Assembly (NCBI RefSeq): GCF_023115425.1
Contig: NZ_CP096032.1
Coordinates: 2,108,001-2,172,000 of the forward strand
Reading direction: 5' to 3'
Length of the DNA: 64,000 nt
Source: Synechococcus sp. A10-1-5-1
GTDB lineage: Bacteria; Cyanobacteriota; Cyanobacteriia; PCC-6307; Cyanobiaceae
The notes beneath the pieces were generated by a model that worked only from the letters and a program-made list of their open reading frames with translations, had not been told where the DNA came from and searched no databases. Shown here piece by piece: positions 1 to 64,000 of this stretch (position 1 is the first letter of the stretch; each line of letters opens with the position of its first letter). Both the position numbers and the translations under genes were made by a program.

Positions 1-9
1 GCTCTGGGC

Positions 10-681
10 TCACGCTGCCTTCGCCCGCAGGGCCTCCATCAAGGCCACGCCACGGCTGGTGCCCAGTCGACTGGCCCCGGCTTCCACCAGTGCATAGGCC
101 TGCTCGAGTCCGTTGATTCCGCCGGAGGCCTTGATCGCGGCTCTGCCTCGGGCCAAATGCTGGAGCTGTTTGACCTGCTCAACGCTGGCTCCAGGGCCAA
201 AGCCGCTGCCGGTTTTGAGCATGTTCGTGCCAACGTCGATGCTGGCTTCGACCGCCCACTCCAGGACCTCTGGGGAGAGGCGTCCCACCTCCAGGATCAC
301 CTTGAAGGGCAAGCCCAATTCCGCGATGGGGGCGAGGTCATCGCAAAACAGGCTGCTGTTGCCATCGGCCAGGGCACCGAAGTCCGGCACCACGTCGAGT
401 TCATCTGCACCCGCTGCAGCCGCCCATTCCGCTTCCTGGCGCTTGATCTCCGTTGGGATTGCGCCGAAGGGGAAGCCAATCACGCTGATCAACTTGGGGC
501 CCCGTCCGCCGCTGGGGCCCAGCCGTTCGCGGGCCAGATCCAACCAGCGGGAGGCCAGGCAGACCCCGGCAAAGCCGAAGTGCTTGGCCTCATCGCAGCA
601 GCGCAGGATCGACTCGCGGCCCTGATGGGGATCCAACAGGGCGTGATCGATCAGGGGAGCGAGATCGGGCAGGTCGCGCAC
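10..681 (-). CDS. deoC: Deoxyribose-phosphate aldolase
   Basis: This 223-aa protein reads as a class I aldolase of the DeoC family, which interconverts 2-deoxyribose 5-phosphate with glyceraldehyde 3-phosphate and acetaldehyde in the cytoplasm. The Schiff-base lysine is in NMLKTGSG (Lys156) and the second active-site lysine in AIKASGGI (Lys184); the acidic strand DELDVVPD lies near residues 93-100. The length is slightly below the E. coli enzyme but covers the full barrel. The start is GTG; the only upstream in-frame alternative is a CTG about nine codons earlier, after the stop of the preceding hibernation-factor gene. It probably shares a transcript with that gene. Function is assigned from family motifs. 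Confidence 0.93.
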   Translation of the reverse strand: MRDLPDLAPLIDHALLDPHQGRESILRCCDEAKHFGFAGVCLASRWLDLARERLGPSGGRGPKLISVIGFPFGAIPTEIKRQEAEWAAAAGADELDVVPDFGALADGNSSLFCDDLAPIAELGLPFKVILEVGRLSPEVLEWAVEASIDVGTNMLKTGSGFGPGASVEQVKQLQHLARGRAAIKASGGINGLEQAYALVEAGASRLGTSRGVALMEALRAKAA

Positions 682-720
682 GGTCAGCTGGCGCCGGGTG
701 TTGGTCTCCAGTGTCTGCGA

Positions 721-1308
721 TCAGGCCTTGGCCTGAATCACGCCGAAGCCCCCGTGGTTGCGCCGGTAGACCACCTGCAGCTCGCCACTGCTGGCATCGC
801 GGAACAAATAGAAGTCGTGGTCGATTAATTCCAGTTGGTGCAGGGCATCCTCGAGGCTCATCGCTGGCATCGGGAAGTACTTGCGGCGGACCCCCCGGCT
901 TGGGAGACCGGCTTCTTTGCCTTCCAGCAGCGAGCCGCTGACACTGTCATCGCCGGCCATCTCCACCACGCTGGGGGTCTCGCTGGCGTGGTGGCCATGG
1001 CTGTGGTGGTGGTCGCCGTGGCGGTCTTTGTAGCGACGCAGCTGCCGGGTCAATTTCCCGGCCACCAGATCGATGCTGGCGTAGAGGTTTTCGCTGCGTT
1101 CTTGGGCGCGGATCACGGTGCCGTTGGCAAAGACCGTGACCTCTGCGGTTTGTTGCGGAACCCGGGGATTGCGGGCCACGGAGAGATGCACGTCCGCCTC
1201 TTTCACCATCCCGTCGAAATGACTGGTCGCGCGCTTGAGTTTTTCTTCTGTGTACTCGCGGATGGCTGGAGTGATCTCCAGATTGCGGCCGTGAATCACG
1301 AGCTTCAT
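721..1308 (-). CDS. hpf: Long-form ribosome hibernation promoting factor (LrtA/HPF)
   Basis: The 195-aa product has the beta-alpha-beta S30AE ribosome-binding domain at residues 1-100 (MKLVIHGRNLEITPAIREY onward), a His-rich linker near residues 101-113 (DHHHSHGHH), and the C-terminal dimerisation domain of long HPF (about 135-195, with RRKYFPMPAMS and FRDASSGELQVVYRRN). Long HPF dimerises 70S ribosomes into inactive 100S particles in the dark or under stress; the cyanobacterial version is known as light-repressed LrtA. It lies just upstream of deoC and is divergent from lipB, sharing a 47-bp intergenic region with it. The ATG start is preceded by a purine-rich stretch (GGAGGCAAGGG on the minus strand). 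Confidence 0.93.
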   Translation of the reverse strand: MKLVIHGRNLEITPAIREYTEEKLKRATSHFDGMVKEADVHLSVARNPRVPQQTAEVTVFANGTVIRAQERSENLYASIDLVAGKLTRQLRRYKDRHGDHHHSHGHHASETPSVVEMAGDDSVSGSLLEGKEAGLPSRGVRRKYFPMPAMSLEDALHQLELIDHDFYLFRDASSGELQVVYRRNHGGFGVIQAKA

Positions 1309-1355
1309 CCCTTGCCTCCTGGGCGATGGACCCGTTTAAACGCTAGGAACGGTCA

Positions 1356-2051
1356 GTGATTTCAACCACGGCCTCGCCCGCTCACGACGCAATCTGTTTC
1401 GAGCCCCCTGGCTGCGTCCCGTTCGCACTGGGCTGGACTTGGCAGCAGCAGTTGCAACGGCGCCTACTGGAGAACCCCGATGGGCCTGAGGCGGTGCTGC
1501 TGCTGGAGCACGAGCCCTGTTACACCCTGGGTCGCGGTGCGGACCCGGCCTTCCTGGGCTTTGATCCAGAGGATCCCCCCGCACCGCTATTTCGGATTGA
1601 TCGGGGCGGTGAGGTGACCCACCACTGTCCGGGGCAGTTGGTGCTCTATCCGGTGCTCAACCTGCAGCGGCATGGCGCTGATCTGCACCTCTACCTGCGG
1701 GAGCTGGAGGGGGTGGTGATCGACCTGTTGGCGGAGCTCGGCCTGAGGGGCGGCCGCATGGATGGGCTGACGGGGGTCTGGCTGGAGGGCCGCAAGGTGG
1801 CCGCCATTGGCGTGGGTGCCCGCCGTTGGATCAGTCAGCACGGCCTGGCCCTGAATGTCGAGGCGGATCTCTCGGGTTTTGCCGAGGTGGTGCCCTGCGG
1901 GATCGCTAACAAGGAGGTGGGTCGGCTGGTGGATTGGCGCCCCGAGCTCTCGGCGGCTGTCCTGCGGTCGCGGCTCCTGGAGAGCTTTTCGCGTCGCTTT
2001 GGTTTGCAGTTGCGCCCTCCAACCCTGCAGGAGCAGCTCCAGGGGTGGTAA
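1356..2051 (+). CDS. lipB: Octanoyl-[ACP]:protein N-octanoyltransferase LipB
   Basis: LipB transfers octanoyl groups from acyl carrier protein to the lipoyl domains of enzymes such as pyruvate dehydrogenase E2. The 231-aa product has the diagnostic motifs [12 protein letters not shown] (residues 83-94), the catalytic lysine in GRKVAAIGV (Lys147) and the catalytic cysteine in [10 protein letters not shown] (Cys181). The start is GTG at 1356; no ATG fits. Its substrate protein, PdhC, is encoded 2.5 kb downstream on the same strand, although intervening genes make a single operon unproven. The acyl-ACP synthetase gene follows after 19 bp, so the two acyl-handling genes probably form one transcript. 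Confidence 0.95.
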
Positions 2052-2070
2052 GACCGGGGCCAACTGACTG

Positions 2071-3996
2071 GTGTCCCCCATGCCCCTCGCCGAGATCAGC
2101 TGGACTGGCAGCCGCCACGATCAGCGCGCCTTGGCCGAGAGGCACGACTGGAGTGCGCTCCGCGGCCTCGACCAGCTCTGGGGTCAGCTGGCTGAGCTCC
2201 ATGGCGAAGCCCCGGCCCTGGAGGCCCCCCACGCCAAGCCGCCGGAGCAGCTGAGCTTCCGCCGCTTGCATCAACAGATCGAACAGGCCGCCGCCGGCTT
2301 CGCTGCCCTTGGCGTCCGGCCTGGCGAGGTCGTGGGTTTGTTCTCGGAAAACAGCCCCCGCTGGCTGGTGGCGGACCAGGGCCTGATGCGTCTTGGGGCC
2401 GCGGATGCGGTCCGCGGTAGCGGCGCACCGGTGGATGAGCTGCGCTACATCGCCGCCGACTGCGGTGCGGTGGCCCTGGTGCTGGAGTCCGCGGATCTGC
2501 TGCAGCGCCTGCAACTCAGCAGCGAGCTCCTCGGGCAACTGCGCTTTGTGGTCCTCCTGCAGGGAGAGCGCGGCTCGGTGGTGCCGGTGATTCCCTGCTT
2601 CACCTGGGACGAACTGATGGCCAAGGGGGGCGCAAGCCCCGCTCCGGCCTGGCCCGAAGGCGGCGAAGAGCGCCTGGCCACCGTGCTCTACACCTCAGGC
2701 ACGACGGGCCGTCCCAAGGGCGTTCCCCTCAGTCACGCCAATTTGCTGCAACAGCTCCGCACCCTCGGGGTGGCGGTGGCGCCGCGCCCCGGTGATCGGG
2801 TGTTGAGCGTTCTGCCGATCTGGCACGCCTATGAGCGCAGCGCGGAGTACTTCCTGCTCGCCTGCGGCTGCCAGCAGACCTACACCACCCTGAAGCAACT
2901 ACGCCCGGACCTTCAGCGGGTCCGGCCCCACTACCTCATCAGTGTTCCCCGGCTTTGGGAAGCTCTGCTCAGTGGCTTCGAAGATGCGCTCGCGGCAATG
3001 CCGGCAAGCCGCGCCAAGTTGCTGCGCTCGGCCCTGAGCGTCAGCCGATTCCACTGCCTCTCCAGGCGTGTGGCGGCCGATCGCACCCTGGTGCCTGAGG
3101 GCAAGCGCCGCCGGGTGGCCGCCGCCGCCGGGGCCCTGCTGAGTTGGCCCCTGCATGGGGTGGCCGAGAAGCTGTTCTGGCCGAAGGTCCGCAGCCAGCT
3201 GATCGGGGGTCGCCTGCGGACGGCCATTAGTGGCGGTGGTGCCTTGGCCATCCATGTCGATGGTTTCTTTGAAGCCATCGGGATTGAGCTGCTGGTGGGC
3301 TACGGGCTGACCGAAACCAGCCCAGTGCTGACCTGCCGTCGTCGCTGGAATAACCGCCGCGGCAGCTCCGGGCAGCCGTTGCCTGGCACCGCCATCAAGA
3401 TCACTGATCCTGAAACCGGGGCGGTTCTGGCGATTGGTGAGCGGGGCAAGGTGCTGGCCAAGGGCACCCAGGTCATGGGGGGCTACCTGGGTAAGCCGGA
3501 GGCCACCGCGAAGGTGCTTGATGCCGCGGGGTGGTTTGACACCGGTGACCTGGGCCATCTCCTGGCCGACGGCACGCTGGTACTAACCGGCCGCGCCAAG
3601 GACACGATCGTGCTCAGCAGTGGCGAGAACATCGAGCCGGGTCCCCTGGAGGAGTGCCTGGTGGCCTGTTCCCTGGTGGAGCAGGTGATGCTGGTGGGCC
3701 AGGACCGCAAGGCCCTGGGGGCCTTGGTGGTGCCGAAGCCGGAAACCCTGGAGGCCTTCGCCAGTGAGCAGGGATTGCCTGCAACGGACCCCGCCCTGCT
3801 GAAGGCCTTGACCAGCCGGCTGAATCGCCGCCTGCAGGCTCGGGTTGGAGCCCGCCCGGATGAACGGTTGGCGGGGGTCGCCCTGGTGGAGCCCTTCAGC
3901 ATTGACAACGGCCTTCTGACCCAAACCCTCAAGCAGAAGCGCGACCGCATCGCCGATCGCGACGCCCGGGCGATTGAGGCGATCTATGGCCGATAG
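2071..3996 (+). CDS. aas: Acyl-[ACP] synthetase / long-chain fatty acid ligase (AMP-binding)
   Basis: This 641-aa enzyme belongs to the ANL adenylating superfamily. The phosphate-binding motif YTSGTTGRPKGVPLSH is near residues 206-221, the adenine motif GYGLTETSP near 410-418, the hinge Asp in GWFDTGDLG near 490, and the C-terminal catalytic Lys region LTQTLKQKRD near 615-625. Cyanobacterial members of this kind (the slr1609 type) activate free fatty acids with ATP and load them on acyl carrier protein, recycling fatty acids released from membranes. Choosing ACP over CoA as acceptor is inference from lineage. The start is GTG at 2071, with an ATG three codons on as alternative. It follows lipB by 19 bp. 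Confidence 0.9.
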   Translation: MSPMPLAEISWTGSRHDQRALAERHDWSALRGLDQLWGQLAELHGEAPALEAPHAKPPEQLSFRRLHQQIEQAAAGFAALGVRPGEVVGLFSENSPRWLVADQGLMRLGAADAVRGSGAPVDELRYIAADCGAVALVLESADLLQRLQLSSELLGQLRFVVLLQGERGSVVPVIPCFTWDELMAKGGASPAPAWPEGGEERLATVLYTSGTTGRPKGVPLSHANLLQQLRTLGVAVAPRPGDRVLSVLPIWHAYERSAEYFLLACGCQQTYTTLKQLRPDLQRVRPHYLISVPRLWEALLSGFEDALAAMPASRAKLLRSALSVSRFHCLSRRVAADRTLVPEGKRRRVAAAAGALLSWPLHGVAEKLFWPKVRSQLIGGRLRTAISGGGALAIHVDGFFEAIGIELLVGYGLTETSPVLTCRRRWNNRRGSSGQPLPGTAIKITDPETGAVLAIGERGKVLAKGTQVMGGYLGKPEATAKVLDAAGWFDTGDLGHLLADGTLVLTGRAKDTIVLSSGENIEPGPLEECLVACSLVEQVMLVGQDRKALGALVVPKPETLEAFASEQGLPATDPALLKALTSRLNRRLQARVGARPDERLAGVALVEPFSIDNGLLTQTLKQKRDRIADRDARAIEAIYGR

Positions 3997-4084
3997 CGCT
4001 GAGGGCGGGGCCGGGAACCCGCCCGCCCCAACCGTTGTCGGTCTTGGCTGCTCCTGACAGGCTGGGCGCCACGATTCATCTCCC

Positions 4085-4528
4085 ATGGCCGAGGGTTCCC
4101 TCTCCGTTAAGCGCTCCATCACTGTCCGCGCGGTGGTCACCCCCCGCTGGAAGGAGGACGCCGAGCGGGAGATCAGCGCAGCCATCGCCAACAGCGACGC
4201 CCAGCTGGGGCAGCTTGAGCAAGAAGGGCAGCAGCTGGTGGAGGCGATCCGCAGCCAGAGCGCTAACCCCCTCGATCCCCGGGTTCAGGAGCAGGTGGGT
4301 TCTGTGCAGGAGCAGGTCGCGGCCAAGCGCGCCGAGCTGGAAGAGCAGAAGCGTCAGCTGCTGGAGCAGCAGCGTCAAGTTCGCGATCTGGAGATGGAGC
4401 AGATCGTCGAGCAGGGCCAGCTCGACAGTTTCACGGACGTGAAGGTGGGCGACAACCTGGTGGAGAAGCTCCAGGTGGCTGTGGTCGTGCGCGATGGGGT
4501 GATCGAGTCGATCGAAGGAGCCCTCTGA
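4085..4528 (+). CDS. YlqD family coiled-coil protein
   Basis: The 147-aa product has a short N-terminal beta segment (SLSVKRSITVRAVVTP), a long charged Glu/Gln-rich coiled coil over about residues 22-118, and a C-terminal beta hairpin (VGDNLVEKLQVAVVVRDG). This organisation matches the YlqD family, conserved in cyanobacteria and Firmicutes but without a firmly established function. There is no signal peptide or membrane segment, so it is probably cytosolic. It lies between the acyl-ACP synthetase gene and pdhC on the same strand. I cannot assign a reaction; a structural or RNA-associated role would be speculation. Confidence 0.82.
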   Translation: MAEGSLSVKRSITVRAVVTPRWKEDAEREISAAIANSDAQLGQLEQEGQQLVEAIRSQSANPLDPRVQEQVGSVQEQVAAKRAELEEQKRQLLEQQRQVRDLEMEQIVEQGQLDSFTDVKVGDNLVEKLQVAVVVRDGVIESIEGAL

Positions 4529-4594
4529 GGCGCCCCCGGAAGTCGCTGCCGCTGAGCCGCGTAAAATCCCCCTCAATTGAGCGGCAGACCTCCG

Positions 4595-5923
4595 TTGGCC
4601 ACCCACGAAATCTTCATGCCCGCCCTCTCCTCCACCATGACGGAGGGCAAGATCGTGGAATGGCTCAAGAAGCCAGGTGACAAGGTCGGCCGCGGTGAGT
4701 CCGTCCTGGTTGTCGAGTCTGATAAGGCCGACATGGACGTGGAGTCCTTCAACGAGGGCTACTTGGCTGCGGTGTTGATGCCCGCAGGCAGCACCGCACC
4801 CGTTGGTGAAACCATCGGTCTGGTGGTGGAAACCGAGGCTGAAATCGCCGAGGCTCAGGCCAAGGCCCCCAGTGCCCCTGCCGCCGCTGCCGCCGCTGCC
4901 GCCCCCGCCGCAGCCGCTGCCCCCGCCCCTGCTGCGGCCCCCGTAGCGGTTCCTGCGGCCCCAGCCCCCGTTGCCGCTGCACCGGCCCCAGCTCCCGTGA
5001 GCAATGGCCGCGTGGTGGCGAGCCCTCGGGCCAAGAAACTGGCCAGCCAACACGGCGTGGCCCTGGAGACCCTGCGCGGCAGCGGCCCCCACGGCCGCAT
5101 CCAGGCCGAGGACGTCGAGCGGGCCCTGGGGCTGACCGTGGCGGTCCCCCGCGTGGCCGAGGGTTCAGCACCTGCCGCGAGCGGCAGCAGCAATGGCGCC
5201 ACTGCTCCCGCCGCCGCCCCTGCGGGTAACACCTTCGGCCGCCCCGGCGAGAGCGTGGCCTTCAACACGCTCCAGGGCGCGGTCAACCGCAACATGGTGG
5301 CCAGCCTGGCGGTGCCGACCTTCCGCGTCGGCTACACCATCACCACCACCAAGCTGGACGCCTTCTACAAGCAGGTCAAGAGCAAGGGCGTGACCATGAC
5401 CGCCCTGTTGGCCAAGGCCGTGGGCGTGGTGCTGGCCCGTCACCCCCAGGTCAATGCCGCCACTAGCGCCGATGGCACCGCCATGGTCTACCCGGCTTCG
5501 GTGAATGTCGCCGTGGCTGTCGCGATGGAAGACGGTGGCTTGATCACGCCAGTGCTGGCCAACGCCGACAAGACCGATATCCACTCCCTGGCCCGCAACT
5601 GGGCGGACCTGGTGAGCCGGGCCCGTAGCAAGCAGCTGCAGCCTGAGGAGTACAGCACCGGCACCTTCACCCTCTCGAACCTGGGGATGTTCGGTGTGGA
5701 TCGCTTCGACGCAATCCTGCCCCCAGGCACTGGTGCAATCCTGGCGGTGGCTGCCTCTCGCCCCACGGTGGTCGGCGGTAAGGACGGCTCGATCCGGGTG
5801 GCCAATCAGATGCAGGTGAACCTCACCTGCGATCACCGCGTGATCTACGGCGCCGATGCGGCTGCCTTCCTGAAGGATCTGGCTCAGCTGATCGAGACCA
5901 ACCCCGAGAGCCTGGCCTTCTGA
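4595..5923 (+). CDS. pdhC: Pyruvate dehydrogenase E2, dihydrolipoamide acetyltransferase
   Basis: This is the acetyl-transferring core of the pyruvate dehydrogenase complex. One lipoyl domain carries its attachment lysine in ESDKADMD (Lys44). An Ala/Pro-rich flexible linker follows (about residues 90-135), then a peripheral-subunit-binding domain (from [12 protein letters not shown], about 139-175), a second linker and the catalytic domain. The catalytic motif reads DHRVIYG near residue 414: the usual HxxxDG Asp is Tyr, as I recall for plastid and cyanobacterial E2. The start chosen is the TTG giving MATHEIFMP, the usual cyanobacterial N terminus; a TTG six codons upstream (4577) is the alternative. 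The queA reading frame starts at its stop codon. E1 alpha is at 49.8 kb. Confidence 0.95.
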
Positions 5924-7014
5924 TCAGCGACGATCAGCTGCTCTCGAGTTACGTCTTCGACCTACCGGAGACGTTCATCGCCCAGCGCCCCGTGGAGCCC
6001 CGCCATGCGGCGCGTTTGCTGGCGCTCGAAAGCGCAGAGGGCTGCAGCCATCAGACGGTCTGGGATCTCCAGCAGCTGCTGAAGCCCGGTGATCTGCTGG
6101 TGGTTAACAACACGCGGGTCCTGAAGGCACGCCTCCAAGCCCGCCGGCCCACGGGCGGGGCGGTGGAGTTGCTGGTGCTCGAGCCCGTGGGGGGCAGCGA
6201 TTGGCTCTGCCTGGCCAAGCCGGCCAAACGGCTCAAGCCGGGGGAGATCCTGCAGATGGAGCACCCCGGTCAAGAGCCAGTGCCTCTGGCGATCGTGGCG
6301 GTCGATCCCGAGACCGGAGGCCGGGTGGTGCGCTTCCCGGCGGAGTGCACCACCCCTGAAGCGATTGAGGCGCTGCTGGCGCGCTATGGCGAAATTCCCC
6401 TGCCGCCCTACATCCACCAGCACTCCAGCGACGACGACAGCCGCTACCAGACCCGCTTTGCCTCCCGGCCTGGAGCAGTGGCGGCCCCCACGGCGGGCTT
6501 GCACCTGAGTGATGAACTGCTCGAAGCCCTGGAGGCGCGGGGGGTGCAGCGCACGACCGTGACCTTGCACGTGGGCCTGGGCACGTTCCGTCCGGTGGAG
6601 ACGGAAGACTTGACCCAGCTGGAGCTCCACAGCGAGTGGGTGGAGGTGTCGGAGGCTTGTGTGGAGGCGGTGGCCCAGTGCCGTGCCCGCGGCGGACGGG
6701 TGATTGCGGTTGGAACCACCTCGGTTCGCAGCCTGGAGGCGGTGGCCCAGCTCCATGCGGGTCAGCTGCAGCCCCACGCTGGACCGGTGAACCTGGTGAT
6801 TCAGCCCGGCTATCGCTTCGCGGTGGTTCAGGGGCTGCTCACCAATTTCCACCTGCCGAAAAGTTCGCTGCTGCTGCTGGTTAGTGCCCTGGTGGGACGG
6901 CTGCGGTTGCTGGCCCTCTACGAGGAGGCCAAGGCCGAGGGCTATCGCTTCTTCTCCTATGGCGACGCGATGTGGATTGCTCCGGAGGCAGTCCTGGAGA
7001 GCGCCCGGCCATAA
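5920..7014 (+). CDS. queA: S-adenosylmethionine:tRNA ribosyltransferase-isomerase QueA
   Basis: QueA transfers and isomerises the ribosyl group of SAM onto 7-aminomethyl-7-deazaguanine in tRNA, making epoxyqueuosine. Motifs include [54 protein letters not shown] and the C-terminal [13 protein letters not shown]. The start is unusual. The conserved N terminus ([22 protein letters not shown]) lies upstream of the first conventional start (GTG at 5992), and no ATG, GTG or TTG occurs in frame between 5920 and 5992. The best candidate is CTG at 5920, overlapping the pdhC stop as CTGA, which gives an N terminus like picocyanobacterial QueA. Start confidence is moderate; function is secure. Confidence 0.92.
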
Positions 7015-7040
7015 AAAAAGCCCCCGCCTGAGCGGGGGCT
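7013..7040 (-). terminator. Rho-independent terminator of sodB
   Basis: A perfect 9-bp stem (AGCCCCCGC at 7019-7027 with GCGGGGGCT at 7032-7040) and a CTGA loop are followed, on the minus strand, by seven Ts (7013-7019). It lies 18 bp beyond the sodB stop codon. Its T tract overlaps the last bases of queA, so the convergent genes share this boundary. No T tract follows on the plus strand. Confidence 0.9.
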
Positions 7041-7058
7041 GGCGATGCATCGCTGCGA

Positions 7059-7658
7059 TCAGGCGGCGGCCAGGTTGGCGGCCACAAAGTCCCAGTTCAC
7101 CAGCTTGTCGAGGTAGGTGCTGATGTAGTCGGGGCGGCGGTTCTGGTAGTCCAGGTAGTAGGCGTGCTCCCAGACATCCATGGTCAAGAGGGCCTTCTGG
7201 CCATGGGCCAGGGGCAGATCGGCATTGCCGGTCTTGGTGACTTTCAGGGTGCCGTTGTCGAGGACGAGCCAGGCCCAGCCGCTACCGAACTGGGTGGCGC
7301 CGGCAGCCTTGAAGGCTTCGACGAACTTCTCAAAGCTGCCGAAGTCAGCATTGATCTTGTCCAGCAGAGCGCCGCTGGGGGTGCCACCGCCATTGGGCTT
7401 GATGCACTGCCAGTAGAAGCTGTGGTTCCAGACCTGGGCAGCGTTGTTGAACACACCGGCCTTGCTGGCGTCGCCGGCCACGGCGACGATGGTGTCCTCG
7501 AGGCTCTTGCTCTCCAGATCGGTCCCAGCCACCAGGTTGTTGAGGTTGGTCACGTAAGCGTTGTGGTGCTTGCCGTGGTGGAACTCAAGGGTTTGGCGGG
7601 AGATATGGGGCTCGAGGGCGTCGAGGCCGTAGGGCAGCGCGGGCAGCGTATGAGCCAT
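7059..7658 (-). CDS. sodB: Superoxide dismutase, iron type
   Basis: SodB dismutates superoxide to oxygen and hydrogen peroxide. The 199-aa sequence holds the four metal ligands: His27 (EFHHGKHH), His79 (VWNHSFYW), Asp161 and His165 ([11 protein letters not shown]). Gln75 in AAQVWNHS and the FGSGWAWL segment favour the iron type over the manganese type. There is no signal peptide, so it is cytosolic. The ATG giving [17 protein letters not shown] is chosen because it matches the usual SodB N terminus; the frame stays open upstream but that sequence is not SOD-like. It converges with queA and ends at a strong terminator. Confidence 0.96.
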
Positions 7659-7781
7659 GAAACGAGGGATCGTGCTGTTGGATGCCCGGCCAAATGCCGG
7701 ACGGCGGCGGCATCCTAACGATCGTTTGAAGTTTCGTAAGTCGCGGGAACCGCACTGCTGGCGTGGTTCCCGCAAGCGCGA

Positions 7782-8390
7782 TCAGCCCTTGATCTCGAGC
7801 AGTTCCACCTCAAAGATCAAGGTGGCGTTTGGGGGGATCACGCCACCGGCACCCCGCTCGCCATAGGCCAGATCGGGGGGGATGACGAGCTTGCGCTTGC
7901 CGCCCACCTGCATTCCGGCGACGCCTTCATCCCAGCCCTTGATGACGCGACCGGCGCCCAGGGGGAAGCTGAAGGGGCCGCGGCCGTAGCTGCTGTCGAA
8001 CTCCTTGCCGCTCTCGAGGGTGCCGCGGTAGTTCACCACCACGAGCTGACCTGAGGTGGCCTCAGGGCCGTCACCGATGACCAGGTCGGTGATGCGCAGA
8101 CCGCTGGGGGTCATCCGTTCTTTGGCCGCAACCATTTCTCCTCCGAGGGCAGACGCCCCACTGTCGGCGATGACGTCGCTGGCCATGGTGAAGAGGCTGG
8201 GGTTGGGGTCCTCGGGATCGAGCTCGATCTGGCCGCTGAAGCTGGCTGGGGCTGGGGCGCTCGCCACCGCCTGTTGCATGGCTGGCTGGCTGGGGGCTGC
8301 GTTGACGGTGGAGGGCGCCACGATCTGGCTGACCAGTGCCAGCAAGAGGCAGCCCACGCAGACGGCTGAGCTGATCAGGATGTCCCGCAT
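7782..8390 (-). CDS. FKBP-type peptidyl-prolyl cis-trans isomerase, membrane-anchored or exported
   Basis: The 202-aa product begins with a hydrophobic signal or anchor segment (about residues 5-30). An Ala/Ser/Pro-rich spacer follows, then an FKBP domain from about residue 95 ([69 protein letters not shown]). FKBPs catalyse Xaa-Pro isomerisation during folding; the N terminus places this one in the periplasm or thylakoid lumen. It is encoded alone on the minus strand between sodB and the phasin-like gene, with 123 bp separating it from sodB. The domain call is firm; export versus anchoring is open. Confidence 0.93.
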
Positions 8391-8437
8391 GGCTGGATCA
8401 AAGAGGCATCAGTTGGCGATTCTCGCCTAGTCGCTCC

Positions 8438-8779
8438 TCAGTCCGGGATCTCCAGTTGGGATTGCTTCTGCCGAAGCTGTTGTTCCAGCCGATCGATGCG
8501 CCCCCGCAGTTCATCCACTTCCCGTTGCCGGGCGAGGCCCAGGTCCTGCAACAGGTGATCGAGGTTTCGCTCCACCTGGCGTTCGGTCTGTTTTTCCAGC
8601 TCGGGGTTCTCCCCGCGCAGGCTGGCGAGAACGTCATCGACCAAGGCGCTGGCCTGGTTTGGATCGAGTCGCCCACTGCTGACCCAGGCCTGGGTGACGC
8701 CCCGCAGGCGCTCGGCCACAAGGGAGGTGGTGCCAAGGCCTCGGAAGAGCAGTTGCTGAAGGGTTCGGCTGGGATCCAT
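8438..8779 (-). CDS. Phasin-family-like helical protein
   Basis: The 113-aa product is almost entirely helical and charged. An N-terminal part (LQQLLFRGLGTTSLVAERLR, then SGRLDPNQASALVDDVLASL) is followed by a coiled coil at about residues 60-113 (HLLQDLGLARQREVDELRGR and beyond). This resembles the phasin-related or polyhydroxyalkanoate-regulator-like small proteins common in cyanobacteria; no PHA synthase is present in this window, so a granule role is not implied. The ATG giving MDPSRTL is preferred; another ATG ten codons upstream (8809) would add MVQSAHPCGF. The gene diverges from lnt. Confidence 0.75.
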   Translation of the reverse strand: MDPSRTLQQLLFRGLGTTSLVAERLRGVTQAWVSSGRLDPNQASALVDDVLASLRGENPELEKQTERQVERNLDHLLQDLGLARQREVDELRGRIDRLEQQLRQKQSQLEIPD

Positions 8780-8826
8780 GAACCCGCAGGGGTGCGCTGA
8801 TTGCACCATGACGCTCTTTAGGGTCA

Positions 8827-10293
8827 GTGGCCATGGCAGAGAACCGGCGACTGGTCTGGATTGGTGCCCTGCTGGGCGGCCTGCTCGCAGGTGTGGCTCT
8901 GCCGCCACTGGGTTGTCCTCCTCTGCTTTGGATTGCCCTGCTGCCGCAGTGGGGTTTTGGTCCCGGGCCGGCGGCCCTCTGGGCCGGAACCGCTGTATTG
9001 CTGAGCCATCGCTGGCTGCTTTGGCTGCACCCGCTGGATTGGGTCGGGGTGCCCCTGCCCTTGAGCCTGCCGCTCTGTGTCCTGCTCTGGCTGCTTCTGG
9101 GTTTGCTTGGTGCGGGGCTGGTGGCGCTCTGGCGAGCCCTGGTGGGACGGTTGGGGCCCGGCCGTTGGTCAGTGGCCCTCCTGGCCTCGGCTCTGTGGGG
9201 GTTGGGCGAGGTCTGGATGGCCAAAGGACCCCTGTTTTGGCTGGGGCTGGGGTCGGTGGTCCTGCCTGGTGATCGCGCCCTGGCGGGCTTGGCCCAGTGG
9301 GTTGGGGCCGGGGGATTGGCGGCGTTGCAGTTGCTTCTCGCCTGGGGGCTTTGGCGCTTATTGCTGGCTTGGTGGGATGGGCGCCGCGGTCTCTGGCGCG
9401 GCGGGTTGACCTGGCTGTTGGCGGTCGCCCTGCTGCATGGCCTGGGCTGGCAGTTGCTGCAGCGCAGCTCCCTTCCAGACCCTGAGGCCCCGTGGCTGTC
9501 GGCGTTGGTGCTTCAGCCCGATATCCCCACCCGGGAGAAGTTCAGTTGGACTCAGCAGCGAGCCCTGGAGCGGCGGCTGCGGGAGGCCCAGGCGGAAGCG
9601 GAAGCCCAGGGCGCCGACCTTTTGGTGCTGCCGGAGGGGGCTTTGGCCTTGGGGCAAGGCCTTCCTGCTCCAGGGGCTGTGGAGGTGCTGAGCGGCGGCT
9701 TCCGCCAGGAGGAGATCGAGCTGCGCAGCAGTGTTCTGCTCTTTCCCCCTCAGGCGCAGGAAGCCGAGGGAGCCATCGACAAGCATCGCTTGGTTCCGCT
9801 TGGGGAATGGGTTCCCGGCGGTGCCCTGTGGCGTTGGGCTGGGTTGTCGGCGGTCGGTGGGGTGGAGCCGGGGCCGGCCTCGCGCCTGCTGCAGCGCCCT
9901 CAGGGTGATGTGGCTGTCGCCATTTGCTACGAGATTGCTGATGGTGCGGGCTTGATCGGTGCCAGTCGGGCTGGGGCTGGCTGGATCTTGGCCAGCGCCA
10001 ATCTCGACCCCTATCCCCTGCTGTTGCAGCAGCAGTTTCAGGCCCTATCGCAATTGCGGGCCATCGAGGCCAGTCGCTGGCTCGTGAGTTCCGCCAACAC
10101 GGGGCCGAGCCTGGTGGTGCGGCCTGATGGAGCCCTAGGACAGGCCCTGCCGCCAATGCATGCAGGGATGCTGTTGGTGCGGTTTCAGGTCAGGTCAAAC
10201 CAGACTCCCTATGGCCGCTGGGGGGAATGGCCACTGCTACTGACGGTCGGCGCCGGGCTCGCCGCAAGTCGGTCTCGCGTGAGACAATCTTGA
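8827..10293 (+). CDS. lnt: Apolipoprotein N-acyltransferase
   Basis: Lnt adds the third acyl chain to the N-terminal cysteine of lipoproteins at the plasma membrane. The 488-aa product has about seven hydrophobic segments in the first 215 residues, then a periplasmic nitrilase-like domain. The catalytic triad is visible as Glu270 (LPEGALAL), Lys319 (DKHRLVPLGEWVP) and Cys367 (VAICYEIADG), and a final hydrophobic helix follows. The start is GTG at 8827, or ATG two codons later. It diverges from the phasin-like gene. The next gene, for a secreted HExxH protein, starts 19 bp after its stop and may be cotranscribed. Confidence 0.94.
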   Translation: MAMAENRRLVWIGALLGGLLAGVALPPLGCPPLLWIALLPQWGFGPGPAALWAGTAVLLSHRWLLWLHPLDWVGVPLPLSLPLCVLLWLLLGLLGAGLVALWRALVGRLGPGRWSVALLASALWGLGEVWMAKGPLFWLGLGSVVLPGDRALAGLAQWVGAGGLAALQLLLAWGLWRLLLAWWDGRRGLWRGGLTWLLAVALLHGLGWQLLQRSSLPDPEAPWLSALVLQPDIPTREKFSWTQQRALERRLREAQAEAEAQGADLLVLPEGALALGQGLPAPGAVEVLSGGFRQEEIELRSSVLLFPPQAQEAEGAIDKHRLVPLGEWVPGGALWRWAGLSAVGGVEPGPASRLLQRPQGDVAVAICYEIADGAGLIGASRAGAGWILASANLDPYPLLLQQQFQALSQLRAIEASRWLVSSANTGPSLVVRPDGALGQALPPMHAGMLLVRFQVRSNQTPYGRWGEWPLLLTVGAGLAASRSRVRQS

Positions 10294-10312
10294 GACTTGC
10301 TTAAGGCGCCTT

Positions 10313-10843
10313 TTGGTTTCCTTCCGCTCTGGTCTTCTTGGTCTGGGCTTGGCGGCCGCCTCCGTGCTGCCGTCTCTGCCTGTGCGGGCCACTGATCAGG
10401 GGGATGCGGCGCTGGAGGCCGTCGTTGCACTTGGGGTGGTCGTGATTCGCCGGGCTGAGTGCGGTGGGCCGCGTCAGCTCGCGACTTACAACATGGGAGC
10501 CAACGTTCTCTGCCTGTCCCACTCCCTCGACCGTGACCCACTGAAACGGGCCAAGGTGATTCAGCACGAATTAGTGCATGTGGTGCAGGACTGCCTCGAT
10601 GGGCTGGAGACCCCGACCTCGCTGACCTTGGCGGAGGGGCTGCGCTCCAGTGGGCAGCTGAGTGGCGAGCAGGTCAATGGCTTTTTTCTGCACCACCTGC
10701 GCAAGCAGGGCAACTTGGACCATGTGGTGGCCTCAACGGCCCAGCTCCCCTTCGAGAGTCGGCAGCGTGAGTTTGAGGCCTACGCGCTACAGGCCGATCC
10801 GCCGATGGTGGCGCATTTATTAAAAGCGACCTGCAGGCTCTAA
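10313..10843 (+). CDS. Secreted HExxH-motif protein, paralog 1
   Basis: I do not recognise a named family. The 176-aa product has a signal peptide (hydrophobic to about residue 22, then VRATDQG). Conserved features are Cys50, Cys67 and the zinc-protease-like motif IQHELVHVVQDC (His85, Glu86, His89, Gln92, Cys94), with a final Cys174. The neighbour at 11354-11851 shares the same order of cysteines, an LxxDP segment before the motif, and HExxHVxQxC itself, so they are paralogs. A Zn-dependent peptidase fold stabilised by disulfides is plausible, but no third metal ligand is obvious. The start is TTG with AAGG about 8 nt upstream. It follows lnt by 19 bp. Confidence 0.72.
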   Translation: MVSFRSGLLGLGLAAASVLPSLPVRATDQGDAALEAVVALGVVVIRRAECGGPRQLATYNMGANVLCLSHSLDRDPLKRAKVIQHELVHVVQDCLDGLETPTSLTLAEGLRSSGQLSGEQVNGFFLHHLRKQGNLDHVVASTAQLPFESRQREFEAYALQADPPMVAHLLKATCRL

Positions 10844-10995
10844 TACGTTGCGCTGCGAAGGGTTTTAGAGAGACCTTCTCATCGCCTTTGCTGCGGCAAT
10901 GTGTTGGATTGTGATGCTCCTGTTCTAGGTATTCAGCCGCAGGTTGTTGTGCCTAATTCGCGAAAAGTGTGGCATTTATACCTGGAAGAAAAGGG

Positions 10996-11208
10996 GTGAC
11001 CAGGGCTAGGACGAATGGAGTTACCGCTGTTGCTGTGACCGCTTATCCCTGTTGCGCAGCCTGTAAGAACTTCATCATCGCTGGCGGCATGGGGGTCTGC
11101 CGCTGTTGGCGGATGACGATGAGCTTGAAAGAAGCCGAAGTGCAGGTGAGCTGTCCGTATTGGGTGCGAGCCGTGGCGGTGGAAGATCCGTACGAGGCCT
11201 TGGATTGA
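10996..11208 (+). CDS. Small six-cysteine protein, possible zinc binder
   Basis: This 70-codon ORF encodes a Cys-rich protein with Cys19, 20, 23, 35, 37 and 53 arranged as CCxxC, CxC and C (segments AYPCCAACKNF, GVCRCWRM, VSCPYWV). The spacing suggests a metal site or disulfide cluster. The GTG start at 10996 overlaps, as GTGA, the stop of a 32-codon ORF beginning at 10901, and GGAAG lies about 10 nt upstream; a GTG nine codons earlier (10969) is the alternative. It lies between two paralogous secreted HExxH genes on the same strand. No homology is claimed, and the gene call itself is moderate. Confidence 0.48.
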   Translation: MTRARTNGVTAVAVTAYPCCAACKNFIIAGGMGVCRCWRMTMSLKEAEVQVSCPYWVRAVAVEDPYEALD

Positions 11209-11353
11209 GTGCTGCCCTCCACCCTGGGGTCGCCGGCCTGCACCTGAGACAGCGCTTGCTGGCTCAGGGCTGAAAACCGGAGAGATTTGGCTGGAAGAAC
11301 GCCCCTGTTCCTCGGTCTGGGTCCAATGAGACCGGAGATGAGAGTGGCGGGGT

Positions 11354-11851
11354 TTGCGGTTTTTCGGGTCGAGTCGTTGGTTGGCCTTCGCGGTTGTGCT
11401 GCTGGGGCTTGGCATGCAGGCTTCGCCGGTCTGGGCTGAGCGGCTGAAGTCGATTTTCCTGCTCCGGGGGCTCTTGCTCCGGGCTGGAACGGAGACCTTG
11501 GTGGCGAGAGATTGTCCTCAGCAATTGATGGGCGCCTTTGTCTTTGCTCGCAATGCGGTGGTGTTGTGTGCCAATAACCTCAAGGACGACCCGGAGCGTG
11601 TCTGGGAGACCTTGGCCCATGAATCCGCCCATGTGATGCAGCACTGCCGGCGTGAACCCATCTTTGAAAGCGATCGCTTGGGCCTGGATTTTCTGGTGGC
11701 CCATCGCCGCTCACCGGATTTGTTCAAGGCCGTTGGTCAGTACCACCCGAGTCAGCACCGCAGCGAAATCGAGGCGCGGATTGTTCAAGGCTTGCCGGCA
11801 GAGGAGGTGATGAATCTCTTCCGCCGCGCCTGCGCGGATCGCTTGCTTTAG
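11354..11851 (+). CDS. Secreted HExxH-motif protein, paralog 2
   Basis: The 165-aa product has a clear signal peptide (hydrophobic residues 9-24, cleavage probably after SPVWA). It shares with the protein at 10313-10843 the pattern Cys54, Cys72, an LKDDPERVW segment, and LAHESAHVMQHC (His89, Glu90, His93, Gln96, Cys98), with a late Cys160. HExxH is typical of zincin peptidases, but the rest is not a family I know, so catalytic activity is unproven. The start is TTG at 11354; there is no ATG near. It converges with selO, whose stop is 7 bp away. Confidence 0.72.
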   Translation: MRFFGSSRWLAFAVVLLGLGMQASPVWAERLKSIFLLRGLLLRAGTETLVARDCPQQLMGAFVFARNAVVLCANNLKDDPERVWETLAHESAHVMQHCRREPIFESDRLGLDFLVAHRRSPDLFKAVGQYHPSQHRSEIEARIVQGLPAEEVMNLFRRACADRLL

Positions 11852-11858
11852 CGCCGAC

Positions 11859-13553
11859 TCAAGATGAGCAGCTGTAGTGCGAGAGCCCCCCGGCGTTAAA
11901 GAACTCGCGGGGTTTGAGCCGGTCGTAGGTCGCGGCGAGTTCCGCTGGAGGGGTGACGTAGGGATCACGGAAGACCGCCTGTAGCTCTTGGATCAAACCC
12001 AGGTCGCCTTCGGCTGCGCGCTCGTAGGCCGGCGCCACTAACCATTCGCGCCAGGTGATCTGGGGATTGGCCCGCTGCATCGTCGTCCTGGCGTCATCGG
12101 GGGCGCTGATCTGCCCATGCCAGCGCTGCAGCCACTCAGCCCAGCGTTTCTCCAGTTCCGCGTCGATTGGCACATAGAAGGCGGGTTTAAGCGCATCCAC
12201 CTGCTCCGGGAGGCTGGAGAGTTGGCGGAAGGCCAGGGTGTAATCGGCCCTGGAGCTGGCCAGCAGTTGCAGCAGATCCTTGAGGAGGTCGTCGTCGTAG
12301 TTGGCCAGTCCCAGCTTTCGGTTCCACATCGCCTCAAGTTCACCGCGCATCGCCTCCGAGAAGCCATCGCGCAGCTCATCGAGCTCAGCCAGCGCCCCCG
12401 CGTCGTCCTCCAGCAGTGGCCGTAGGGCAGACCAGAACATTTGGTAGTTGGCCTCTGCGGCTGCCGGTTGGTTGAAGAAACAGAAGTGCTCACCGCCGCC
12501 GGTCCAGGGCTGGAAGCGGGGATCAAACAGCTCGCAGAAGCCGAAGGGGCCGTAGTCGAGGGTGTAACCCCCGGCGGCGCAGTTGTCGCTATTGAAGTTG
12601 CCCTGGCAGTAGCCCACGCGAATCCAGTTCGCCACCAGGGCCGTCAGCCGTCCGCGGAAGAGCCTGGCCAGCTCCAGCACCTGCTGCTGGAAGGGCAGAG
12701 CCGCGTTGATCTCTGTGCGGTAGTTGCGCTCGATCAGGTGCGTGGTGATCTGTTGCAGTTCCCGTAGGGCTCCGGGGTGGGCCTTGCTGCGGACCCGGCG
12801 GGCAAAGAGCTCCAGCTGGCCGACTCGAAGGAAGGACGGTGCCACCCGGGTCGTGATTGCGGCCGGGTTGTCGACCATCACGTCCGGCTCAAAGGAGCGC
12901 GATTGCTGGGAGTACCAGGGCCGCCGCACGCCTTCGGCGCGGGACATGTAGAGGCTGAGGGAGCGGGTGGTGGGCACCCCCAGGGCGTGCATCAATTCCT
13001 GGCCGAGAAACTCGCGAACGCTGGAACGCAGCACCGCCCGACCATCGGCGCCGCGGCAGTAGGGCGTGGGGCCGCCCCCCTTGAGCTGCATTTCCCAGCG
13101 CTTGCCCTCAAATAGGCCTTCAAAGATCGAGATCGCCCGGCCGTCGCCGTAGCCATTGCCAGTGCCGAAGGGGCACTGCTGGATGTATTCCGTGCCGTAG
13201 ATCGAGAGGGCATAGCCCGTGGCCCAGCCATAGGGCCGCATGGCTCCCCTGGTGACGCGGCTGTCACCGGAGAAGAGCCGGCGGAAGTCCTGGTCGTTGG
13301 CCAGGCCCTCGCTCAGGCCCAGTTCTGCGAAGAGACTGGAGCTGTGCGCGACGTATTCCGGCGATGGCAGTGGCGTGGGGGTGACGGGGACGTAGTGCCC
13401 GGAAAAGACCTGCCTGGGCCGGTGGTCATCGCCGTCGCTGCTGGCCTCGGGATCGACTTGGAGGGACTCCAGCAGGGAGTAGTCGACCTGATCGGCGAAG
13501 GCCTCAAAGCTGTCGATGGCCCGGCATTGCCCGGCGTCCGCGGTGATGCTCAT
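11859..13553 (-). CDS. selO: Protein adenylyltransferase SelO (YdiU family)
   Basis: This 564-aa pseudokinase belongs to the SelO/YdiU family, which AMPylates protein Ser/Thr/Tyr residues and is linked to redox stress. Family landmarks are [16 protein letters not shown], a glycine-rich [12 protein letters not shown] loop, [19 protein letters not shown], and the catalytic/metal segment [11 protein letters not shown] followed by [10 protein letters not shown]. The C terminus SHYSCSS keeps a cysteine near the end, where selenoprotein homologs carry selenocysteine. Length is typical. The ATG start is used. It is flanked by the secreted HExxH gene (convergent) and the ocp island (same strand, 221 bp beyond). 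Confidence 0.93.
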
Positions 13554-13695
13554 TGATCTGGTCCGTGAGCAACTGAATTACGGGTTAAGTAAGTATTGGA
13601 CGAGAAATTATTTTGCACTTTGGAAGCCAGTTTGTTGAATCGAGGATGTATTGAGTTGTCGATTATCAACACGCATTGGCGAAAATAAAAGTAAA

Positions 13696-13736
13696 TTGCC
13701 AGCAACTAATCCGGCGGTAGTGATTAAGGCTGCCAA
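13696..13736 (-). terminator. Possible terminator downstream of the ocp operon
   Basis: An imperfect hairpin (TTGGCAGC with GCTGGCAA, plus inner TAATC with GATTA on the minus strand) is followed on the minus strand by the T-rich run AATTTACTTTTATTTT and on the plus strand by ATTTTT. It sits 39 bp past the last ORF of the ocp operon. The stem has mismatches, so strength is uncertain. I see nothing else in the 221-bp gap 13554-13774, which is AT-rich. Confidence 0.4.
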
Positions 13737-13774
13737 TTTTTCGAACGTTTCGATCTTCACCCGGACCTATCCGT

Positions 13775-13957
13775 TCAGAGTATTTCCTTTGACTGCTCAG
13801 CATTAGCCGCAGCTTCTTCGAGGTCATTCCAGGTCAGCCCTGAAGCATTGAGCGACAACTTGATTTCTTGTTCAAGCATATGTGCAGAATCAAGATGATG
13901 AAGGTACTTGATATATTGAGGTATGAGGAGCGCGAGCGTTGGCGTTGAGTTGGTCAC
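13775..13957 (-). CDS. Unknown 60-aa ORF at the end of the ocp operon
   Basis: I do not recognise this 60-aa product. It is acidic to neutral and largely helical (PQYIKYLHHLDSAHMLEQEI, then LSLNASGLTWNDLEEAAANA), with no signal peptide or membrane segment. The GTG start lies 36 nt after the frp stop, on the same strand and with the same AT-richer composition as ocp, crtW and frp, so it is probably the fourth gene of that transcript. No good Shine-Dalgarno sequence is visible, and it may instead be 3' untranslated sequence. A small regulator or partner of OCP or FRP would be speculation. Confidence 0.5.
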   Translation of the reverse strand: MTNSTPTLALLIPQYIKYLHHLDSAHMLEQEIKLSLNASGLTWNDLEEAAANAEQSKEIL

Positions 13958-13993
13958 GTCAAGATTGTTTTGTGCTCAGATTGATACTAGCGA

Positions 13994-14314
13994 TTAGAAC
14001 ATCGACATGGCCTTGATCTTTGCGATCTTCTTGGGTTCAAGTCCGTCAAGCTCCGCCACTGTGACCAATCCTCGTTTGACCATCTCGGCGAATGCGAAGA
14101 GTGCCGTATCTGGGTCGAACTGAGACCGCCCTTCTAGCCCGTGGCGCTCGATGCTGAGAAAGTCATGGAGAGCGTACAGAGATTCGATGTCAGACAAATT
14201 GGAGGACTTGTCTTGAATCTGTTTGATGAGCTCTGACTCGGCTTTTTTGTTGCCGCTTGCGAAAGCTGATTTCGCTATTTCGATTTCAGTTGAAGTCCAT
14301 TCTGAGTTGTTCAT
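13994..14314 (-). CDS. frp: Fluorescence recovery protein (FRP)
   Basis: FRP binds photoactivated red OCP, detaches it from the phycobilisome and speeds its return to the orange form. The 106-aa product aligns by eye with Synechocystis Slr1964: an N-terminal helix (EWTSTEIEIAKSAFASGNKK), the core LYALHDFLSIERHGLEGR, then ALFAFAEMVKRGLVTVAEL and a C-terminal KKIAKIKAMS segment. In the known protein the conserved LHDFLS-x-RH region holds the Trp/Asp/Arg surface contacting OCP; here the Asp and the following Arg-His are kept. It lies 55 nt downstream of crtW. The ATG start is well placed. This assignment rests on recalled homology. Confidence 0.88.
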   Translation of the reverse strand: MNNSEWTSTEIEIAKSAFASGNKKAESELIKQIQDKSSNLSDIESLYALHDFLSIERHGLEGRSQFDPDTALFAFAEMVKRGLVTVAELDGLEPKKIAKIKAMSMF

Positions 14315-14369
14315 GCTGGCTGGTGAGACTCAAGGGAGGAATGTGGTCTGAGTGCGCATAGACTATGGG

Positions 14370-15080
14370 TTATGGCTTCATTGCCGCAAGCCTTGGAAGC
14401 TGGTACCACGGAATGAATGGATTCTCGTGATGCTCCCGATGATATCCGAAATTATAACAAGTTATGAGGGAAAGTAGCGGAGGCAAGTTGCTGCTTCTGG
14501 GCGTTGTTGAGTCACTTTCCAGGGCTGGCCGGTGTGGCAACCATATGCCAAAAGTGAAAAGCTGTACGGAGCTGATGATTAGCGGGATTACACTGAAGGC
14601 TATTACATTTTTAATAGAGTAGCCCGATAGCGCATACGTTAAGGCCCAACTTGAAATGAGCCAAAAGAGTGAACGCCTATTGACATATGACCGAAGAAAT
14701 CTGAAAAACCAGCTGAGGAAGCCAGCTTCAGTCTCCAGTCGATAGTCCGGGTCTTCGGGAGTTTCTGGTGAACTGTGGTGAAGAAGATGTTTGTGCTTGC
14801 AAGAGGAATAGTTCAGTCCTGCATACAAAAACAAGGCCACAGTCCCGACGGCTTTGTTCAGGCGTGGCCACTCCGGAGAGAGTGTGTTGTGCATGCTGTC
14901 GTGGGCAATGATAAAAAGGCCAGTATTCAAAAAAGATCTGATGCTAATGAGCAGCAGAGCGATTTCAACGCTGATCTTTCCTATCTCTGCACCAGTCGAG
15001 ATGAATGCCACTGCTAGCCATGGCAATAGGATTGCCATGGCATGGGCGAGGCCAAGTGACTTCTTGCGCAGCGATGTCAA
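14370..15080 (-). CDS. crtW: Beta-carotene ketolase CrtW
   Basis: CrtW introduces the 4-keto group of beta-carotene, giving echinenone or canthaxanthin, the kind of pigment OCP needs. The 236-aa membrane protein has the histidine clusters of the fatty-acid-desaturase-like ketolase family: AHDSMHN, HKHLLHHSSPETPEDPDY and FGYHREHHENP, between four to five hydrophobic segments. The TTG start at 15080 overlaps the ocp stop as TTGA, indicating translational coupling. Codon use and base composition are AT-richer than in neighbouring core genes, as for the rest of the island. Distinction from CrtO is clear: CrtO is a larger, unrelated FAD enzyme. Confidence 0.93.
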   Translation of the reverse strand: MTSLRKKSLGLAHAMAILLPWLAVAFISTGAEIGKISVEIALLLISIRSFLNTGLFIIAHDSMHNTLSPEWPRLNKAVGTVALFLYAGLNYSSCKHKHLLHHSSPETPEDPDYRLETEAGFLSWFFRFLRSYVNRRSLFWLISSWALTYALSGYSIKNVIAFSVIPLIISSVQLFTFGIWLPHRPALESDSTTPRSSNLPPLLSLITCYNFGYHREHHENPFIPWYQLPRLAAMKP

Positions 15081-16033
15081 CGATTGCCGAGCTTTAACAG
15101 TTCTGCAGGGTTGGCAAGGAGATCAATGGCTACAAAGTAAATCTTGTCGTTTTCGTCCAGTAGGAATCGCCATGCGACGTTCATCCCAACTTCGCTACCG
15201 AACCATGGTGTCTGGACTTTGCCAGTGACCTTGATTTGGTTAAAGCCAGATTCAGCAGGTTCACCGAATCCCCCCTGTGGCATCAGTTGAAGATTTTGAC
15301 AATCTCTCTTGAAGAACTTCAGGATTGCTTCTTTGCCAATGATTGGACGTTGGAAGGGAGGTTGCAGTGCACCGTCAGGCAGGAAAAGCTCAATGAGTGC
15401 ATCAAAATCATTCGAGTTTAGCAACTCCATGTAGCTCAATACAGTCTGATTGAGTACACCGGGGATAAAGATTTGCTGGCGCTCTGATTGGGGTGTGGGA
15501 ATGACCTCAGGTTCGCTGGCAAGGTTCTCGTCATCCTTTGCAGGATCGAAGCCCATGTCAACAACAAAGTTGCGAAGGATGCTGATCTGCTGTCCTTGCT
15601 CAACCTTCTTGAGAGATTCGAGAACGGAGTTTGCGTTTGCAGAGAGTTTGTAGCCCTGGGGTATCGCCGCAACTGTTCCTTTCCTCATTAATTCGCCCAG
15701 CTCGTACCAGAAGCCCAGCTTTACGTTGATCGACCAGTTGGCATATTGCCTTCCTATGGGCATGTCGACCTTTGTCGCCAGGTCGCACATCACTTTGCTT
15801 TGCTGATCGGCAGACATCTCTGAGATCTCTTTCAGCGCGAGCTGGCAAAACTGCATACGTGCAGCTCCGGGTGCCGCCACGGTGATGGTTTTACCCATTT
15901 CTGTGTAAGCAAACCAGATCAGTGCCAACTGATCTTCTGCGCTCAGCAGCTGATAACGGGCAGTAATAGCCGGAATGACATCGGCCGTTTTGGTATCGGG
16001 GAATATCTTGGCGGCTTTATCAATCGTGAACAT
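15077..16033 (-). CDS. ocp: Orange carotenoid protein (OCP1-like)
   Basis: OCP is the blue-green light sensor and quencher that binds a keto-carotenoid and dissipates phycobilisome excitation. The 318-aa product has the helical N-terminal domain (residues 1-160), a linker, and an NTF2-like C-terminal domain (about 195-318). Key residues of Synechocystis OCP are kept: Tyr44 (WFAYTEMGK), Trp101 and Asn104 (ANWSINVKLGFW), Trp110, Arg155 (ILRNFVVDMGF), Tyr201 (VLSYMELL), Glu244 (PAESGF), Trp277 (TPWFGSEVG) and Trp288 (NVAWRFLL), with a one-residue offset in the N-terminal domain. The linker is slightly longer than in Synechocystis. Presence of frp next door fits OCP1. The ATG follows a clear -10 and palindrome. 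Confidence 0.97.
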   Translation of the reverse strand: MFTIDKAAKIFPDTKTADVIPAITARYQLLSAEDQLALIWFAYTEMGKTITVAAPGAARMQFCQLALKEISEMSADQQSKVMCDLATKVDMPIGRQYANWSINVKLGFWYELGELMRKGTVAAIPQGYKLSANANSVLESLKKVEQGQQISILRNFVVDMGFDPAKDDENLASEPEVIPTPQSERQQIFIPGVLNQTVLSYMELLNSNDFDALIELFLPDGALQPPFQRPIIGKEAILKFFKRDCQNLQLMPQGGFGEPAESGFNQIKVTGKVQTPWFGSEVGMNVAWRFLLDENDKIYFVAIDLLANPAELLKLGNR

Positions 16034-16040
16034 CTAGTCG

Positions 16041-16063
16041 TGTTACAACTTTGTAACAGTATA
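16041..16063 (-). promoter_or_regulatory. ocp promoter -10 and palindromic operator candidate
   Basis: A perfect 8-bp inverted repeat, TGTTACAA-CT-TTGTAACA, occupies 16041-16058, directly followed toward the upstream side (minus strand) by TATACT (16058-16063), a good -10 element. The repeat therefore covers the expected transcription start, 8-25 nt upstream of the ocp ATG. That position fits a repressor operator. No clear -35 hexamer is seen, which would fit an activator or alternative sigma factor. The rest of 16064-16301 shows no gene. Confidence 0.6.
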
Positions 16064-16297
16064 ACACACGCTCGCGGTTCTATCGGCTGTAAATCGGCGG
16101 CGATCCTGCTTCTGTTCGCCCATGGCCTGATCAGGTTCTCAATTTGATGATCACCCGCATCCGTGGATTTGCGTATCAGTTCACTGTCCAGCAATGGTGT
16201 TGATCTCTGGGGTTGAACTGAAGTCCCTCTTTCTTAGATCGTTCTAGGCCTTCTCCTCAGTGATCATGGCTAGGGCCTTTGATGAGCACCAAGCCAA

Positions 16298-16327
16298 CAA
16301 AAAGCCCCCACCTTGCGGTGGGGGCTT
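16298..16327 (-). terminator. Rho-independent terminator of psbA
   Basis: An 11-bp perfect stem (AAGCCCCCACC at 16302-16312 with GGTGGGGGCTT at 16317-16327), loop TTGC, is followed on the minus strand by TTTTTGTT. It lies 57 bp beyond the psbA stop codon and separates psbA from the ocp promoter region. Confidence 0.88.
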
Positions 16328-16384
16328 CTGATTCAACCGTCCTCGAGGTTCGAGAAGAAGCTGAATCGTTGGTTGGGTTCAGCC

Positions 16385-17464
16385 TCAGCCGATGGCGGGA
16401 GCTTGCAGAGCCACAGGAGTGGACTCAGCAGCAGCCAGGTCGAGGGGGAAGTTGTGAGCGTTGCGCTCGTGCATCACTTCCATACCGAGGTTGGCGCGGT
16501 TCAGCACGTCAGCCCAGGTGTTCAGCACACGACCCTGGGAATCCAGGATCGACTGGTTGAAGTTGAAGCCGTTCAGGTTGAACGCCATGGTGCTCACGCC
16601 CAGGGCGGTGAACCAGATGCCAACCACAGGCCAGGCAGCCAGGAAGAAGTGCAGGCTGCGGCTGTTGTTGAAGGAGGCGTATTGGAAGATCAGGCGACCG
16701 AAGTAACCGTGGGCAGCCACGATGTTGTAGGTCTCTTCCTCTTGGCCGAACTTGTAGCCGTAGTTCTGGGACTCGCTCTCGGTGGTTTCACGCACCAGGG
16801 AGGAGGTCACCAGGGAGCCGTGCATGGCGGAGAACAGGGAACCACCGAAGACACCAGCCACACCAAGCATGTGGAAGGGGTGCATCAGGATGTTGTGCTC
16901 AGCCTGGAACACCAACATGTAGTTGAAGGTGCCGGAGATGCCGAGGGGCATGGCGTCCGAGAAGGAGCCCTGACCGAAGGGATACACCAGGAACACAGCG
17001 GAAGCAGCAGCCACGGGTGCGCTGTAAGCAACGCAGATCCAGGGGCGCATGCCGAGGCGGTAGGAGAGTTCCCACTCACGACCCATGTAGGCGTAGATGC
17101 CGATGAGGAAGTGGAAAACAACCAGCTGGAAAGGACCGCCGTTGTACAGCCACTCGTCGAGGCTGGCAGCTTCCCAGATGGGATAGAAGTGCAGACCAAT
17201 GGCGTTGCTGCTGGGGATCACAGCGCCAGAGATGATGTTGTTGCCGTAGATCAGGGAGCCGGCAACAGGCTCACGGATGCCGTCGATGTCGACGGGGGGT
17301 GCTGCCACGAAGGCAACGATGAAGCAGATGGTGGCGGCCAGCAGGCAGGGAATCATCAGAACGCCGAACCAACCCACATAGAGGCGGTTGTCGGTGCTGG
17401 TGACCCACTCGCAGAACTGGTTCCACGCAGAAGCGCCTTGGCGCTGCTGGATGGTGGTCGTCAT
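16385..17464 (-). CDS. psbA: Photosystem II D1 protein, high-light (Glu130) form
   Basis: D1 is the photosystem II reaction-centre subunit that binds P680, pheophytin, QB and the Mn4CaO5 cluster in the thylakoid membrane. The 359-aa sequence is standard: [19 protein letters not shown], Tyr161 and His190 regions, [20 protein letters not shown], and the C-terminal processing site after Ala344 (FPLDLA, then AAESTPVAL). Residue 130 is Glu ([10 protein letters not shown]), the variant of high-light-induced D1:2 rather than the Gln form. The ATG giving MTTTIQQRQ is chosen; the frame is open upstream to 17602 but that part is leader. Ends at a strong terminator. Confidence 0.98.
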
Positions 17465-17581
17465 GAGTACGGGAAAGAAAGGCCTCAACGGACTAGCCGT
17501 TGGAGCGGGGATGCAGAACGGCCCATGCGGGCTGTTGCACCTGAAGCTATGAGTGGTGCCCATCAGAAGGGAACCCTTTTG

Positions 17582-17602
17582 GTGATCGCCTCTAGCGATC
17601 AC
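17582..17602. repeat. Perfect inverted repeat upstream of psbA
   Basis: Arms GTGATCGC (17582-17589) and GCGATCAC (17595-17602) flank a 5-nt spacer. It lies about 120 bp upstream of the psbA ATG, in the expected promoter or upstream-regulatory region, and could be a regulator site. The arms contain the GCGATC core of the HIP1-like octamer common in cyanobacteria, so function is not implied. Confidence 0.45.
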
Positions 17603-17699
17603 ATCAATAACCAGAGCTGATCAGCCTCAGTGTCACTGGAGTCTTGAGGTCGCCTGGGACTGAATTGCCCCCAAATGGGGCTATGGCGATCGTCAAGTA

Positions 17700-17780
17700 G
17701 GGCCGGAGAGTGTCTGCAGCCCCCGGGAGGGGCACCGAAGAGCAGACGGCCCCCGTTCAACGACGGGGGCTTTTCTTTTG
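17700..17780 (+). ncRNA. Candidate structured non-coding RNA
   Basis: No ORF explains this plus-strand stretch, yet it is highly structured and ends in an intrinsic terminator. GTCTGC (17712-17717) pairs with GCAGAC (17742-17747), enclosing a CCCC/GGGG hairpin and an asymmetric loop CACCGAAGA. GGGCC (17700-17704) can pair with GGCCC (17748-17752), but those bases also form the 5' arm of the terminator, giving mutually exclusive folds as in an attenuator. No gene follows on the plus strand, so it would be a free small RNA. The 5' end is a guess. A hairpin GCCCC-CAAAT-GGGGC lies just upstream. Confidence 0.35.
17749..17779 (+). terminator. Rho-independent terminator, plus strand
   Basis: The stem GCCCCCGT (17749-17756) with ACGGGGGC (17763-17770), loop TCAACG, is followed by TTTTCTTTT. 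It is well formed but has no coding gene upstream on the plus strand, supporting a small RNA here. Confidence 0.82.
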
Positions 17781-17860
17781 CTTCTGCCGATCAGGGTCGT
17801 CGTCAGTCATGCGCCAGATTTCTGGCTGTTTTGGCTTCTTAGGCCAGACACCTCGGCACT

Positions 17861-17887
17861 AAAAAACCCGGTCCAAGACCGGGTTTT
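17861..17887 (-). terminator. Terminator downstream of tRNA-Ala
   Basis: A perfect 11-bp stem (AAAACCCGGTC at 17863-17873 with GACCGGGTTTT at 17877-17887), loop CAA, runs on the minus strand into a six-T tract. It starts 7 nt past the tRNA 3' end. The symmetry would also allow weaker termination on the plus strand. Confidence 0.85.
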
Positions 17888-17893
17888 GAAAAG

Positions 17894-17966
17894 TGGAGCC
17901 AAGGAGACTCGAACTCCTGACCCCCTGCATGCCATGCAGGTGCTCTACCAGCTGAGCTATGGCCCC
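17894..17966 (-). tRNA. tRNA-Ala (anticodon GGC)
   Basis: The 73-nt minus-strand sequence folds as a cloverleaf. The acceptor arm is GGGGCCA with TGGCTCC plus discriminator A, the D arm contains AGCTCAGCTGGTAGAGC, the anticodon stem is CCTGC/GCAGG with loop ATGGCAT and so anticodon GGC, and the T arm carries GTTCGAGTC. The CCA end is not encoded. It reads GCC and GCU alanine codons, which fits a GC-rich genome. A strong terminator follows. Confidence 0.96.
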
Positions 17967-18056
17967 TTTGGATGTCGATGGACTCGCCTGACGCTGGTCG
18001 TCAGGGATGGCCGAAAGGCCGCGTCTTCGATGCAGAGAGCTTACACCGCAGAGGGT

Positions 18057-18683
18057 TTAAACCTGGCGCCAGACGGCAACGAGCTTGCCTTGGATCGCCA
18101 CTTGGTCGGCATCCACCAGGATCGGTTCGTAGGCGGGATTGGCGGCCTCCAGGCGCACCTGGCGACCATCGCGGTGGAAGTGTTTCAGGGTTGTTCCGCT
18201 GCCGGGTACCAGGGCGCTGACGATCGTGCCCTCGCGCAGGCGGCTGGGCTCTGAGACCGGCTCCATCAGCACCACGTCGCCATCGGCGATGTGGGCATCC
18301 ACCATGGAGTCGCCGTTGACGGTCAGGGCAAACAGCCCGCGGGTGGCCAGAACTGGTTCGAGCTCGAGTCGTTCCTCGACGTCATCAAAGGTTTCCACCA
18401 GGCCTCCGGCGGCTACGGCGCCGAGCACTGGGATGCCACCGCCCAGGGCATCGCCCAGGAGTTGCAGGGTTCGGGCCTGGCCTTCCTTCCAGGTGATCCA
18501 GCCTTTTTGCTGAAGGTGGCGAAGACGACTCTGGATCGGTGCCGGGGAACGGAGCCCCATGGCCTCCATCATCTGGCGGATTGAGGGGCTGTGGCGGTGT
18601 TCGCCGATGTAGTGGGAGAGCCAGTCGTAGAGCTCTTGCTGGGCAGTGGTCAGGGGCTCAGGCGATCCAGCGGGCACCGGCAA
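18057..18683 (-). CDS. lexA: LexA family transcriptional repressor
   Basis: The 208-aa product has a winged-helix DNA-binding domain (residues 11-70, SPSIRQMMEAMGLRSPAPI as recognition region) and an S24 peptidase-like domain. The Ala92-Gly93 cleavage site (AVAAGGLV), catalytic Ser126 (NGDSMVDA) and Lys167 (TTLKHFHR) are all present, so it can self-cleave and probably controls a DNA-damage response, although some cyanobacterial LexA proteins regulate other processes. The start is TTG at 18683, or GTG two codons later. A LexA-box-like sequence lies just upstream, suggesting autoregulation. It is downstream of argF on the same strand. Confidence 0.95.
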   Translation of the reverse strand: MPVPAGSPEPLTTAQQELYDWLSHYIGEHRHSPSIRQMMEAMGLRSPAPIQSRLRHLQQKGWITWKEGQARTLQLLGDALGGGIPVLGAVAAGGLVETFDDVEERLELEPVLATRGLFALTVNGDSMVDAHIADGDVVLMEPVSEPSRLREGTIVSALVPGSGTTLKHFHRDGRQVRLEAANPAYEPILVDADQVAIQGKLVAVWRQV

Positions 18684-18697
18684 TGCATTTGTTTGTC

Positions 18698-18711
18698 AAT
18701 ACATTTGTACC
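18698..18711 (-). promoter_or_regulatory. LexA box upstream of lexA
   Basis: On the minus strand the sequence GGTACAAATGTATT matches the cyanobacterial LexA consensus RGTACNNNDGTWCB at all but one position (T for C near the end). It lies 15 nt upstream of the TTG start of lexA, a standard place for an autoregulatory operator. The consensus is recalled, not computed. Confidence 0.6.
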
Positions 18712-18739
18712 GCTGGAGACTGGCTTTGGCAACCGGCGC

Positions 18740-19684
18740 TCAGGAGAGCAGGGCCGCCAATAGGGCTTGTTGTGCGTGCAGGCGATTTTCTGCTTGATCG
18801 AAGATCCGGCTGCTGCTTCCCTCCATCGCCCCGGCGCTGATTTCCAGGCCCCGATAGGCGGGCAGGCAGTGGAGAACGATGGCCTTGGGATCGGCCTCGG
18901 CCACGAGTTCTTCATTCAGGCACCAGCCGCTGAAGGCTTGCTCGCGCTCGCCCTTCTCCTCTTCCTGGCCCATGGAGGCCCAGACATCGGTGTAGAGCGC
19001 GTGGGCGCCGCGGACGGCGGCCACCGGTTCTTGGATCACCTCGATGCTGCAGCGACCTCCAGCCAGGTCGCGGGATTGCTGCAGCACAGCAGCGTCGGGC
19101 TCGTAGCCCTGGGGGCAGCCCACGCGGATGTTCACCCCCAGCAGGGCGCCGCAGAGCATCAAGGAGTGGGCAACGTTGTTGCCATCTCCTACGTACGAGA
19201 GGGTCAGTCCTTCGATTGAGCAGAAGGCTTCCTGCAGGGTCAGGAAATCTGCCAGGGCTTGGCAGGGGTGCTCCAGGTCGGTCAGGGCATTGATGACCGG
19301 AACTGAGGCCCAGTGGGCATATTCCGCCAGCTCCTCTTGGGCAAAGGTGCGGATCGAGAGGGCGTCGACGTAGCGGCTCAGCACCCTGGCGGTGTCAGCG
19401 ACGGGCTCACCGCGGCCCACCTGACTCACCTGGGGATTGAGATCGATGGTCTGGCCGCCCAGGCGGGCCATGGCCACGCTGAAGCTGACCCGGGTGCGAG
19501 TGGAGGCTTTGCTGAAGATCAGGCCCAGAACTTTCCCGCTGAGATCGACTCGGGTGCGGCCAGCCTTCAGATCCGCCGCCAGCTCGAGCAGGGCTTGGGT
19601 TTGCTCCGCACTGACATCGGCTGACGAGAGGAAGTCTCGTCCGCTGAGTTCGGAGAGGGAGGGATAGCCGCTCAGTGCAGCCAT
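18740..19684 (-). CDS. argF: Ornithine carbamoyltransferase
   Basis: ArgF condenses carbamoyl phosphate with ornithine to give citrulline in arginine synthesis. The 314-aa product has the carbamoyl-phosphate motif SKASTRTRVSF (STRTR at 61-65), HPCQALADFLT, the ornithine-side DVWASMGQE, and HCLPAYRG near the C terminus (the Cys of HCLP contacts ornithine). The length is typical. The ATG start is clear. It is encoded between ftsH and lexA on the minus strand, with 61 bp to ftsH and 56 bp to lexA. Confidence 0.96.
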   Translation of the reverse strand: MAALSGYPSLSELSGRDFLSSADVSAEQTQALLELAADLKAGRTRVDLSGKVLGLIFSKASTRTRVSFSVAMARLGGQTIDLNPQVSQVGRGEPVADTARVLSRYVDALSIRTFAQEELAEYAHWASVPVINALTDLEHPCQALADFLTLQEAFCSIEGLTLSYVGDGNNVAHSLMLCGALLGVNIRVGCPQGYEPDAAVLQQSRDLAGGRCSIEVIQEPVAAVRGAHALYTDVWASMGQEEEKGEREQAFSGWCLNEELVAEADPKAIVLHCLPAYRGLEISAGAMEGSSSRIFDQAENRLHAQQALLAALLS

Positions 19685-19745
19685 GGGCCCGTCTTCAAAG
19701 AACCCTTATCTGAGATGACGGGCCCCCGCGTCAACCCCTTGGGGC

Positions 19746-21626
19746 TCAAGCAATCGCTTGAGCGTCCTCGGGCATGACGCTGCTGGCGAGCAGATCCTTG
19801 AGGTCGTCCCCTTCGATCACCTCTTTTTCGAGGATCTGTTGGGAGATGCTCTCCATCAGCTCACGGTTTTGGCGAAGGATGGAGAGTGCCCGGTCGTGGG
19901 CCCGGTCCACCAGGGTGCGCACCTCCTTGTCGATCGCCTGGGCGGTGGCATCACTCACCGAGCGGCGGGGGTTGTTGGCCCCGCCCAGGAAGCGGCTGCC
20001 GCCCTGCTTGTCGTAGGCCAGGGGGCCAAGGATGTCGCTCATGCCATAGGTCCCGACCATCTGTTCGGCGATGTCGGTGGCCCGTTGCAGGTCGTTGGCT
20101 GCACCGGTGGTGACCTCACCAAAGACGATCTCTTCAGCGCTGCGGCCCCCGAGCAGGGTGGCAATTTGCCCTTCGAGGTCTTCCTTGGAATTGAGGAAGC
20201 GCTCTTCGGTGGGCAGCTGCAGGGTGTACCCCAATGCGGCCATGCCGCGGGGAACGATGGAGATCTTGGCGACCTTGCTGCCGCCGGGCATCAGGTGGCC
20301 AACGATGGCGTGGCCGACCTCGTGATACGCCACCACCTTCTTCTCGTCGGGCTGGAGGACACGGCTCTTCTTCTCGAGACCGGCCACGACCCGCTCGATC
20401 GCCTCGTTGAGGTCACCCTGTTCAACGGAGGTCCGCATGGCGCGGGCGGCCAGCAGGGCGCCTTCGTTCACCAGGTTGGCCAGGTCCGCACCGGCAAAGC
20501 CGCTGGTGGCCTGGGCGATCTTGTCGAGATCAACGCCTGGGGCGAGCTTCACCTTGCGGGCATAGATGTCGAGGATGGTCTTGCGGCCGGAGAGGTCGGG
20601 GCGGTCCACCAGCACCTGGCGGTCGAAACGACCGGGGCGCAGCAGGGCGGCGTCCAAGGTTTCCGGTTGGTTGGTGGCTGCCAGGACGATGACGGGCTTG
20701 TCCTTGGCGGCGAAGCCATCCATCTCGGTGAGCAGCTGGTTGAGGGTCTGCTCGCGCTCGTCGTTGCCTCCGACGACGCCCATCGAGCCCGCACGGCTCT
20801 TGCCGATGGCATCGAGTTCGTCAATAAAGATGATGCAGGGCGCTTTTTTCTTGGCCTCTTCAAAGAGATCGCGCACGCGGGCTGCGCCGGCGCCGACGAA
20901 GAGTTCGACGAACTCTGAGCCGCTGATGATGAAGAAGGGAACCCCGGCCTCACCGGCGACCGCTTTGGAGAGCAGGGTTTTACCGGTGCCAGGGGGGCCC
21001 ACCAGCAGCACCCCTTTGGGAATGCGTGCGCCGATCGCCGTGTAGCGGTCGGAGGACTTCAAAAAGTCGACGATCTCGGTCAGTTCCTCCTTGGCCTCAT
21101 CCACACCAGCCACATCGGCAAAGGTCACCCGGGATTCCTCGTCGGGGACGTAGACCTTGGCTTTGCTCTTGGTGAAGCTCAGGGCGCCCTGGGCTCCGCC
21201 CATGGAACGGCGGGCGAAGAACTGCAGAACCAAGATGAAGATCAGGGGCGGCACGATCCAGCTCAGGGCCGTCGTGATGAAGCTGGGCTTCTGAGGGGGG
21301 GCGGCAGCAAACTCAACGCCATGCTCCTCGAGCCGCTTCGGCAGATCCATGTCGAAGATCGGCGTGGTGGCGAGCACCGAGGGTGCGTCGTCCTCTGGAG
21401 GTGACTTCAGCTCGTAGCGGATCTGCTCTTGGGTGATGTAGGCGCGGCTGACGTTGCCGTCGTCCACCTGGCTGACGAAGAGTGAATAGGGAACTCGGGG
21501 CACCTGCTGCATGCCCTGGTTGGGCAGGAAGCTGCTCACAAGCAGCAGCACGCCAAAGCCGATCAGCAGCAGATTGACGAGGCCGAAGCGCCGGTTCGGG
21601 GGCGTGTCGTCCTTGCGGATAGGCAT
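19746..21626 (-). CDS. ftsH: ATP-dependent zinc metalloprotease FtsH
   Basis: FtsH is a hexameric membrane AAA+ protease that degrades misfolded or damaged membrane proteins, in cyanobacteria including photodamaged D1. The 626-aa product has two membrane helices (about 15-33 and 118-138) around a lumenal domain, Walker A GPPGTGKT (210-217), [11 protein letters not shown], the SRH region RPGRFDRQV, and the zinc site [12 protein letters not shown]. The N terminus [13 protein letters not shown] resembles the Synechocystis FtsH3 type. The ATG giving MPIRKDD is chosen over an upstream open extension. The stop codon region carries a perfect hairpin (GCTCAAGC-AATC-GCTTGAGC, 19744-19763) without a T tract. 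Confidence 0.96.
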
Positions 21627-21709
21627 GCGACGGGTGCGCGTTTGCCCCAAACTAGGCTTGCTGACAGGCCCCAGTGGGGGGTGAGAACCGAACGGGAGCG
21701 CTCCAGGCC

Positions 21710-22357
21710 ATGTGCGGTCGTTACTCCCTGACCTCCCGGCTCGATCAACTGCTCCCCAAGCTGGGCGGCACCCTGCCCGATGGTTTGCTGGCGTACTACG
21801 CCCCACGCCCCCTGATTCGCCCGGGGGAACCCGTGCTGGCCCTGCGGCAAGAACACGGTCAGATCAGCCCCGCCCTGATGCTTTGGGGCCTGCTGCCGGA
21901 GTGGAGCAAGGATCCATTGAATGGGCCACGGCCCTTTAACGCCCGCTCAGAGACCGTGGCGGAGAAGGCCAGCTTTCGTGGGGCCTGGCGGCACCGGCGT
22001 TGCCTGTTGCCGGCCGACGGTTTCTACGAGAAGGGGCACCGGCTTGCCCCCATCGATGGAAGTCCGTTTTGGCTGGCGGGGATCTGGGATCGCTGGATCG
22101 GCCCCGATGGCAGCGAAGTGGAGACCTGCTGCGTGCTGACCACCACGCCCAACGCCTTGGTGGCGCCGCTGCATGACCGCATGCCGGTGATCGTTCCAGA
22201 GGGCTTGGAAGAAGCCTGGATGGAGCCGGTGGATGCTCCTGGCCTGCGGGCCCTGGAGCCCTTGATGCAGGGCTGGTCCCCGGAGGGTTGGGTGGCCGAG
22301 GGGCCGGTGAAACCCAAACCCAAGGTGAGTTCTGATCAGTTGCCCTTGTTTGGTTGA
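21710..22357 (+). CDS. SRAP domain protein (YedK/HMCES family)
   Basis: SRAP proteins form a thiazolidine crosslink between their N-terminal cysteine and abasic sites in single-stranded DNA, shielding them during replication. The 215-aa product starts MCGRYSL, putting the catalytic Cys2 directly after the initiator Met; this fixes the start at 21710 although the frame is open upstream. Other family motifs are NARSETVAEKASFR (active-site Asn and Glu), RRCLLPADGFYE, and HDRMPVI (active-site His). The gene diverges from ftsH and is followed 15 bp later by the channel gene. Confidence 0.93.
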   Translation: MCGRYSLTSRLDQLLPKLGGTLPDGLLAYYAPRPLIRPGEPVLALRQEHGQISPALMLWGLLPEWSKDPLNGPRPFNARSETVAEKASFRGAWRHRRCLLPADGFYEKGHRLAPIDGSPFWLAGIWDRWIGPDGSEVETCCVLTTTPNALVAPLHDRMPVIVPEGLEEAWMEPVDAPGLRALEPLMQGWSPEGWVAEGPVKPKPKVSSDQLPLFG

Positions 22358-22372
22358 TCGCCAGACTGGGCC

Positions 22373-23128
22373 ATGGCCCGCAGGAATCAACGGCATCTCG
22401 GCTACCGCCTATTGCTGGCGAACTGCCTGACGGTGATCGGCTGCTTGATGCTGCCCGAGGGCATGCGGCAGTTGGCGGCCCTCGGTTATCTGGCGTTCCC
22501 ATGGGTGCTGCTGTTCAGCCTCGGTTCGCGGGTGGAGCCCGGCCGTTGGTCACGGCAACGCACCCGGGCCTATCGCCTGCTCGCCGTTCTGACCTTTGTC
22601 TCATCGATGGGCTGGTACTTCACCAGTGCAAATGCCTCCCAGGCGGGCTTCCCGCTGCTTTTTGTCTGGACGCTGCTGGTGGCCTGGAGTTGCGAGCGCT
22701 TGATCCGCAACCTCGCGAAGGAACGCTCCATCAGCCGTGATGTCCTGATGGGAGCTTTGGCGGGCTACCTGCTGGTGGGCCTGGCGGCGGGACTGCTATT
22801 TGCGGTGCTGGAATCACTCGCGCCCGGCAGTTTTGTGAACACCGTCGCCTCGGACGTCTCGCTGCTGCACGGCCACCACGGTGCAGCGGGGCCTGCAGCC
22901 AAAATTTTTTCGCTTGATTTCGCTGAGCTGAATTACTACGCCTTCATCACCCTCACCACGACGGGGTATGGCGACATCAGCCCAGTGACGTCCCAGAGCC
23001 AGATGCTGAGCGCGATGGTGGCGGTCTCTGGGACCATTTATCTGGCCCTGGTGATGGGTCTGTTAATCAGCCGCTACACAGTTCAAGACGCGGAGGAGGA
23101 GATCGCCGAAGAGCTGGACGAGTCCTAG
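22373..23128 (+). CDS. Potassium-channel-like membrane protein
   Basis: The 251-aa product has about six hydrophobic segments and, near residues 195-202, the selectivity-filter sequence TLTTTGYGDISP of ion_trans_2 channels, followed by a last helix (about 215-235) and a short acidic tail (DAEEEIAEELDES). The N-terminal four segments lack an obvious voltage-sensor arginine ladder. Members of this group are poorly characterised in picocyanobacteria; K+ flux is inferred from the filter only. It follows the SRAP gene by 15 bp and its TAG stop interlocks with the ribD stop on the opposite strand (CTAG, 23125-23128). Confidence 0.87.
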   Translation: MARRNQRHLGYRLLLANCLTVIGCLMLPEGMRQLAALGYLAFPWVLLFSLGSRVEPGRWSRQRTRAYRLLAVLTFVSSMGWYFTSANASQAGFPLLFVWTLLVAWSCERLIRNLAKERSISRDVLMGALAGYLLVGLAAGLLFAVLESLAPGSFVNTVASDVSLLHGHHGAAGPAAKIFSLDFAELNYYAFITLTTTGYGDISPVTSQSQMLSAMVAVSGTIYLALVMGLLISRYTVQDAEEEIAEELDES

Positions 23129-24207
23129 CGCTGCAGCTCGATCAACCAGTCATCGCCGAGCGGCCGGAGTCGTTGCTGGCCCCAGGGCTCGGCCTGGTTG
23201 ACATCGACCAAGCCCAGGTCGCCCAGAGGAGTGCGAGCTGCCAGCCCTCCGAGCAGTTTCGGAGCGATCACCCCCGCCAGTTGCTGAACGCAGTCGTCCC
23301 TTAGGGCTGCGGCTGCCAGCTCAGGTCCGCATTCCCAGAGGACTTGATTGCAGCCCCGCTCGGCCAAGAGCTCCATGGCCGCCTTGGGCCCGCAATCCGG
23401 CAAGGCCAGATGCTCCACCCCCAGACGATCCAGGTGGTGTTGCTGGTCCGCGGGGGCATCAATGCCATGGAGCACCAGAGTGCTGGCGCTGTTTTGATCC
23501 CAGAGCTGGGCAGTGCTGGGCAGATCCAGGCTGCGGCTGAGGACGACCCGCAGCGGTTCGGGGCTGTGTTGACCGCGGCTGGTGAGTAGGGGGTTGTCGG
23601 CGCGCACGGTCCCCCCGCCCACGAGGACCGCATCGCATTGGCCCCGGAGCTGGTGCACCCAGGCGCGGGCCGGCGAACCCGAGATCCATTGGCTTGAGCC
23701 ATTGGGCAGGGCGGTGCGGCCATCGAGGCTCATGGCCCACTTGAGAATTCCCCAGGGGCGTCCGGTCTGCACCCGCTGGATGAAGCTGCGGTTGAGGGTT
23801 TGGGCCTGGTCCTCGCAGACCCCGCTGATGACCTTGATGCCGGCGGCCTGGAGCTGGGCGATGCCGCCACCGGCGACCCTTGGATCGGGATCAGGCATGG
23901 CCACGACAACGCGGCTGACGCCAGCGGCGATGAGGGCTTCACTGCAGGGAGGCGTGCGGCCGCGGTGGCAGCAGGGCTCCAGCGTGACGATGGCGGTGCC
24001 GCCCTGGGCGCGCTCGCCCGCTTGGCGCAGTGCATGCACTTCCGCGTGGGGCGTGCCCGCCTGGCGATGAAAGCCCTCACCGACCAAGGCCCCCGCGGCA
24101 TCGAGCACAACGCAACCCACGAGCGGGTTGGGGCTGGTGCGACCAGCCCCAAGGGAGGCCAGTTGCAGGGCCCGCTGCATCCAGAGCCGCCAGGGGCTGC
24201 TACTCAT
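23125..24207 (-). CDS. ribD: Bifunctional riboflavin deaminase/reductase RibD
   Basis: RibD deaminates and then reduces the pyrimidine intermediate of riboflavin synthesis. The N-terminal deaminase domain has the zinc ligands in PHAEVHAL and EPCCHRGRTPPC; the C-terminal reductase domain starts near residue 150 (WGILKWAMSLDGRTA, VLVGGGTVRADNPLLTSR). The ATG at 24207 overlaps the stop of the preceding DUF3122 gene as ATGA, so I prefer it to the ATG eleven codons upstream (24240). The other riboflavin gene in the window is ribF at 34 kb. Confidence 0.95.
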   Translation of the reverse strand: MSSSPWRLWMQRALQLASLGAGRTSPNPLVGCVVLDAAGALVGEGFHRQAGTPHAEVHALRQAGERAQGGTAIVTLEPCCHRGRTPPCSEALIAAGVSRVVVAMPDPDPRVAGGGIAQLQAAGIKVISGVCEDQAQTLNRSFIQRVQTGRPWGILKWAMSLDGRTALPNGSSQWISGSPARAWVHQLRGQCDAVLVGGGTVRADNPLLTSRGQHSPEPLRVVLSRSLDLPSTAQLWDQNSASTLVLHGIDAPADQQHHLDRLGVEHLALPDCGPKAAMELLAERGCNQVLWECGPELAAAALRDDCVQQLAGVIAPKLLGGLAARTPLGDLGLVDVNQAEPWGQQRLRPLGDDWLIELQR

Positions 24208-24710
24208 CCGGCGTCGCGCCAGCTCGGCAGGCTGCGCCATTCACCGACCACAAAGGGAGGGACGGGAAGCTCCACAAACACCCCGGGGAGCTCCAAACGC
24301 AGGGGCCGGTTCTGGTGCAGGTCGGCCAGCAGCGGATTGAGGTCAAACTCGGCCGCGGCATCACGGCCATCGACGGCCAGCTTGGGATTGGCGGTGGTGA
24401 TGTCCTCGAGCTCCCAGGTGCCCCTGCCGGAGTGCACGATCAAGGAGGTGGGGTGATCCAGGCGGACCCGGCCGGGGTAACCAACGATCCGCAGGGTCAC
24501 GGGGCCGCCGGGGGGGCCGGACCTGTAGGCCACGGCTTGCCAGCTCTGGTAGTCGAGATCCCGCAGGCTCTCAAGGCTGCGGACGATCTCGGTGCCGTTC
24601 TCATCGGGGTGCAGGTGCACCTGGGCGTTGGCGGGTTGGCCCAGGCCCAAGGCGAGAACGCCGCCGATCAGCAGCGAGAGCGCAACACGAAGAAGGGAGC
24701 CGAACGCCAT
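24204..24710 (-). CDS. DUF3122 family exported protein
   Basis: The 168-aa product has a signal peptide (hydrophobic 8-25, cleavage likely after PANAQ) and an all-beta-looking body (NGTEIVRSLESLRDLDYQSW, VTLRIVGYPGRVRLDHP, GTWELEDIT, VVGEWRSL). This fits the cyanobacterial DUF3122 family, for which I know no experimental function. Its stop overlaps the ribD start as ATGA, so the two are cotranscribed, which may be packing rather than a shared role. Start is ATG. Confidence 0.78.
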   Translation of the reverse strand: MAFGSLLRVALSLLIGGVLALGLGQPANAQVHLHPDENGTEIVRSLESLRDLDYQSWQAVAYRSGPPGGPVTLRIVGYPGRVRLDHPTSLIVHSGRGTWELEDITTANPKLAVDGRDAAAEFDLNPLLADLHQNRPLRLELPGVFVELPVPPFVVGEWRSLPSWRDAG

Positions 24711-24758
24711 AACACCATTGCTCTGAAGCCAGCGTATGGAACCGAGTTGTGGTTCCGC

Positions 24759-27272
24759 TTAGCTCGCCTCCGCTCCCGGGATCCGCTGCCAATCGGTGTG
24801 GGTCGCCCAGACCCCCCAGATCGCCATCGCCCGCAGGTAGTGGCAGGCGCGGAAGGTGTTCACCGCCGTGATCGCTTCGGGGGTGCGGAACTGCAGGCCC
24901 CCCGAATAGACCTGGTTGACCACCGCTGAGGTGATGGCCAGGGCGGTTTCGGTCTCGCCCATCAGCCGGAAGTAACTGGCGATGCCGAAGTTGATCCCGG
25001 TCCAGACCTCCAGGGGGTGGGTGCCGTTGGGGTCCAGGGGGGTGCCATCGCGGCGCAGGCCATTGGCGACCCCAAGGCTGCCGCCTTCGAACTTTTCGAA
25101 GCAGGACTCGCGGACGGCGTTCAAGGTGCTGCGGCTGTTGGCCTCGCTCACCACCGGTTCCAGGCCCAGCAGGCGGGCATAGAAATCACCGCAAAGCTGA
25201 TCGGCCATCACCACCGGCGTCCCGCTCTCGGCATCGATGTCGTAGTACTCGCCGTTCCAGAGGAGCGTGTCGAAATTCCCTCGCGCTTGCGCCAGCCAAC
25301 CGCTGAACTCCTGTTGTTCAGCCGAGGTGTCGAGTCCCGTGCTCAGTTGCAGCTGTTGGGCGATCGCCAGGGCCGCTTCCAGGGCAGCAATCCAGAGCGC
25401 GCCGCAGTAGGCGCTGACGCCCTTGAGCGGCCAGTCATCAAAGGTCTGATCGGGAGCGCCGCCGTTGTCGGGTAGGCCGTCGCCATTGATATCAAAGGTC
25501 TTGAGGTAGCGCAGTGCTTCCACCGCCGCCGGCCAGCACTCCGCCAGGAAGCGCACGTCCTCTCCGTTGGGGGCGAGCTTGAAGGTGCGCCAGACCTGCA
25601 GGACGTAGTCGCTGGCCAGGTCCTTCCAGAGGTTGCAGTCTTGGTAGGCCGTGTAGTTGGTGGCATCCCAGGGGCGCTCATTTGGGGCCCCCAGGTCATG
25701 GGGAGTGGCTCCCTTGACCTTGCGGGCGGCTTCGACGCGGCCCTTGCCCTGGGTGAAGTACCAACCGATCGGCCGCGGGGTGGCATCGGCCGCGGGGATG
25801 GCCCGGGCAAAACTGCGAAGCACCGCCTTATCGAGTTCCGGCCAGAGCTGTAGCAGCGCCAGGGAGCCGTAGAGCCGCACGTCCAGGCTCTCGTACCAGG
25901 CGTAGTCGAGGCACTCGAGCACCCCGAAGCGCCCCACGGGGTCTTCACTGCTCGCGGCACTCCAGAGGCTGCCGCCGCTGCAGAGGTCGTAGAGCTCGTT
26001 GAACAGCGCCATCCGCAGCGGCTCGGGCAGATCACTGCGCTCCAGCACCGGCTGCTGCCAGGTCTCGATCTGCGCTTTCCATTGGCGCCAGTTGTTCAGG
26101 CCTTCAGCGGCGATGGCGGCAGCATTTTTGCCGCTTGTGCCGAAGAAATCGGTGTAGCGGCGCAGGGCGCTGGTGCCGGTGGCAAAGGCCGTCACCGGCA
26201 GATCCCAGCTGATCACCACGGGGATCTCAAGGCTCTGGCCGGGCTCCAGCCGGCAGCGCACCGCCAGGGCCGCACTGACCGGTTCAGCGGCTCCGCTGCG
26301 GCGGTTGTTGTTGCTCTCAGGGATGGAGCCATCACGGCTGAAACTGCCCCAGAGCTCCGAGCCGTCCTTGCTTGGATTCCAGCGGCTGCAGCGCTGGATG
26401 CTGACCCCCGGCTGCTTGCTGGTGGCGATGCACCACTGGCCCTCGCCTTCCCGCACTGGGCTGGAGACGTCTCCGCCCAGGACGACTCCCTTGAGGTTGC
26501 CGTCCTCGACCCAATCATTCCGCTGCCCCTCGCTGTGGCCGATGGCCGGGGCGTAGTTGTGCTCGGGGCTCCCGTCATCGCGGAAGTGCACCTCCGCTGA
26601 GGAGTCGGTGTTGGTGAACCAGCCGCAGATGTTGCGCCAGCTGAGCATCAAGGAGAGATCCAGCGGCTGGCTGCTGGGGTTGCGCAGGGTCCAGACAAAG
26701 ACCGCCAGCGGGTAGCTGGTCTGCTGGTAGTTGCCCGGCAGGATCGGGCTGAAGGCTTCGCAGCTGACCTCGGCGTCAAAGACCCCTTGGTACTGGGTCC
26801 AGCTCAGGGGGTAACGGGCGGAGTAGGTGCCGGTGTGGGTTGTCTCGGTGCTGGCTGGATACCAATCCCAGCTCTGCAGCGGTGCGCTGGACTCGGGCCG
26901 GGAGTCATCACGACTGGGCTTGACCGCCAGGGCATGGGCCCGGCTGCTGCTGCCGTTGTCCTCAAACAACGAGAACTGGCAATCGGGCAACACCCCGAAC
27001 CAATGCTCGCCGCCATCGAGATGCCAGAGGTTGAAGTTGCCGTCGGGGGCGCGGCCGATGCAGCCGGCGCCGAAGCCGCCTAAGGGCATCCCATGGTTGG
27101 GGCCGTCGTCGAGGTTGCTGGCGTAGCGGACGGTGTAGGGCGTCTCCCAGCCCTGGCCAAAGGGGCGGCTCCAGCTCGCGGCTGGGGGCTGCCAGGTCGG
27201 GGGGCGCTTGGAGCGACTGAGGCCGGCGCGGCGCAGCAGAGACTTCAGGGCGGACAGGCCGAGGCGCGCCAT
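24759..27272 (-). CDS. GH116 family glycosidase (GBA2-like beta-glucosidase)
   Basis: This 837-aa protein resembles non-lysosomal glucosylceramidase GBA2. The N-terminal beta-sandwich begins near GMPLGGFGAGCIGR and DGNFNLWHLDGGEHW; the C-terminal (alpha/alpha)6 domain carries GRFGVLECLDYAWYESLDV, whose first Glu aligns with the GBA2 nucleophile, and DINGDGLPDN with PDQTFDDW, whose first Asp aligns with the acid/base. Bacterial and archaeal members are beta-glucosidases or xylosidases; the substrate here is unknown. No signal peptide is evident. Start ATG; it is upstream of the DUF3122 gene by 48 bp. Confidence 0.88.
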   Translation of the reverse strand: MARLGLSALKSLLRRAGLSRSKRPPTWQPPAASWSRPFGQGWETPYTVRYASNLDDGPNHGMPLGGFGAGCIGRAPDGNFNLWHLDGGEHWFGVLPDCQFSLFEDNGSSSRAHALAVKPSRDDSRPESSAPLQSWDWYPASTETTHTGTYSARYPLSWTQYQGVFDAEVSCEAFSPILPGNYQQTSYPLAVFVWTLRNPSSQPLDLSLMLSWRNICGWFTNTDSSAEVHFRDDGSPEHNYAPAIGHSEGQRNDWVEDGNLKGVVLGGDVSSPVREGEGQWCIATSKQPGVSIQRCSRWNPSKDGSELWGSFSRDGSIPESNNNRRSGAAEPVSAALAVRCRLEPGQSLEIPVVISWDLPVTAFATGTSALRRYTDFFGTSGKNAAAIAAEGLNNWRQWKAQIETWQQPVLERSDLPEPLRMALFNELYDLCSGGSLWSAASSEDPVGRFGVLECLDYAWYESLDVRLYGSLALLQLWPELDKAVLRSFARAIPAADATPRPIGWYFTQGKGRVEAARKVKGATPHDLGAPNERPWDATNYTAYQDCNLWKDLASDYVLQVWRTFKLAPNGEDVRFLAECWPAAVEALRYLKTFDINGDGLPDNGGAPDQTFDDWPLKGVSAYCGALWIAALEAALAIAQQLQLSTGLDTSAEQQEFSGWLAQARGNFDTLLWNGEYYDIDAESGTPVVMADQLCGDFYARLLGLEPVVSEANSRSTLNAVRESCFEKFEGGSLGVANGLRRDGTPLDPNGTHPLEVWTGINFGIASYFRLMGETETALAITSAVVNQVYSGGLQFRTPEAITAVNTFRACHYLRAMAIWGVWATHTDWQRIPGAEAS

Positions 27273-27299
27273 GGGGCAGCTAACAGTGCCGCCAGCTTG

Positions 27300-27551
27300 T
27301 CAGAGTTGAGAGGGGTTGGCCCGTTCGTTGGCCTCCTGTTCCACCAGGGCATCGAGGGTGGCGGCTGAACGCACCAGGGACTGGTAGCGCTGCACTACGC
27401 GGCGGTTGCGCTCCAGCCAGCCAGCGGGGTTGCCTTGGGCCACCGCCAGGCTGCCGCTGTTGTCGTCATCGAGCAGGTCGAGGTCGCTCTGTTGCGCGAT
27501 CAGCGCGACGACCAACTCATGCAGGCGTTGACGGCGATCAGAGGGGTTCAT
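27300..27551 (-). CDS. Small helical protein of unknown function
   Basis: The 83-aa product is charged and helical (RRQRLHELVVALIAQQSDLD, then NRRVVQRYQSLVRSAATLDA), with no signal peptide or known motif. It begins with ATG, diverges from cobL (22 bp between starts) and lies 27 bp upstream of the GH116 gene, so it may lead that transcript. I do not recognise a family. Confidence 0.65.
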   Translation of the reverse strand: MNPSDRRQRLHELVVALIAQQSDLDLLDDDNSGSLAVAQGNPAGWLERNRRVVQRYQSLVRSAATLDALVEQEANERANPSQL

Positions 27552-27573
27552 CGCTCAGCAGCAGAATGCATCC

Positions 27574-28812
27574 ATGATTGAGGTGATCGGCACCGACGCG
27601 GGCGCTCCGGCATCACTGCCCCTCGACAAGCAACAGCTGTTGCGCCAGGCCACCCTGGTGGCGGCCCCCCATCGCCTGTATGAATCGCTGCAGCGTTGGG
27701 AGGGTTGGAGTGGCGCCCCACTCATCGCGAGTGATCAGCCCGCTGCCCTGATCGATCAGCTCCAAGGACAGCAGCAGGCCGTGGTGCTGGCCAGTGGTGA
27801 TCCCCTTTGGTTTGGCATTGGGCGCCTGTTGATCCAGGGTCTGGGGGCAGAGCGGCTGCGTTTCCATCCCTCCCCCTGCTCCCTCCAGCTCGCCTTCTCC
27901 CGGCTGGCTCGTCCCTGGCAGAACGCCAGCTGGATCAGCTTGCACGGGCGTGACCCAGCTGCCTTGGCTGCGCGCTTGCAGCAGCGCCCTGAAGCCCTGG
28001 CGGTGCTGACCGACCCCAGCCGCGGTGGGGTGGCGGAAGTGCGGGAGCTACTGCGGGCCTCCGGGCTGGAGCAGGCCTACGGGCTGTGGTTGTGTGAACG
28101 CCTCGGGCACCCGGAAGAGCGGGTGCAACGGCTGGCCCCTGCAGCGGAGCTGCCCCGGGATCTCGATCCGTTGCATCTAGTGGTCCTGCTGGCGGAGCCC
28201 CCAGAGCAGCCGGATCCCGAGCAGTTGCCCTTGATCGGGATTGCCGATGGGCTCTACCTGCAGCATCCCGATCGCCCTGGTCTAATGACCAAGCGGGAGG
28301 TGCGCATTCAGCTGTTGGCGGATCTAGATCTCCCTGCTGCAGGGGTCCTCTGGGATCTGGGGGCCGGGGTGGGCTCGGTTGGCCTGGAGGCACTGCGGCT
28401 CAGACCCGCCCTGCAGCTCTGGGCCTTAGAGCAACGGGGAGGGTCGGCTGCGTTGATTGCCTCCAATGCGGAGCGGTTGGGGGTGCGGCCAGCCGCAGTG
28501 GTGGAGGGCCGTGCTCCGGAGGCGCTGGCGGACCTGCCGGATCCGGATCGCGTGCTGATTGGTGGTGGCGGCCGCGAGCGTGCGGCGGTGCTGGCTGCGG
28601 TCCTGGAGCGGCTTAGGCCCGGTGGTGTGGTCGTGATTCCCCTGGCCACCATCGAGGCCCTGGCGGAACTGCGCCCCGTGCTCGAGCAGGCCGGCCTGCA
28701 GGTGAGCATCAGTCAACACCAGGCTTGGCGCGGTGCCCCGCTGGCGGATGGGACTCGGCTGGCCCCGCTTAATCCTGTCCTGGTGTTGAGGGGTAAAAAA
28801 GTCGCTGCTTAA
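27574..28812 (+). CDS. cobL: Precorrin-6Y C5,15-methyltransferase (decarboxylating), CbiE-CbiT fusion
   Basis: CobL methylates precorrin-6Y at C-5 and C-15 and decarboxylates the acetate side chain in corrin-ring synthesis. The 412-aa fusion has a CbiE-like tetrapyrrole methylase domain (about 1-200, MIEVIGTDAG, VVLASGDPLWFGIGRLL, HGRDP) and a CbiT-like Rossmann methyltransferase domain (about 215-412, LWDLGAGVGSVGLEALRL, VLIGGGGRERAAVL). Its stop interlocks with the SDR stop on the opposite strand (TTAA, 28809-28812). CobQ of the same pathway is at 57-58 kb. Confidence 0.93.
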   Translation: MIEVIGTDAGAPASLPLDKQQLLRQATLVAAPHRLYESLQRWEGWSGAPLIASDQPAALIDQLQGQQQAVVLASGDPLWFGIGRLLIQGLGAERLRFHPSPCSLQLAFSRLARPWQNASWISLHGRDPAALAARLQQRPEALAVLTDPSRGGVAEVRELLRASGLEQAYGLWLCERLGHPEERVQRLAPAAELPRDLDPLHLVVLLAEPPEQPDPEQLPLIGIADGLYLQHPDRPGLMTKREVRIQLLADLDLPAAGVLWDLGAGVGSVGLEALRLRPALQLWALEQRGGSAALIASNAERLGVRPAAVVEGRAPEALADLPDPDRVLIGGGGRERAAVLAAVLERLRPGGVVVIPLATIEALAELRPVLEQAGLQVSISQHQAWRGAPLADGTRLAPLNPVLVLRGKKVAA

Positions 28813-29597
28813 TCGCTGCACTCGATGCCGCGATAGGCGTAACCGCCATCAACGCGTAGCACGCTTCCTGTCATGTAGCTCGAGGCCTGAGATGCAAGCA
28901 GGAGCAGCGACCCGGCCAACTCATGCGGTTGGGCTGCCCGTCTCATCGGGATGGAGCGGCGCCAGCGCTCACCATCCGGGCCATCGAGGATGGCGGAAAC
29001 CATCGGTGTTGCAATCCAGCCCGGTGCGAGGCAGTTCACCCGAATGTTGTGGGTCACAAGCTCCATGGCCATGTTGCGAGTGAGATGTTCTACGGCTGCT
29101 TTGGAAGTGGCGTAGTGGATTTGATTGAGTTGGGCTCGCCCCCCCAGCGATGAGGAGATGTTGATGATCCGCCCCGGGACATCACGCTCCAGCATTGCCT
29201 TGGCAACACGGGTTGAGAGTTGCCAAGTCGCTTTGAGATTGACCGCCATCACGGCGTCCCAGTCATCCGATTCAATGGCAAACATCGGGGCGTCGGCCCC
29301 AAGAATGCCCGCGCAATTCACCAGAACATCGATCTGACTGTGCTCATCCTCAATCCTTCCGATTAAGTCTTCGATCGCCGCGGAGTCGGTGAGATCACAC
29401 CCATAGGCTGAACAGGACTGCCCTTGGTCTTGAAGATCTGCAACGAGGGCATCCATCGCCTTCAGATTGCAATCAACGAGAACAACATGAGCTTGAGCAG
29501 CGGCCAGGATCCGGGCTAATTCAGAGCCGAGACCGCCACCTGCTCCGGTCACGATGGCCAGCTGATGGTTCAAGTCAAATAAGCGTGCAGGGTTCAC
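28809..29597 (-). CDS. Short-chain dehydrogenase/reductase
   Basis: The 262-aa product is a classical SDR: cofactor loop VTGAGGGLGSELAR, the NCAG motif (VNCAGILG), catalytic Ser in INISSSLGG, and YATSK (Tyr and Lys), then APGWIATPM and VLRVDGGY. The Asp after beta-2 (LVDCNLKAM) favours NAD(H). The substrate is unknown; FabG-like ketoreduction or sugar/alcohol oxidation are both possible. The GTG start at 29597 is preferred because AAGGA sits 9 nt upstream; a TTG ten codons earlier would overlap the DUF192 gene. It follows that gene by 4 nt. Confidence 0.87.
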   Translation of the reverse strand: MNPARLFDLNHQLAIVTGAGGGLGSELARILAAAQAHVVLVDCNLKAMDALVADLQDQGQSCSAYGCDLTDSAAIEDLIGRIEDEHSQIDVLVNCAGILGADAPMFAIESDDWDAVMAVNLKATWQLSTRVAKAMLERDVPGRIINISSSLGGRAQLNQIHYATSKAAVEHLTRNMAMELVTHNIRVNCLAPGWIATPMVSAILDGPDGERWRRSIPMRRAAQPHELAGSLLLLASQASSYMTGSVLRVDGGYAYRGIECSD

Positions 29598-29601
29598 AGA
29601 A

Positions 29602-30051
29602 TCAGTTCCTTGGAGTTGGTTGCTCAATCGCGCGGGGGTGATCCATCAGCGGTCTGATCCGGACGGGGCTGCCCACGCTGATCCCCAGCCGCTTGGCTTC
29701 TCCGGCTCCGAGCTCCACCACCCCATCTCCAGGGCCTTGGGGGCCGTAGCTGCGGCAGGGCAGGTTCGGGCAGGGAGTCGTGTTGGCCTCAATGGCAATG
29801 ACCCGGTTGCCATTAAGGAAGACCATGTCGAGGGAGGCCGGGGTTTTGTGCATCCAAAAGCGCAGGGGTTGCGGCTTGGGGAAGGGAAACCACATCCCCC
29901 GAAGCGGAGCCAAGGGCGGTCGGCCCTGCAGGCCCAGTCGCTGCTGCTCTTGGCTGCGGGCCACCTCCAGGGCAATGCAGGGCTGTTTGTCTTGCAGGCA
30001 CCACTGCGCCTCAATCGGCAACTGTTGCGGAGGGAGGGCTGGGGTTGGCAT
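29602..30051 (-). CDS. DUF192 family protein
   Basis: The 149-aa product shows the DUF192 pattern: EVARSQEQQRLGLQGR, RGMWFPFPKPQPLRFWMHKT, LDMVFLNGNRVIAIEANTTP and GDGVVELGAGEAKRLGI. The family is widespread, often exported in other bacteria, and has no settled biochemical role; here no signal peptide is obvious from this ATG. It lies 4 nt after the response-regulator stop and 4 nt before the SDR, so pheS-nadK-regulator-DUF192-SDR read as one run of tightly spaced minus-strand genes. Confidence 0.86.
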   Translation of the reverse strand: MPTPALPPQQLPIEAQWCLQDKQPCIALEVARSQEQQRLGLQGRPPLAPLRGMWFPFPKPQPLRFWMHKTPASLDMVFLNGNRVIAIEANTTPCPNLPCRSYGPQGPGDGVVELGAGEAKRLGISVGSPVRIRPLMDHPRAIEQPTPRN

Positions 30052-30055
30052 CGCT

Positions 30056-30724
30056 TCAGCCCAGCTGGGGCGGACCGTCGCTGAGGCAGTAGCCCCGGCC
30101 GCGGACGGTGTGGATCAGGCGCTTGCCGCCGCCGGTCTCCAGCTTTTGACGCAGGTAGCGGACATAAACCTCAATCACATTGCTCGCGGTGCCCTGCTGA
30201 TCTCTCCAGACCGTTGCCAGGATCCGCTCGCGGCTGACCACCTCGCGGGCGTGCTGCATCAGCAGCTCCAGCAGCGCGTACTCCCGCGCGGTTAGGGCGA
30301 TGCTCTGGCCGCTGCGGCGCACCTCGTGGCGGCTCGGGACGATCGTCAGGTCCCCCAGTTGCAGCAGATCCCGAGGTGGCCGCTGCTTGTCCTGCAATTT
30401 CAGGTGCACCCGCAGCCGGGTAAGTAGGTCACTGGCGCCCGCAGCAGACAGCCAGAAGTCGTCGCCGCCCTGGAGCAGCACCTGGGAGCGGGCCGCGACG
30501 CTGTCTTCCACGATGTCCAGCAGCATCGGAATGGATCCCAGGCTTTGGCGTAGCTCCGGGATGCGTGCTCCCCACTCGGCGGAGAGCACCACCAGTTCAC
30601 AACTGTCTTGGGCGGCCTGCTGCCGGCCGGCCTCGCCGATCAGAGGGCGATAGCCCGATGCACTCAGTCGCTCGGCGAGGGCTTCTGGCGTCTCCCCCAG
30701 CAGCAGGACGGCGGCGTCGTTCAT
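30056..30724 (-). CDS. OmpR-type DNA-binding regulator with degenerate receiver domain
   Basis: The C-terminal half (about residues 125-222) is a normal OmpR/PhoB winged helix (LTAREYALLELLMQHAREVV, SRERILATVW, SNVIEVYVRYLRQKLE, IHTVRGRGY). The N-terminal half has the length and rhythm of a receiver, but the acidic pair is missing (AVLLLGETPEA), the phosphoacceptor Asp position reads VVLSAEWG, and the conserved Lys region reads GGDDFWLSAAGASDL. It is therefore probably phosphorylation-independent. The ATG at 30724 overlaps the nadK stop by one base (TGATG), pointing to translational coupling. Target genes are unknown. Confidence 0.88.
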   Translation of the reverse strand: MNDAAVLLLGETPEALAERLSASGYRPLIGEAGRQQAAQDSCELVVLSAEWGARIPELRQSLGSIPMLLDIVEDSVAARSQVLLQGGDDFWLSAAGASDLLTRLRVHLKLQDKQRPPRDLLQLGDLTIVPSRHEVRRSGQSIALTAREYALLELLMQHAREVVSRERILATVWRDQQGTASNVIEVYVRYLRQKLETGGGKRLIHTVRGRGYCLSDGPPQLG

Positions 30725-31635
30725 CAAGCGGCGCTGCCGGGTTTCGCCACGTGGGGCAGGCCCCAGCCGAGCTTGTTGCGCAGCACCTGGAAAAACTCGT
30801 GGTCCGCCAGGCGCACAAAGCGCACGGGGTGTTCGCTGCGGCGAATTAGGACCCGGTCTTCCGGCCAGACGTAGCAGCCGGCGTTGCCGTCCACGACCAT
30901 CATCAAGCGCTCGGGTGTGGCGGGGAAGACCGTCACCGGTTCGTGATCGCTGAAGACCAGGGCCCGGGAGGCCAGGGAGTGGGGGGCAATTGGGGTGAGC
31001 TGGAGCACCGGGCAGTCGGGACTGATCACCGGTCCGCCGGCACTCAGGGCATAAGCCGTGGAGCCCGTCGGGGTGGAGAGGATCACGCCATCTGCGGCGA
31101 TGTCCACGGGAGCGTGGCGGCCAACGGCGATCTCGAAGTGGCACATCGAGGTGATCGGTTCGCGGTGCAACGCCATCTCGTTGAGACAGAGCAGCTCCCA
31201 GCGGCGCTGGTCCCCGCGCATCACGGTCACCACCAAGGTGGTCCGCTCCTCCACGGTCCAGTCTCCGGCGATGACCTGCTCGAGGGCTTCCTCCAGCTTG
31301 GGCAGGTAGGTCTCGGCCAGGAAGCCGAGGTGGCCGGTGTTGATGGTCAGGATCGGCACGTCGATCGGTGCCGTCATCCGGGTGGCGGAGAGCACCGTGC
31401 CATCGCCCCCCAGCACCATCGCCAGATCCATTCCGGCTTGGAAGTGGGAAGGGACGCAGGCGGTATGGCCTTTGCTGCGCAGATGTTGCTCTGGATTGGC
31501 GAACCCCACCATTCCAGCGGCGCTGCTGGCGCGCAGGACGTCGTAGCCCGCCTGCCTCAGGCGGGCCTCAATGGTGTCGGCAGTGGACAGGGCCAGGTCC
31601 TTGCCGTCGTTAATGATCAGTCCGACGCAGGGCAA
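30724..31635 (-). CDS. nadK: NAD kinase
   Basis: NadK phosphorylates NAD to NADP. The 303-aa product has the diagnostic GGDGT ([13 protein letters not shown]), [19 protein letters not shown] and the [16 protein letters not shown] motifs. The TTG at 31635, giving [16 protein letters not shown], is selected because it matches the usual cyanobacterial start. The only other in-frame possibility after the pheS stop (31673) is a CTG four codons earlier. Genes pheS, nadK and the OmpR-like regulator are close together on one strand. Cyanobacteria often have two NAD kinases; which type this is cannot be settled by eye. Confidence 0.93.
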
Positions 31636-31672
31636 AGAGCGGCTCAGGTGGTCCCCCCAGAGTTTATGGGGA

Positions 31673-32680
31673 TCAGAACTGTTCGAGGAAACGCAGGTCG
31701 CTGGTGAACAGGCGACGGATGTCATCGATGCCGTGGCGCACCATGCAGAAGCGCTCCACACCGAGGCCCGCTGCGAAGCCGCTGTAGCGCTCGGGGTCGA
31801 TTCCCATGCCCTGGAGGACTGCCGGATCGACCATGCCGCAGCCCATCACTTCCAGCCAGCGACCACGCCACTGCACATCCACCTCGGCGGAGGGTTCGGT
31901 GAAGGGGAAGTAGCTGGCGCGGAAGCGCACCGGCAGATCGCCGAAGAACTGCTGAAGGAAGGAGGTCACCGTGCCGCGCAGGTGGCTGAAGTCCAGACCT
32001 TCATCAATGGCCAGCACCTCGACCTGGTGGAACACCGGGGAATGGGTGGCATCGACGGCATCGCGGCGATAGACGCGGCCAGGGGCAATGATGCGAATCG
32101 GCGGGGCGTTGTTCTCCAGGTGGCGGATCTGTACCGGGGAGGTGTGGGTTCGCAGCAGTTGGTGATCACCCAGATAAAAGGTGTCCTGCATGTCCCGAGC
32201 TGGGTGGTGCTCAGGGATGTTCAGGGCCGTGAAGTTATAGAAGTCGCTCTCGATCTCAGGCCCTTCCTCCACCTGATAACCGAGGCCAGAAAAGATATCG
32301 ACGATTTCTTCGATCGTGCTGATCAGGGGGTGGCGGTAGCCCACCGGCGTGAAGCTCGCCGGCATGGTCACGTCCAGGGTCTCGCTGGCGATCCGCTCGG
32401 CCATCGCCGCACTCTTCACGGCCTGCAGGCGGTCGCTCAGCAGGGTTTGGACCTGCTCTTTGAGCACGTTGGCCCGCTGACCCACCACTGGCCGTTCATC
32501 GCCGGGCAGCTTGCCCATCGCCCCCAGCACCCCGGAGAGGCGGCCCTTCTTGCCAAGGAGACCCACCCGCAGGTCCTCGAGGGCAGCGGCATCAGCGGCG
32601 GCAGCGATCTCTTGGGCTGCTTCGGCCTCCAGCTGATCGAGTTGATCGGTGAGCTGCTGCAGGCTGACGGTGGCGCTCAA
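31673..32680 (-). CDS. pheS: Phenylalanyl-tRNA synthetase alpha subunit
   Basis: PheS carries the catalytic core of phenylalanine-tRNA ligase. The 335-aa product has an N-terminal coiled coil (about 1-85), motif 2-like [13 protein letters not shown] and [43 protein letters not shown], and motif 3 [18 protein letters not shown]. Length and ending (LRFLEQF) are typical. The start is TTG at 32680. The beta subunit gene is not in the window, as is usual in cyanobacteria. The neighbour surE is divergent. Confidence 0.97.
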
Positions 32681-32759
32681 GGATCGGCTTCAACGAGCGC
32701 CGACTTTAGGTAGACGCCTGTTTCAAGGCCCTTAGCCTCGGGCCAGGCGAGACGGCACC

Positions 32760-33548
32760 GTGCGGATCCTGATCAGTAATGACGATGGTGTCTTCGCTGA
32801 TGGCATCCGTGCCTTGGCAGCTGAAGCTCTTCGGCGAGGTCACCAGGTCACGGTGGTCTGCCCCGATCAGGAGCGTTCCGCCACGGGCCACGGTCTGACT
32901 CTGCAGTCCCCTTTGCGGGCTGAGCGCGCCGATGAGCTCTTTGCCGATGGCGTCACCGCCTGGGCCTGCAGCGGCACCCCAAGCGATTGCGTCAAGTTGG
33001 CTCTCTTTGCTCTGTTGGAGGAGTGGCCCGAGATGGTCCTCTCGGGGATCAACCACGGCCCCAACCTGGGCACCGACACCCTGTATTCCGGCACGGTCAG
33101 TGCGGCGATGGAGGGGACGATCGAAGGTCTCCCTGCCCTGGCGGTGAGCTGCGCGGATTACAAGTGGCGGGAGTTTGAGGCCTCCGCCCGCATTGCCCTG
33201 GACGTGGCCGAGCAGAGCCGCCGCGAGGACTGGGACAAGGGGATGCTGCTGAACCTCAACGTCCCGGCCCTGCCGATGGAGTCCATCGGGCAACTGCGTT
33301 GGTGCCGCAAGGCGGTGCGCCGCTACACCGATCAATTCGTCAAACGCACCGACCCGCGGGGGCGCACGTATTTCTGGCTGGCCGGAGAGGTGGCCAATGA
33401 CCTGGAGGCCGAGGTGGCAGGTCCCAAGGAGTGGCCCATCGATGTGGCCCATGTGGCCCATGGCGGTGTCTCACTCACGCCGCTGCAGCCCGAGCTGTTC
33501 TGGCGCGGCGACCTCTCAGCCTTGAAGCAGCCTCACTTCGTCCGGTAA
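32760..33548 (+). CDS. surE: 5'/3'-nucleotidase SurE
   Basis: SurE dephosphorylates nucleoside monophosphates and related substrates with a divalent metal. The 262-aa product begins [16 protein letters not shown], with the metal-binding Asp pair at residues 8-9, followed by [30 protein letters not shown] and [25 protein letters not shown] (metal-site Asn). The start is GTG. It diverges from pheS and its 3' end overlaps the convergent DUF3611 gene by 16 bp. Confidence 0.95.
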
Positions 33549-34108
33549 ATCCGCTGCAGGAACCAGAGCGAGAAGATCAAGCCGATGGTGTGGGCAAAGA
33601 GCACCTGGGTGTTGCTCAGCACTGAGAGCATCTCGATCGAGGTGATCGGATAGCCCACCAGACTGCGGGCGCTGGTGCCCCCCACCGGAGAGCCAAAGAA
33701 GCCCGGGGCCTGCAGCGAAGCCTGAACAAACAAGCTGCCCGCTAAGGACTGGTAGCCCACCGAGGCGAAGACCAGCCCGAGCACATCCGCCAGCAGTCCT
33801 CGTTTGATGAGCTTGCCGGCTTCGCTGCGGCTGGGTTTAGCGGTGCTGCCCAGGGCCCGGCCAAGGCGCACCGTCAGCCAGCCCTGCCAGAGGCTGTAAA
33901 GCAGCACAAAGAACGAGATGGTGGTTAGGGAGAGGCCCGGTCCCAGTCCCAGGGCACGCTCGGAGTTGCGGGCCAGGCTGCCGCCGATGTTGTTGAAGAG
34001 CAGGACCCCCACAACCACAATCCCCAGGGCGGTTTGCGTCCAAAACCGGATCCAGGCCATTCGCCTCAGCCCTAGGGAGAGCAGCTGAAAGTCGAGGCGA
34101 TCGGCCAT
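33533..34108 (-). CDS. DUF3611 family membrane protein
   Basis: The 191-aa product has four predicted membrane segments (about 22-45, 56-80, 104-125 and 160-185), separated by [19 protein letters not shown] and a Gly-rich loop. The N terminus [20 protein letters not shown] and overall plan match the cyanobacterial/plastid DUF3611 family, with no established function that I know. The ATG at 34108 is preferred over upstream extensions because the extra residues are not family-like. It converges with surE (16-bp overlap) and diverges from ribF across about 115 bp. Confidence 0.82.
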
Positions 34109-34224
34109 GGGACGTGGGGGGATGCCCAAACCTGCCATGGGAGGATGCTCCTGGCGAGGCTTCAAGCGCTTTTGGTTGTGATTGCAGCGCTCCAGCTCCT
34201 CTCGATTTCTGCTTGCGCAGGCCA

Positions 34225-35163
34225 GTGATACCGCTGCTCGATCCAGGGCAGGCCAAGCGCCCCACGGCGGTGGCTCTGGGCAGTTTTGACGGCTTGCACC
34301 CGGGCCATCGCAGCGTGATCGCGGCCGTCACTGAACGAGCCGCACAGCTGGATCTTGTGCCAACGGTGGTCAGCTTCTGGCCCCACCCCCGGGAGGTTCT
34401 CTTTGGTGAGGCCCGCCTGCGGCTGGACCTGCCCGCCGAGAAATTGGGCCTGCTGGAGCCCCTGGGGATCGAGCAGTTGGTCCTGGTCCCCTTCACCAAG
34501 GAGCTGGCGTCGCTTTCCCCCGAGGCCTTTGTGCAGCAGGTGCTGCACGAGCAGCTGCAGGCCGGCTTCGTGGTGGTCGGCGAGAACTTCCGTTTTGGGG
34601 CGGGCCGCAGCGGCAACACCAAGACCCTGCAGCAGCTGGCCGCGGAACGGGGTATCGAGGTCCAAATCCAACCCCTGCTGGCGGAAGGGGAGGAGCAATT
34701 CAGCAGCAGTCGCATCCGCCGCGCGCTAGCGGTGGGGGATCTGCTGGAGGCCACTCGGCTGCTGGGCCGTCCCTACCGCTTTGGCGGGACCGTGGTCAGT
34801 GGCCGCGGCTTGGGCCGTCAGCTGGGTTGGCCCACCGCCAACCTGCAGGTGGACGGCCGCAAGTTTCTGCCCCTTGAGGGGGTCTATGCCGCTTGGGCCT
34901 GGCTCGGTGAGGAGCGGCTGGCGGCGGTGATGAACCTCGGGCCCCAGCCCACGGTGGATCCCACGGCTCCCTCGGCGGTTGAGGTCCATCTGCTCGGCCG
35001 AACCCTGGAGCTCAACGGTAAAACCCTGATGGTGGAGCCGGTGCGGTTGCTGCGAACGCAGCAGCGCTTTGAGAACCTCGAGGCCCTGGTGCAGCAAATC
35101 CAGCGCGACGCCGAGTGCGCGGCTGGGCTCTTGGACTCAGCTGGCGGGGTAAGCGTTGGTTAG
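34225..35163 (+). CDS. ribF: Bifunctional riboflavin kinase / FAD synthetase
   Basis: RibF makes FMN from riboflavin and then FAD. The adenylyltransferase half has GSFDGLHPGHRSVI, WPHPREVLFG and SSSRIRRALAVGDL; the kinase half has YRFGGTVVSGRGLGRQLGWPTANL and PLEGVYAAWAWL. The GTG at 34225 (MIPLLDPGQAKRPTAVALG) yields 312 aa, the usual size; the frame is open upstream to an ATG at 34114, but that stretch has no family resemblance. Its last 27 bases overlap a convergent small membrane-protein gene. Confidence 0.94.
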   Translation: MIPLLDPGQAKRPTAVALGSFDGLHPGHRSVIAAVTERAAQLDLVPTVVSFWPHPREVLFGEARLRLDLPAEKLGLLEPLGIEQLVLVPFTKELASLSPEAFVQQVLHEQLQAGFVVVGENFRFGAGRSGNTKTLQQLAAERGIEVQIQPLLAEGEEQFSSSRIRRALAVGDLLEATRLLGRPYRFGGTVVSGRGLGRQLGWPTANLQVDGRKFLPLEGVYAAWAWLGEERLAAVMNLGPQPTVDPTAPSAVEVHLLGRTLELNGKTLMVEPVRLLRTQQRFENLEALVQQIQRDAECAAGLLDSAGGVSVG

Positions 35164-35259
35164 GCCCCAGCTGATGAAGGCGACGATCGCCCCCAGCAGC
35201 AGAATCCCTGAGATCAGCACCACCATCGGGCTGTCGGATTCGCCCTGGGCCATCGCCAT
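35137..35259 (-). CDS. Small single-helix membrane protein (40 aa)
   Basis: The 40-aa product consists of a short polar N terminus (MAMAQGESDS), one hydrophobic helix (PMVVLISGILLLGAIVAFIS) and a short tail WGLTNAYPAS. The size and form resemble small thylakoid subunits of photosystems or NDH, but I cannot match it to a named one. ATG codons at 35259 and 35253 are both possible starts. It overlaps the 3' end of ribF by 27 bp on the opposite strand and is divergent from thiE. Confidence 0.6.
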   Translation of the reverse strand: MAMAQGESDSPMVVLISGILLLGAIVAFISWGLTNAYPAS

Positions 35260-35313
35260 TCCTGTTGGATTGCGCCTCAAACCTAAGCAGAGAGCCCTGC
35301 CCGTGCAGACGCC

Positions 35314-36381
35314 ATGACCACACCTGAACAGCCGGCGGCGGTGTTGCGGTTGCTCGATGCCAACCTCGACCGCGCCCGTGAGGGGCTGCGGGTGATCGAG
35401 GACTGGTGCCGCTTTGGCCTCGATCGAGCGGATCTGGTGGCCCGCAGCAAGGACATGCGCCAACGCTTGGGTCGGCTGCATGACGAGCGCTACAAGCAGG
35501 CCCGCGACGCCGCTGGCGATGTGGCCACGGGTATGGCGCATCCCGCCCAGCGGGAGCGGGAGCAGCCGCAGGCGGTGGTGGCGGCGAACTGCGGCCGCGT
35601 CCAGGAGGCCCTGCGGGTCTTGGAGGAATTCGGCCGTGGCGTGGATGATCGCCTGGCTGAGGAGGCCGCGGCGGTTCGCTACGCCCTCTACGACCTGGAG
35701 GTGGATGTGATCCGAGCGAGTGCAAGCGGGCAGGAGCGGCGTGAGCGCCTTCGGGCTGCGCGTTTGTATCTGGTGACCAGTCCTTCGCCCCGGCTGGAGG
35801 CCGTAGTGGAGGCCGCTCTTGAGGGGGGTGTGCGTTTGGTGCAGTACCGCGCCAAGGACGGAAGCCTGGCTCCCGATGGCCAACCGATGACCGATGCGGT
35901 GCGCCTTCAGCAGGCCCAGGCGCTGCGGCAGCTCTGCAGTCGCCACGGCGCTTTGTTTCTGGTCAACGACCGCATCGACATCGCCCTGGCGGTGGATGCC
36001 GACGGCGTGCATCTCGGCCAGGGGGATCTCCCGCCGGCCTTGGCACGGCAGCTGCTCGGCCCTGAGAAGTTGATCGGCCGCAGCACCCACGCCCTGGAGC
36101 AGTTGCAGCAGGCCATGCGCGATGGCTGTGACTACGTCGGTGTCGGACCGGTCAACGCCACACCCACCAAGCCTGGCCGTGAGCCAGTGGGATTGGATTA
36201 CGTCCGGCAGGCGGCAGCAGAGAGCGCCATTCCTTTCTTTGCCATCGGTGGGATTGAGAAGGGGAATCTGCCGGCGGTGTTGGCCACCGGTGCCACCCGG
36301 GTGGCTGTGGTGCGTGCGATCACCGAGGCTCCTGATCCGGCCCAGGCCGCCCGTGAACTGCTGGAGGCGCTGCAGGGATGA
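35314..36381 (+). CDS. thiE: Thiamine phosphate synthase with cyanobacterial N-terminal domain
   Basis: ThiE joins the thiazole and pyrimidine phosphates to thiamine phosphate. The 355-aa product has an N-terminal helical domain typical of cyanobacterial ThiE (1-140, LRLLDANLDRAREGLRVIED, VQEALRVLEEFGR). The TIM-barrel synthase follows from about residue 148 (RLYLVTSPSP, VRLVQYRAKDG, LFLVNDRIDIALAVDADGVH, LGQGDLP, GRSTH, YVGVGPVNATPTKPGR, FAIGGI). The function of the extra N-terminal domain is not known to me. The thiS start overlaps its stop as ATGA. Confidence 0.95.
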   Translation: MTTPEQPAAVLRLLDANLDRAREGLRVIEDWCRFGLDRADLVARSKDMRQRLGRLHDERYKQARDAAGDVATGMAHPAQREREQPQAVVAANCGRVQEALRVLEEFGRGVDDRLAEEAAAVRYALYDLEVDVIRASASGQERRERLRAARLYLVTSPSPRLEAVVEAALEGGVRLVQYRAKDGSLAPDGQPMTDAVRLQQAQALRQLCSRHGALFLVNDRIDIALAVDADGVHLGQGDLPPALARQLLGPEKLIGRSTHALEQLQQAMRDGCDYVGVGPVNATPTKPGREPVGLDYVRQAAAESAIPFFAIGGIEKGNLPAVLATGATRVAVVRAITEAPDPAQAARELLEALQG

Positions 36382-36584
36382 TTCAGGTTCGCGTCAATGG
36401 CGAAGCCACCAGCTGCCCGGAGGGTCTGAACCTGGTGCAGATGCTCGAGCACCTCGGCTATAGACCCCAACTGGTGGTGGTGGAGTTCAACGGCGAGATC
36501 CTGCCGCGGGCCCGCTGGGCTGAACAGCCGGTTCGGGAAGCCGATGGTCTGGAGGTGGTCACCATCGTCGGCGGGGGTTCTTAG
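36378..36584 (+). CDS. thiS: Sulfur carrier protein ThiS
   Basis: ThiS is the ubiquitin-fold sulfur donor for thiazole formation; its C-terminal Gly is adenylated and thiocarboxylated. The 68-aa product has the expected beta-grasp pattern (MIQVRVNGEATSC, LNLVQMLEHLGY, LVVVEFNGEILPR, GLEVVTIVGGGS). The ending is GGGS, not the bare Gly-Gly of most ThiS proteins, so a trim or lineage-specific tail is implied. It overlaps thiE by 4 nt and is cotranscribed with it. Confidence 0.92.
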   Translation: MIQVRVNGEATSCPEGLNLVQMLEHLGYRPQLVVVEFNGEILPRARWAEQPVREADGLEVVTIVGGGS

Positions 36585-36608
36585 ATTCCATCGAGCTAGA
36601 GCTCTGCC

Positions 36609-37562
36609 GTGGCCGCTTCACGTCCCTCCTCGCTCGTGCGCCGGCTGCTCAGTGGCTTGATGGTTCCGGCCCTGGTGCTCACACTTCTGCTGGCGTTGCC
36701 GCAGGCCAGCCAGGCGGCGAGCGGTGGTCGGATTGGCGGCGGCAGCTTCCGTTCCGCCCCGATGCCCCGCAGCTACGGCGGTGGCGGCTACCGCGGCGGC
36801 GGTTATCAGCGGGGCTATGGGGGCGGCTTTGGCTTCCCCTTTGTGGTGCCCTTCTTCTTTGGTGGGGGCGGCCTTTTTGGCTTCTTGATCCTGATGGCCG
36901 TGGTGGGCTTGCTGGTGAATGCGGTCCGCGGTGGCGGCGGTGGTGGTGGCGCCTCCCTGCCGGCTGGCATGCGAGGCGGTTCGATCGATCGTGCTCAGAG
37001 CGATGGACCGGTCTCGATCGCCCAACTGCAGGTGGGGCTGCTGGCCTCGGCTCGGGAATTGCAGCGCGATCTGCGGGAGCTCGCGGGCAGTGCTGACACC
37101 AGCACCAGCAGCGGCCTGCAGCGGGTCTTGCAGGACAGCACCTTGGCCCTGCTGCGTCAGCCTGATCTCTGGGTCTATGCCAACGCTGAGGTGGGGCAGG
37201 TTCCCTTCCAAGCGGCGGAATCCACGTTTAACCGCCTCTCGATGACCGAGCGCAGCAAGCTGCGCAGCGAGGTCACCAGCAATGTTTCCGGGACAGTCAG
37301 CGCCAACACCGGCAGCCAGGCTGGTGACGCTGATGCTGTCAGCGATTACATCGCCGTCACCCTTCTGGTGGCCAGCCGCAGTCGCCTCACCCTCAAGCCA
37401 GTGAATGGGTCCGAGGAGTTGCGCGAGACCCTACGCATCCTGGGCTCGGTTCCCTCCAGTCAGCTCTTGGCCCTGGAGGTGATCTGGCAGCCCGATGGGG
37501 CCGGCGATGTCCTCAGTGCCGATGAGCTGATTACGGCCTATCCGCAGCTCAAACATCTTTGA
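36609..37562 (+). CDS. DUF1517 family exported or membrane protein
   Basis: The 317-aa product has an N-terminal signal sequence (about 14-37, ending QASQAAS), a Gly/Tyr/Arg-rich stretch (PRSYGGGGYRGGGYQRGYGG), a second hydrophobic segment (FLILMAVVGLLVNAV, about residues 96-110), and a soluble domain of about 190 residues (VSIAQLQVGLLASARELQRD, SDYIAVTLLVASRSRL, LAALEVIWQP-like ending). This organisation fits the DUF1517 family of cyanobacteria and chloroplasts, without assigned activity. Start is GTG, 24 bp after thiS. A hairpin-forming repeat lies 16 bp downstream. Confidence 0.83.
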   Translation: MAASRPSSLVRRLLSGLMVPALVLTLLLALPQASQAASGGRIGGGSFRSAPMPRSYGGGGYRGGGYQRGYGGGFGFPFVVPFFFGGGGLFGFLILMAVVGLLVNAVRGGGGGGGASLPAGMRGGSIDRAQSDGPVSIAQLQVGLLASARELQRDLRELAGSADTSTSSGLQRVLQDSTLALLRQPDLWVYANAEVGQVPFQAAESTFNRLSMTERSKLRSEVTSNVSGTVSANTGSQAGDADAVSDYIAVTLLVASRSRLTLKPVNGSEELRETLRILGSVPSSQLLALEVIWQPDGAGDVLSADELITAYPQLKHL

Positions 37563-37578
37563 TCTTGCCTCTTTTGAT

Positions 37579-37597
37579 TTCCTCAAGATTTGAGGAA
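37579..37597. repeat. Perfect inverted repeat between DUF1517 gene and small ORF
   Basis: Arms TTCCTCAA (37579-37586) and TTGAGGAA (37590-37597) flank GAT. No T tract follows, so it is a weak terminator candidate; it may equally be a regulator site for the small gene at 37687. The rest of the 124-bp gap shows nothing clear. Confidence 0.45.
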
Positions 37598-37686
37598 TTA
37601 AAGAAACTCTTCGGCTCCTGATCGGCTGAAGCGGTTGTTCTTCGTCGGGCGGAATCTCTAAGGTCTGAGAACTTCTTTTTTCATAC

Positions 37687-37851
37687 GTGTCCACCCCGCG
37701 CCACTCCACGGAGACCTCTGCCATGAAGTGGCATGCCAATGGTGAGTTGGCTGGCGTGGATCTGCAGGCGCTCCTCAGCCGTTTGAACAAGGTGGAGAGC
37801 GAAGAGTGTGCACGGGAGCTGGAGTGGCTCAGCCGCCGCGACGAGGTCTGA
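37687..37851 (+). CDS. Small protein of unknown function (54 aa)
   Basis: The ORF encodes 54 aa from GTG at 37687, or 42 aa from ATG at 37723. The conserved-looking part is a single amphipathic helix (LAGVDLQALLSRLNKVESEE, then CARELEWLSRRDEV). No signal peptide, membrane segment or recognisable motif is present. It stands alone on the plus strand with AT-rich upstream sequence that could hold a promoter. Coding status is inferred from codon pattern and reading-frame integrity only. Confidence 0.5.
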   Translation: MSTPRHSTETSAMKWHANGELAGVDLQALLSRLNKVESEECARELEWLSRRDEV

Positions 37852-37966
37852 GCGCTGGTCCGGCGCTCTTTGAGAGCCAATCCTGAAGGTCGGCCGCAGA
37901 TTCGTCTCAGCCCGGTTGCACGGTTCAGGGCTGCTCACCACACTGCGGAGCACCGGCGTTGCGTGC

Positions 37967-38125
37967 ATGGCTCGGCGATCGATGCAGTGGGTCAACACCC
38001 CCGTGTTGATGGAGGCCTTGGACCGCTATGAACAGGGGCGCCTGCCCCGCTCTATGCGTCTTTGGGTGGAAGCGGTGCTGGAGTTGGAGCGCCCGCTTAC
38101 CGCTCCGCTGCGGCCCCACTGCTGA
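37967..38125 (+). CDS. Small basic protein of unknown function (52 aa)
   Basis: The 52-aa product is Arg-rich (MARRSMQWVNTPVLMEALD, RYEQGRLPRSMRLWVEAVLE) and probably a two-helix soluble protein. ATG at 37967 is preferred, with GTG one codon earlier. Its last 29 bases overlap the 3' end of larB on the opposite strand. Codon use is like that of neighbouring genes; no family is recognised. Confidence 0.5.
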   Translation: MARRSMQWVNTPVLMEALDRYEQGRLPRSMRLWVEAVLELERPLTAPLRPHC

Positions 38126-38777
38126 GCAGGATCCGCAGGGCTGCCATCGCGGCGCCATAGCCGTTGTCGATATTCACCACGCTGAGGCCTGGAGCGCAGC
38201 TGGCCAGCATTCCGTGGAGGGCTGCCTGGCCGCCGGCGCTGACGCCGTAGCCGACGCTGACGGGAACCCCGATCACCGGTTGGGGCAGCAGGCCAGCGAG
38301 GACCGTGGGCAGTGCTCCTTCCATGCCGGCACAGGCGATCAGCACCCGGGCCTGGCGCAGTCGATCGAGTTGGTCCAGCAGGCGGTGCAAACCCGCCACG
38401 CCCACATCCAGCACCAGCTCGCAGGCAATCCCGTGCCACTGCAGAGCGAGCTGCGCTTCGGCGGCGACTGGGAGATCACTGGTGCCGCCGCTCAGGACCA
38501 CCACGTCCCCCAGCGCGGGCCTGGCGGCTGCAGCTGAACCGAGGCTCAGGCAACGCGCGTCCGTGTGGAACTGCAGCTGCGGGTCATTCGCGAGCAACGC
38601 GGCGACGGCCTGGGCCTTGGCGGCATCCACTCGGGTGGCCAGGGCCAGCTCGCCGCTTCGCTGCTGCCGCACCAGGATCGCGGCGATCTGCTCGGCGCTC
38701 TTGTGCTCTCCCCAAATGGCCTCCGCCATCCCGAGGCGTTGGCGGCGCTGTAGATCCAGGCGGGCCTGCTCGCTCAT
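38097..38777 (-). CDS. larB: Nickel pincer cofactor biosynthesis protein LarB
   Basis: LarB carboxylates and hydrolyses nicotinic acid adenine dinucleotide in synthesis of the nickel-pincer cofactor of lactate racemase. The 226-aa product resembles PurE-type carboxylases: VVVLSGGTSDLPVAAEAQL, ELVLDVGVAGLHRLLDQLD, VLIACAGMEGALPTVLAGL, and GVPVSVGYGVSAGGQAALHGM, then VVNIDNGYGAA. LarC, LarE and LarA are not in the window. The ATG overlaps the stop of the upstream TIGR03792 gene as ATGA. Confidence 0.92.
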   Translation of the reverse strand: MSEQARLDLQRRQRLGMAEAIWGEHKSAEQIAAILVRQQRSGELALATRVDAAKAQAVAALLANDPQLQFHTDARCLSLGSAAAARPALGDVVVLSGGTSDLPVAAEAQLALQWHGIACELVLDVGVAGLHRLLDQLDRLRQARVLIACAGMEGALPTVLAGLLPQPVIGVPVSVGYGVSAGGQAALHGMLASCAPGLSVVNIDNGYGAAMAALRILLSSGAAAER

Positions 38778-39205
38778 GCAGCCGGGATCAGTTCCCCTTC
38801 AAAGACCAGAGGGAAGGGATTGCCTTGCCGTTGGCCCGTGGCTTCGCGGGCGAGTTGCTCAAAACGCTCTTGCACGGCCTCCACCTCGGCTTCGGGGATC
38901 GCTTTCCATTGCTCTTTGCTGGCCCAGCGGATGAGCAGCGTGCCTTCCTCCCGTTCGCTGTCCCAGAGCAATTCGCGGCCCAGGAAACCGGCTTGCTGTT
39001 GCAGCCACGGTTCCCAACTGCCCTGCTCGGCTTGCATCCAGGCGGCGCGACCCTCCGCCGGCACCTTGATCCGTAGGTGCTCAACGACGACCACCTCCAG
39101 TTGACCGCCGGGCTGGTCGTTGGTGGCAATCGCCACGTCGGGATGGCCAGCCAGCAGCATCGCCAGGCAGAGCGCGAGTGCGGCGACCCTAGCGAGCAGG
39201 CTCAT
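38774..39205 (-). CDS. TIGR03792 family exported protein (ABM-like fold)
   Basis: The 143-aa product starts with a signal peptide (hydrophobic 4-22, then AIATNDQ) and continues with a dimeric-barrel-like body ([56 protein letters not shown]). This agrees with the TIGR03792 family of cyanobacteria, related to antibiotic-monooxygenase folds; activity is unknown. It overlaps ispF and larB by ATGA on either side, so the three genes are translationally chained. Confidence 0.8.
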
Positions 39206-39687
39206 GGTTTCTGCAGCAGGGCCACGGCCTGGCAGGAGATGCCCTCCTCACGGCCCTCGGCGCCGAGCTTTTCATTGGTCGTGGCTTTGACGCCCACCTG
39301 ATCGGGCTCCACACCCATGCGCGCGGCGATGGCACAGCGCATGGCTTCGATATGCGGCTTGAGCTTCGGGCGCTCGGCAACCACGACGGAATCGACGTTC
39401 ACGACACTCCAGCCCCGCTCACGCACCAAGGCCACGACCTGCTCCAACAGCACCAGGCTGTCGGCACCCTTCCACTTCGGGTCGTCGGGGGGGAAGTACT
39501 TGCCGATGTCCCCAAGGGACAGGGCCCCCAGCAGGGCATCCATGATCGCGTGCACCAGCACGTCGGCATCGCTGTGGCCATCGAGTCCCAGGCCTGCGGG
39601 ATGGTCCAGCCGTTGGCCGCCCAGGATCAGCGGCCGACCCGGCACCAGCCGGTGGATGTCGTAGCCGTTGCCGATGCGGAGTGGCAT
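39202..39687 (-). CDS. ispF: 2-C-methyl-D-erythritol 2,4-cyclodiphosphate synthase
   Basis: IspF is the fifth enzyme of the plastid-type isoprenoid (MEP) pathway, supplying carotenoids, phytol and quinones. The 161-aa product has the zinc ligands in GYDIHRL (Asp, His) and [19 protein letters not shown], the [10 protein letters not shown] loop, and [16 protein letters not shown]. The length is standard. It is first in the chain ispF-TIGR03792-larB on the minus strand. Confidence 0.97.
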
Positions 39688-39715
39688 GGGTGCCGGTTGC
39701 GCTTGGTTTTGGAAC

Positions 39716-40159
39716 CTAGGCGCTCGGCAGCACCTGCAGGTTGGTGCCGTCCCGGCCCATCACCAGCACCTGGCTGCCGGGCTGAAGCGCTTGCCCAGGC
39801 TCCAGGTTCTCCGCTGCCCAGCTTTGGCCGTGCCAGAGCACCCGACCCTGGTCACTTCCTGCATCAAAGCCACTGATGACCTCGGCGTACTGGGCCGCGT
39901 CGCTCTGGCGGATGGCCCGCTCCCGCTTGCGCGCGGACCAGCGCTGCAGCAGCAGAAGCAGGGCGAGCGAGCCAGAGGCAAAGAGCAGCAGCTGCAGCCC
40001 CAGGTTCAGGGGCAACCAGGCGCAGAGCAGCGAGACGAACAGGGCGGCCAGGGCCGCGGCGAGCAGTCCGTCGAACTCCACCCCGAGCCACTCCAGGGCC
40101 AAGAGGGCCAAGGCAACCAGAAACCAGAGCAGCGCAGTCACGGGGTTGCGATCAGGCAC
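39716..40159 (-). CDS. NfeD-like membrane protein
   Basis: The product has two or three N-terminal membrane helices ([51 protein letters not shown]) and a C-terminal OB-fold domain ([40 protein letters not shown]) typical of short NfeD proteins, which partner SPFH proteins in membrane microdomains. An SPFH gene is immediately divergent, supporting that link. The start is uncertain: GTG at 40159 is chosen, but TTG at 40198 would overlap the SPFH ATG, and another GTG lies six codons further in. Confidence 0.82.
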
Positions 40160-40197
40160 CTGCTGCCTAGCTTGAAGCTGACTGAGCGATTGGGCCA

Positions 40198-41109
40198 ATG
40201 GAAGCGCTGTTTGGCTTGCCGGCCCTGGTGGTCATGGCCTTTTTGGGGCTCAACAGCATCAAGGTCACCAGCGGCGGGCAATCCCGTCTGGTGGAGCGGC
40301 TGGGGAAGTACGACCGGCAGCTGCAGCCGGGGCTCTCCTTGGTGCTTCCTGTGGTCGAGCGGGTGGTGAGCCATGAGTCGCTGAAGGAGCGGGTGCTCGA
40401 CATCCCGCCGCAGCAGTGCATCACCCGCGACAACGTCGCCATTGAGGTGGATGCGGTCGTCTATTGGCAACTGCTGGAGCACGAGCGGGCCTACTACTCC
40501 GTCGACAACCTTCAGGCGGCGATGGTCAACCTGGTGTTGACCCAGATCCGTGCTGAGATGGGCAAGCTCGATCTGGATCAGACCTTCACGACGCGCCAGG
40601 AGGTGAATGAGGCGCTGCTGCGGGAGTTGGATTCCGCCACCGACCCCTGGGGGGTGAAGGTCACCCGTGTGGAGCTGCGGGACATCCAACCCTCCCGCGG
40701 CGTGCAGCAGGCGATGGAGCAGCAGATGACCGCGGAGCGGGAGAAGCGCGCCGCGATCCTGCGCTCGGAAGGCGAGAAGGAGTCCCAGCTGAATGCGGCC
40801 CGGGGGCGGGCTGAAGCGCTGGTGCTCGATGCCAAGGCCAAGCAGGAAGCCCTGCTGCTGGAAGCGGAAGCCCAGGCCAAGCAACAGGCTCTCTTGGCTC
40901 AGGCCCGCGCCGATGCATCCACCCGTTTAGCCAAGGCGATTCAGGCCGATCCTGAGGCGGCGGAAGCGATGCGCCTGCTGCTGGCTGGCGATTGGATGGC
41001 GATGGGCGAGCAGATGGCCCAGGCCCCTGGGGGCAGCGTCTTGATGGTGGACCCCCAAAGCCCGGCAGCCTTGATCTCCGCCCTCAAGGGTTTCCAGCAG
41101 CAGGGTTAG
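40198..41109 (+). CDS. SPFH/band-7 (stomatin-like) protein
   Basis: The 303-aa protein has one N-terminal hydrophobic segment (residues 2-18), an SPFH domain (about 20-180, SRLVERLGKYDRQLQPGLS, LDIPPQQCITRDNVAIEVDA, WGVKVTRVELRDIQP) and a coiled coil rich in Ala/Glu/Gln (180-250). It is a paraslipin-type stomatin, expected to form oligomeric scaffolds at the cell or thylakoid membrane and often paired with NfeD. The NfeD-like gene is divergent next to it. Its stop interlocks with that of trmD (TTAG, 41106-41109). Confidence 0.92.
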   Translation: MEALFGLPALVVMAFLGLNSIKVTSGGQSRLVERLGKYDRQLQPGLSLVLPVVERVVSHESLKERVLDIPPQQCITRDNVAIEVDAVVYWQLLEHERAYYSVDNLQAAMVNLVLTQIRAEMGKLDLDQTFTTRQEVNEALLRELDSATDPWGVKVTRVELRDIQPSRGVQQAMEQQMTAEREKRAAILRSEGEKESQLNAARGRAEALVLDAKAKQEALLLEAEAQAKQQALLAQARADASTRLAKAIQADPEAAEAMRLLLAGDWMAMGEQMAQAPGGSVLMVDPQSPAALISALKGFQQQG

Positions 41110-41801
41110 GTCTGCTGCTCCGCTTGCCAGCGGGCGTAGAGATCAGGTCTTCGCTCGCGGGTGCGCTCTTGCTGCTGCTGAGCGCGCCAGCGGGCAATGG
41201 CGCCATGGTCGCCGCTGCGCAGGACATCCGGAACGGTCATGCCGCGGAAGTCCGCCGGGCGGGTGTAGTGGGGGTGCTCCAGCAGCAGCGCGCTGTGGCT
41301 CTCCTCCTCCAGGCAGGCCTCGGTGCCGACGGTGCCCGGCAACAGGCGAACCACGCCGTTGATGATCGTCATCGCCGGCAGTTCGCCGCCGGTCAGCACG
41401 AAGTCTCCGATCGAGACTTCCTCGTCGGCCAGGGAGCGAATCCGCTCATCAAATCCCTCGTAGTGGCCGCAGAGGAAGACCAGCTGGTCGTAGTCCGCAG
41501 ACCAGCGGCGTAGGTCCACCTGGCGCAGGGGTTGCCCCTGGGGTGACATCAACAGGGTGCGCCGGCGCGGTTGCACCGGGATCGACTCGAAGGCGGCAAA
41601 GACCGGCTCCGGCTTGAGCACCATGCCGGCACCGCCGCCATAGGGCTCGTCGTCCACCTTGCGGTAGCGATCCGTGGCGAAATCCCGCGGGTTGTGCACG
41701 TGGAGCTCAGCGCGGCCGGCAGCGAAGGCGCGGCCGATCACCCCAAGACCCTGCAGTGGCGCAAAGGCTTCCGGGGTCAGGCTGACCACATCGAGACGCA
41801 T
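41106..41801 (-). CDS. trmD: tRNA (guanine-37-N1)-methyltransferase TrmD
   Basis: TrmD methylates G37 next to the anticodon and prevents frameshifting. The 231-aa product has the SPOUT trefoil-knot signatures YGGGAGMVLKPEPV, LLMSPQGQPLRQ, VFLCGHYEGFDERI and SIGDFVLTGGELPAM, then NGVVRLLPGTVG, and the C-terminal DNA-binding-like helices. The ATG start is clear. It lies 3 nt downstream of the CpcS-like lyase gene and is followed by a convergent SPFH gene. Confidence 0.97.
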   Translation of the reverse strand: MRLDVVSLTPEAFAPLQGLGVIGRAFAAGRAELHVHNPRDFATDRYRKVDDEPYGGGAGMVLKPEPVFAAFESIPVQPRRRTLLMSPQGQPLRQVDLRRWSADYDQLVFLCGHYEGFDERIRSLADEEVSIGDFVLTGGELPAMTIINGVVRLLPGTVGTEACLEEESHSALLLEHPHYTRPADFRGMTVPDVLRSGDHGAIARWRAQQQQERTRERRPDLYARWQAEQQT

Positions 41802-41804
41802 CGC

Positions 41805-42269
41805 TCAGGCGGCGGGCCGGCTGACCCGGCGGATTTCAGAGCTGAAGCTGGCGCGTCCAGGGGTGCCATCGGCCGGCTGCTCGATGGTGGAGCGCAGGCG
41901 CAGGTTGGGCTTGTTGAACCAGATCCGCTCGCGGATCTCGCTGTCGCCCTGCTCCAGGATCAGCTCCAGGCTGCAGTCGGGCCAGAGGGTCCAGCGGCCC
42001 TGCTGCTCCCCCGCTTGGAACTGGCCATCGGCTTGGAACTGAAGCTGCTTGGGTGTCTGGTCCTTGGGCCCCACGCTCAGCCCCCCGGGGTTGCCCTCGA
42101 GGTGGCGGACCACCAGCTCCCCGCGCTCGCTGCTGTGCCACTCGTCGCCTTCTCCGGCGTCGCTGTCATCACCGAGGACGAAACGGGATCGCAGGCACAT
42201 CCACTCGCCTTCACAGAGGTGCAGGAAGGCTTCGATTGAGTCCGGAGGGAAGGAGGCGTTGTCGCTCAT
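41805..42269 (-). CDS. Phycobiliprotein lyase, CpcS/CpeS family
   Basis: CpcS/CpeS lyases attach bilin chromophores to cysteines of phycobiliproteins. The 154-aa product has the lipocalin-type pattern of the family: SIEAFLHLCEGEWMCLRSRF at the start, GRWTLWPDCSLELIL, then ERIWFNKPNLRLRSTIEQ and FSSEIRRVSRP at the end. No phycobiliprotein structural gene is in the window, so the bilin and subunit are unknown. It is placed between era and trmD, an unrelated context, 12 bp from era. Confidence 0.85.
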   Translation of the reverse strand: MSDNASFPPDSIEAFLHLCEGEWMCLRSRFVLGDDSDAGEGDEWHSSERGELVVRHLEGNPGGLSVGPKDQTPKQLQFQADGQFQAGEQQGRWTLWPDCSLELILEQGDSEIRERIWFNKPNLRLRSTIEQPADGTPGRASFSSEIRRVSRPAA

Positions 42270-42281
42270 TGGGCGATTCTC

Positions 42282-43265
42282 TCAGCTGTCGCCGCGGTAC
42301 CCCAATTCCGCCAGGCGTGATGAGCTCCGGCGCCAGTTGGGAACGACTTTGACAAAGAGCTCCAGGTAGACCGGTCCAGAAATCAGCTTCTGCATCTGCT
42401 GCCGGGCGCCGGTGCCGATTTGGCGCAGCATCCGCCCGCCCTTGCCGATCAGGATGCCCTTCTGGCTGGTGCGCTCCACGAGGACCGTGGCCAGGACCGC
42501 GGTGCGTTCCTTGTCATCCACGACCCGCTCGATTTGAACGGCGACCGAGTGGGGGATCTCTTCACGGGTGTGCTGGAGGACCTGCTCGCGGATGAGTTCC
42601 GCTAGCAGCAGCTGCTCCGGTTGGTCACTGACCGCATCGGGTGGGTAGAGGTGCGGCCCTTCCGGCAGTTCGGCCGCCAGGGCATTGACCAGGGCCTCGG
42701 TCCCATCGCCATTCAGGGCGCTGACGGGGTGCAGGGGCCAGCCGGGAACGAGTTCGCGGTAGCTGGCCTCCAGCTCGGCGGCCTGGGCCGGATCCACCAG
42801 ATCGCATTTGTTCAGGGCGACCTGGACGGGCACCTTGGTGCGCTCGAGCAGCTCAACGATGAAGCCATCCCCGCGGCCGGCGGCCTGGCTGCCATCCACC
42901 AGCAGCAGCACCTGATCGACTTCACCGATGGCGCCGCGGGCGGTTTGCACCAGGCGCTCCCCGAGGAGGTGATGGGGTTTGTGGATCCCAGGGGTGTCCA
43001 CCAGGACCAGCTGCGCCGTGGGGGTTGTGAGGATCGCCCGCAGCCGGTTCCGAGTGGTCTGGGCTACTGGAGAGGTGATGGCCACCTTCTCCCCGACCAA
43101 CTGATTCATCAAGGTGGACTTGCCCACGTTGGGCCGTCCCACCAGGGCGACAAAGCCTGAGCGGAATCCTTCGGGGCTCTGCCCCAGGGTGAAGCCCTCG
43201 GCCACGGCCTCGGCCGGCAGATCACTGAGATCTGGGAAAGGCGGCAGCTGGTCGTGTGACTCCAT
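42282..43265 (-). CDS. era: GTPase Era
   Basis: Era is an essential GTPase that binds the 3' end of 16S rRNA during 30S maturation. The 327-aa product has an N-terminal extension (about 35 aa) before the G domain: GRPNVGKSTLMNQL (G1), AQTTRNR (G2), VDTPG (G3), NKCDLVD (G4), then a KH domain with VQIERVVDDKERTAVLATVL and GKGGRMLRQIGTGARQQ. The ATG giving MESHDQ is preferred to a TTG seven codons upstream. It diverges from the hypothetical gene at 43295 by only 29 bp. Confidence 0.96.
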   Translation of the reverse strand: MESHDQLPPFPDLSDLPAEAVAEGFTLGQSPEGFRSGFVALVGRPNVGKSTLMNQLVGEKVAITSPVAQTTRNRLRAILTTPTAQLVLVDTPGIHKPHHLLGERLVQTARGAIGEVDQVLLLVDGSQAAGRGDGFIVELLERTKVPVQVALNKCDLVDPAQAAELEASYRELVPGWPLHPVSALNGDGTEALVNALAAELPEGPHLYPPDAVSDQPEQLLLAELIREQVLQHTREEIPHSVAVQIERVVDDKERTAVLATVLVERTSQKGILIGKGGRMLRQIGTGARQQMQKLISGPVYLELFVKVVPNWRRSSSRLAELGYRGDS

Positions 43266-43294
43266 AGCCTCACCTTGGCAGTTCAACCTCCCCC

Positions 43295-43822
43295 ATGACT
43301 GAAGCCGCCCCGCTGGAGCCCACGTTTCAACAGGCGATGGAGATCACGGCCCAGTGGCTCGGGCTGTGGGAGAACGGCGAACTCAGCGATGAGGTGATCG
43401 GCGATCGGGTCTCTGAGCTGGTGGCCAGCCGTGATGGTGCCCGGGGCTTCTTTGTGGTGTCCCTGGCGGGGGATTGCCCGCTGATGGATCGCTTGCCGGA
43501 CGCCGTGGTGTTCGCCCTGCGCCAGGCCGGCGATGGGGTGGTGGACCTCAGTGCCCGCAACCTGGCCATGAGCACGGCGATGGCGCTGCATCACGAGCGC
43601 AATGCTGACGCGGCTCAGCAGGCGGGATCGGAGCGGGTGCAATCGCGCTGCACCGAGTTGCTGCGGCTGCTGGATCCTGAAGCGGTGAAGGCGCGGCTGG
43701 AAATCTTGCTGGAGGCCACCGATGGCCGTGGTGAGGACGTGGCCTTTCTCAAGCGCTGGGGCTACGACGCCGGGCAGACCGCGGCGATTGCTGAGGCGAT
43801 CTTGGCTGTGGCCGAGGGCTAA
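43295..43822 (+). CDS. Conserved cyanobacterial protein of unknown function
   Basis: The 175-aa product is acidic and mostly helical (FQQAMEITAQWLGLWENGEL, SDEVIGDRVSELVASRDGAR, GFFVVSLAGDCPLMDRLPD, then QSRCTELLRLLDPEAVKARL). There is no signal peptide or membrane segment. I do not recognise a named domain, but codon use and length support a true gene. It starts with ATG, diverges from era, and ends 23 bp before the terminator of the convergent BI-1 gene. Confidence 0.75.
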   Translation: MTEAAPLEPTFQQAMEITAQWLGLWENGELSDEVIGDRVSELVASRDGARGFFVVSLAGDCPLMDRLPDAVVFALRQAGDGVVDLSARNLAMSTAMALHHERNADAAQQAGSERVQSRCTELLRLLDPEAVKARLEILLEATDGRGEDVAFLKRWGYDAGQTAAIAEAILAVAEG

Positions 43823-43844
43823 GTCTTTGCTTTCACGGAGCCAC

Positions 43845-43870
43845 AAAAAAAGCGCCCCGTCTGGGGCGCT
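43845..43870 (-). terminator. Rho-independent terminator of the BI-1 family gene
   Basis: An 8-bp stem AGCGCCCC (43851-43858) with GGGGCGCT (43863-43870), loop GTCT, runs on the minus strand into a seven-T tract (43845-43851). It lies 24 bp past the stop of the Bax-inhibitor-1-like gene. Confidence 0.88.
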
Positions 43871-43893
43871 TGGCTTGAAGGCGTTGATCTGGA

Positions 43894-44628
43894 TCAGTCG
43901 CGGCGACCGCCACCGTTGAGGGCGATCACCAGACGCAGGATGAAGATGAACAGGTTGATGTAGGTCAGGTACATGCTCAGCGCACCGGCCAGGTACTGGT
44001 CGTCGCTGTAGGTGCGGGGCATCGTGTAGAAGTCCACGAAGGCCGCGCCCACGAAGATCACGGTGCCAAAGCCGGCGATCAGCAGCTCCATGCCGCCCAT
44101 GCCGAAGCCGGGCACGAAGATGCCGCCGATGATCTGGACGACCATGGCGATGACCAGGCCGAGGATGCCCAGGCCGACGACACCGCTCAGGGCCTGACCG
44201 ACGCTGTCGCTCATGCGGCGACCCATCACCGAGGCCGCCATAAAGGTGACGCCGGTGGCCAGGGCGGCGGTGCCGATCGCACCGATGCCAGCGGTCCCAA
44301 TGGCCAGGGCCACGATGCCGCTCAGGGTGAAGCCGGTGATCAGGCTGTAGGCCGCCATCAGCGGCAGGGCCGTGCTGTTGTTGGCCTTCAGGGCCACGTT
44401 CTGAGCCACGAAGAACAGAACGAAGTTGCCAATCAGGGCCACCCAGAACAGGGGCATGAAGCTGGCGGGGTTGCTGGCCAACAGGGCCAGGCCGCCCATC
44501 ACGCCACCGGCGGTGAGCACCATGCCGCCACCCACGTAGGGCAGCGCCTTATTGACCACGTTGGGCCCCACGAGAGCGCTGGATTGCGCGTCGCGGATGG
44601 CCTCCTGGAAATTGCTGCTGGCCGGCAT
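43894..44628 (-). CDS. Bax inhibitor-1/YccA family membrane protein
   Basis: The 244-aa product has seven membrane helices, starting near residue 28 (LPYVGGGMVLTAGGVMGGLA) and ending FIFILRLVIALNGGGRRD. The pattern FGTVIFVGAAFVDFYTMPRTY with paired acidic residues in the last helices matches the BI-1 family, whose bacterial members can conduct calcium in a pH-dependent way (as for BsYetJ); that role is inference here. The ATG giving MPASSNFQEA is chosen over an upstream ATG. It ends at a strong terminator. Confidence 0.9.
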   Translation of the reverse strand: MPASSNFQEAIRDAQSSALVGPNVVNKALPYVGGGMVLTAGGVMGGLALLASNPASFMPLFWVALIGNFVLFFVAQNVALKANNSTALPLMAAYSLITGFTLSGIVALAIGTAGIGAIGTAALATGVTFMAASVMGRRMSDSVGQALSGVVGLGILGLVIAMVVQIIGGIFVPGFGMGGMELLIAGFGTVIFVGAAFVDFYTMPRTYSDDQYLAGALSMYLTYINLFIFILRLVIALNGGGRRD

Positions 44629-44703
44629 GGCACAGAGGATGACTGGCCTCATCCTGCCAGCGATCTCAAGGTTGTGTGCCTTGAAGGGGTGTGGATCCCC
44701 CGA

Positions 44704-45687
44704 CTAACGCCGGGCGCGGGCTGCGTCCCGGGCGGCGTAGGCGGTCACCAGGCGCTGCACCAGGGGATGGCGCACCACATCGGCGGCACTGAGCCGGCAG
44801 ACCGCGATTCCCTCCACGCCGTCGAGAACCTGAGCCGCCTCGATTAAGCCGCTCAATTGACCTTGGGGAAGATCGATCTGGGTGGGGTCACCCGTGACCA
44901 CCATCTTCGAGCCTTCGCCCAGACGGGTCAGCACCATTCGCATCTGAGCGGGGGTGGTGTTCTGCGCCTCATCGAGGATCACGAAGGCTTCTGCCAGGGT
45001 CCTTCCGCGCATGTAGGCCAACGGGGCGACCTCGATGACGTTCTTCTCGATCAGCGCCGCGGTTCGCTCCTGACCCAGCAGGCTGTGTAAGGCGTCGTAG
45101 AGGGGACGCAGGTAGGGGTCGACCTTCTGTTGGAGATCCCCTGGCAAAAAGCCCAGTCGCTCGCCGGCTTCCACGGCGGGGCGGGTCAAGATCAGCCGCT
45201 CCACCTTTCGTTCCTGCAGGGCCCGAACCGCCTGGACTGCAGCCAGGAAGGTCTTGCCGGTGCCAGCGGGACCGAGGGCGAAGGTGAGGTCGTGGCGCTC
45301 GATCGCCTCGACGTAGGTCTTCTGTTTAAGGGTGCGTGGCCGCAGCAGCTTGCCGCTCTGGCTGCGGGCTAGGACCTGTTTCCCGAGCTGTTGGTGCTCT
45401 TCCCCTCGGCCGGTGTCCAGGGCAGAGAGGGCTGTTTGCACATCCACCTGGGTGATGCTTTGTCCTTCCTGCCAGAGGGGACGCAGCAGTTCAACCAGGC
45501 CTGCGGCCCGCTCCAATTGATTGGGGCGGCCTCGCATCTGCAAGGAAAGACCCCGCAGCACCAAGGAAGCACCAGTCAGGGCTTCCAGGCGATGCAGGGT
45601 TGATTCAGCTTCACCAGCCAGGGCCATGGCGGCGTCCTGGTCGGGAAGGTCGATGGTGAAGGCCGTGAGGCTTTCAGCCTCGGGCAT
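44704..45687 (-). CDS. phoH: PhoH family ATPase
   Basis: The 327-aa protein has an N-terminal KH-like region, then a P-loop ATPase domain: LTFALGPAGTGKTFLAAVQ (Walker A), LILTRPAVEAGERLGFLPG, FVILDEAQNTTPAQMRM (Walker B), KMVVTGDPTQIDLP. PhoH-like proteins are associated with RNA metabolism and often linked to YbeY. It is the last of the tightly spaced ffh-rpsP-phoH genes (11 bp after rpsP), an arrangement common in cyanobacteria. The name PhoH reflects E. coli phosphate induction, which is not evidenced here. Confidence 0.94.
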   Translation of the reverse strand: MPEAESLTAFTIDLPDQDAAMALAGEAESTLHRLEALTGASLVLRGLSLQMRGRPNQLERAAGLVELLRPLWQEGQSITQVDVQTALSALDTGRGEEHQQLGKQVLARSQSGKLLRPRTLKQKTYVEAIERHDLTFALGPAGTGKTFLAAVQAVRALQERKVERLILTRPAVEAGERLGFLPGDLQQKVDPYLRPLYDALHSLLGQERTAALIEKNVIEVAPLAYMRGRTLAEAFVILDEAQNTTPAQMRMVLTRLGEGSKMVVTGDPTQIDLPQGQLSGLIEAAQVLDGVEGIAVCRLSAADVVRHPLVQRLVTAYAARDAARARR

Positions 45688-45698
45688 TGGGGGATGCC

Positions 45699-46088
45699 TC
45701 AGGCTTCGGTTGCTTCTTCAGCGGGAGCCTCTGCAGCGGCAGCGGCTTCGGCGGCCTTGGCTTCAGCTGCTTCCTTAGCGGCCTGCTTGGCAGCAGCCTC
45801 GCGGATGGCAGCCTGCTTCTTCTGGCCGACGACCACAGAGGAGCGCACCTTCTTCTCGATCAGACCGCCGCGCTCGAGCAGGGTTTGAACGACCTCGGTG
45901 GGCTGGGCGCCCTGGGCGAGACGGGCACGGATGGCCTCAGTGTCGAGACGGGTCTCCTTGGTGCGGGGGTTGTAGAAGCCCAGCTCCTCGAGGGGACGAC
46001 CGTCACGGCGTGAGGTGCTGTTGCAGGCCACCAGGCGGAAGCTCGCTTCCCGCTTTTTACCGAACCGCTTCAGGCGGAGCTTGATCAT
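45699..46088 (-). CDS. rpsP: 30S ribosomal protein S16 with Ala-rich tail
   Basis: S16 is an early-assembly protein of the small subunit. The first 80 residues are canonical ([55 protein letters not shown]). The 129-aa length comes from an Ala/Glu/Lys-rich C-terminal extension ([20 protein letters not shown] and more), common in picocyanobacterial S16. It lies between ffh and phoH on the minus strand. Confidence 0.97.
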
Positions 46089-46179
46089 TGTGGCCTTGCC
46101 TTACTGACTGGATAAAGGTGCGGTGATTCCCCAGGGAACCGCGCGCAAACGACAACAATACTCTCTGGGGTGACGTCCC

Positions 46180-47637
46180 TTAGAGCTGGCCGAAGCCCTT
46201 GCGCTTCTTGGCGGGTTTCGGGGCTTTCGGCATCCCACCGCCACGGCCACCGCGGCCGGCGGGAGCGCCGCCCATGCCAGGCATGCCACCCATACCGGGG
46301 AAGCCGCCCATGCCGGGCATTCCAGGCATGCCGCCACCGCGGGTCATCTGTTGCATGAAGCCCCGCATCTGCTGGAAGTTCTGCAGCACCTTGTCCACAT
46401 CCGCGGCGGTGTGGCCACTGCCGCTGGCGATCCGGCGCCGGCGGGAGGGATTGGCGGCCAGCAGGTCGGGGTCGCTGCGTTCGGCCTCCGTCATGGAGCT
46501 GATCATCGCTTCGATCTTTTTGAGCTGCTCTTCGCCCTGCTTGAGCATCCCGTCGTCGATCTTGTTCATCCCCGGGATCATTTTCATGAGGCCGCCCAGG
46601 GAGCCCATGCGCTTGATCAGGCGCATCTGCTTAACGAAGTCCGAGAAGTCGAAAGTGGCTTCCTGGAGCTTCTGCTGCATCTTGGCCACATCGGCCAGCT
46701 CGACCTCCTTCTGGGCCTTCTCCACCAGGGTGAGGACGTCGCCCATGCCGAGGATGCGGCTGGCCATCCGCTCCGGGTGGAAGGGCTGAAGCGCCTCAAC
46801 CTTTTCCCCGGTACCGATGAATTTGATTGGGGCGCCGCTGACCTTGCGGATCGAGAGGGCCGCACCGCCGCGGGAGTCGCCGTCGAGCTTGGTGAGGACT
46901 GCACCGGTGATGCCCACCTGATCGTGGAAGGCCCGGGTCAGTTCGGCGGCCTCCTGGCCGATCATCGAATCCACGACCAGCAGCACCTCATCGGGCTGCA
47001 CGGCCTCGCGGATGCGGACCATCTCCTCCATCATCGAGATGTCGATCTGGAGGCGGCCGGCGGTGTCCACCAGGACGGTGTCGAAGCCCTCCGCTTTGGC
47101 CTTTTCAAGGCCAGCGGCGGCGATGGCTTCTGGCTTGGCATCGGTGCCCAGGCTGAAGACCTCAACGCCGATCTGTCCGCCCAGGGTTTTGAGCTGCTCG
47201 ATGGCCGCGGGGCGGTAGACGTCGGCGCCCACCAACAGCGCCTTGCGTCCTTTCTCTTTGAGGTGGAGGCCGAGCTTGGCGGTGGCGGTCGTCTTGCCGG
47301 CGCCCTGGAGGCCGGCCATCAGCACCACAGCTGGGGCGCCTTCTGTTCCCGCGGCGGCCAGGGGAGCGTTCTCGCCGCCCATGGTGTCCACGAGTTGCTC
47401 GTGCACCACCTGAATGAATTTCTGGTCGGGGCTGACGCCTCGCACCACCTCAGCCCCTAGGGCCTTTTTGCGGACCTCCTCGACGAAGTCCTTGACCACC
47501 GGAAGGCTGACATCGGCCTCCAGCAGGGCCCGGCGCACATCCTTGAGCGCACCGTCGATATTTCCCTCATTGATCGCCCCCTGACCGCGCAGGTTCTTGA
47601 CGGCATCTTCAAACCGTTGGGAGAGCTCGTCGAACAT
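46180..47637 (-). CDS. ffh: Signal recognition particle protein Ffh (SRP54)
   Basis: Ffh binds signal sequences and the SRP RNA and delivers ribosomes to FtsY at the membrane. The 485-aa product has the N domain, G domain (MAGLQGAGKTTATAKLG, VDTAGRLQ, TKLDGDSRGGAAL, GTGEKVEALQPFHPERMASR) and the Met-rich M domain (LIKRMGSLGGLMKMIPGMNK, RRRRIASGSG). The tail is a Gly-Met-Pro repeat (GMPGMGGFPGMGGMPGMGG) then a Lys-rich end. The SRP RNA gene itself is not recognised in the window. Operon with rpsP and phoH. Confidence 0.97.
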   Translation of the reverse strand: MFDELSQRFEDAVKNLRGQGAINEGNIDGALKDVRRALLEADVSLPVVKDFVEEVRKKALGAEVVRGVSPDQKFIQVVHEQLVDTMGGENAPLAAAGTEGAPAVVLMAGLQGAGKTTATAKLGLHLKEKGRKALLVGADVYRPAAIEQLKTLGGQIGVEVFSLGTDAKPEAIAAAGLEKAKAEGFDTVLVDTAGRLQIDISMMEEMVRIREAVQPDEVLLVVDSMIGQEAAELTRAFHDQVGITGAVLTKLDGDSRGGAALSIRKVSGAPIKFIGTGEKVEALQPFHPERMASRILGMGDVLTLVEKAQKEVELADVAKMQQKLQEATFDFSDFVKQMRLIKRMGSLGGLMKMIPGMNKIDDGMLKQGEEQLKKIEAMISSMTEAERSDPDLLAANPSRRRRIASGSGHTAADVDKVLQNFQQMRGFMQQMTRGGGMPGMPGMGGFPGMGGMPGMGGAPAGRGGRGGGMPKAPKPAKKRKGFGQL

Positions 47638-47697
47638 GGGGGGGCCTGTGATCGACTGATCGTAAAAAGCGACCGTCTCGAGAGCGGGTCAGGAGAC

Positions 47698-49695
47698 TCA
47701 GTTCTTGGCGGTGGGCTTGTAGGCGACCAGCTGCCAGCTGCCGTTTTTGCGGCCAAAGATGTAGGTGTTGCGCAGGGTCATCTCTGGGGTTCGGCTCAGA
47801 ATTTTGCCGGCCTTGGTCCGGAGTTCATCGCTGTAGGTCAGAGCCACCTGGGCCGCGATGCGCACACCGGAGCGCTCGCTGATCTTGAAGCCGGTGATGG
47901 TGGTGTTCACCGTTTCGGTGGCGCCGCGCTGGCGGTTGGCTTGGGCCTGGCGTTGAAGCCGCTGGATCTGATCGGGGCGGGCCAGGTCGGCCAGGGTCTC
48001 GCTCGGTGCTTCACCGGCGAGGACCGCGGCTTTTTCGCTCAGCCAAGCCTCGAGCAGGCCCTGCAGTTGGCTGGCGCTGGGATCGGGATCGCTCAGGGGG
48101 AAGGGGTTGGCCTGGGCCGGAGCTGCGGGGGCGGTCGATTCAGGCTGAACAAGGGCCGCATTGCTGCCGCTGGTTGCGGTCTCCACCTCGGCTTCGCGGG
48201 GCTTCAGCGCCACCCAGCCGCCAAAACCAAGGGCCATGACAACCACGGCCACACCAACGGGCCGCCCCCAGCTGGGGAGTTCCTGCAGCCGCTCATTGAG
48301 GCTGCCGAGTTGGGGCCATTGGAGTTCGGGTAGAGCCGGGAGCCTCCAGCGGGGGCCATCCCAGAGCTCATCGTCGCCCTCCTCCTCCTCGTCGAGGGTC
48401 TCGAGGTTTGTCGGGGTTTCGCTGCTGCCGCCGAGGTCGAAGCTCGGCCAGTCCCCAAAGGCGGTGCTGGTCTCTGTCGCAGCCGGCACCTCGAAACTTG
48501 GTTTGGCGTTGAACTGGCGGCCGCGGATGCGGTCCTGTTGGTCGATGTAGGCCTGCACATCCCGGTCCGCGAACCAGGCATCGAGGTTGGCGTCGACGTC
48601 GATGTCCCGGAACCCTTCCAGCACTTCTCGTGTCAGCCAGTCGCGGCAGTAGGCGCAGAGGCGTGCCAGGGGGTCGTCTCCCTGCTCCATGGCCCACTGC
48701 TTCAGGGCGGCATCCGCTCCCAACTCGAAGAGACGCTCCGCTTCATCCACCTGACCGAGCAGCAGTTGCTGGCAGGAGAGGAAGACCTCAATGCCGGGTT
48801 GGCCGCTGTTTTTTAGACGCTCGTAGGCCTCCAGGATCCGCTCCGGTTTGCGCTGGGAGAACCCCGAAGCGGTGAGGGCAAAACTGGCCAGGAAGTCGGC
48901 CGTGGCGGAGCCTGAATCGCCCCAACGGCTGAAGAGCTCCACCTGTTCTTGGGCCGTCAGGAATTGACGGATCTGTTTGAAGAACGGCTGGAACTCGCTT
49001 TGGGGGAAGGTCAGATCGGTATGGCCCTCGAGGCCTCCTCGCTGCTGCACGAGTTGCTCCAGCAGGGCGATGCCCTGTAAGCGGGAGGTGCTGGCGGAGA
49101 GGTCGCGGCTGATCAGGTCGAGGACGCGATAGGGGAGAAGCTCCTTGAGGTCCTGCTCGAGCTTGCGGCGTTGTTCGGCCTGCTGACCCATGCGTTGGAG
49201 CAGCTGCAGACCCTGCTGCAGGGTGAGCGCGGCCGCCTCATAGCGGCGTTGATCGCGGTAATCCCGAGCGGTGCCCTGGCAGGCCAGGCCGGCCAAAAGG
49301 GTCAGGTCCGCTTCGCGGCTGCTGCCCAGGGCGGGGGCTTGGGGCGGCTGCAGTCCGCGGGAGGCGCTGTCGAAGGCCTCCTGGGATTGGCCGGCCTCCA
49401 TTAAGAGGAGAAGGCCGCCCACTTCACGGGAGGGGGGAATCTCCAGGGCGGCGATGGAGCCGTTGGCGTTGTCGGCGATGGCCGTGAGTTCCCGCTCGTA
49501 GGCCTGGCGCCGGGTTTCGTCGCTCAGCAGGTCGGCGCTGGCTTCCAGCAGTTCGGCCCTGGCCTGGAGTGTGTCTTGGGTAAAACCCTGGTCTGGAATG
49601 CGATCAAGACGCTGCTGCAGGGTGCGCAGCACGCTCTGCCGGTCGGAGCTGGCATTCACGCCGAGCAGGCGGAAGTGGTCGATCGGCAGTTCCAA
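47698..49695 (-). CDS. zipN: Cell division protein ZipN/Ftn2 (ARC6-like, IMS domain)
   Basis: ZipN/Ftn2 anchors the FtsZ ring in cyanobacteria; ARC6 is its plastid homolog. The 665-aa product has an N-terminal J-domain-like region (LPIDHFRLLGVNASSDRQSV), a long helical repeat region (about 80-400), an acidic linker (ETLDEEEEGDDELWDGPRW), one membrane helix (about 505-525, GVAVVVMALGFGGWVAL) and a C-terminal IMS domain (about 555-665, LEAWLSEKAAVLAGEA to SWQLVAYKP). The start is TTG. It lies upstream of ffh by 60 bp and diverges from pdhA. Confidence 0.92.
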   Translation of the reverse strand: MELPIDHFRLLGVNASSDRQSVLRTLQQRLDRIPDQGFTQDTLQARAELLEASADLLSDETRRQAYERELTAIADNANGSIAALEIPPSREVGGLLLLMEAGQSQEAFDSASRGLQPPQAPALGSSREADLTLLAGLACQGTARDYRDQRRYEAAALTLQQGLQLLQRMGQQAEQRRKLEQDLKELLPYRVLDLISRDLSASTSRLQGIALLEQLVQQRGGLEGHTDLTFPQSEFQPFFKQIRQFLTAQEQVELFSRWGDSGSATADFLASFALTASGFSQRKPERILEAYERLKNSGQPGIEVFLSCQQLLLGQVDEAERLFELGADAALKQWAMEQGDDPLARLCAYCRDWLTREVLEGFRDIDVDANLDAWFADRDVQAYIDQQDRIRGRQFNAKPSFEVPAATETSTAFGDWPSFDLGGSSETPTNLETLDEEEEGDDELWDGPRWRLPALPELQWPQLGSLNERLQELPSWGRPVGVAVVVMALGFGGWVALKPREAEVETATSGSNAALVQPESTAPAAPAQANPFPLSDPDPSASQLQGLLEAWLSEKAAVLAGEAPSETLADLARPDQIQRLQRQAQANRQRGATETVNTTITGFKISERSGVRIAAQVALTYSDELRTKAGKILSRTPEMTLRNTYIFGRKNGSWQLVAYKPTAKN

Positions 49696-49836
49696 ATTGA
49701 GCTCGGATTGGCGGGCGCTAATCGGACGTGACTGTAGGCAGAGTCTTCGGTTTTGGCCGTCCTTCGTGCACCTTTTGGAGATGGACCCCGTACAGTCAGG
49801 CCAGCATCAGAGTCCCCGGAGAGCAGGACCTCAGCC

Positions 49837-50946
49837 ATGACACAGGCCGATCTTGGACAGGGCGTCGCCACCAGTGGTGCTCCCTCCTGCTCAGCCGATG
49901 TCAACCAGGTCGGCTTGCATGCCGAGCGGCTGATGAACCTCTACCCCTCCACGCCGGCAACGGTGACGCGGGATGAGGGCCTGATGCTTTACCGCGACAT
50001 GACCCTCGGCCGGCGCTTCGAAGACAAGTGCGCCGAGATGTACTACCGCGGAAAGATGTTCGGCTTTGTTCACCTCTACAACGGCCAAGAGGCCGTGAGC
50101 ACGGGGGTGATCAAGGCGATGAAGATGCAGCACGACTGGTTCTGCAGCACCTACCGCGACCACGTCCACGCCCTCAGCTGCGGCGTACCGGCCCGCGAGG
50201 TCATGAGCGAACTGTTCGGCAAGGAGACCGGTTGCAGCAAGGGCCGTGGGGGCTCGATGCACCTGTTCTCCAAGGAGCATCACCTGCTGGGTGGTTATGC
50301 CTTTATTGGTGAGGGCATTCCCGTTGCCCTGGGCGCCGCCTTCACCAGCCGCTACAAGCGTGATGCGCTGGGCGATTCCACAAGCGACGCAGTGACCGCC
50401 GCCTTCTTCGGCGATGGCACTTGCAACATCGGCCAGTTCTACGAGTGCTTGAACATGGCGGCGCTCTGGAAGCTGCCGATCATCTTTGTGGTCGAGAACA
50501 ACAAGTGGGCCATCGGCATGGACCACAACCGCGCCACCAGCGACCCCGAGATTTGGCGTAAAGCCGCAGCCTTTGGGATGGCCGGTGAAGAAGTCGATGG
50601 CATGGATGTCTTGGCCGTCCGCGGCGCTGCCCAGCGGGCGATCGAGCGGGCCCGTGCCGGTGAAGGCCCCACCGTGTTGGAGTGCCTGACCTATCGCTTC
50701 CGCGGTCACTCCCTGGCGGACCCCGACGAGCTGCGGGCTGAGGCCGAGAAAGAGTTCTGGGCCCAGCGCGATCCGATCAAGCGTCTGGCCGCTCACCTGA
50801 TTCAGCACAACCTGGTGAAGGCCGAGGAGCTCAAGGCGATCGAGAAGGAGATCGACGCCGAAGTGGCCGATTGTGTGGAGTTCGCCCTGGCGGCTCCTGA
50901 GCCCAAGCCGGAAGAGCTCACCCGCTACATCTGGGCGGAGGACTGA
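49837..50946 (+). CDS. pdhA: Pyruvate dehydrogenase E1 alpha subunit
   Basis: PdhA, with PdhB, decarboxylates pyruvate using thiamine diphosphate and passes acetyl to PdhC. The 369-aa product has [55 protein letters not shown], the ThDP motif [26 protein letters not shown] (GDG to NN) and phosphorylation-loop-like [16 protein letters not shown]. The ATG giving MTQADLG is chosen; upstream in-frame codons are not family-like. Interacting genes pdhC (4.6 kb) and lipB (1.4 kb) are elsewhere in the window; pdhB is not. Confidence 0.96.
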
Positions 50947-50957
50947 TCTCCCCTTCG

Positions 50958-51872
50958 TTAGAGCCCGTGCAAACGGGCTTGCTCGTTTGCAGCGCGGAAA
51001 ACCAGGCTGTGGCGCACCACCAGGGGCTTTAAGTCGTCGTAGCCGCCTCCGATCACTGTGGCGATTGGAATGTTTCGCCGCAGGCAACTGTCCATCACCA
51101 GGCGGTCACGGTTCAGTAGGCCCTGATCACTGAGGCGAAGCCGACCGAGCCGGTCCTCAAGGTGGGGGTCGACCCCAGCGTTGTAGAGCACGAGATCTGG
51201 TTGCTGTTGATCCAGCAGGGTCGGGATTAGATCGCCAATTGCCTCGAGATAGGCGTCATCTCCAATTCCATCGTCTAAGGCCAGGTCGACGTCGCTCTGT
51301 TGTTTGCGCAGCGGGAAGTTGCTGCCGCAGTGCACCGAGAGGGTGAAGACCCGTGGCTCCTGGGCAAAGATGGCGGCGGTGGCATCCCCTTGATGCACAT
51401 CCAGGTCGATCACCATCAAGCGCTGGACCTGCCCTTCAGCCAGCAGAACCTGGGCGGTGACGGCGCAGTCGTTGAAGATGCAGAACCCGCTGCCGTGGTC
51501 GGGGTAGGCGTGGTGGGTCCCCCCGGCCAGGTGGCAGGCAACGCCGTGTTCGAGGGCCAATCGGGCCGTCAGGAGGGATCCCCCCACCGCCAGCCAGGTG
51601 CGCTGCACCAATGGGGTCGTGGCTGGCAGGCCGATGCGGCGCTGCTCGGCCGGGAGCAGTTCCCCGCGGGCGAAGGCCTGGTGGTAGCGGCGGCTGTGGG
51701 TGAGCTCAAGCCAGCGCCGCGGCACCGGTAGGGGCCGATGGATCTGCTCCTCCCGCGCAATTCCCTGCTCCTCAAGCAAGGAGCGCAGGAGTTTGAACTT
51801 CGCCATCGGGAAGCGATGGCTACTGGGCAAGGGGGCTGAATAGGCCGGGTGATAGACGAGCGGTAGTCGCAC
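50958..51872 (-). CDS. Histone-deacetylase-like amidohydrolase
   Basis: The 304-aa enzyme has HDAC/AcuC-family zinc-site motifs: LAGGTHHAYPDHGSGFC with IFNDCAV, the metal DLDVHQGDATA, NAGVDPHLEDRLGR, and the late GGGYDD. Cytosolic bacterial members deacetylate small amines or proteins; acetylpolyamine or protein substrates are both possible. The start is GTG. A 57-aa gene for a probable DNA-binding protein ends 6 nt upstream on the same strand, so they are likely cotranscribed; it converges with pdhA. Confidence 0.9.
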   Translation of the reverse strand: MRLPLVYHPAYSAPLPSSHRFPMAKFKLLRSLLEEQGIAREEQIHRPLPVPRRWLELTHSRRYHQAFARGELLPAEQRRIGLPATTPLVQRTWLAVGGSLLTARLALEHGVACHLAGGTHHAYPDHGSGFCIFNDCAVTAQVLLAEGQVQRLMVIDLDVHQGDATAAIFAQEPRVFTLSVHCGSNFPLRKQQSDVDLALDDGIGDDAYLEAIGDLIPTLLDQQQPDLVLYNAGVDPHLEDRLGRLRLSDQGLLNRDRLVMDSCLRRNIPIATVIGGGYDDLKPLVVRHSLVFRAANEQARLHGL

Positions 51873-51878
51873 CGGGCG

Positions 51879-52052
51879 TTAACAGTCGTCGTCGGCGTCG
51901 AACTCTTCGTCGAAGAGCGAGTCTCGCAGCAGGCGATCCACCAGCAGCCCCATGTCATCGAGCTGGAGTTGCTGCATCAACAGCTCCAGTTCTTTGATCA
52001 CCGGCTCAGAGAGACGCAGGGTGATTGGAAGGCTGTCTTCTCCGCCGAGCAT
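51879..52052 (-). CDS. Small ribbon-helix-helix-like protein (57 aa)
   Basis: This short ORF reads MLGGEDSLPITLRLSEPVIK, then ELELLMQQLQLDDMGLLVD and RLLRDSLFDEEFDADDDC. The beta strand LPITLRLS followed by two helices is the pattern of MetJ/Arc or CopG-type DNA-binding proteins, and the tail is strongly acidic. It has an ATG start and ends 6 nt before the HDAC-like gene. Specific DNA binding is inference; the size and coding pattern are clear. Confidence 0.68.
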   Translation of the reverse strand: MLGGEDSLPITLRLSEPVIKELELLMQQLQLDDMGLLVDRLLRDSLFDEEFDADDDC

Positions 52053-52123
52053 TGCGGGTGGGCGATGGCAGTGCGAAGTCTGGCGGAAACCGGGCTACAA
52101 AGGAGTGCAATCAAGGGATCGCG

Positions 52124-52354
52124 ATGGCTCCAGTCTGGCTGGTGATCTTGTTCTGGTCCGGGTCTGTTCATGGCGGCACGGCGATGCAATCGCTGCCGAT
52201 GAAAACCTTTGCCGACTGTCAGAAGTCCCGCGACATGCTGATGGCCCAGCTCAAGACGAGCCCGGTCAGCAAGAGCAAGGCGCTCAATAGCTTCTGTATT
52301 TCCGGCTCAGAACTGCCGCCGGCCGCTCCGGTGGGCCAGACCCCGGAGTCCTAG
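52124..52354 (+). CDS. Small exported protein of unknown function (76 aa)
   Basis: The product has a hydrophobic N terminus (MAPVWLVILFWSGSVHGG) that looks like a signal peptide, then a short mature part with two cysteines (FADCQKSRDMLMAQL, LNSFCISGSELPP) and a Pro-rich end. AAGGG lies about 6 nt before the ATG. Its TAG stop interlocks with the sigma-factor stop on the opposite strand (CTAG, 52351-52354). No known family is recognised. Confidence 0.6.
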   Translation: MAPVWLVILFWSGSVHGGTAMQSLPMKTFADCQKSRDMLMAQLKTSPVSKSKALNSFCISGSELPPAAPVGQTPES

Positions 52355-53280
52355 ATCGCCGTCGGCATGCGCCGAGTGAGGTGACGCAGCTTGCGCAGCG
52401 CTTTGAGCTCCACCTGGCGTACCCGCTCGCGGGAGACCTCGAGCATGCGGCCGATTTCAGCGAGGGTGTGGCGCTCTTCTCCTTCGAGGCCAAAGCGCAG
52501 TTCAAGCACCTGACGCTCCTGGTCGGTCAGGTGGGTCAGCCAGCGGCCCAGTTGCTCTTGGTGGATGCCGCGCTCCACCTGATCCAGGGGCTCGCTGTTG
52601 GTTTGATCGGCAATCAGGTCACCGAGGAAACTCCGGCCCTCTTCGCCGTTCACCGGGGCATCCAGGCTGGAGGTCGTCAGGGCTTGGCGCAGCAGGGAGT
52701 CGAGCTCATCGAGCGGCATGTCCATCTCTTCCGCAATTTCCTTGCGGCTGGGCATCGCACCGAGCTTGTGGGCCAGCTCAAGGCTGACTTTGCGAATGGC
52801 GGTGAGGCGTTCAGAGAGATGAACCGGTAAGCGGATGGTCCGCGATTGGCAGGCGATGGCCCGGGTCATGCTCTGGCGGATCCACCAGAAGGCATAGGTC
52901 GAGAACTTGTAGCCGCGGGTGGGATCGAATTTCTCCACCGCGCGCTCAAGGCCCAGCGATCCCTCTTGAATGAGATCGAGGAGCTCGAGGCCTTTGCCTT
53001 GATATTTCTTGGCGACGCTGACAACAAGCCGCAGATTTGCCTTCATCATGCGCTCTTTGGAGCGCCGGCCCACCCGCATGATCTTTTTCTCGTGGGTTGT
53101 ATAGCTCTCTCCTTTGTCTTCTTCTGCAAGTCGCATCATCGCTTGCACTTGATTGCCTAATTCAATCTCTTCCGCCGGGGTCAGCAGGGGGACACGGCCA
53201 ATGGTCGAGAGGTACCAACTAATGGGATCGCTACTGCGACGGCGACTGCTGTTGGTGTTGGAGCTGGTGGCGGTTGCCAT
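52351..53280 (-). CDS. Group 2 RNA polymerase sigma factor (RpoD/SigA-like)
   Basis: The 309-aa product is a sigma-70 protein lacking region 1.1. Region 1.2 is DPISWYLSTIGRVPLLTPAE, region 2 contains NLRLVVSVAKKYQGKGLELL, DLIQEGSLGLERAVEKFDP and KFSTYAFWWIRQSMTRAIA, region 3 lies around 160-235, and region 4 has LELRFGLEGEERHTLAEIG and SRERVRQVELKALRKLR. The short N terminus and size match the group 2 sigma factors that cyanobacteria use for stress, nitrogen, light or circadian responses; which one cannot be told. About 130 bp of AT-rich sequence upstream may hold its promoter. Confidence 0.94.
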   Translation of the reverse strand: MATATSSNTNSSRRRSSDPISWYLSTIGRVPLLTPAEEIELGNQVQAMMRLAEEDKGESYTTHEKKIMRVGRRSKERMMKANLRLVVSVAKKYQGKGLELLDLIQEGSLGLERAVEKFDPTRGYKFSTYAFWWIRQSMTRAIACQSRTIRLPVHLSERLTAIRKVSLELAHKLGAMPSRKEIAEEMDMPLDELDSLLRQALTTSSLDAPVNGEEGRSFLGDLIADQTNSEPLDQVERGIHQEQLGRWLTHLTDQERQVLELRFGLEGEERHTLAEIGRMLEVSRERVRQVELKALRKLRHLTRRMPTAI

Positions 53281-53412
53281 TGGGGCTCCTCCCGAAACGT
53301 TTGGAAAATCTCCTACGGATTTTTTTGAAACTGTTGGGATTTCAGTAACGCTTCAGCTTTGAGATACGAAAAATCACACCACTTTTGAGACTCGCTTGCA
53401 CCACTGGCCTGT

Positions 53413-55005
53413 TCAGATTCTGTTCACAATTGTGGATTTCGTTTTTCTCTCCATCGCGGCCAAGATTTCGGCAATACGACTTGGCGTTGCCCCTCCGATT
53501 CCATGCTGCTCACTGGCTCGCTGACCGGCCGCGGCATGGGCGAGGGCGGCGAGTGCCAGCAACGAACCACCTGCGGTGGCCCCGCTCGCCAGGGCCAGGG
53601 CACCCAATCCTCCGGCATAGCCCGCCAAGACATCCCCAAGCCCCGCCCTGGCGGCATGGGAGCAGGCGCTGCTGAGTTGCCAGCGCTCACCAGTGGGATC
53701 AGCAATGACACTGCGGGCGCCCTTGAGCAGCACCGAGCAGCCGCTGCGTTGGGCCGCTGCCGCGCAGGCCTCCAGGGCGGGCTGCCCAGAGAGATCAGGG
53801 AAGATCCGCTGGAACTCACCGCCATGGGGGGTGAGCCAGGTGGGGCCGCGACGGCCCAGTAGCCAAGGGACAGCAGGGCGCTGGGCCAGGCGATTGAGGC
53901 CATCGGCATCGAGCACCAGCAGGCCAGGGAAGGTTTGGAGCTGCTCCCAGATCCCGTCGTCTCCAGGGTGATTGCCGATGCCCGGTCCGAGGACCACCGC
54001 ATCGAGCCGCTCCAGGGCTGAGGGCGGCAGCGCACGGAGATCCAGGGACCCATTGCTGTGGCTGGGAAGCCGCGCCGAGAGGACGGCATGGGGGAGTTGG
54101 CACCAGAGCTGATCGGCCACAGCCTCTGGCACCGCGGCCCGAAGGCTGCCGGCACCACTGGCGCTGGCCCCTTCCAGGGAGAGCAGGGCTGCTCCTCGGT
54201 AGGCGTCGCTGCCGGCGATCAGCAGCAGCCGCCCCCGCTTGTATTTCGCTGCCGCAGCAGCTGGTGTGGGCCAGGGGGCACTGCTGAGGTCCGCTGCGCC
54301 CAGGCTCCGGGTTTGATTTGGGGGCAACGCCTCCAGCAGGGCCCTTGGAAGCCCCAGCTCGATGCGCTCCAGATCCCCCACCCAGGCCAGGGCGCTGTCT
54401 TGCACAAAGCCCTGTTTGATCAGGCCAATGCTCAAGGTCAGCTGGGCGGTGGCGGCGGCTTGCCCCAGCGGTACCCCTCGATCGGAGCAGAGTCCCGTCG
54501 GACCGTCGATGGCGATCAGTCGATCGGCCAGCTGCCGTTGGCGCTCCAGCAGCAGTTGCTCGAGCTCAGCCCCAGGGGGCCGGCTTTGGCCGATGCCAAA
54601 GAGGGCATCGATCCAGAGGGCTGGATCGCTGGGCTCGGGCGTGCCCTCCAGCTTGGGGATCCCCAGCCAGAGGGCCTGGCGCAGGTGGCTTTCGGTCAGG
54701 GGCTTGCGCCGCTCAAAGGGACACCAGATCCGCACAGCGATGCCGGCCAGGTGAAGCTCACGGGCGATCACCAGGCCATCGCCGCCGTTGTGGCCGGGAC
54801 CCACCAGCACCAGCGCGCCCCACGATTGCAGGTCCGGCCAGACATCGGGTTGCTGCAGCCGCCTGCTGATGGCCAGAGCGGCCTTCTCCATCAGCGCCTC
54901 CACGGGCATGCCGTTGGCGAAGAGCACCTGCTCGAGTTCGGCCATCTGCGGGCCGCTCACCATCAGGTGAGCGGCGTCGCGGGGGGGCCAACAGAGCGGG
55001 GCCAA
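53413..55005 (-). CDS. nnr: Bifunctional NAD(P)H-hydrate epimerase / ADP-dependent dehydratase
   Basis: Nnr repairs hydrated NAD(P)H. The N-terminal YjeF-type epimerase domain (about 15-220) has ALMEKAALAISRRL, VLVGPGHNGGDGLVIARELH and IDALFGIG. The C-terminal kinase-like dehydratase domain has GRLLLIAGSDAYRGAALLSL, DAVVLGPGIGNH, LVLDADGLNRLA, WLTPHGGEFQRIF, LKGARSVIADP, and AARAGLGDVLAGYAGGLGAL with the NGDVL-like motif. The TTG at 55005 keeps the conserved WPPRDAAHL segment; ATG at 54963 is the alternative. The frame is open further upstream but noncoding. It diverges from mnmA by about 46 bp. Confidence 0.93.
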   Translation of the reverse strand: MAPLCWPPRDAAHLMVSGPQMAELEQVLFANGMPVEALMEKAALAISRRLQQPDVWPDLQSWGALVLVGPGHNGGDGLVIARELHLAGIAVRIWCPFERRKPLTESHLRQALWLGIPKLEGTPEPSDPALWIDALFGIGQSRPPGAELEQLLLERQRQLADRLIAIDGPTGLCSDRGVPLGQAAATAQLTLSIGLIKQGFVQDSALAWVGDLERIELGLPRALLEALPPNQTRSLGAADLSSAPWPTPAAAAAKYKRGRLLLIAGSDAYRGAALLSLEGASASGAGSLRAAVPEAVADQLWCQLPHAVLSARLPSHSNGSLDLRALPPSALERLDAVVLGPGIGNHPGDDGIWEQLQTFPGLLVLDADGLNRLAQRPAVPWLLGRRGPTWLTPHGGEFQRIFPDLSGQPALEACAAAAQRSGCSVLLKGARSVIADPTGERWQLSSACSHAARAGLGDVLAGYAGGLGALALASGATAGGSLLALAALAHAAAGQRASEQHGIGGATPSRIAEILAAMERKTKSTIVNRI

Positions 55006-55051
55006 AACAGCACTGGCGGCGGCAGTTCCATGATGGAGAGAACAGCCACCG

Positions 55052-56251
55052 TTGGCATTGGCGCGCTTCTCCGCTGTTCCCGTTGCATCTGAGGCCTCCG
55101 TGGCGGCAACGGAGGCGGGCGCCCTGGCGATTGAGCGGCTGCGCCAGTGGCCCGGTGAGCACCGAGTGGCTGTGGGTCTCTCCGGTGGTGTGGATAGCTC
55201 CTTGACCGCGGCCCTGTTGGTGGAGGCTGGTTGGGAGGTGGAGGGCCTGACCCTCTGGCTGATGAGCGGCAAGGGGGCCTGCTGCGCCGAAGGCCTGGTC
55301 GATGCCGCTGGGGTCTGCGAGCAGCTCGAGGTGCCGCACCACGTGGTGGATTTCCGAGAGCACTTCAAGGAACAGATCGTTGATTTCTTGGTGCAGGGCT
55401 ACGAGGCCGGCGTCACACCGCTTCCCTGCTCCCGCTGCAACCGCGAGGTGAAGTTCGGGCCGATGCTCCAGTGGGCCAAAGAGGAGCGCGGTATTGAGCG
55501 GATCGCCACGGGCCACTACGCCCGGGTGCGCCATGGGGACCAGAGCGAGAACGGCCGCCACCAGTTGCTGCGCGGCCTCGATCAACGGAAAGATCAGAGC
55601 TATTTCCTCTATGACCTGCCCCAGCAGGCCCTGGGTCGCCTGATCTTTCCCCTGGGGGAGCTGACCAAACCCGACACCCGGCTGGAGGCAGACCGCCATG
55701 GGCTGCGGACGGCGCAGAAACCCGAGAGCCAGGACCTCTGTCTGGCGGATCACCACGGCACGATGAAGGCCTTCTTGGATGCCTACCTGCCGCCGCGCCC
55801 CGGGCAGATCGTGCTGGCCGATGGCCAGGTGGTGGGCGAGCACGACGGCATCGAGCACTTCACGATTGGCCAGCGCAAGGGTCTGGGGGTGGCCTGGAGT
55901 GAGCCGCTGCATGTGGTGCGGCTGGATGGGGCGATGAACCAGGTGGTGGTGGCCCCCCGCCGGGATGCGGCCCGCGGTGAGGCGGTGGTGGGGGCGGTGA
56001 ATTGGGTTTCCATCGCGCCACCCACCGAGCCGCTCGAGGTGGAGGTGCAGGTGCGCTACCGCAGCGGTCCCCAGCAGGCCCGGCTGATTCCCCTGCCGGA
56101 GACCGAGGTCGATCGGGCAGCGGATCGCCCGCATCGCTGCCGCCTGGAATTCGCCGAGGAGCAGTTCTCGATCACCCCGGGCCAGGCGGCGGTGTTCTAC
56201 GCCGGTGAGATGGTGCTGGGGGGTGGCTTAATTCAGCGCGATCACCAGTAG
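55052..56251 (+). CDS. mnmA: tRNA-specific 2-thiouridylase MnmA
   Basis: MnmA thiolates U34 of tRNA-Lys, -Glu and -Gln. The 399-aa product has the PP-loop [16 protein letters not shown], the catalytic cysteine in [36 protein letters not shown], and the second cysteine in SQDLCLADH; the C-terminal domain has [12 protein letters not shown] and VRYRSG. The TTG start at 55052 is one of several possible; the conserved part starts near residue 20. It converges with the broken hepT gene, 5 bp away. Confidence 0.95.
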
Positions 56252-56256
56252 GGGTC

Positions 56257-56598
56257 TCAGTTCGCTTCCGCGTTGCTGAGGATCTCGAGAACTCGGTCTC
56301 GGATCCTGGGGAATTGGCGATAGGCCTGCCAGACCTCGTCGAGGTCCACCTTGTCGTAGGCATGGATCAGGAGATCACGCATCCCGGCCATGCCGCGCCA
56401 ATGCAGATCGCGGTTCTGTTCGCGCAGTTCTGAGCTGATCCGTTTCACGGCTTCACCCATCACCTCCAAGCATCGGATCAGGGCGTCCTGTAAGTAGTCG
56501 GTTCGCTCTTAGGCATCGAAATCCTCAATCGGAAATCCCAGGGCGCGCTCGATCACCACAAGGATGTCGTTGAGAGCGTCTTGATCCGATGGCTTCAT
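56257..56598 (-). pseudogene. hepT: HepT-like RNase toxin interrupted by an in-frame stop
   Basis: A HepT (DUF86) toxin frame runs from ATG at 56598, giving MKPSDQDALNDILVVIERAL then GFPIEDFDA, but meets TAA at 56509-56511. Reading continues in the same frame with ERTDYLQDALIRCLEVMGEA, RISSEL, and the catalytic RX4HXY motif RDLLIHAYDKVD, to the normal end. Only one codon breaks it. The upstream mntA stop overlaps this start as ATGA, the standard mntA-hepT order. A 70-aa downstream fragment from the ATG at 56469 could restart. I call it a recent pseudogene, or alternatively a sequence error; the toxin half is otherwise intact. Confidence 0.82.
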
Positions 56599-56885
56599 GC
56601 CAGTGGAATGGCATCGGCTTCGACGCGATCACGCAGGCTCGGCTTGAGGTTGCGCCGGCGGATCAGATCGACGTTGTGCTGGAGCAGGCTTTCCAAGTCC
56701 TGTTTGAACTCCGCGTGCTGAAACAGGCTGGTGCCCTGCGGTAGATCAACCAAGAGATCGATGTCACTGGTTTCTGTCGCCTCATCGCGGGCCACAGACC
56801 CGAACACAGCCATGTTGGAAGCGCCATAACGCGCTGCGATCAGCTGCAGTTTTGGAGTGAGGGCCTGGAGTTCTGAAAGCCGCAT
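56595..56885 (-). CDS. mntA: MntA-type nucleotidyltransferase antitoxin
   Basis: The 96-aa protein is a minimal nucleotidyltransferase with GSVARDEATETSDIDLLVD, the GSx10DxD signature, and a C-terminal helix ending LRDRVEADAIPLA. In type VII systems MntA AMPylates and silences HepT. The ATG at 56885 (MRLSELQALTP) gives the standard size. All catalytic residues remain, although its partner hepT is interrupted, so the antitoxin has outlived the intact toxin or the toxin was only recently lost. It lies 59 bp after the ferredoxin gene on the same strand. Confidence 0.87.
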   Translation of the reverse strand: MRLSELQALTPKLQLIAARYGASNMAVFGSVARDEATETSDIDLLVDLPQGTSLFQHAEFKQDLESLLQHNVDLIRRRNLKPSLRDRVEADAIPLA

Positions 56886-56944
56886 CTGCTCTGCTGAGCG
56901 CGGTTTAAGCCTACGGGGCACCTCTAAACCCGTCCTGTTGGTGG

Positions 56945-57184
56945 TTACCAGTAGGGGTCGCTGGAGAGTTCCACCTCGATCGCTCCGCTCTTGCTGGCGG
57001 GCACGGTGGCGATGCAGGCACGCACGGTGTTGCCGTTGACCTCGATCTCGCAGGCACCGCAACTCCCGCCGAGGCAGCCGGTGGGAATCGAGAAGCCGGC
57101 CTGCCGCGCGGCCTCCAGCCAGTCGGATCCCACGACCGCTTGGGTGCTGGAGCCGTTCGGCCATTGGATCTGCACCTGTTTCAT
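56945..57184 (-). CDS. 2Fe-2S ferredoxin-like protein
   Basis: The 79-aa product has the plant-type 2Fe-2S binding pattern: [16 protein letters not shown] provides three cysteines and the following VRACIATV the fourth (C-x4-C-x2-C...C). It is short, with a beta-grasp outline ([32 protein letters not shown]). An electron-transfer role is expected; the partner is unknown. The start overlaps the cobQ stop as ATGA, so it is cotranscribed with cobQ, which itself needs no ferredoxin. Confidence 0.88.
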
Positions 57185-58665
57185 CGCAGCAGGGGCTCCA
57201 GATTGACGTGCTGCTCGAAGGCATCGGCGAGGCGATCCAATAGGGCCTCCCGCTGACGACTGTGGTGGGGTTGCCGTTCACTAAGCAATGGCAACTCTTT
57301 GCGTGCCCTGAGCTGGTTGAGCCAGCGCCGCCGCCAGGGGCCGCTCTCGAAGACGCCATGGAGATAGGTGCCGGCCACCCGGTCTAGGACCCATCCCAGC
57401 GATGGATCCTCCGCCAGGCCTTGGCAGGGCTCGAGCGCTGAGGTCGCACCGCGGTGTAGCTCAAAGCCCTCCAGCAGGGCGGCCTCTGCAGCGTCCGGCC
57501 AGAGAGCGGGGCTGCTGCATTGGCGCAGGGCCTTGGCCTCACCAAAGGTGGTTCGTAGCGGTAGCAGGTTGAGCCCGGCGTGGCTGGAGCCGGCGCCCCC
57601 TTCCAGCCCCTGGGGATCCAGGAGTTCGCGCCCCAGCAGTTGCATGCCGCCGCAGATGCCAAGGACCGCTCCCCCTTGGGAGGCGTAGGCCGTGAGTTGC
57701 TCCCCCAGTCCGCTGCTCTGCAGCGCGCCGAGGTCCCGCAGGGTTTGCTTGCTGCCCGGCACCACCACCGCATCGGGGTTCCCCAGCTCCTGACCTGGGG
57801 CGATCCAGTTGAGCTGGACCGTGGGCTCGGCCTCGAGGGGATCGAGGTCGGAGAAGTTGCTCAGGGAGGGGAGCTTGAGCACGGCAATCTCCAGCTCGGC
57901 GCCGCGTTTGCGGCCACGGCGCTCCAGTAGATCAAGGGAGTCCTCCGGCGGAAAGAGTTCATCCAGCCAGGGCATCACCCCGAGAACGGGGATGCCGGTG
58001 TTGGCCTCGAGCCAGCGGCGCCCCTCATCGAAGAGCTCGCGGCGGCCGCGGAAGCGGTTGATCAGCAGGCCGCGGATGAGGGGGCGCTCCACGGGACGCA
58101 GCAGGGCCAGGGTGCCGACCAACTGGGCAAAGACGCCGCCTCGCTCGATGTCCGCTACAAGGATGCAGCGGGCTCGCAGGTACTGCGCGAGCCTCAGGTT
58201 GGTGAGGTCCCGGGGTTGCAGGTTGACCTCGACTGGACTGCCAGCCCCCTCCAGAACGAGCCGCCCGCCGGGATGGCTGGTCTGCAGTTCACTGAGGCCC
58301 TGACGGATGGCGGCCCAGCCCGGCCGGAACCAATCGCGGTAGTAGTGCTCGGCGCGGCAGTTGCCGACGGACTGCCCGAGGTGGATGACTTCACTGGTGC
58401 TGTCCCCCTGGGGTTTGAGCAACACCGGGTTCATCGCGCAGGCGGGCTCCAGCCCCGCCGCCCAGGACTGCAGCGCCTGGGAGTAGGCCATCTCGCCGCC
58501 GGCCTGGTCCACCCAGGCGTTGTTGCTCATGTTCTGCCCCTTGAAGGGCAGGGGGGTCTCACCCCGGCGCCGCAACACCCTGCAGACGGCGGCCGTCATC
58601 AGGGACTTGCCGGCACCGCTGCTGGTGCCGAGCACCATCAAGGGGTTGGGGTTCGGGGCGTTCAA
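57181..58665 (-). CDS. cobQ: Cobyric acid synthase CobQ
   Basis: CobQ amidates four side chains of adenosyl-cobyrinic acid diamide with glutamine and ATP. The 494-aa product has the N-terminal dethiobiotin-synthase-like ATPase ([42 protein letters not shown]) and a triad glutamine amidotransferase domain ([27 protein letters not shown] with the Cys). The TTG at 58665 overlaps the doc stop as TTGA; an ATG nine codons later is the alternative. The tight link to a toxin gene upstream is unusual. Confidence 0.95.
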
Positions 58666-59063
58666 GGCACCTTGCTGCTGTTGGCGTCAAACCAGGCGAG
58701 CAGATCAGCCCAGGGCAGTTCTGCGGCGGCCAGACGACGAATCATCAGAACGACATCTTCGTTGGAGGCGGTGAAGCGGAATCCGTTGAGTCCCAAGAAC
58801 ACAACTCCAACCAGAAATCCGCTGCGTTTGTTCCCATCGGCAAACGGATGGGCTCGGGTCAGCGCTTCGGCATAGGCCGCTGCGAGTTGAGGAATCGTTG
58901 TGAGCTCGCCGTAACTCCAGCGTTGCTGCGGGCGGGCCAAGGCTGCCTCCAGTGCCGGGGCGCTGCGAATCCCTTGCAGGCCGCCGTGCTCGAGGATCTG
59001 CTGGTGATGCATGGCCCGAACGGCAGTGGCTGGAACCCAGGTGGGCTCAGGGCCTTTGCTCAT
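58662..59063 (-). CDS. doc: Fic/Doc family toxin (death-on-curing type)
   Basis: The 133-aa product has the Fic-type active motif [13 protein letters not shown] (HPFx2GNKR-like) and a Doc-type N terminus ([36 protein letters not shown]). Doc phosphorylates elongation factor Tu and blocks translation; whether this one does so is inference. The upstream antitoxin stop overlaps its ATG as ATGA, and its own stop overlaps cobQ as TTGA. The active-site His, Asn-Lys-Arg are all present, so the toxin looks intact. Confidence 0.9.
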
Positions 59064-59287
59064 TGGGCTAACTCACGCAAGGCGGGCTGAAATTGCTTGG
59101 CTGCTTCCGAGGCGAGGGCTAGTGCCTGTTGAACCGTCGGGTCAAACGGGGTCAGCAGGATGCCGTCTGCGGTCTCGATGGCTTGCACGCGATCCCCTGG
59201 CTCCAGGTGGAATCGCCGGGCCAGTTCTTTGGGGATCGTGGCGCTGACGGAGCCGCCGGACTGCCGAAGGGTGACTTCCGAGGCCAT
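59060..59287 (-). CDS. AbrB/MazE-type antitoxin
   Basis: The 75-aa protein has a SpoVT/AbrB swapped-hairpin domain at its N terminus (SEVTLRQSGGSVSATIPKEL, RFHLEPGDRVQAIETADGI) and a short C-terminal tail that would bind the toxin (FDPTVQQALALASEAAKQFQ). AbrB-type antitoxins repress their own operon. The ATG giving MASEVTL is chosen; an upstream ATG adds seven residues. It heads the run antitoxin-doc-cobQ-ferredoxin. Most Doc toxins pair with Phd, so an AbrB partner is a mixed pairing. Confidence 0.88.
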   Translation of the reverse strand: MASEVTLRQSGGSVSATIPKELARRFHLEPGDRVQAIETADGILLTPFDPTVQQALALASEAAKQFQPALRELAQ

Positions 59288-59794
59288 GGCGATTGCTGCA
59301 AGTAGCACAGAAATGCTACTGGGGGTGCAAAGCTTCTCTTTCAGGGGTTACCTCTGTTCCCTCGGCCTTGTTCTTCCAGCAAAACGGCTAGGGCTTCATT
59401 CAGTTGGTTCCGGCTTCTGGGGGTATCTGCGAGCTGGAACCGTATGGCTGCGATATGGCGTCGAATCTCGTGTTGACGTGCTCGAGCCACCTGGTCTCTT
59501 GTTCGATTTCGAAAACGGGCCGCCAGTTCAGCATCGCCAAACAGTGCCGCCAGAGCGGCAGCATGGAGCGATACTCCGACCTGCTCATCCAGAGGAAGGG
59601 TTGAGTCGTGGAAGAAGGCTCCATGGCCGTAGTTAGTTGGCGATCAACAGACCACCCGCAACCAGGGTGGCTAGGGCTTGTTGATCCAGAAGGGCGAAAG
59701 GTTTAATCACGCTAACGGCGCTCTCTGGCCCCGTTGCTTGATGCTCACTGCCATTGCCAAACCGTGGCATCCGTGAAATCACGGAAAGACGGAT
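59288..59794. other. 507-bp stretch without a convincing gene
   Basis: I see no intact gene. On the minus strand, a 100-codon open frame (59344-59643) has coding-like composition (AALAALFGDAELAARFRNRT, RARQHEIRRHIAAIRFQLAD) but no ATG or GTG start at its head and a stop just upstream, so it may be a decayed gene. Another minus frame reads MPRFGNGSEHQATGPES to an end at LIAN (near 59650), too short to trust. The plus strand offers only shorter frames. It separates two toxin-antitoxin loci and may be a remnant of a third. Confidence 0.4.
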
Positions 59795-60007
59795 CTAGAT
59801 CACAACCGTTGCGACAGACACATGGGCTTCGGGGACAGGCGCTGCATCCTTTGCAAGCCCGTCGAGATGGAAGCGAATGGCTGAGCGGATCTCTTGCACA
59901 ACGGCTTGGCGCGTTGAACCTGTGGCCACACACCCTGGTAGGTCGGGCACGTAGGCCGAGAAAGTCTCCCCGGCGGGCTCAATGACGACGGCAAACGATT
60001 GCTTCAT
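59795..60007 (-). CDS. hicB: HicB family antitoxin, orphan
   Basis: The 70-aa product matches the HicB partial RNase-H fold: FAVVIEPAGETFSAYVPDLP, GCVATGSTRQAVVQEIRSAI, RFHLDGLAKDAAPVPEAHV. HicB blocks the mRNA interferase HicA, which is normally encoded just before it. Here the gene 2 nt upstream is an unrelated 134-aa protein, and no HicA-like frame is visible on either side. A truncated or reused antitoxin is possible. The ATG start is clear. Confidence 0.85.
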   Translation of the reverse strand: MKQSFAVVIEPAGETFSAYVPDLPGCVATGSTRQAVVQEIRSAIRFHLDGLAKDAAPVPEAHVSVATVVI

Positions 60008-60009
60008 GG

Positions 60010-60414
60010 CTAAAGCCTCGGCCAGTGCTGCTTGACCCAGTGGCGCAGGCGGGAGGGGAGGCTGGCACGGGGGATCTCCCCGGGCCATTCCGAGAGGACG
60101 ACCCGTCCCAGGGGGGTGAGGCGGACCCGTTCGGTCAGTCCCTGGCCATCGACCTCACGGCGGAGCACGCCGAGCTGGATGAGCCAGATGAGCAGGTCTT
60201 CGCAGTGGTTGGCGGAGAGGCGCTGCTGGCTGAGAACCGACCAATCCGCGCGGGCGGCCAGCTGGGTGCTGCTCAGGGCCTCCTGTTCGAGTTCTTCGTA
60301 GAAGCGGCGCCGAAAGGGGAGACAGCGCACGGCCCGCTTGGCCCGGACCAAGGCCCGTTGCTCCTGCTGGCTAAGGCGCGGCTGCATCAACGGGGGCGCT
60401 GGGGGTCTGATCAT
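60010..60414 (-). CDS. Npun_F0494 family protein
   Basis: The 134-aa product is basic and helical: [59 protein letters not shown]. The last two segments read like a small winged-helix domain and agree with the cyanobacterial Npun_F0494 family as I remember it, which has no known function. ATG at 60414 (MIRPPAP) is the likely start. It lies 2 nt upstream of hicB on the same strand and is divergent from maf. Confidence 0.68.
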
Positions 60415-60481
60415 TGTGGTCATCAGCCAGGCCGGGCCGCCGCACACCCTTGCCAGAGTGGTCCGAGCTCAAGGACTGGTT

Positions 60482-61042
60482 GTGCTGCTGTTGGCCTCTG
60501 CCTCCCCCGCCCGCCGGCGATTGCTGGAGCAGGCCGCGATTCCCCACCGCGTCCAGGTCAGCGGAGTCGATGAGGAGGCCATCCGTCATCCCGACCCGGC
60601 GCAGTTGGTGCAGCTCTTGGCCCAGGCCAAGGCGGGGGCGGTGCTCCAGGGCGGGATTGCTCCAGGCATCTCAGCGGTTCTGGGCTGCGATTCGGTCTTG
60701 GCCTTTGAGGGGGAGGTCTTCGGCAAACCGGCCGATCCGCAGGAGGCCATCGCCCGCTGGCAGCGGATGCGGGGGGCCTGGGGCGAGCTGCACACCGGCC
60801 ATGCCCTGCTGAATCCAGCCGGGGGGGAGCGGCTGGCAACGGTGACCACCAGGGTGCTGTTTGCCGATCTAAGCGACGCGGAGATCGAGGCCTATGTGGC
60901 GACGGGTGAACCGCTGCAGTGCGCGGGCGGCTTTGCGCTGGAGGGCCGGGGCGGCTGCTTGGTGGAGCGACTGGATGGCTGTTTCTCAAACGTCATTGGC
61001 TTGAGCCTGCCCCTGCTGCGGCAGTGGATGCGGGCGGGCTGA
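60482..61042 (+). CDS. maf: Nucleoside triphosphate pyrophosphatase, Maf family
   Basis: Maf proteins hydrolyse modified or canonical dTTP/UTP/CTP-type nucleotides to monophosphates. The 186-aa product has [20 protein letters not shown] at the start, [31 protein letters not shown], and [20 protein letters not shown]. The GTG at 60482 gives the expected size and has AAGGA 6 nt upstream; the frame is open 48 codons further upstream without similarity. Divergent from the Npun_F0494-like gene. Confidence 0.94.
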
Positions 61043-61122
61043 AGCCTTGCCGAAACCCACTGTTGCCATTTTTCTTTCGCCGTAGCTATTGCGAAGACAA
61101 GGCCCTCCTCACACACCTGGCC

Positions 61123-61380
61123 ATGAAGACCTTCGCGCTTGCAGCTGCATGCAGCCTCCTGGTTGGTAGCGGATTCACGCTGAATGCCAACGCCATGGAG
61201 CCAATCCAGCTCTCCACCGCTCTCCAGAACGCCGACCATGGACTCCTGGACGAGCAGGCCTACATGGAGGACGCCTCGGCCCGCTACAGCGTGGAAGTAG
61301 CGGACGATGAGCTGCTGCCCCTGGAGTTCAAGAAGCCCGCAGGGCCCAAGGGCTACAACGTCCTGAACCTCAGCTTCTGA
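61123..61380 (+). CDS. Small exported protein of unknown function (85 aa)
   Basis: The product has a clean signal peptide (MKTFALAAACSLLVGSGFTL, cleavage probably after NANA) and an acidic mature part (TALQNADHGLLDEQAYMEDA, VADDELLPLEFKKPAG). It contains no cysteines after the signal sequence. The start is ATG. It stands 80 bp after maf and 62 bp before the DUF1311 gene, both on the same strand. I recognise no family; periplasmic location is inferred from the signal peptide. Confidence 0.7.
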   Translation: MKTFALAAACSLLVGSGFTLNANAMEPIQLSTALQNADHGLLDEQAYMEDASARYSVEVADDELLPLEFKKPAGPKGYNVLNLSF

Positions 61381-61442
61381 GGTGCTGAGGGCTGGCAGTT
61401 CCGCGAGACCTCAGCAGAATTCAGGGACCTTGCCCCCGGCTG

Positions 61443-61859
61443 ATGGCTCGACGTTTAAGCCTGAGCCTGGCTCTGCTCGCCGCGGCGTCCCTGGCCGCGG
61501 GGACGGCCCAGGCCCAGAGCCAACCCTGCGCGAACGCCAACAGCACCGTGGAGATGTCGCTCTGCATCGCCAAGGTGCTTGAGCAGAAAGACCGTGAGCT
61601 CGCGGTGGCCATGCAGAAGGTCGCGAGCGACGCCAGTGAGATGCCTGGCGGTCAGTTCCCCACCCTCTGGAAGGACAACCTGACCGGCTTTTTTAAGACC
61701 AGTGCTGATCCCGAGGACCAGCTCGCGGCCTTTCAGCAGGCGCGACGCAATGCCTGTGTCTACATGAACTCCATTGCCTTCCAAGGCACGGGTTTTGGCA
61801 TCTTCGTCAGCAACTGCGAGATCCGCATGACCGATGCCTTGATGGAGTCGCTGAACTAA
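61443..61859 (+). CDS. DUF1311/LprI-like exported protein
   Basis: The 138-aa product has a signal peptide (ALLAAASLAAGTAQAQ) and the DUF1311-type body: CANANSTVEMSLCIAKVLEQ, KDRELAVAMQKVASDA, and Cys pairs near FQQARRNACVYMNS and IFVSNCEIRM. Some LprI-like members inhibit lysozyme; that is not shown here. The start is ATG. Its stop interlocks with the mlaD stop on the opposite strand (CTAA, 61856-61859). Confidence 0.83.
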   Translation: MARRLSLSLALLAAASLAAGTAQAQSQPCANANSTVEMSLCIAKVLEQKDRELAVAMQKVASDASEMPGGQFPTLWKDNLTGFFKTSADPEDQLAAFQQARRNACVYMNSIAFQGTGFGIFVSNCEIRMTDALMESLN

Positions 61860-62674
61860 CGGCTCTTCGGTTCCTCCTCTAGACCATTCATTCCCAACAA
61901 CAGCTGCAGCAGCTTGCTGCTGATTGTGCTGAGCTCCTGCAATTCCTTCAGGGTGCTCAGCACGAGTGGGCGTGTTTCTGCGAGCACCTGATTGGCCTGA
62001 TCGGATGTCGCCTTGGCGCTTGCTCCGGTGGCAGTGACCTGTCTCAAGGTGTCGCGCAGTGAGGGTGCTGTTGCTTTGGTCTCCTCGTGAATGGTGAGGC
62101 TCAGATCGTGCATGCCTGATACGGCCTTGCGGACCTCGGCGAGTGTGTCGGGAACATCCTTGGCCGTGAGTTTGGTGGTGTTGTTCAAGGTGGCCTGCAG
62201 GGCCTTCTGGGTTTGATGGAGATCCACCATCAGGCTGCTGATGGCCGGCGGTTGCTCATAGGGCAGCGTCGTGTCGCGCATCCCATGCTTCTCCAGGCTC
62301 ACCGGCCAAGGCTGCGGGTCTGGGCTGACCACCAGGAAGTGCTCTCCAACCAATCCCTGCTGTCCTTGGCTTGCTGTGCTGCGGGGCCCCACCAACGGCG
62401 CAAATTTTTCGGCGATTTGAAATTTGACCTGCACCTTGGCGTTGGGGAGCATTTCCAGCGAGCGCACCTGTCCCACCTGCATTCCTGAGATCTGAACCTC
62501 CTGGCCAGGCTTGATGCCATTGGCATTGGCCGCCACCAGTCGCAGATTCAAAAAGCGCTGACCCCAGTGCTGCTCGCGCGCCAATCCAACGAGAACGGCT
62601 CCAAGCAACAGCAATCCGGAGCCGAGAAAGAGCAGTTTCTCGTGGCTGCGAGTTGGCGGACTGGGGGTTGTCAT
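61856..62674 (-). CDS. mlaD: MlaD/MCE family substrate-binding protein
   Basis: The 272-aa protein has one N-terminal membrane helix (about 14-30, LLFLGSGLLLLGAVLVGL), an MCE domain (about 35-130, LRLVAANANGIKPGQEVQIS, GMQVGQVRSLEMLPNAKVQV, STASQGQQGLVGEHFLVV) and a C-terminal helical tail (150-265). MCE proteins form hexameric rings that shuttle lipids between membranes with an MlaE permease and MlaF ATPase. The ATG at 62674 overlaps the stop of the permease-like gene as ATGA; an upstream frame extension is not family-like. Confidence 0.88.
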   Translation of the reverse strand: MTTPSPPTRSHEKLLFLGSGLLLLGAVLVGLAREQHWGQRFLNLRLVAANANGIKPGQEVQISGMQVGQVRSLEMLPNAKVQVKFQIAEKFAPLVGPRSTASQGQQGLVGEHFLVVSPDPQPWPVSLEKHGMRDTTLPYEQPPAISSLMVDLHQTQKALQATLNNTTKLTAKDVPDTLAEVRKAVSGMHDLSLTIHEETKATAPSLRDTLRQVTATGASAKATSDQANQVLAETRPLVLSTLKELQELSTISSKLLQLLLGMNGLEEEPKSR

Positions 62675-63330
62675 AAGGAGGCCGCCTGCAAATTGATGGG
62701 ATCCAAAATCGAGATCCAGAGCAGCTTCAGGGCAAAGAGAACCATCAGTCCTTCCATCAGGAGGTTGCTGACCATCAGGGCCGGATGCCGATCGCGTTTC
62801 AGTTCCTGATACCCCCGCCATTGGCTCCAAGCGCAAATGCAGGCCAAGAAAAAGGAGCAGCGCAGCATCGCCCGCAGCACATCCTTGAAGGCCACGCCGC
62901 TGAGCAGGGCCCGCGCTTCGCCAATCAGATCATTGCGGGGGGTGGTCAGGGCTCCCGCGCAGAACGAGGAGATCAAAAACAGCAACAGCAGCACGGCCGC
63001 CAGGAGTGCTGAGGCCGGGACGCTCACCAGCCAGGCCCTGGATCCGCGGCGCTCCACCCGATCCAGCCAGTTCGGCATCATCAGGGCCATCCCCAGCAGC
63101 GAGACCACCAGCGGTCCGACCAACTGCAGCACCAGCATGGTCAGCAGTTCCAGGCTGAAGCGACTGCTTTGCCCCAGGGGGCCGGCGCTGAGTTCGACCA
63201 AGCCCGCACCCACCACCATCCCTGACAGCAGGACGGGGCCACCGCAGCGCTGACCGTTGCGCTCGGCGGTGTTCAGCACACGCCAGATCTGATCGCGTCG
63301 GACCTGGCTCAGCACCAGACCGGACCCCAT
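62671..63330 (-). CDS. mlaE: Divergent MlaE-like ABC transporter permease
   Basis: The 219-aa protein has about five hydrophobic segments (from LLSGMVVGAGLVELSAG, LVLQLVGPLVVSLLGMALMM, VSVPASALLAAVLLLLFLIS to VSNLLMEGLMVLFALKLLWI) and the MlaE-like end GVAFKDVLRAMLRCSFFL, then SILDPINLQ. It is shorter than typical MlaE and lacks the usual LLVAGRVGSA-like segment. Adjacent MlaD (ATGA overlap) supports the family call. No MlaF ATPase gene is in the window. Confidence 0.75.
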   Translation of the reverse strand: MGSGLVLSQVRRDQIWRVLNTAERNGQRCGGPVLLSGMVVGAGLVELSAGPLGQSSRFSLELLTMLVLQLVGPLVVSLLGMALMMPNWLDRVERRGSRAWLVSVPASALLAAVLLLLFLISSFCAGALTTPRNDLIGEARALLSGVAFKDVLRAMLRCSFFLACICAWSQWRGYQELKRDRHPALMVSNLLMEGLMVLFALKLLWISILDPINLQAASL

Positions 63331-63408
63331 GGCTCCCCATGATTGGCGACGGCCATGGCAACGTCTACCGCTGTGTCCTCAGCCGATAAACAGTGCCACA
63401 AAAGGCAT

Positions 63409-63438
63409 AAAAAAAGCCCCCGCCAAACGGCGAGGGCT
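63409..63438 (-). terminator. Rho-independent terminator of psbC
   Basis: A 10-bp stem with one G-U pair (AGCCCCCGCC at 63415-63424 with GGCGAGGGCT at 63429-63438), loop AAAC, precedes a seven-T tract on the minus strand (63409-63415). It lies 21 bp after the psbC stop codon. Confidence 0.88.
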
Positions 63439-63459
63439 GAGGGACGATCGCTGAAAGGA

Positions 63460-64000
63460 TCAGTCGAGGTCAGGCATGGCCAGGGTGGGCTCAGCCTTAC
63501 GGTCGATACCCTTCTCAAAGCCAGCAGCAGCAGCGCGAGCGCGGCCGGCGTGCCAGAGGTGACCCACCAGGAAGAAGAAGGCGAGAACGAACTGAGTCGC
63601 AGCCAACCACTGACGGAGGTTCACGAAGTTCACCGAGTTGGGCTCGGTGATGATGCCGCCCACGGAGTTCAGAGACGCGTTGGGGGCGTGGGTCATGTAT
63701 TCAGCCGCGCGGCGCACCTGCCAGGGCTGAATGTCGTTCTGGAGCTTGTCGAGGCTCAGGCCGTTGGGGCCACGGAGGGGCTCCAGCCAAGGACCACGGA
63801 AGTCCCAGAAGCGCATGGTTTCACCACCGAAGATGATCTCGCCGGTGGGGGAGCGCATCAGGTACTTACCCAGACCGGTGGGACCCATGGCAGAGCCGAT
63901 GTTGGCGCCGAGGCGTTGGTCACGCACCAGGAAGGTGAAGCTCTGGGCCTGGGAGGCTTCGGCGTTGGTGGGGCCGTAGAACTCCGAGGGATAAGCGGTG
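63460..64000 (-). CDS. psbC: Photosystem II CP43 apoprotein, 3' part
   Basis: CP43 is the chlorophyll-binding core antenna next to D1 and donates ligands to the Mn4CaO5 cluster. The window holds the last 179 codons: [20 protein letters not shown], then [40 protein letters not shown], and the final helix [20 protein letters not shown] with ending [12 protein letters not shown]. The large lumenal loop before the last helix is complete at this end. The gene continues beyond the right edge; psbD usually lies upstream and overlaps it in cyanobacteria. The stop is TGA. Confidence 0.97.

Follow-up and report, generated by a model that had tools for sequence, protein, structure and literature searches.

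The window, i.e., the whole stretch of 64,000 nucleotides of Synechococcus sp. A10-1-5-1 that was analysed, contains two small genes, here called P1 and P2, which are located on the same strand and are separated by 510 bases. The following features were annotated at this locus (positions refer to the window):

8827..10293, + strand: lnt-like gene (carbon-nitrogen hydrolase of the apolipoprotein N-acyltransferase type, by Pfam), the usual upstream neighbour of P1
10313..10843, + strand: P1, predicted secreted zincin-like protein of 176 amino acids, TTG start, stop codon included
10313..10390, + strand: signal-peptide-like N-terminus of P1 by hydropathy, last residues PVRA, cleavage site by inspection
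10460..10834, + strand: four conserved Cys of P1 (codons at 10460, 10511, 10592 and 10832), three invariant and the last one present in at least 90% of the aligned rows
10565..10579, + strand: HExxH of P1 (H85 to H89), invariant in 17/17 rows
10769..10780, + strand: ExEA of P1 (E153 to A156), candidate third zinc ligand, invariant in 17/17 rows, within model helix 147-159
10969..11208, + strand: small Cys-containing open reading frame of 79 amino acids between P1 and P2, conserved in close genomes
11354..11851, + strand: P2, predicted secreted zincin-like protein of 165 amino acids, TTG start, stop codon included
11354..11437, + strand: signal-peptide-like N-terminus of P2 by hydropathy, last residues PVWA, cleavage site by inspection
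11513..11833, + strand: four conserved Cys of P2 (C54, C72, C98 and C160; codons at 11513, 11567, 11645 and 11831), invariant in 72/72 rows
11618..11632, + strand: HExxH of P2 (H89 to H93), invariant in 72/72 rows, 71 of which were fetched with a pattern that already contained HExxH
11765..11776, + strand: ExEA of P2 (E138 to A141), candidate third zinc ligand, invariant in 72/72 rows and outside the fetching pattern, within model helix 132-145

Both N-termini consist of positive charge followed by a hydrophobic stretch, and by inspection PVRA and PVWA may be read as signal-peptidase sites. P1 and P2 start with TTG, whereas the close P2 orthologue in genome G021 has an ATG start, and sigma-70-type promoters were not found in the P1/P2 region. 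Both are genuine genes under purifying selection, with dN/dS values of 0.107-0.123 for P1 against the three nearest genomes and of 0.130 for P2 against one nearest genome; in G013, a close genome, a frame change disrupts the P2 copy. The small open reading frame in the gap yielded no Pfam family over the cut-off; its identity amounts to 80-88% in three close genomes and to 66% over 67 amino acids in G012. As it is conserved in these genomes and also in G012, where P2 was not found within a 13-kb stretch (L059), it is probably a third gene.

The order Cys, Cys, LxxDP, HExxHVxQxC, Cys, which the original prediction had described, is present in both proteins (C50, C67, LDRDP 72-76, HELVHVVQDC 85-94 and C174 in P1; C54, C72, LKDDP 76-80, HESAHVMQHC 89-98 and C160 in P2). 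The claimed agreement of the spacing within one residue holds from the first to the second Cys (17 and 18 residues in P1 and P2), from there to the first His (18 and 17) and on to the third Cys (9 and 9), but breaks down between the third and the fourth Cys (80 versus 62). LxxDP occurs in P1 and P2 but is not a feature of the family, as P1 orthologues carry LQARP, LSRRS and others instead. The statement that both proteins have little else in common understates their likeness, since BLASTP aligns them with 31% identity over 101 amino acids (E 8e-6) and they also have ExEA in common, a motif that had been overlooked. A profile-profile comparison of the P1 family with the P2 family gave a probability of 98.6 and an E value of 6.3e-16, with Cys aligned on Cys and ExEA on ExEA, and as judged from their sequences both proteins are paralogues within a single family.

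P2 had matches at E 0.01 in 23 of 99 genomes, mostly to more distant paralogues, and the P2 profile matched in 110 of 388 class genomes belonging to 32 of 156 genera; no P2 match was found on plasmids. Named hosts of the P2 type are Synechococcus, Cyanobium and Prochlorococcus and, more distantly, Crocosphaera, Cyanothece and a "unicellular cyanobacterium".

For a detailed view of conservation, 74 P2-type loci from named genomes were fetched with a pattern that included LxHExxHxxQ but not ExEA; 71 of them were readable and three were left out due to undetermined bases or a missing motif. ExEA is present in all 71 readable proteins, and in the alignment of these with P2 (72 rows) 13 columns are invariant, among them those of the four Cys and of Tyr130. 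Tyr130 is absent from P1, and P1 and P2 may therefore not share the full catalytic set. In a 30-row alignment of both types and distant paralogues, seven columns are invariant, namely H, E, H and Q of HExxHxxQ and E, E and A of ExEA. Some of these distant paralogues have an incomplete set of Cys: the last two are missing in L031, and the first two in L029 and L054.

Structure prediction with AlphaFold2 (pLDDT 90.2 and pTM 0.82 for P2; 85.3 and 0.78 for P1) places HExxH inside one long helix (residues 80-99 in P2 and 76-96 in P1) and ExEA in a later helix (132-145 and 147-159). The best solved fold for both models is IrrE/PprI of Deinococcus (Z 8.9, rmsd 3.8, 94 aligned residues and 18% identity for P2; Z 7.8, rmsd 3.6, 94 aligned residues and 12% identity for P1). 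Next in rank are a mycobacterial regulator and other zincins, among them ArdC (Z 7.4 for P2). Z values of 7.8-8.9 are, however, close to those at which a similarity may stem from a common arrangement alone. No PDB chain was matched by either model at a Foldseek E value of 0.001, and sequence searches of solved structures with both family profiles gave chance matches only and no solved sequence relative; one match of the profile search at E 0.023 was discarded, as its alignment does not contain HExxH. The PDB fold lists also hold many toxin chains (lethal factor and relatives) with Z near 6, which are zincins with larger domains. Taking Z values and motifs together we regard the zincin assignment as firm, and we have very little doubt that P1 and P2 adopt this fold. 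The expected zincin-like helix was thus recovered in both models, with zincins as the top solved folds.

The third zinc ligand that the original prediction left to be sought is presumably provided by ExEA, which in the models lies in the helix behind the HExxH helix and is invariant in 30/30 aligned relatives. In the M48 pattern a Glu three residues before Ala is a zinc ligand, and by this analogy the first Glu (E153 in P1, E138 in P2) is the most likely candidate. This assignment is tentative, because three of 46 family members on viral contigs carry D-R-E-A, i.e., Asp in place of the first Glu.

It seems likely that P1 and P2 bind zinc and are active peptidases. The family has no known activity, and it could be argued that its members are zincin-fold scaffolds acting as binding proteins or chaperones, with the Cys serving structural metal or disulfides. 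The four Cys are kept as strictly as the zinc site, which would suit such a role, and the protease Atp23 also acts as a chaperone (PMC8847149). On the other hand, the aligned proteins of hosts and phages all keep both His, the Glu of HExxH and both Glu of ExEA, which would be unexpected if catalysis were dispensable, and we consider a purely non-enzymatic role unlikely. The original prediction of a disulfide-stabilised periplasmic metallopeptidase is supported as far as the zincin-like fold, the candidate third ligand and the export signals (hydropathy, inspection) are concerned, while peptide cleavage, zinc binding and disulfides are its putative parts.

The absence of a named family was confirmed, as neither P1 nor P2 gave a Pfam or NCBIfam match over the cut-off. 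"New family" is correct in the sense that there is no Pfam or NCBIfam name, but its sequences are already held in databases: PHROG 16003, to which no function is assigned in that library, matches 30/30 family members scanned (P1 with E 2.6e-6, best E 1.2e-15) and is probably the phage side of the P1/P2 family. We found no description of the family in the literature searched, a search with most subscription journals outside its scope. The family is not named in the accessible part of a study that mined 257 ORFan metalloprotease clusters from metagenomes via HExxH (PMC4508852), and the accessible text on Synechococcus exoproteomes names other proteases (PMC4949707).

The best Pfam match of P2 is Peptidase_M76 (PF09768, Atp23) with E 7.9e-5, and at E 0.01 this family is matched by 31 of the 72 P2-type proteins, more than any other. 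Atp23 resembles the P2 type in an HExxH core with flanking Cys and in a compartment beyond the inner membrane, and it is conceivable that P2-type proteins are true bacterial members of M76, so that this protease of the mitochondrial intermembrane space would have relatives in the cyanobacterial periplasm. Since M76 is recorded in 21 eukaryotic phyla and in none of Bacteria or Archaea in Table 2 of PMC3890501, finding a relative in bacteria would be new. When 244 genomes of the phylum were searched with the M76 profile, nine gave matches, one of them just at the cut-off (G262, 25.2 bits). However, P2 itself reaches 22.9 bits against this cut-off of 25.2 in an alignment restricted to residues 46-101 (56 of 165; profile positions 33-86 of 170), and P1 has no M76 match (its best Pfam value is E 0.084). 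The third-ligand motif also seems to lie further away from HExxH than in Atp23. Yeast Atp23 has ten cysteines as far as the accessible text of PMC4951193 goes, which fits a Cys-rich relative in kind but differs in number from the four found here. As its score is under the cut-off, P2 is M76-like but not M76 by the curated test, and we consider true membership improbable.

IrrE/PprI (M78) is a zincin and the closest solved fold, but the identities given above are low. In the M78 profile (PF06114) P2 reaches 12.8 bits (E 0.11) against a cut-off of 22, and P1 is not among the matches listed. IrrE is cytosolic and has further domains. Further fold matches of P2 are ArdC and SprT/Spartan-type zincins (6mdw, a DPC-repair protease of the SprT type, Z 6.4); these are cytosolic and linked to nucleic acids, and they are not known to have the Cys4 pattern. 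DUF6782 (PF20573, putative metallopeptidase) has a weak likeness in the HExxH region (9 of 72 P2-type proteins at E 0.01, best 1.9e-4), far below the cut-off of 27 bits for P1 (E 0.084) and P2 (E 0.18). As names for the family we rejected the Pfam families eCIS core, DUF6782, SprT and M78, all of them far below the cut-off, and the NCBIfam "Hvo_1808 family", which is matched by 34 of 72 P2-type proteins; in single checks of five members, however, two gave a match, which was confined to the HExxH region and scored 17 and 21.9 bits, the cut-off being 200.

The family is also encoded by viruses. We searched 50,697 phage records by tblastn using P2, S-CBP42 gp40, Syn5 gp14, S-CREM2 gp108, a viral-contig member and the DSL-LC02 protein as queries and obtained matches in 23 different phages with a name, each of them a Synechococcus phage (S-CBP42, P60, Syn5, S-TIP28, S-CREM2, S-H34, MA01, MA10, ME01, MC09, S-N03, S-B68, S-B05, RN05-S, RB11-B, S-B43, S-CAM7, S-CRES1, S-CRES2, S-CRES3, DSL-LC02, S-SRM01 and SynMITS9220M01); a Prochlorococcus host is named in no matched record. 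HExxH, ExEA and four Cys are present in all 15 phage proteins read out of these 23, and 13 of the 15 have a signal-peptide-like N-terminus. Uncultured viral contigs contributed 46 further loci, with HExxH in 46, ExEA in 43 and at least four Cys in all of them. P1-type proteins were found neither in phages by tblastn nor in the viral contigs. In an alignment of 15 rows (A6: P1, P2, two proteins of Synechococcus WH7803 and 11 viral proteins) the invariant columns are exactly C54, C72, H89, E90, H93, C98, E138, E140, A141 and C160 in P2 numbering. The comparison of A6 with the P1 profile (A1), which gave E 1.1e-26, was left unused because A6 holds P1 itself; the clean test is A5 against A1 with E 7.7e-8. 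Independently of any sequence search, the P2 model compared with predicted viral structures matched the S-CBP42 protein best (E 3.0e-7), with Syn5 gp14 in third place (E 4.4e-5), and all four named phages among the six matches at E <=0.001 are Synechococcus phages. The word "peptidase" is absent from the main text of the S-CBP42 paper (PMC4646655) in its accessible part, and SprT-like, ArdC-like and other zincins have been reported in jumbo phages (PMC7824862, accessible part).

In 4/4 T7-like phages the family gene lies upstream of the phage RNA polymerase gene, with one small gene in between in S-CBP42 and S-TIP28 and none in P60 and Syn5. In P60, Syn5 and S-TIP28 this arrangement is found no more than 4.2 kb from the start of the record, and in T7 the genome region corresponding to this placement is the early region. 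A host/phage tree (95 of 123 rows kept after thinning) needs five changes between host and phage, four of them forced by starred branches. We do not take these as four transfers, because the tree is based on few columns, has long branches and includes a doubtful host label (L128), which is probably a misbinned phage contig.

Based on these results we favour, with moderate confidence for the explanation including its full mechanism, that P1 and P2 are small secreted gluzincin paralogues of a family common to picocyanobacteria and Synechococcus phages. Each protein would be exported through its signal peptide, and the mature domain is predicted to consist of a three-stranded sheet packed on the HExxH helix and a following helix with ExEA. 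Zinc would be held between these two helices by the two His and, most likely, the first Glu of ExEA, with the Glu of HExxH as general base, and the four conserved Cys would most likely form two disulfides that stabilise the fold in the oxidising periplasm. The probable task of the host enzymes would be a limited proteolysis of proteins of the envelope or periplasm. The phage copies, whose gene is separated from that of the RNA polymerase by at most one other gene in T7-like cyanophages, would probably act early in the periplasm of the infected cell, as suggested by placement and export together.

A purely disulfide role of the Cys sits uneasily with a further branch of the family. Some T4-like phages and many picocyanobacteria with small genomes encode a form of about 128-155 amino acids that starts with MEFLxYL or similar and has no signal peptide, yet keeps the same four Cys; it is homologous to the P2 type (E 1.6e-18). 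In 14 of 15 picocyanobacterial genomes, hand-picked from the list of genomes matching the P2 profile, its gene is located directly downstream of umuD-umuC (the exception is G054), and in 11 of them no more than 15 bases separate it from the aligned end of umuC. Six loci outside this count (L312-L317) have another gene neighbourhood without umuC, and five of them (all except L315) hold a signal-peptide-bearing form. In the T4-like cyanophages DSL-LC02 and SynMITS9220M01 the gene of this branch is beside or near the sliding clamp or denV. It could therefore be asked whether the family is primarily a regulator of DNA damage or phage conflict like IrrE/PprI and ImmA, with the secreted forms as a side branch; the solved folds closest to both models, the umuDC linkage and the position in these two phages would be in line with this. 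Predicted LexA boxes upstream of umuC and umuD have been published for Prochlorococcus (PMC2921402), whereas our own patterns revealed LexA-like boxes in none of the 15 umuDC-zincin loci. Furthermore, P1, P2 and 13 of the 15 phage proteins read are exported by appearance and could thus not reach a cytosolic repressor, and by inspection each member read consists of one small domain with no DNA-binding part. We regard a primarily regulatory family as quite improbable, somewhat more so than the two alternatives above. The accessible parts of PMC3744912 and PMC3091678 treat umuDC with no mention of a zincin.

For the secreted gluzincin family that we favour, the presence in phages of the same bacteria suggests that it may play a part in the contest between host and virus. 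In a more speculative scenario, to which we assign a low probability, the zincins stand on both sides of this arms race: T7-like phages would export an early zincin that cuts a host envelope protein (a receptor, a periplasmic sensor or the substrate of the host zincin) for superinfection exclusion or takeover, hosts would keep secreted paralogues like P1 and P2 for the same substrates, and the form without signal peptide would be the third SOS gene in the umuDC operon of Prochlorococcus, regulating Pol V or a repressor by proteolysis. In any case, a family of hypothetical proteins present in more than a hundred genomes of the class and in 23 named Synechococcus phages, including the model phages Syn5 and P60, gains a predicted fold and, from sequence conservation, a probable active site. 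A secreted candidate protease encoded just before the RNA polymerase of T7-like cyanophages would open a new way of studying what these phages do to the host envelope, and with the umuDC-linked branch the SOS mutagenesis operon would gain a third gene in some of the most abundant phototrophs of the ocean. The likeness to M76, if real, bears on the origin of mitochondrial Atp23.

The P1 type is narrow in comparison with the P2 type. Orthologues at E <1e-30 are present in 17 of 99 genomes (16 in the own genus group, including the own genome G000, and G028) and in 11 of the 388 class genomes; the 36 class genomes matched by the P1 profile (A1) as a whole include many P2-type proteins. The lnt-like gene is located directly upstream of P1 in 16 of 17 P1 loci; the stretches examined in G028 (13 kb) and in G276, G462 and G535 (8.5 to 9 kb) showed no such gene next to the P1-type gene. 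The tandem arrangement of P1 and P2 is a peculiarity of a few close genomes.

The stop codon of the lnt-like gene and the lead-in to P1, the first of the two paralogous secreted zincin-like proteins, are spanned by a short DNA element, which is near-identical in all 16 genus genomes and conserved far above the level of its flanks.

10279-10305, + strand: conserved DNA element GTGCGACAATCTTGAGACTTTCTTGAGA; version in the window ..CTTGAGACTTGCTTAAGG..

The element resembles a promoter, or else an operator made of direct repeats with an 11-base period.

Between P1 and its paralogue P2 lies a conserved, cysteine-containing small gene, for which no Pfam family was found above the cut-off.

10969-11208, + strand: small gene, 79 aa

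The small gene also follows P1 in genome G012, where P2 was not found within the stretch read around P1. A larger further paralogue with HExxH, EEEA and few cysteines is encoded elsewhere in the window's own genome.

G000:C1:505317-505736 (L219 4812-5564), - strand: paralogue, 250 aa

In a genome from a distant family (G187, L226 2780-6275), a zincin gene is located near one FKBP-like and one phasin-like gene (named by eye), which resemble window 7782-8390 and 8438-8908, adjoining lnt-P1. This grouping is possibly old synteny.

In 14 of the 15 picocyanobacterial genomes examined, a zincin gene without signal peptide is located directly downstream of umuD-umuC, and it is possible that it represents a third SOS gene.

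L220 2734-3198, - strand: umuDC-linked zincin gene without signal peptide (plus 13 further genomes)

Zincin genes were also found in phages and uncultured viral contigs. In three phages an S-type phycobiliprotein lyase gene is located within ~1.5 kb of the zincin gene, and two viral contigs encode, alongside a secreted zincin, an RlpA-like protein (identified by eye) that is likewise secreted.

L288 5207-5659, L292 2905-3255, L297 1742-2173: lyase/zincin neighbourhoods of S-CREM2, S-CRES1 and S-CRES3
L233 11066-11398, L234 8359-8703: viral contigs with secreted zincin and RlpA-like protein

The contig of L234 additionally carries a psbA-like gene. The zincin of phage DSL-LC02 (WJZ48381.1, L290 3968-4375) bears the annotation serine hydroxymethyltransferase, which is probably wrong. 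Furthermore, a contig binned as 'Rhodobacteraceae' is probably a misbinned cyanophage; its zincin copy (L128 2018-2500) has 84% identity to a viral-contig copy.
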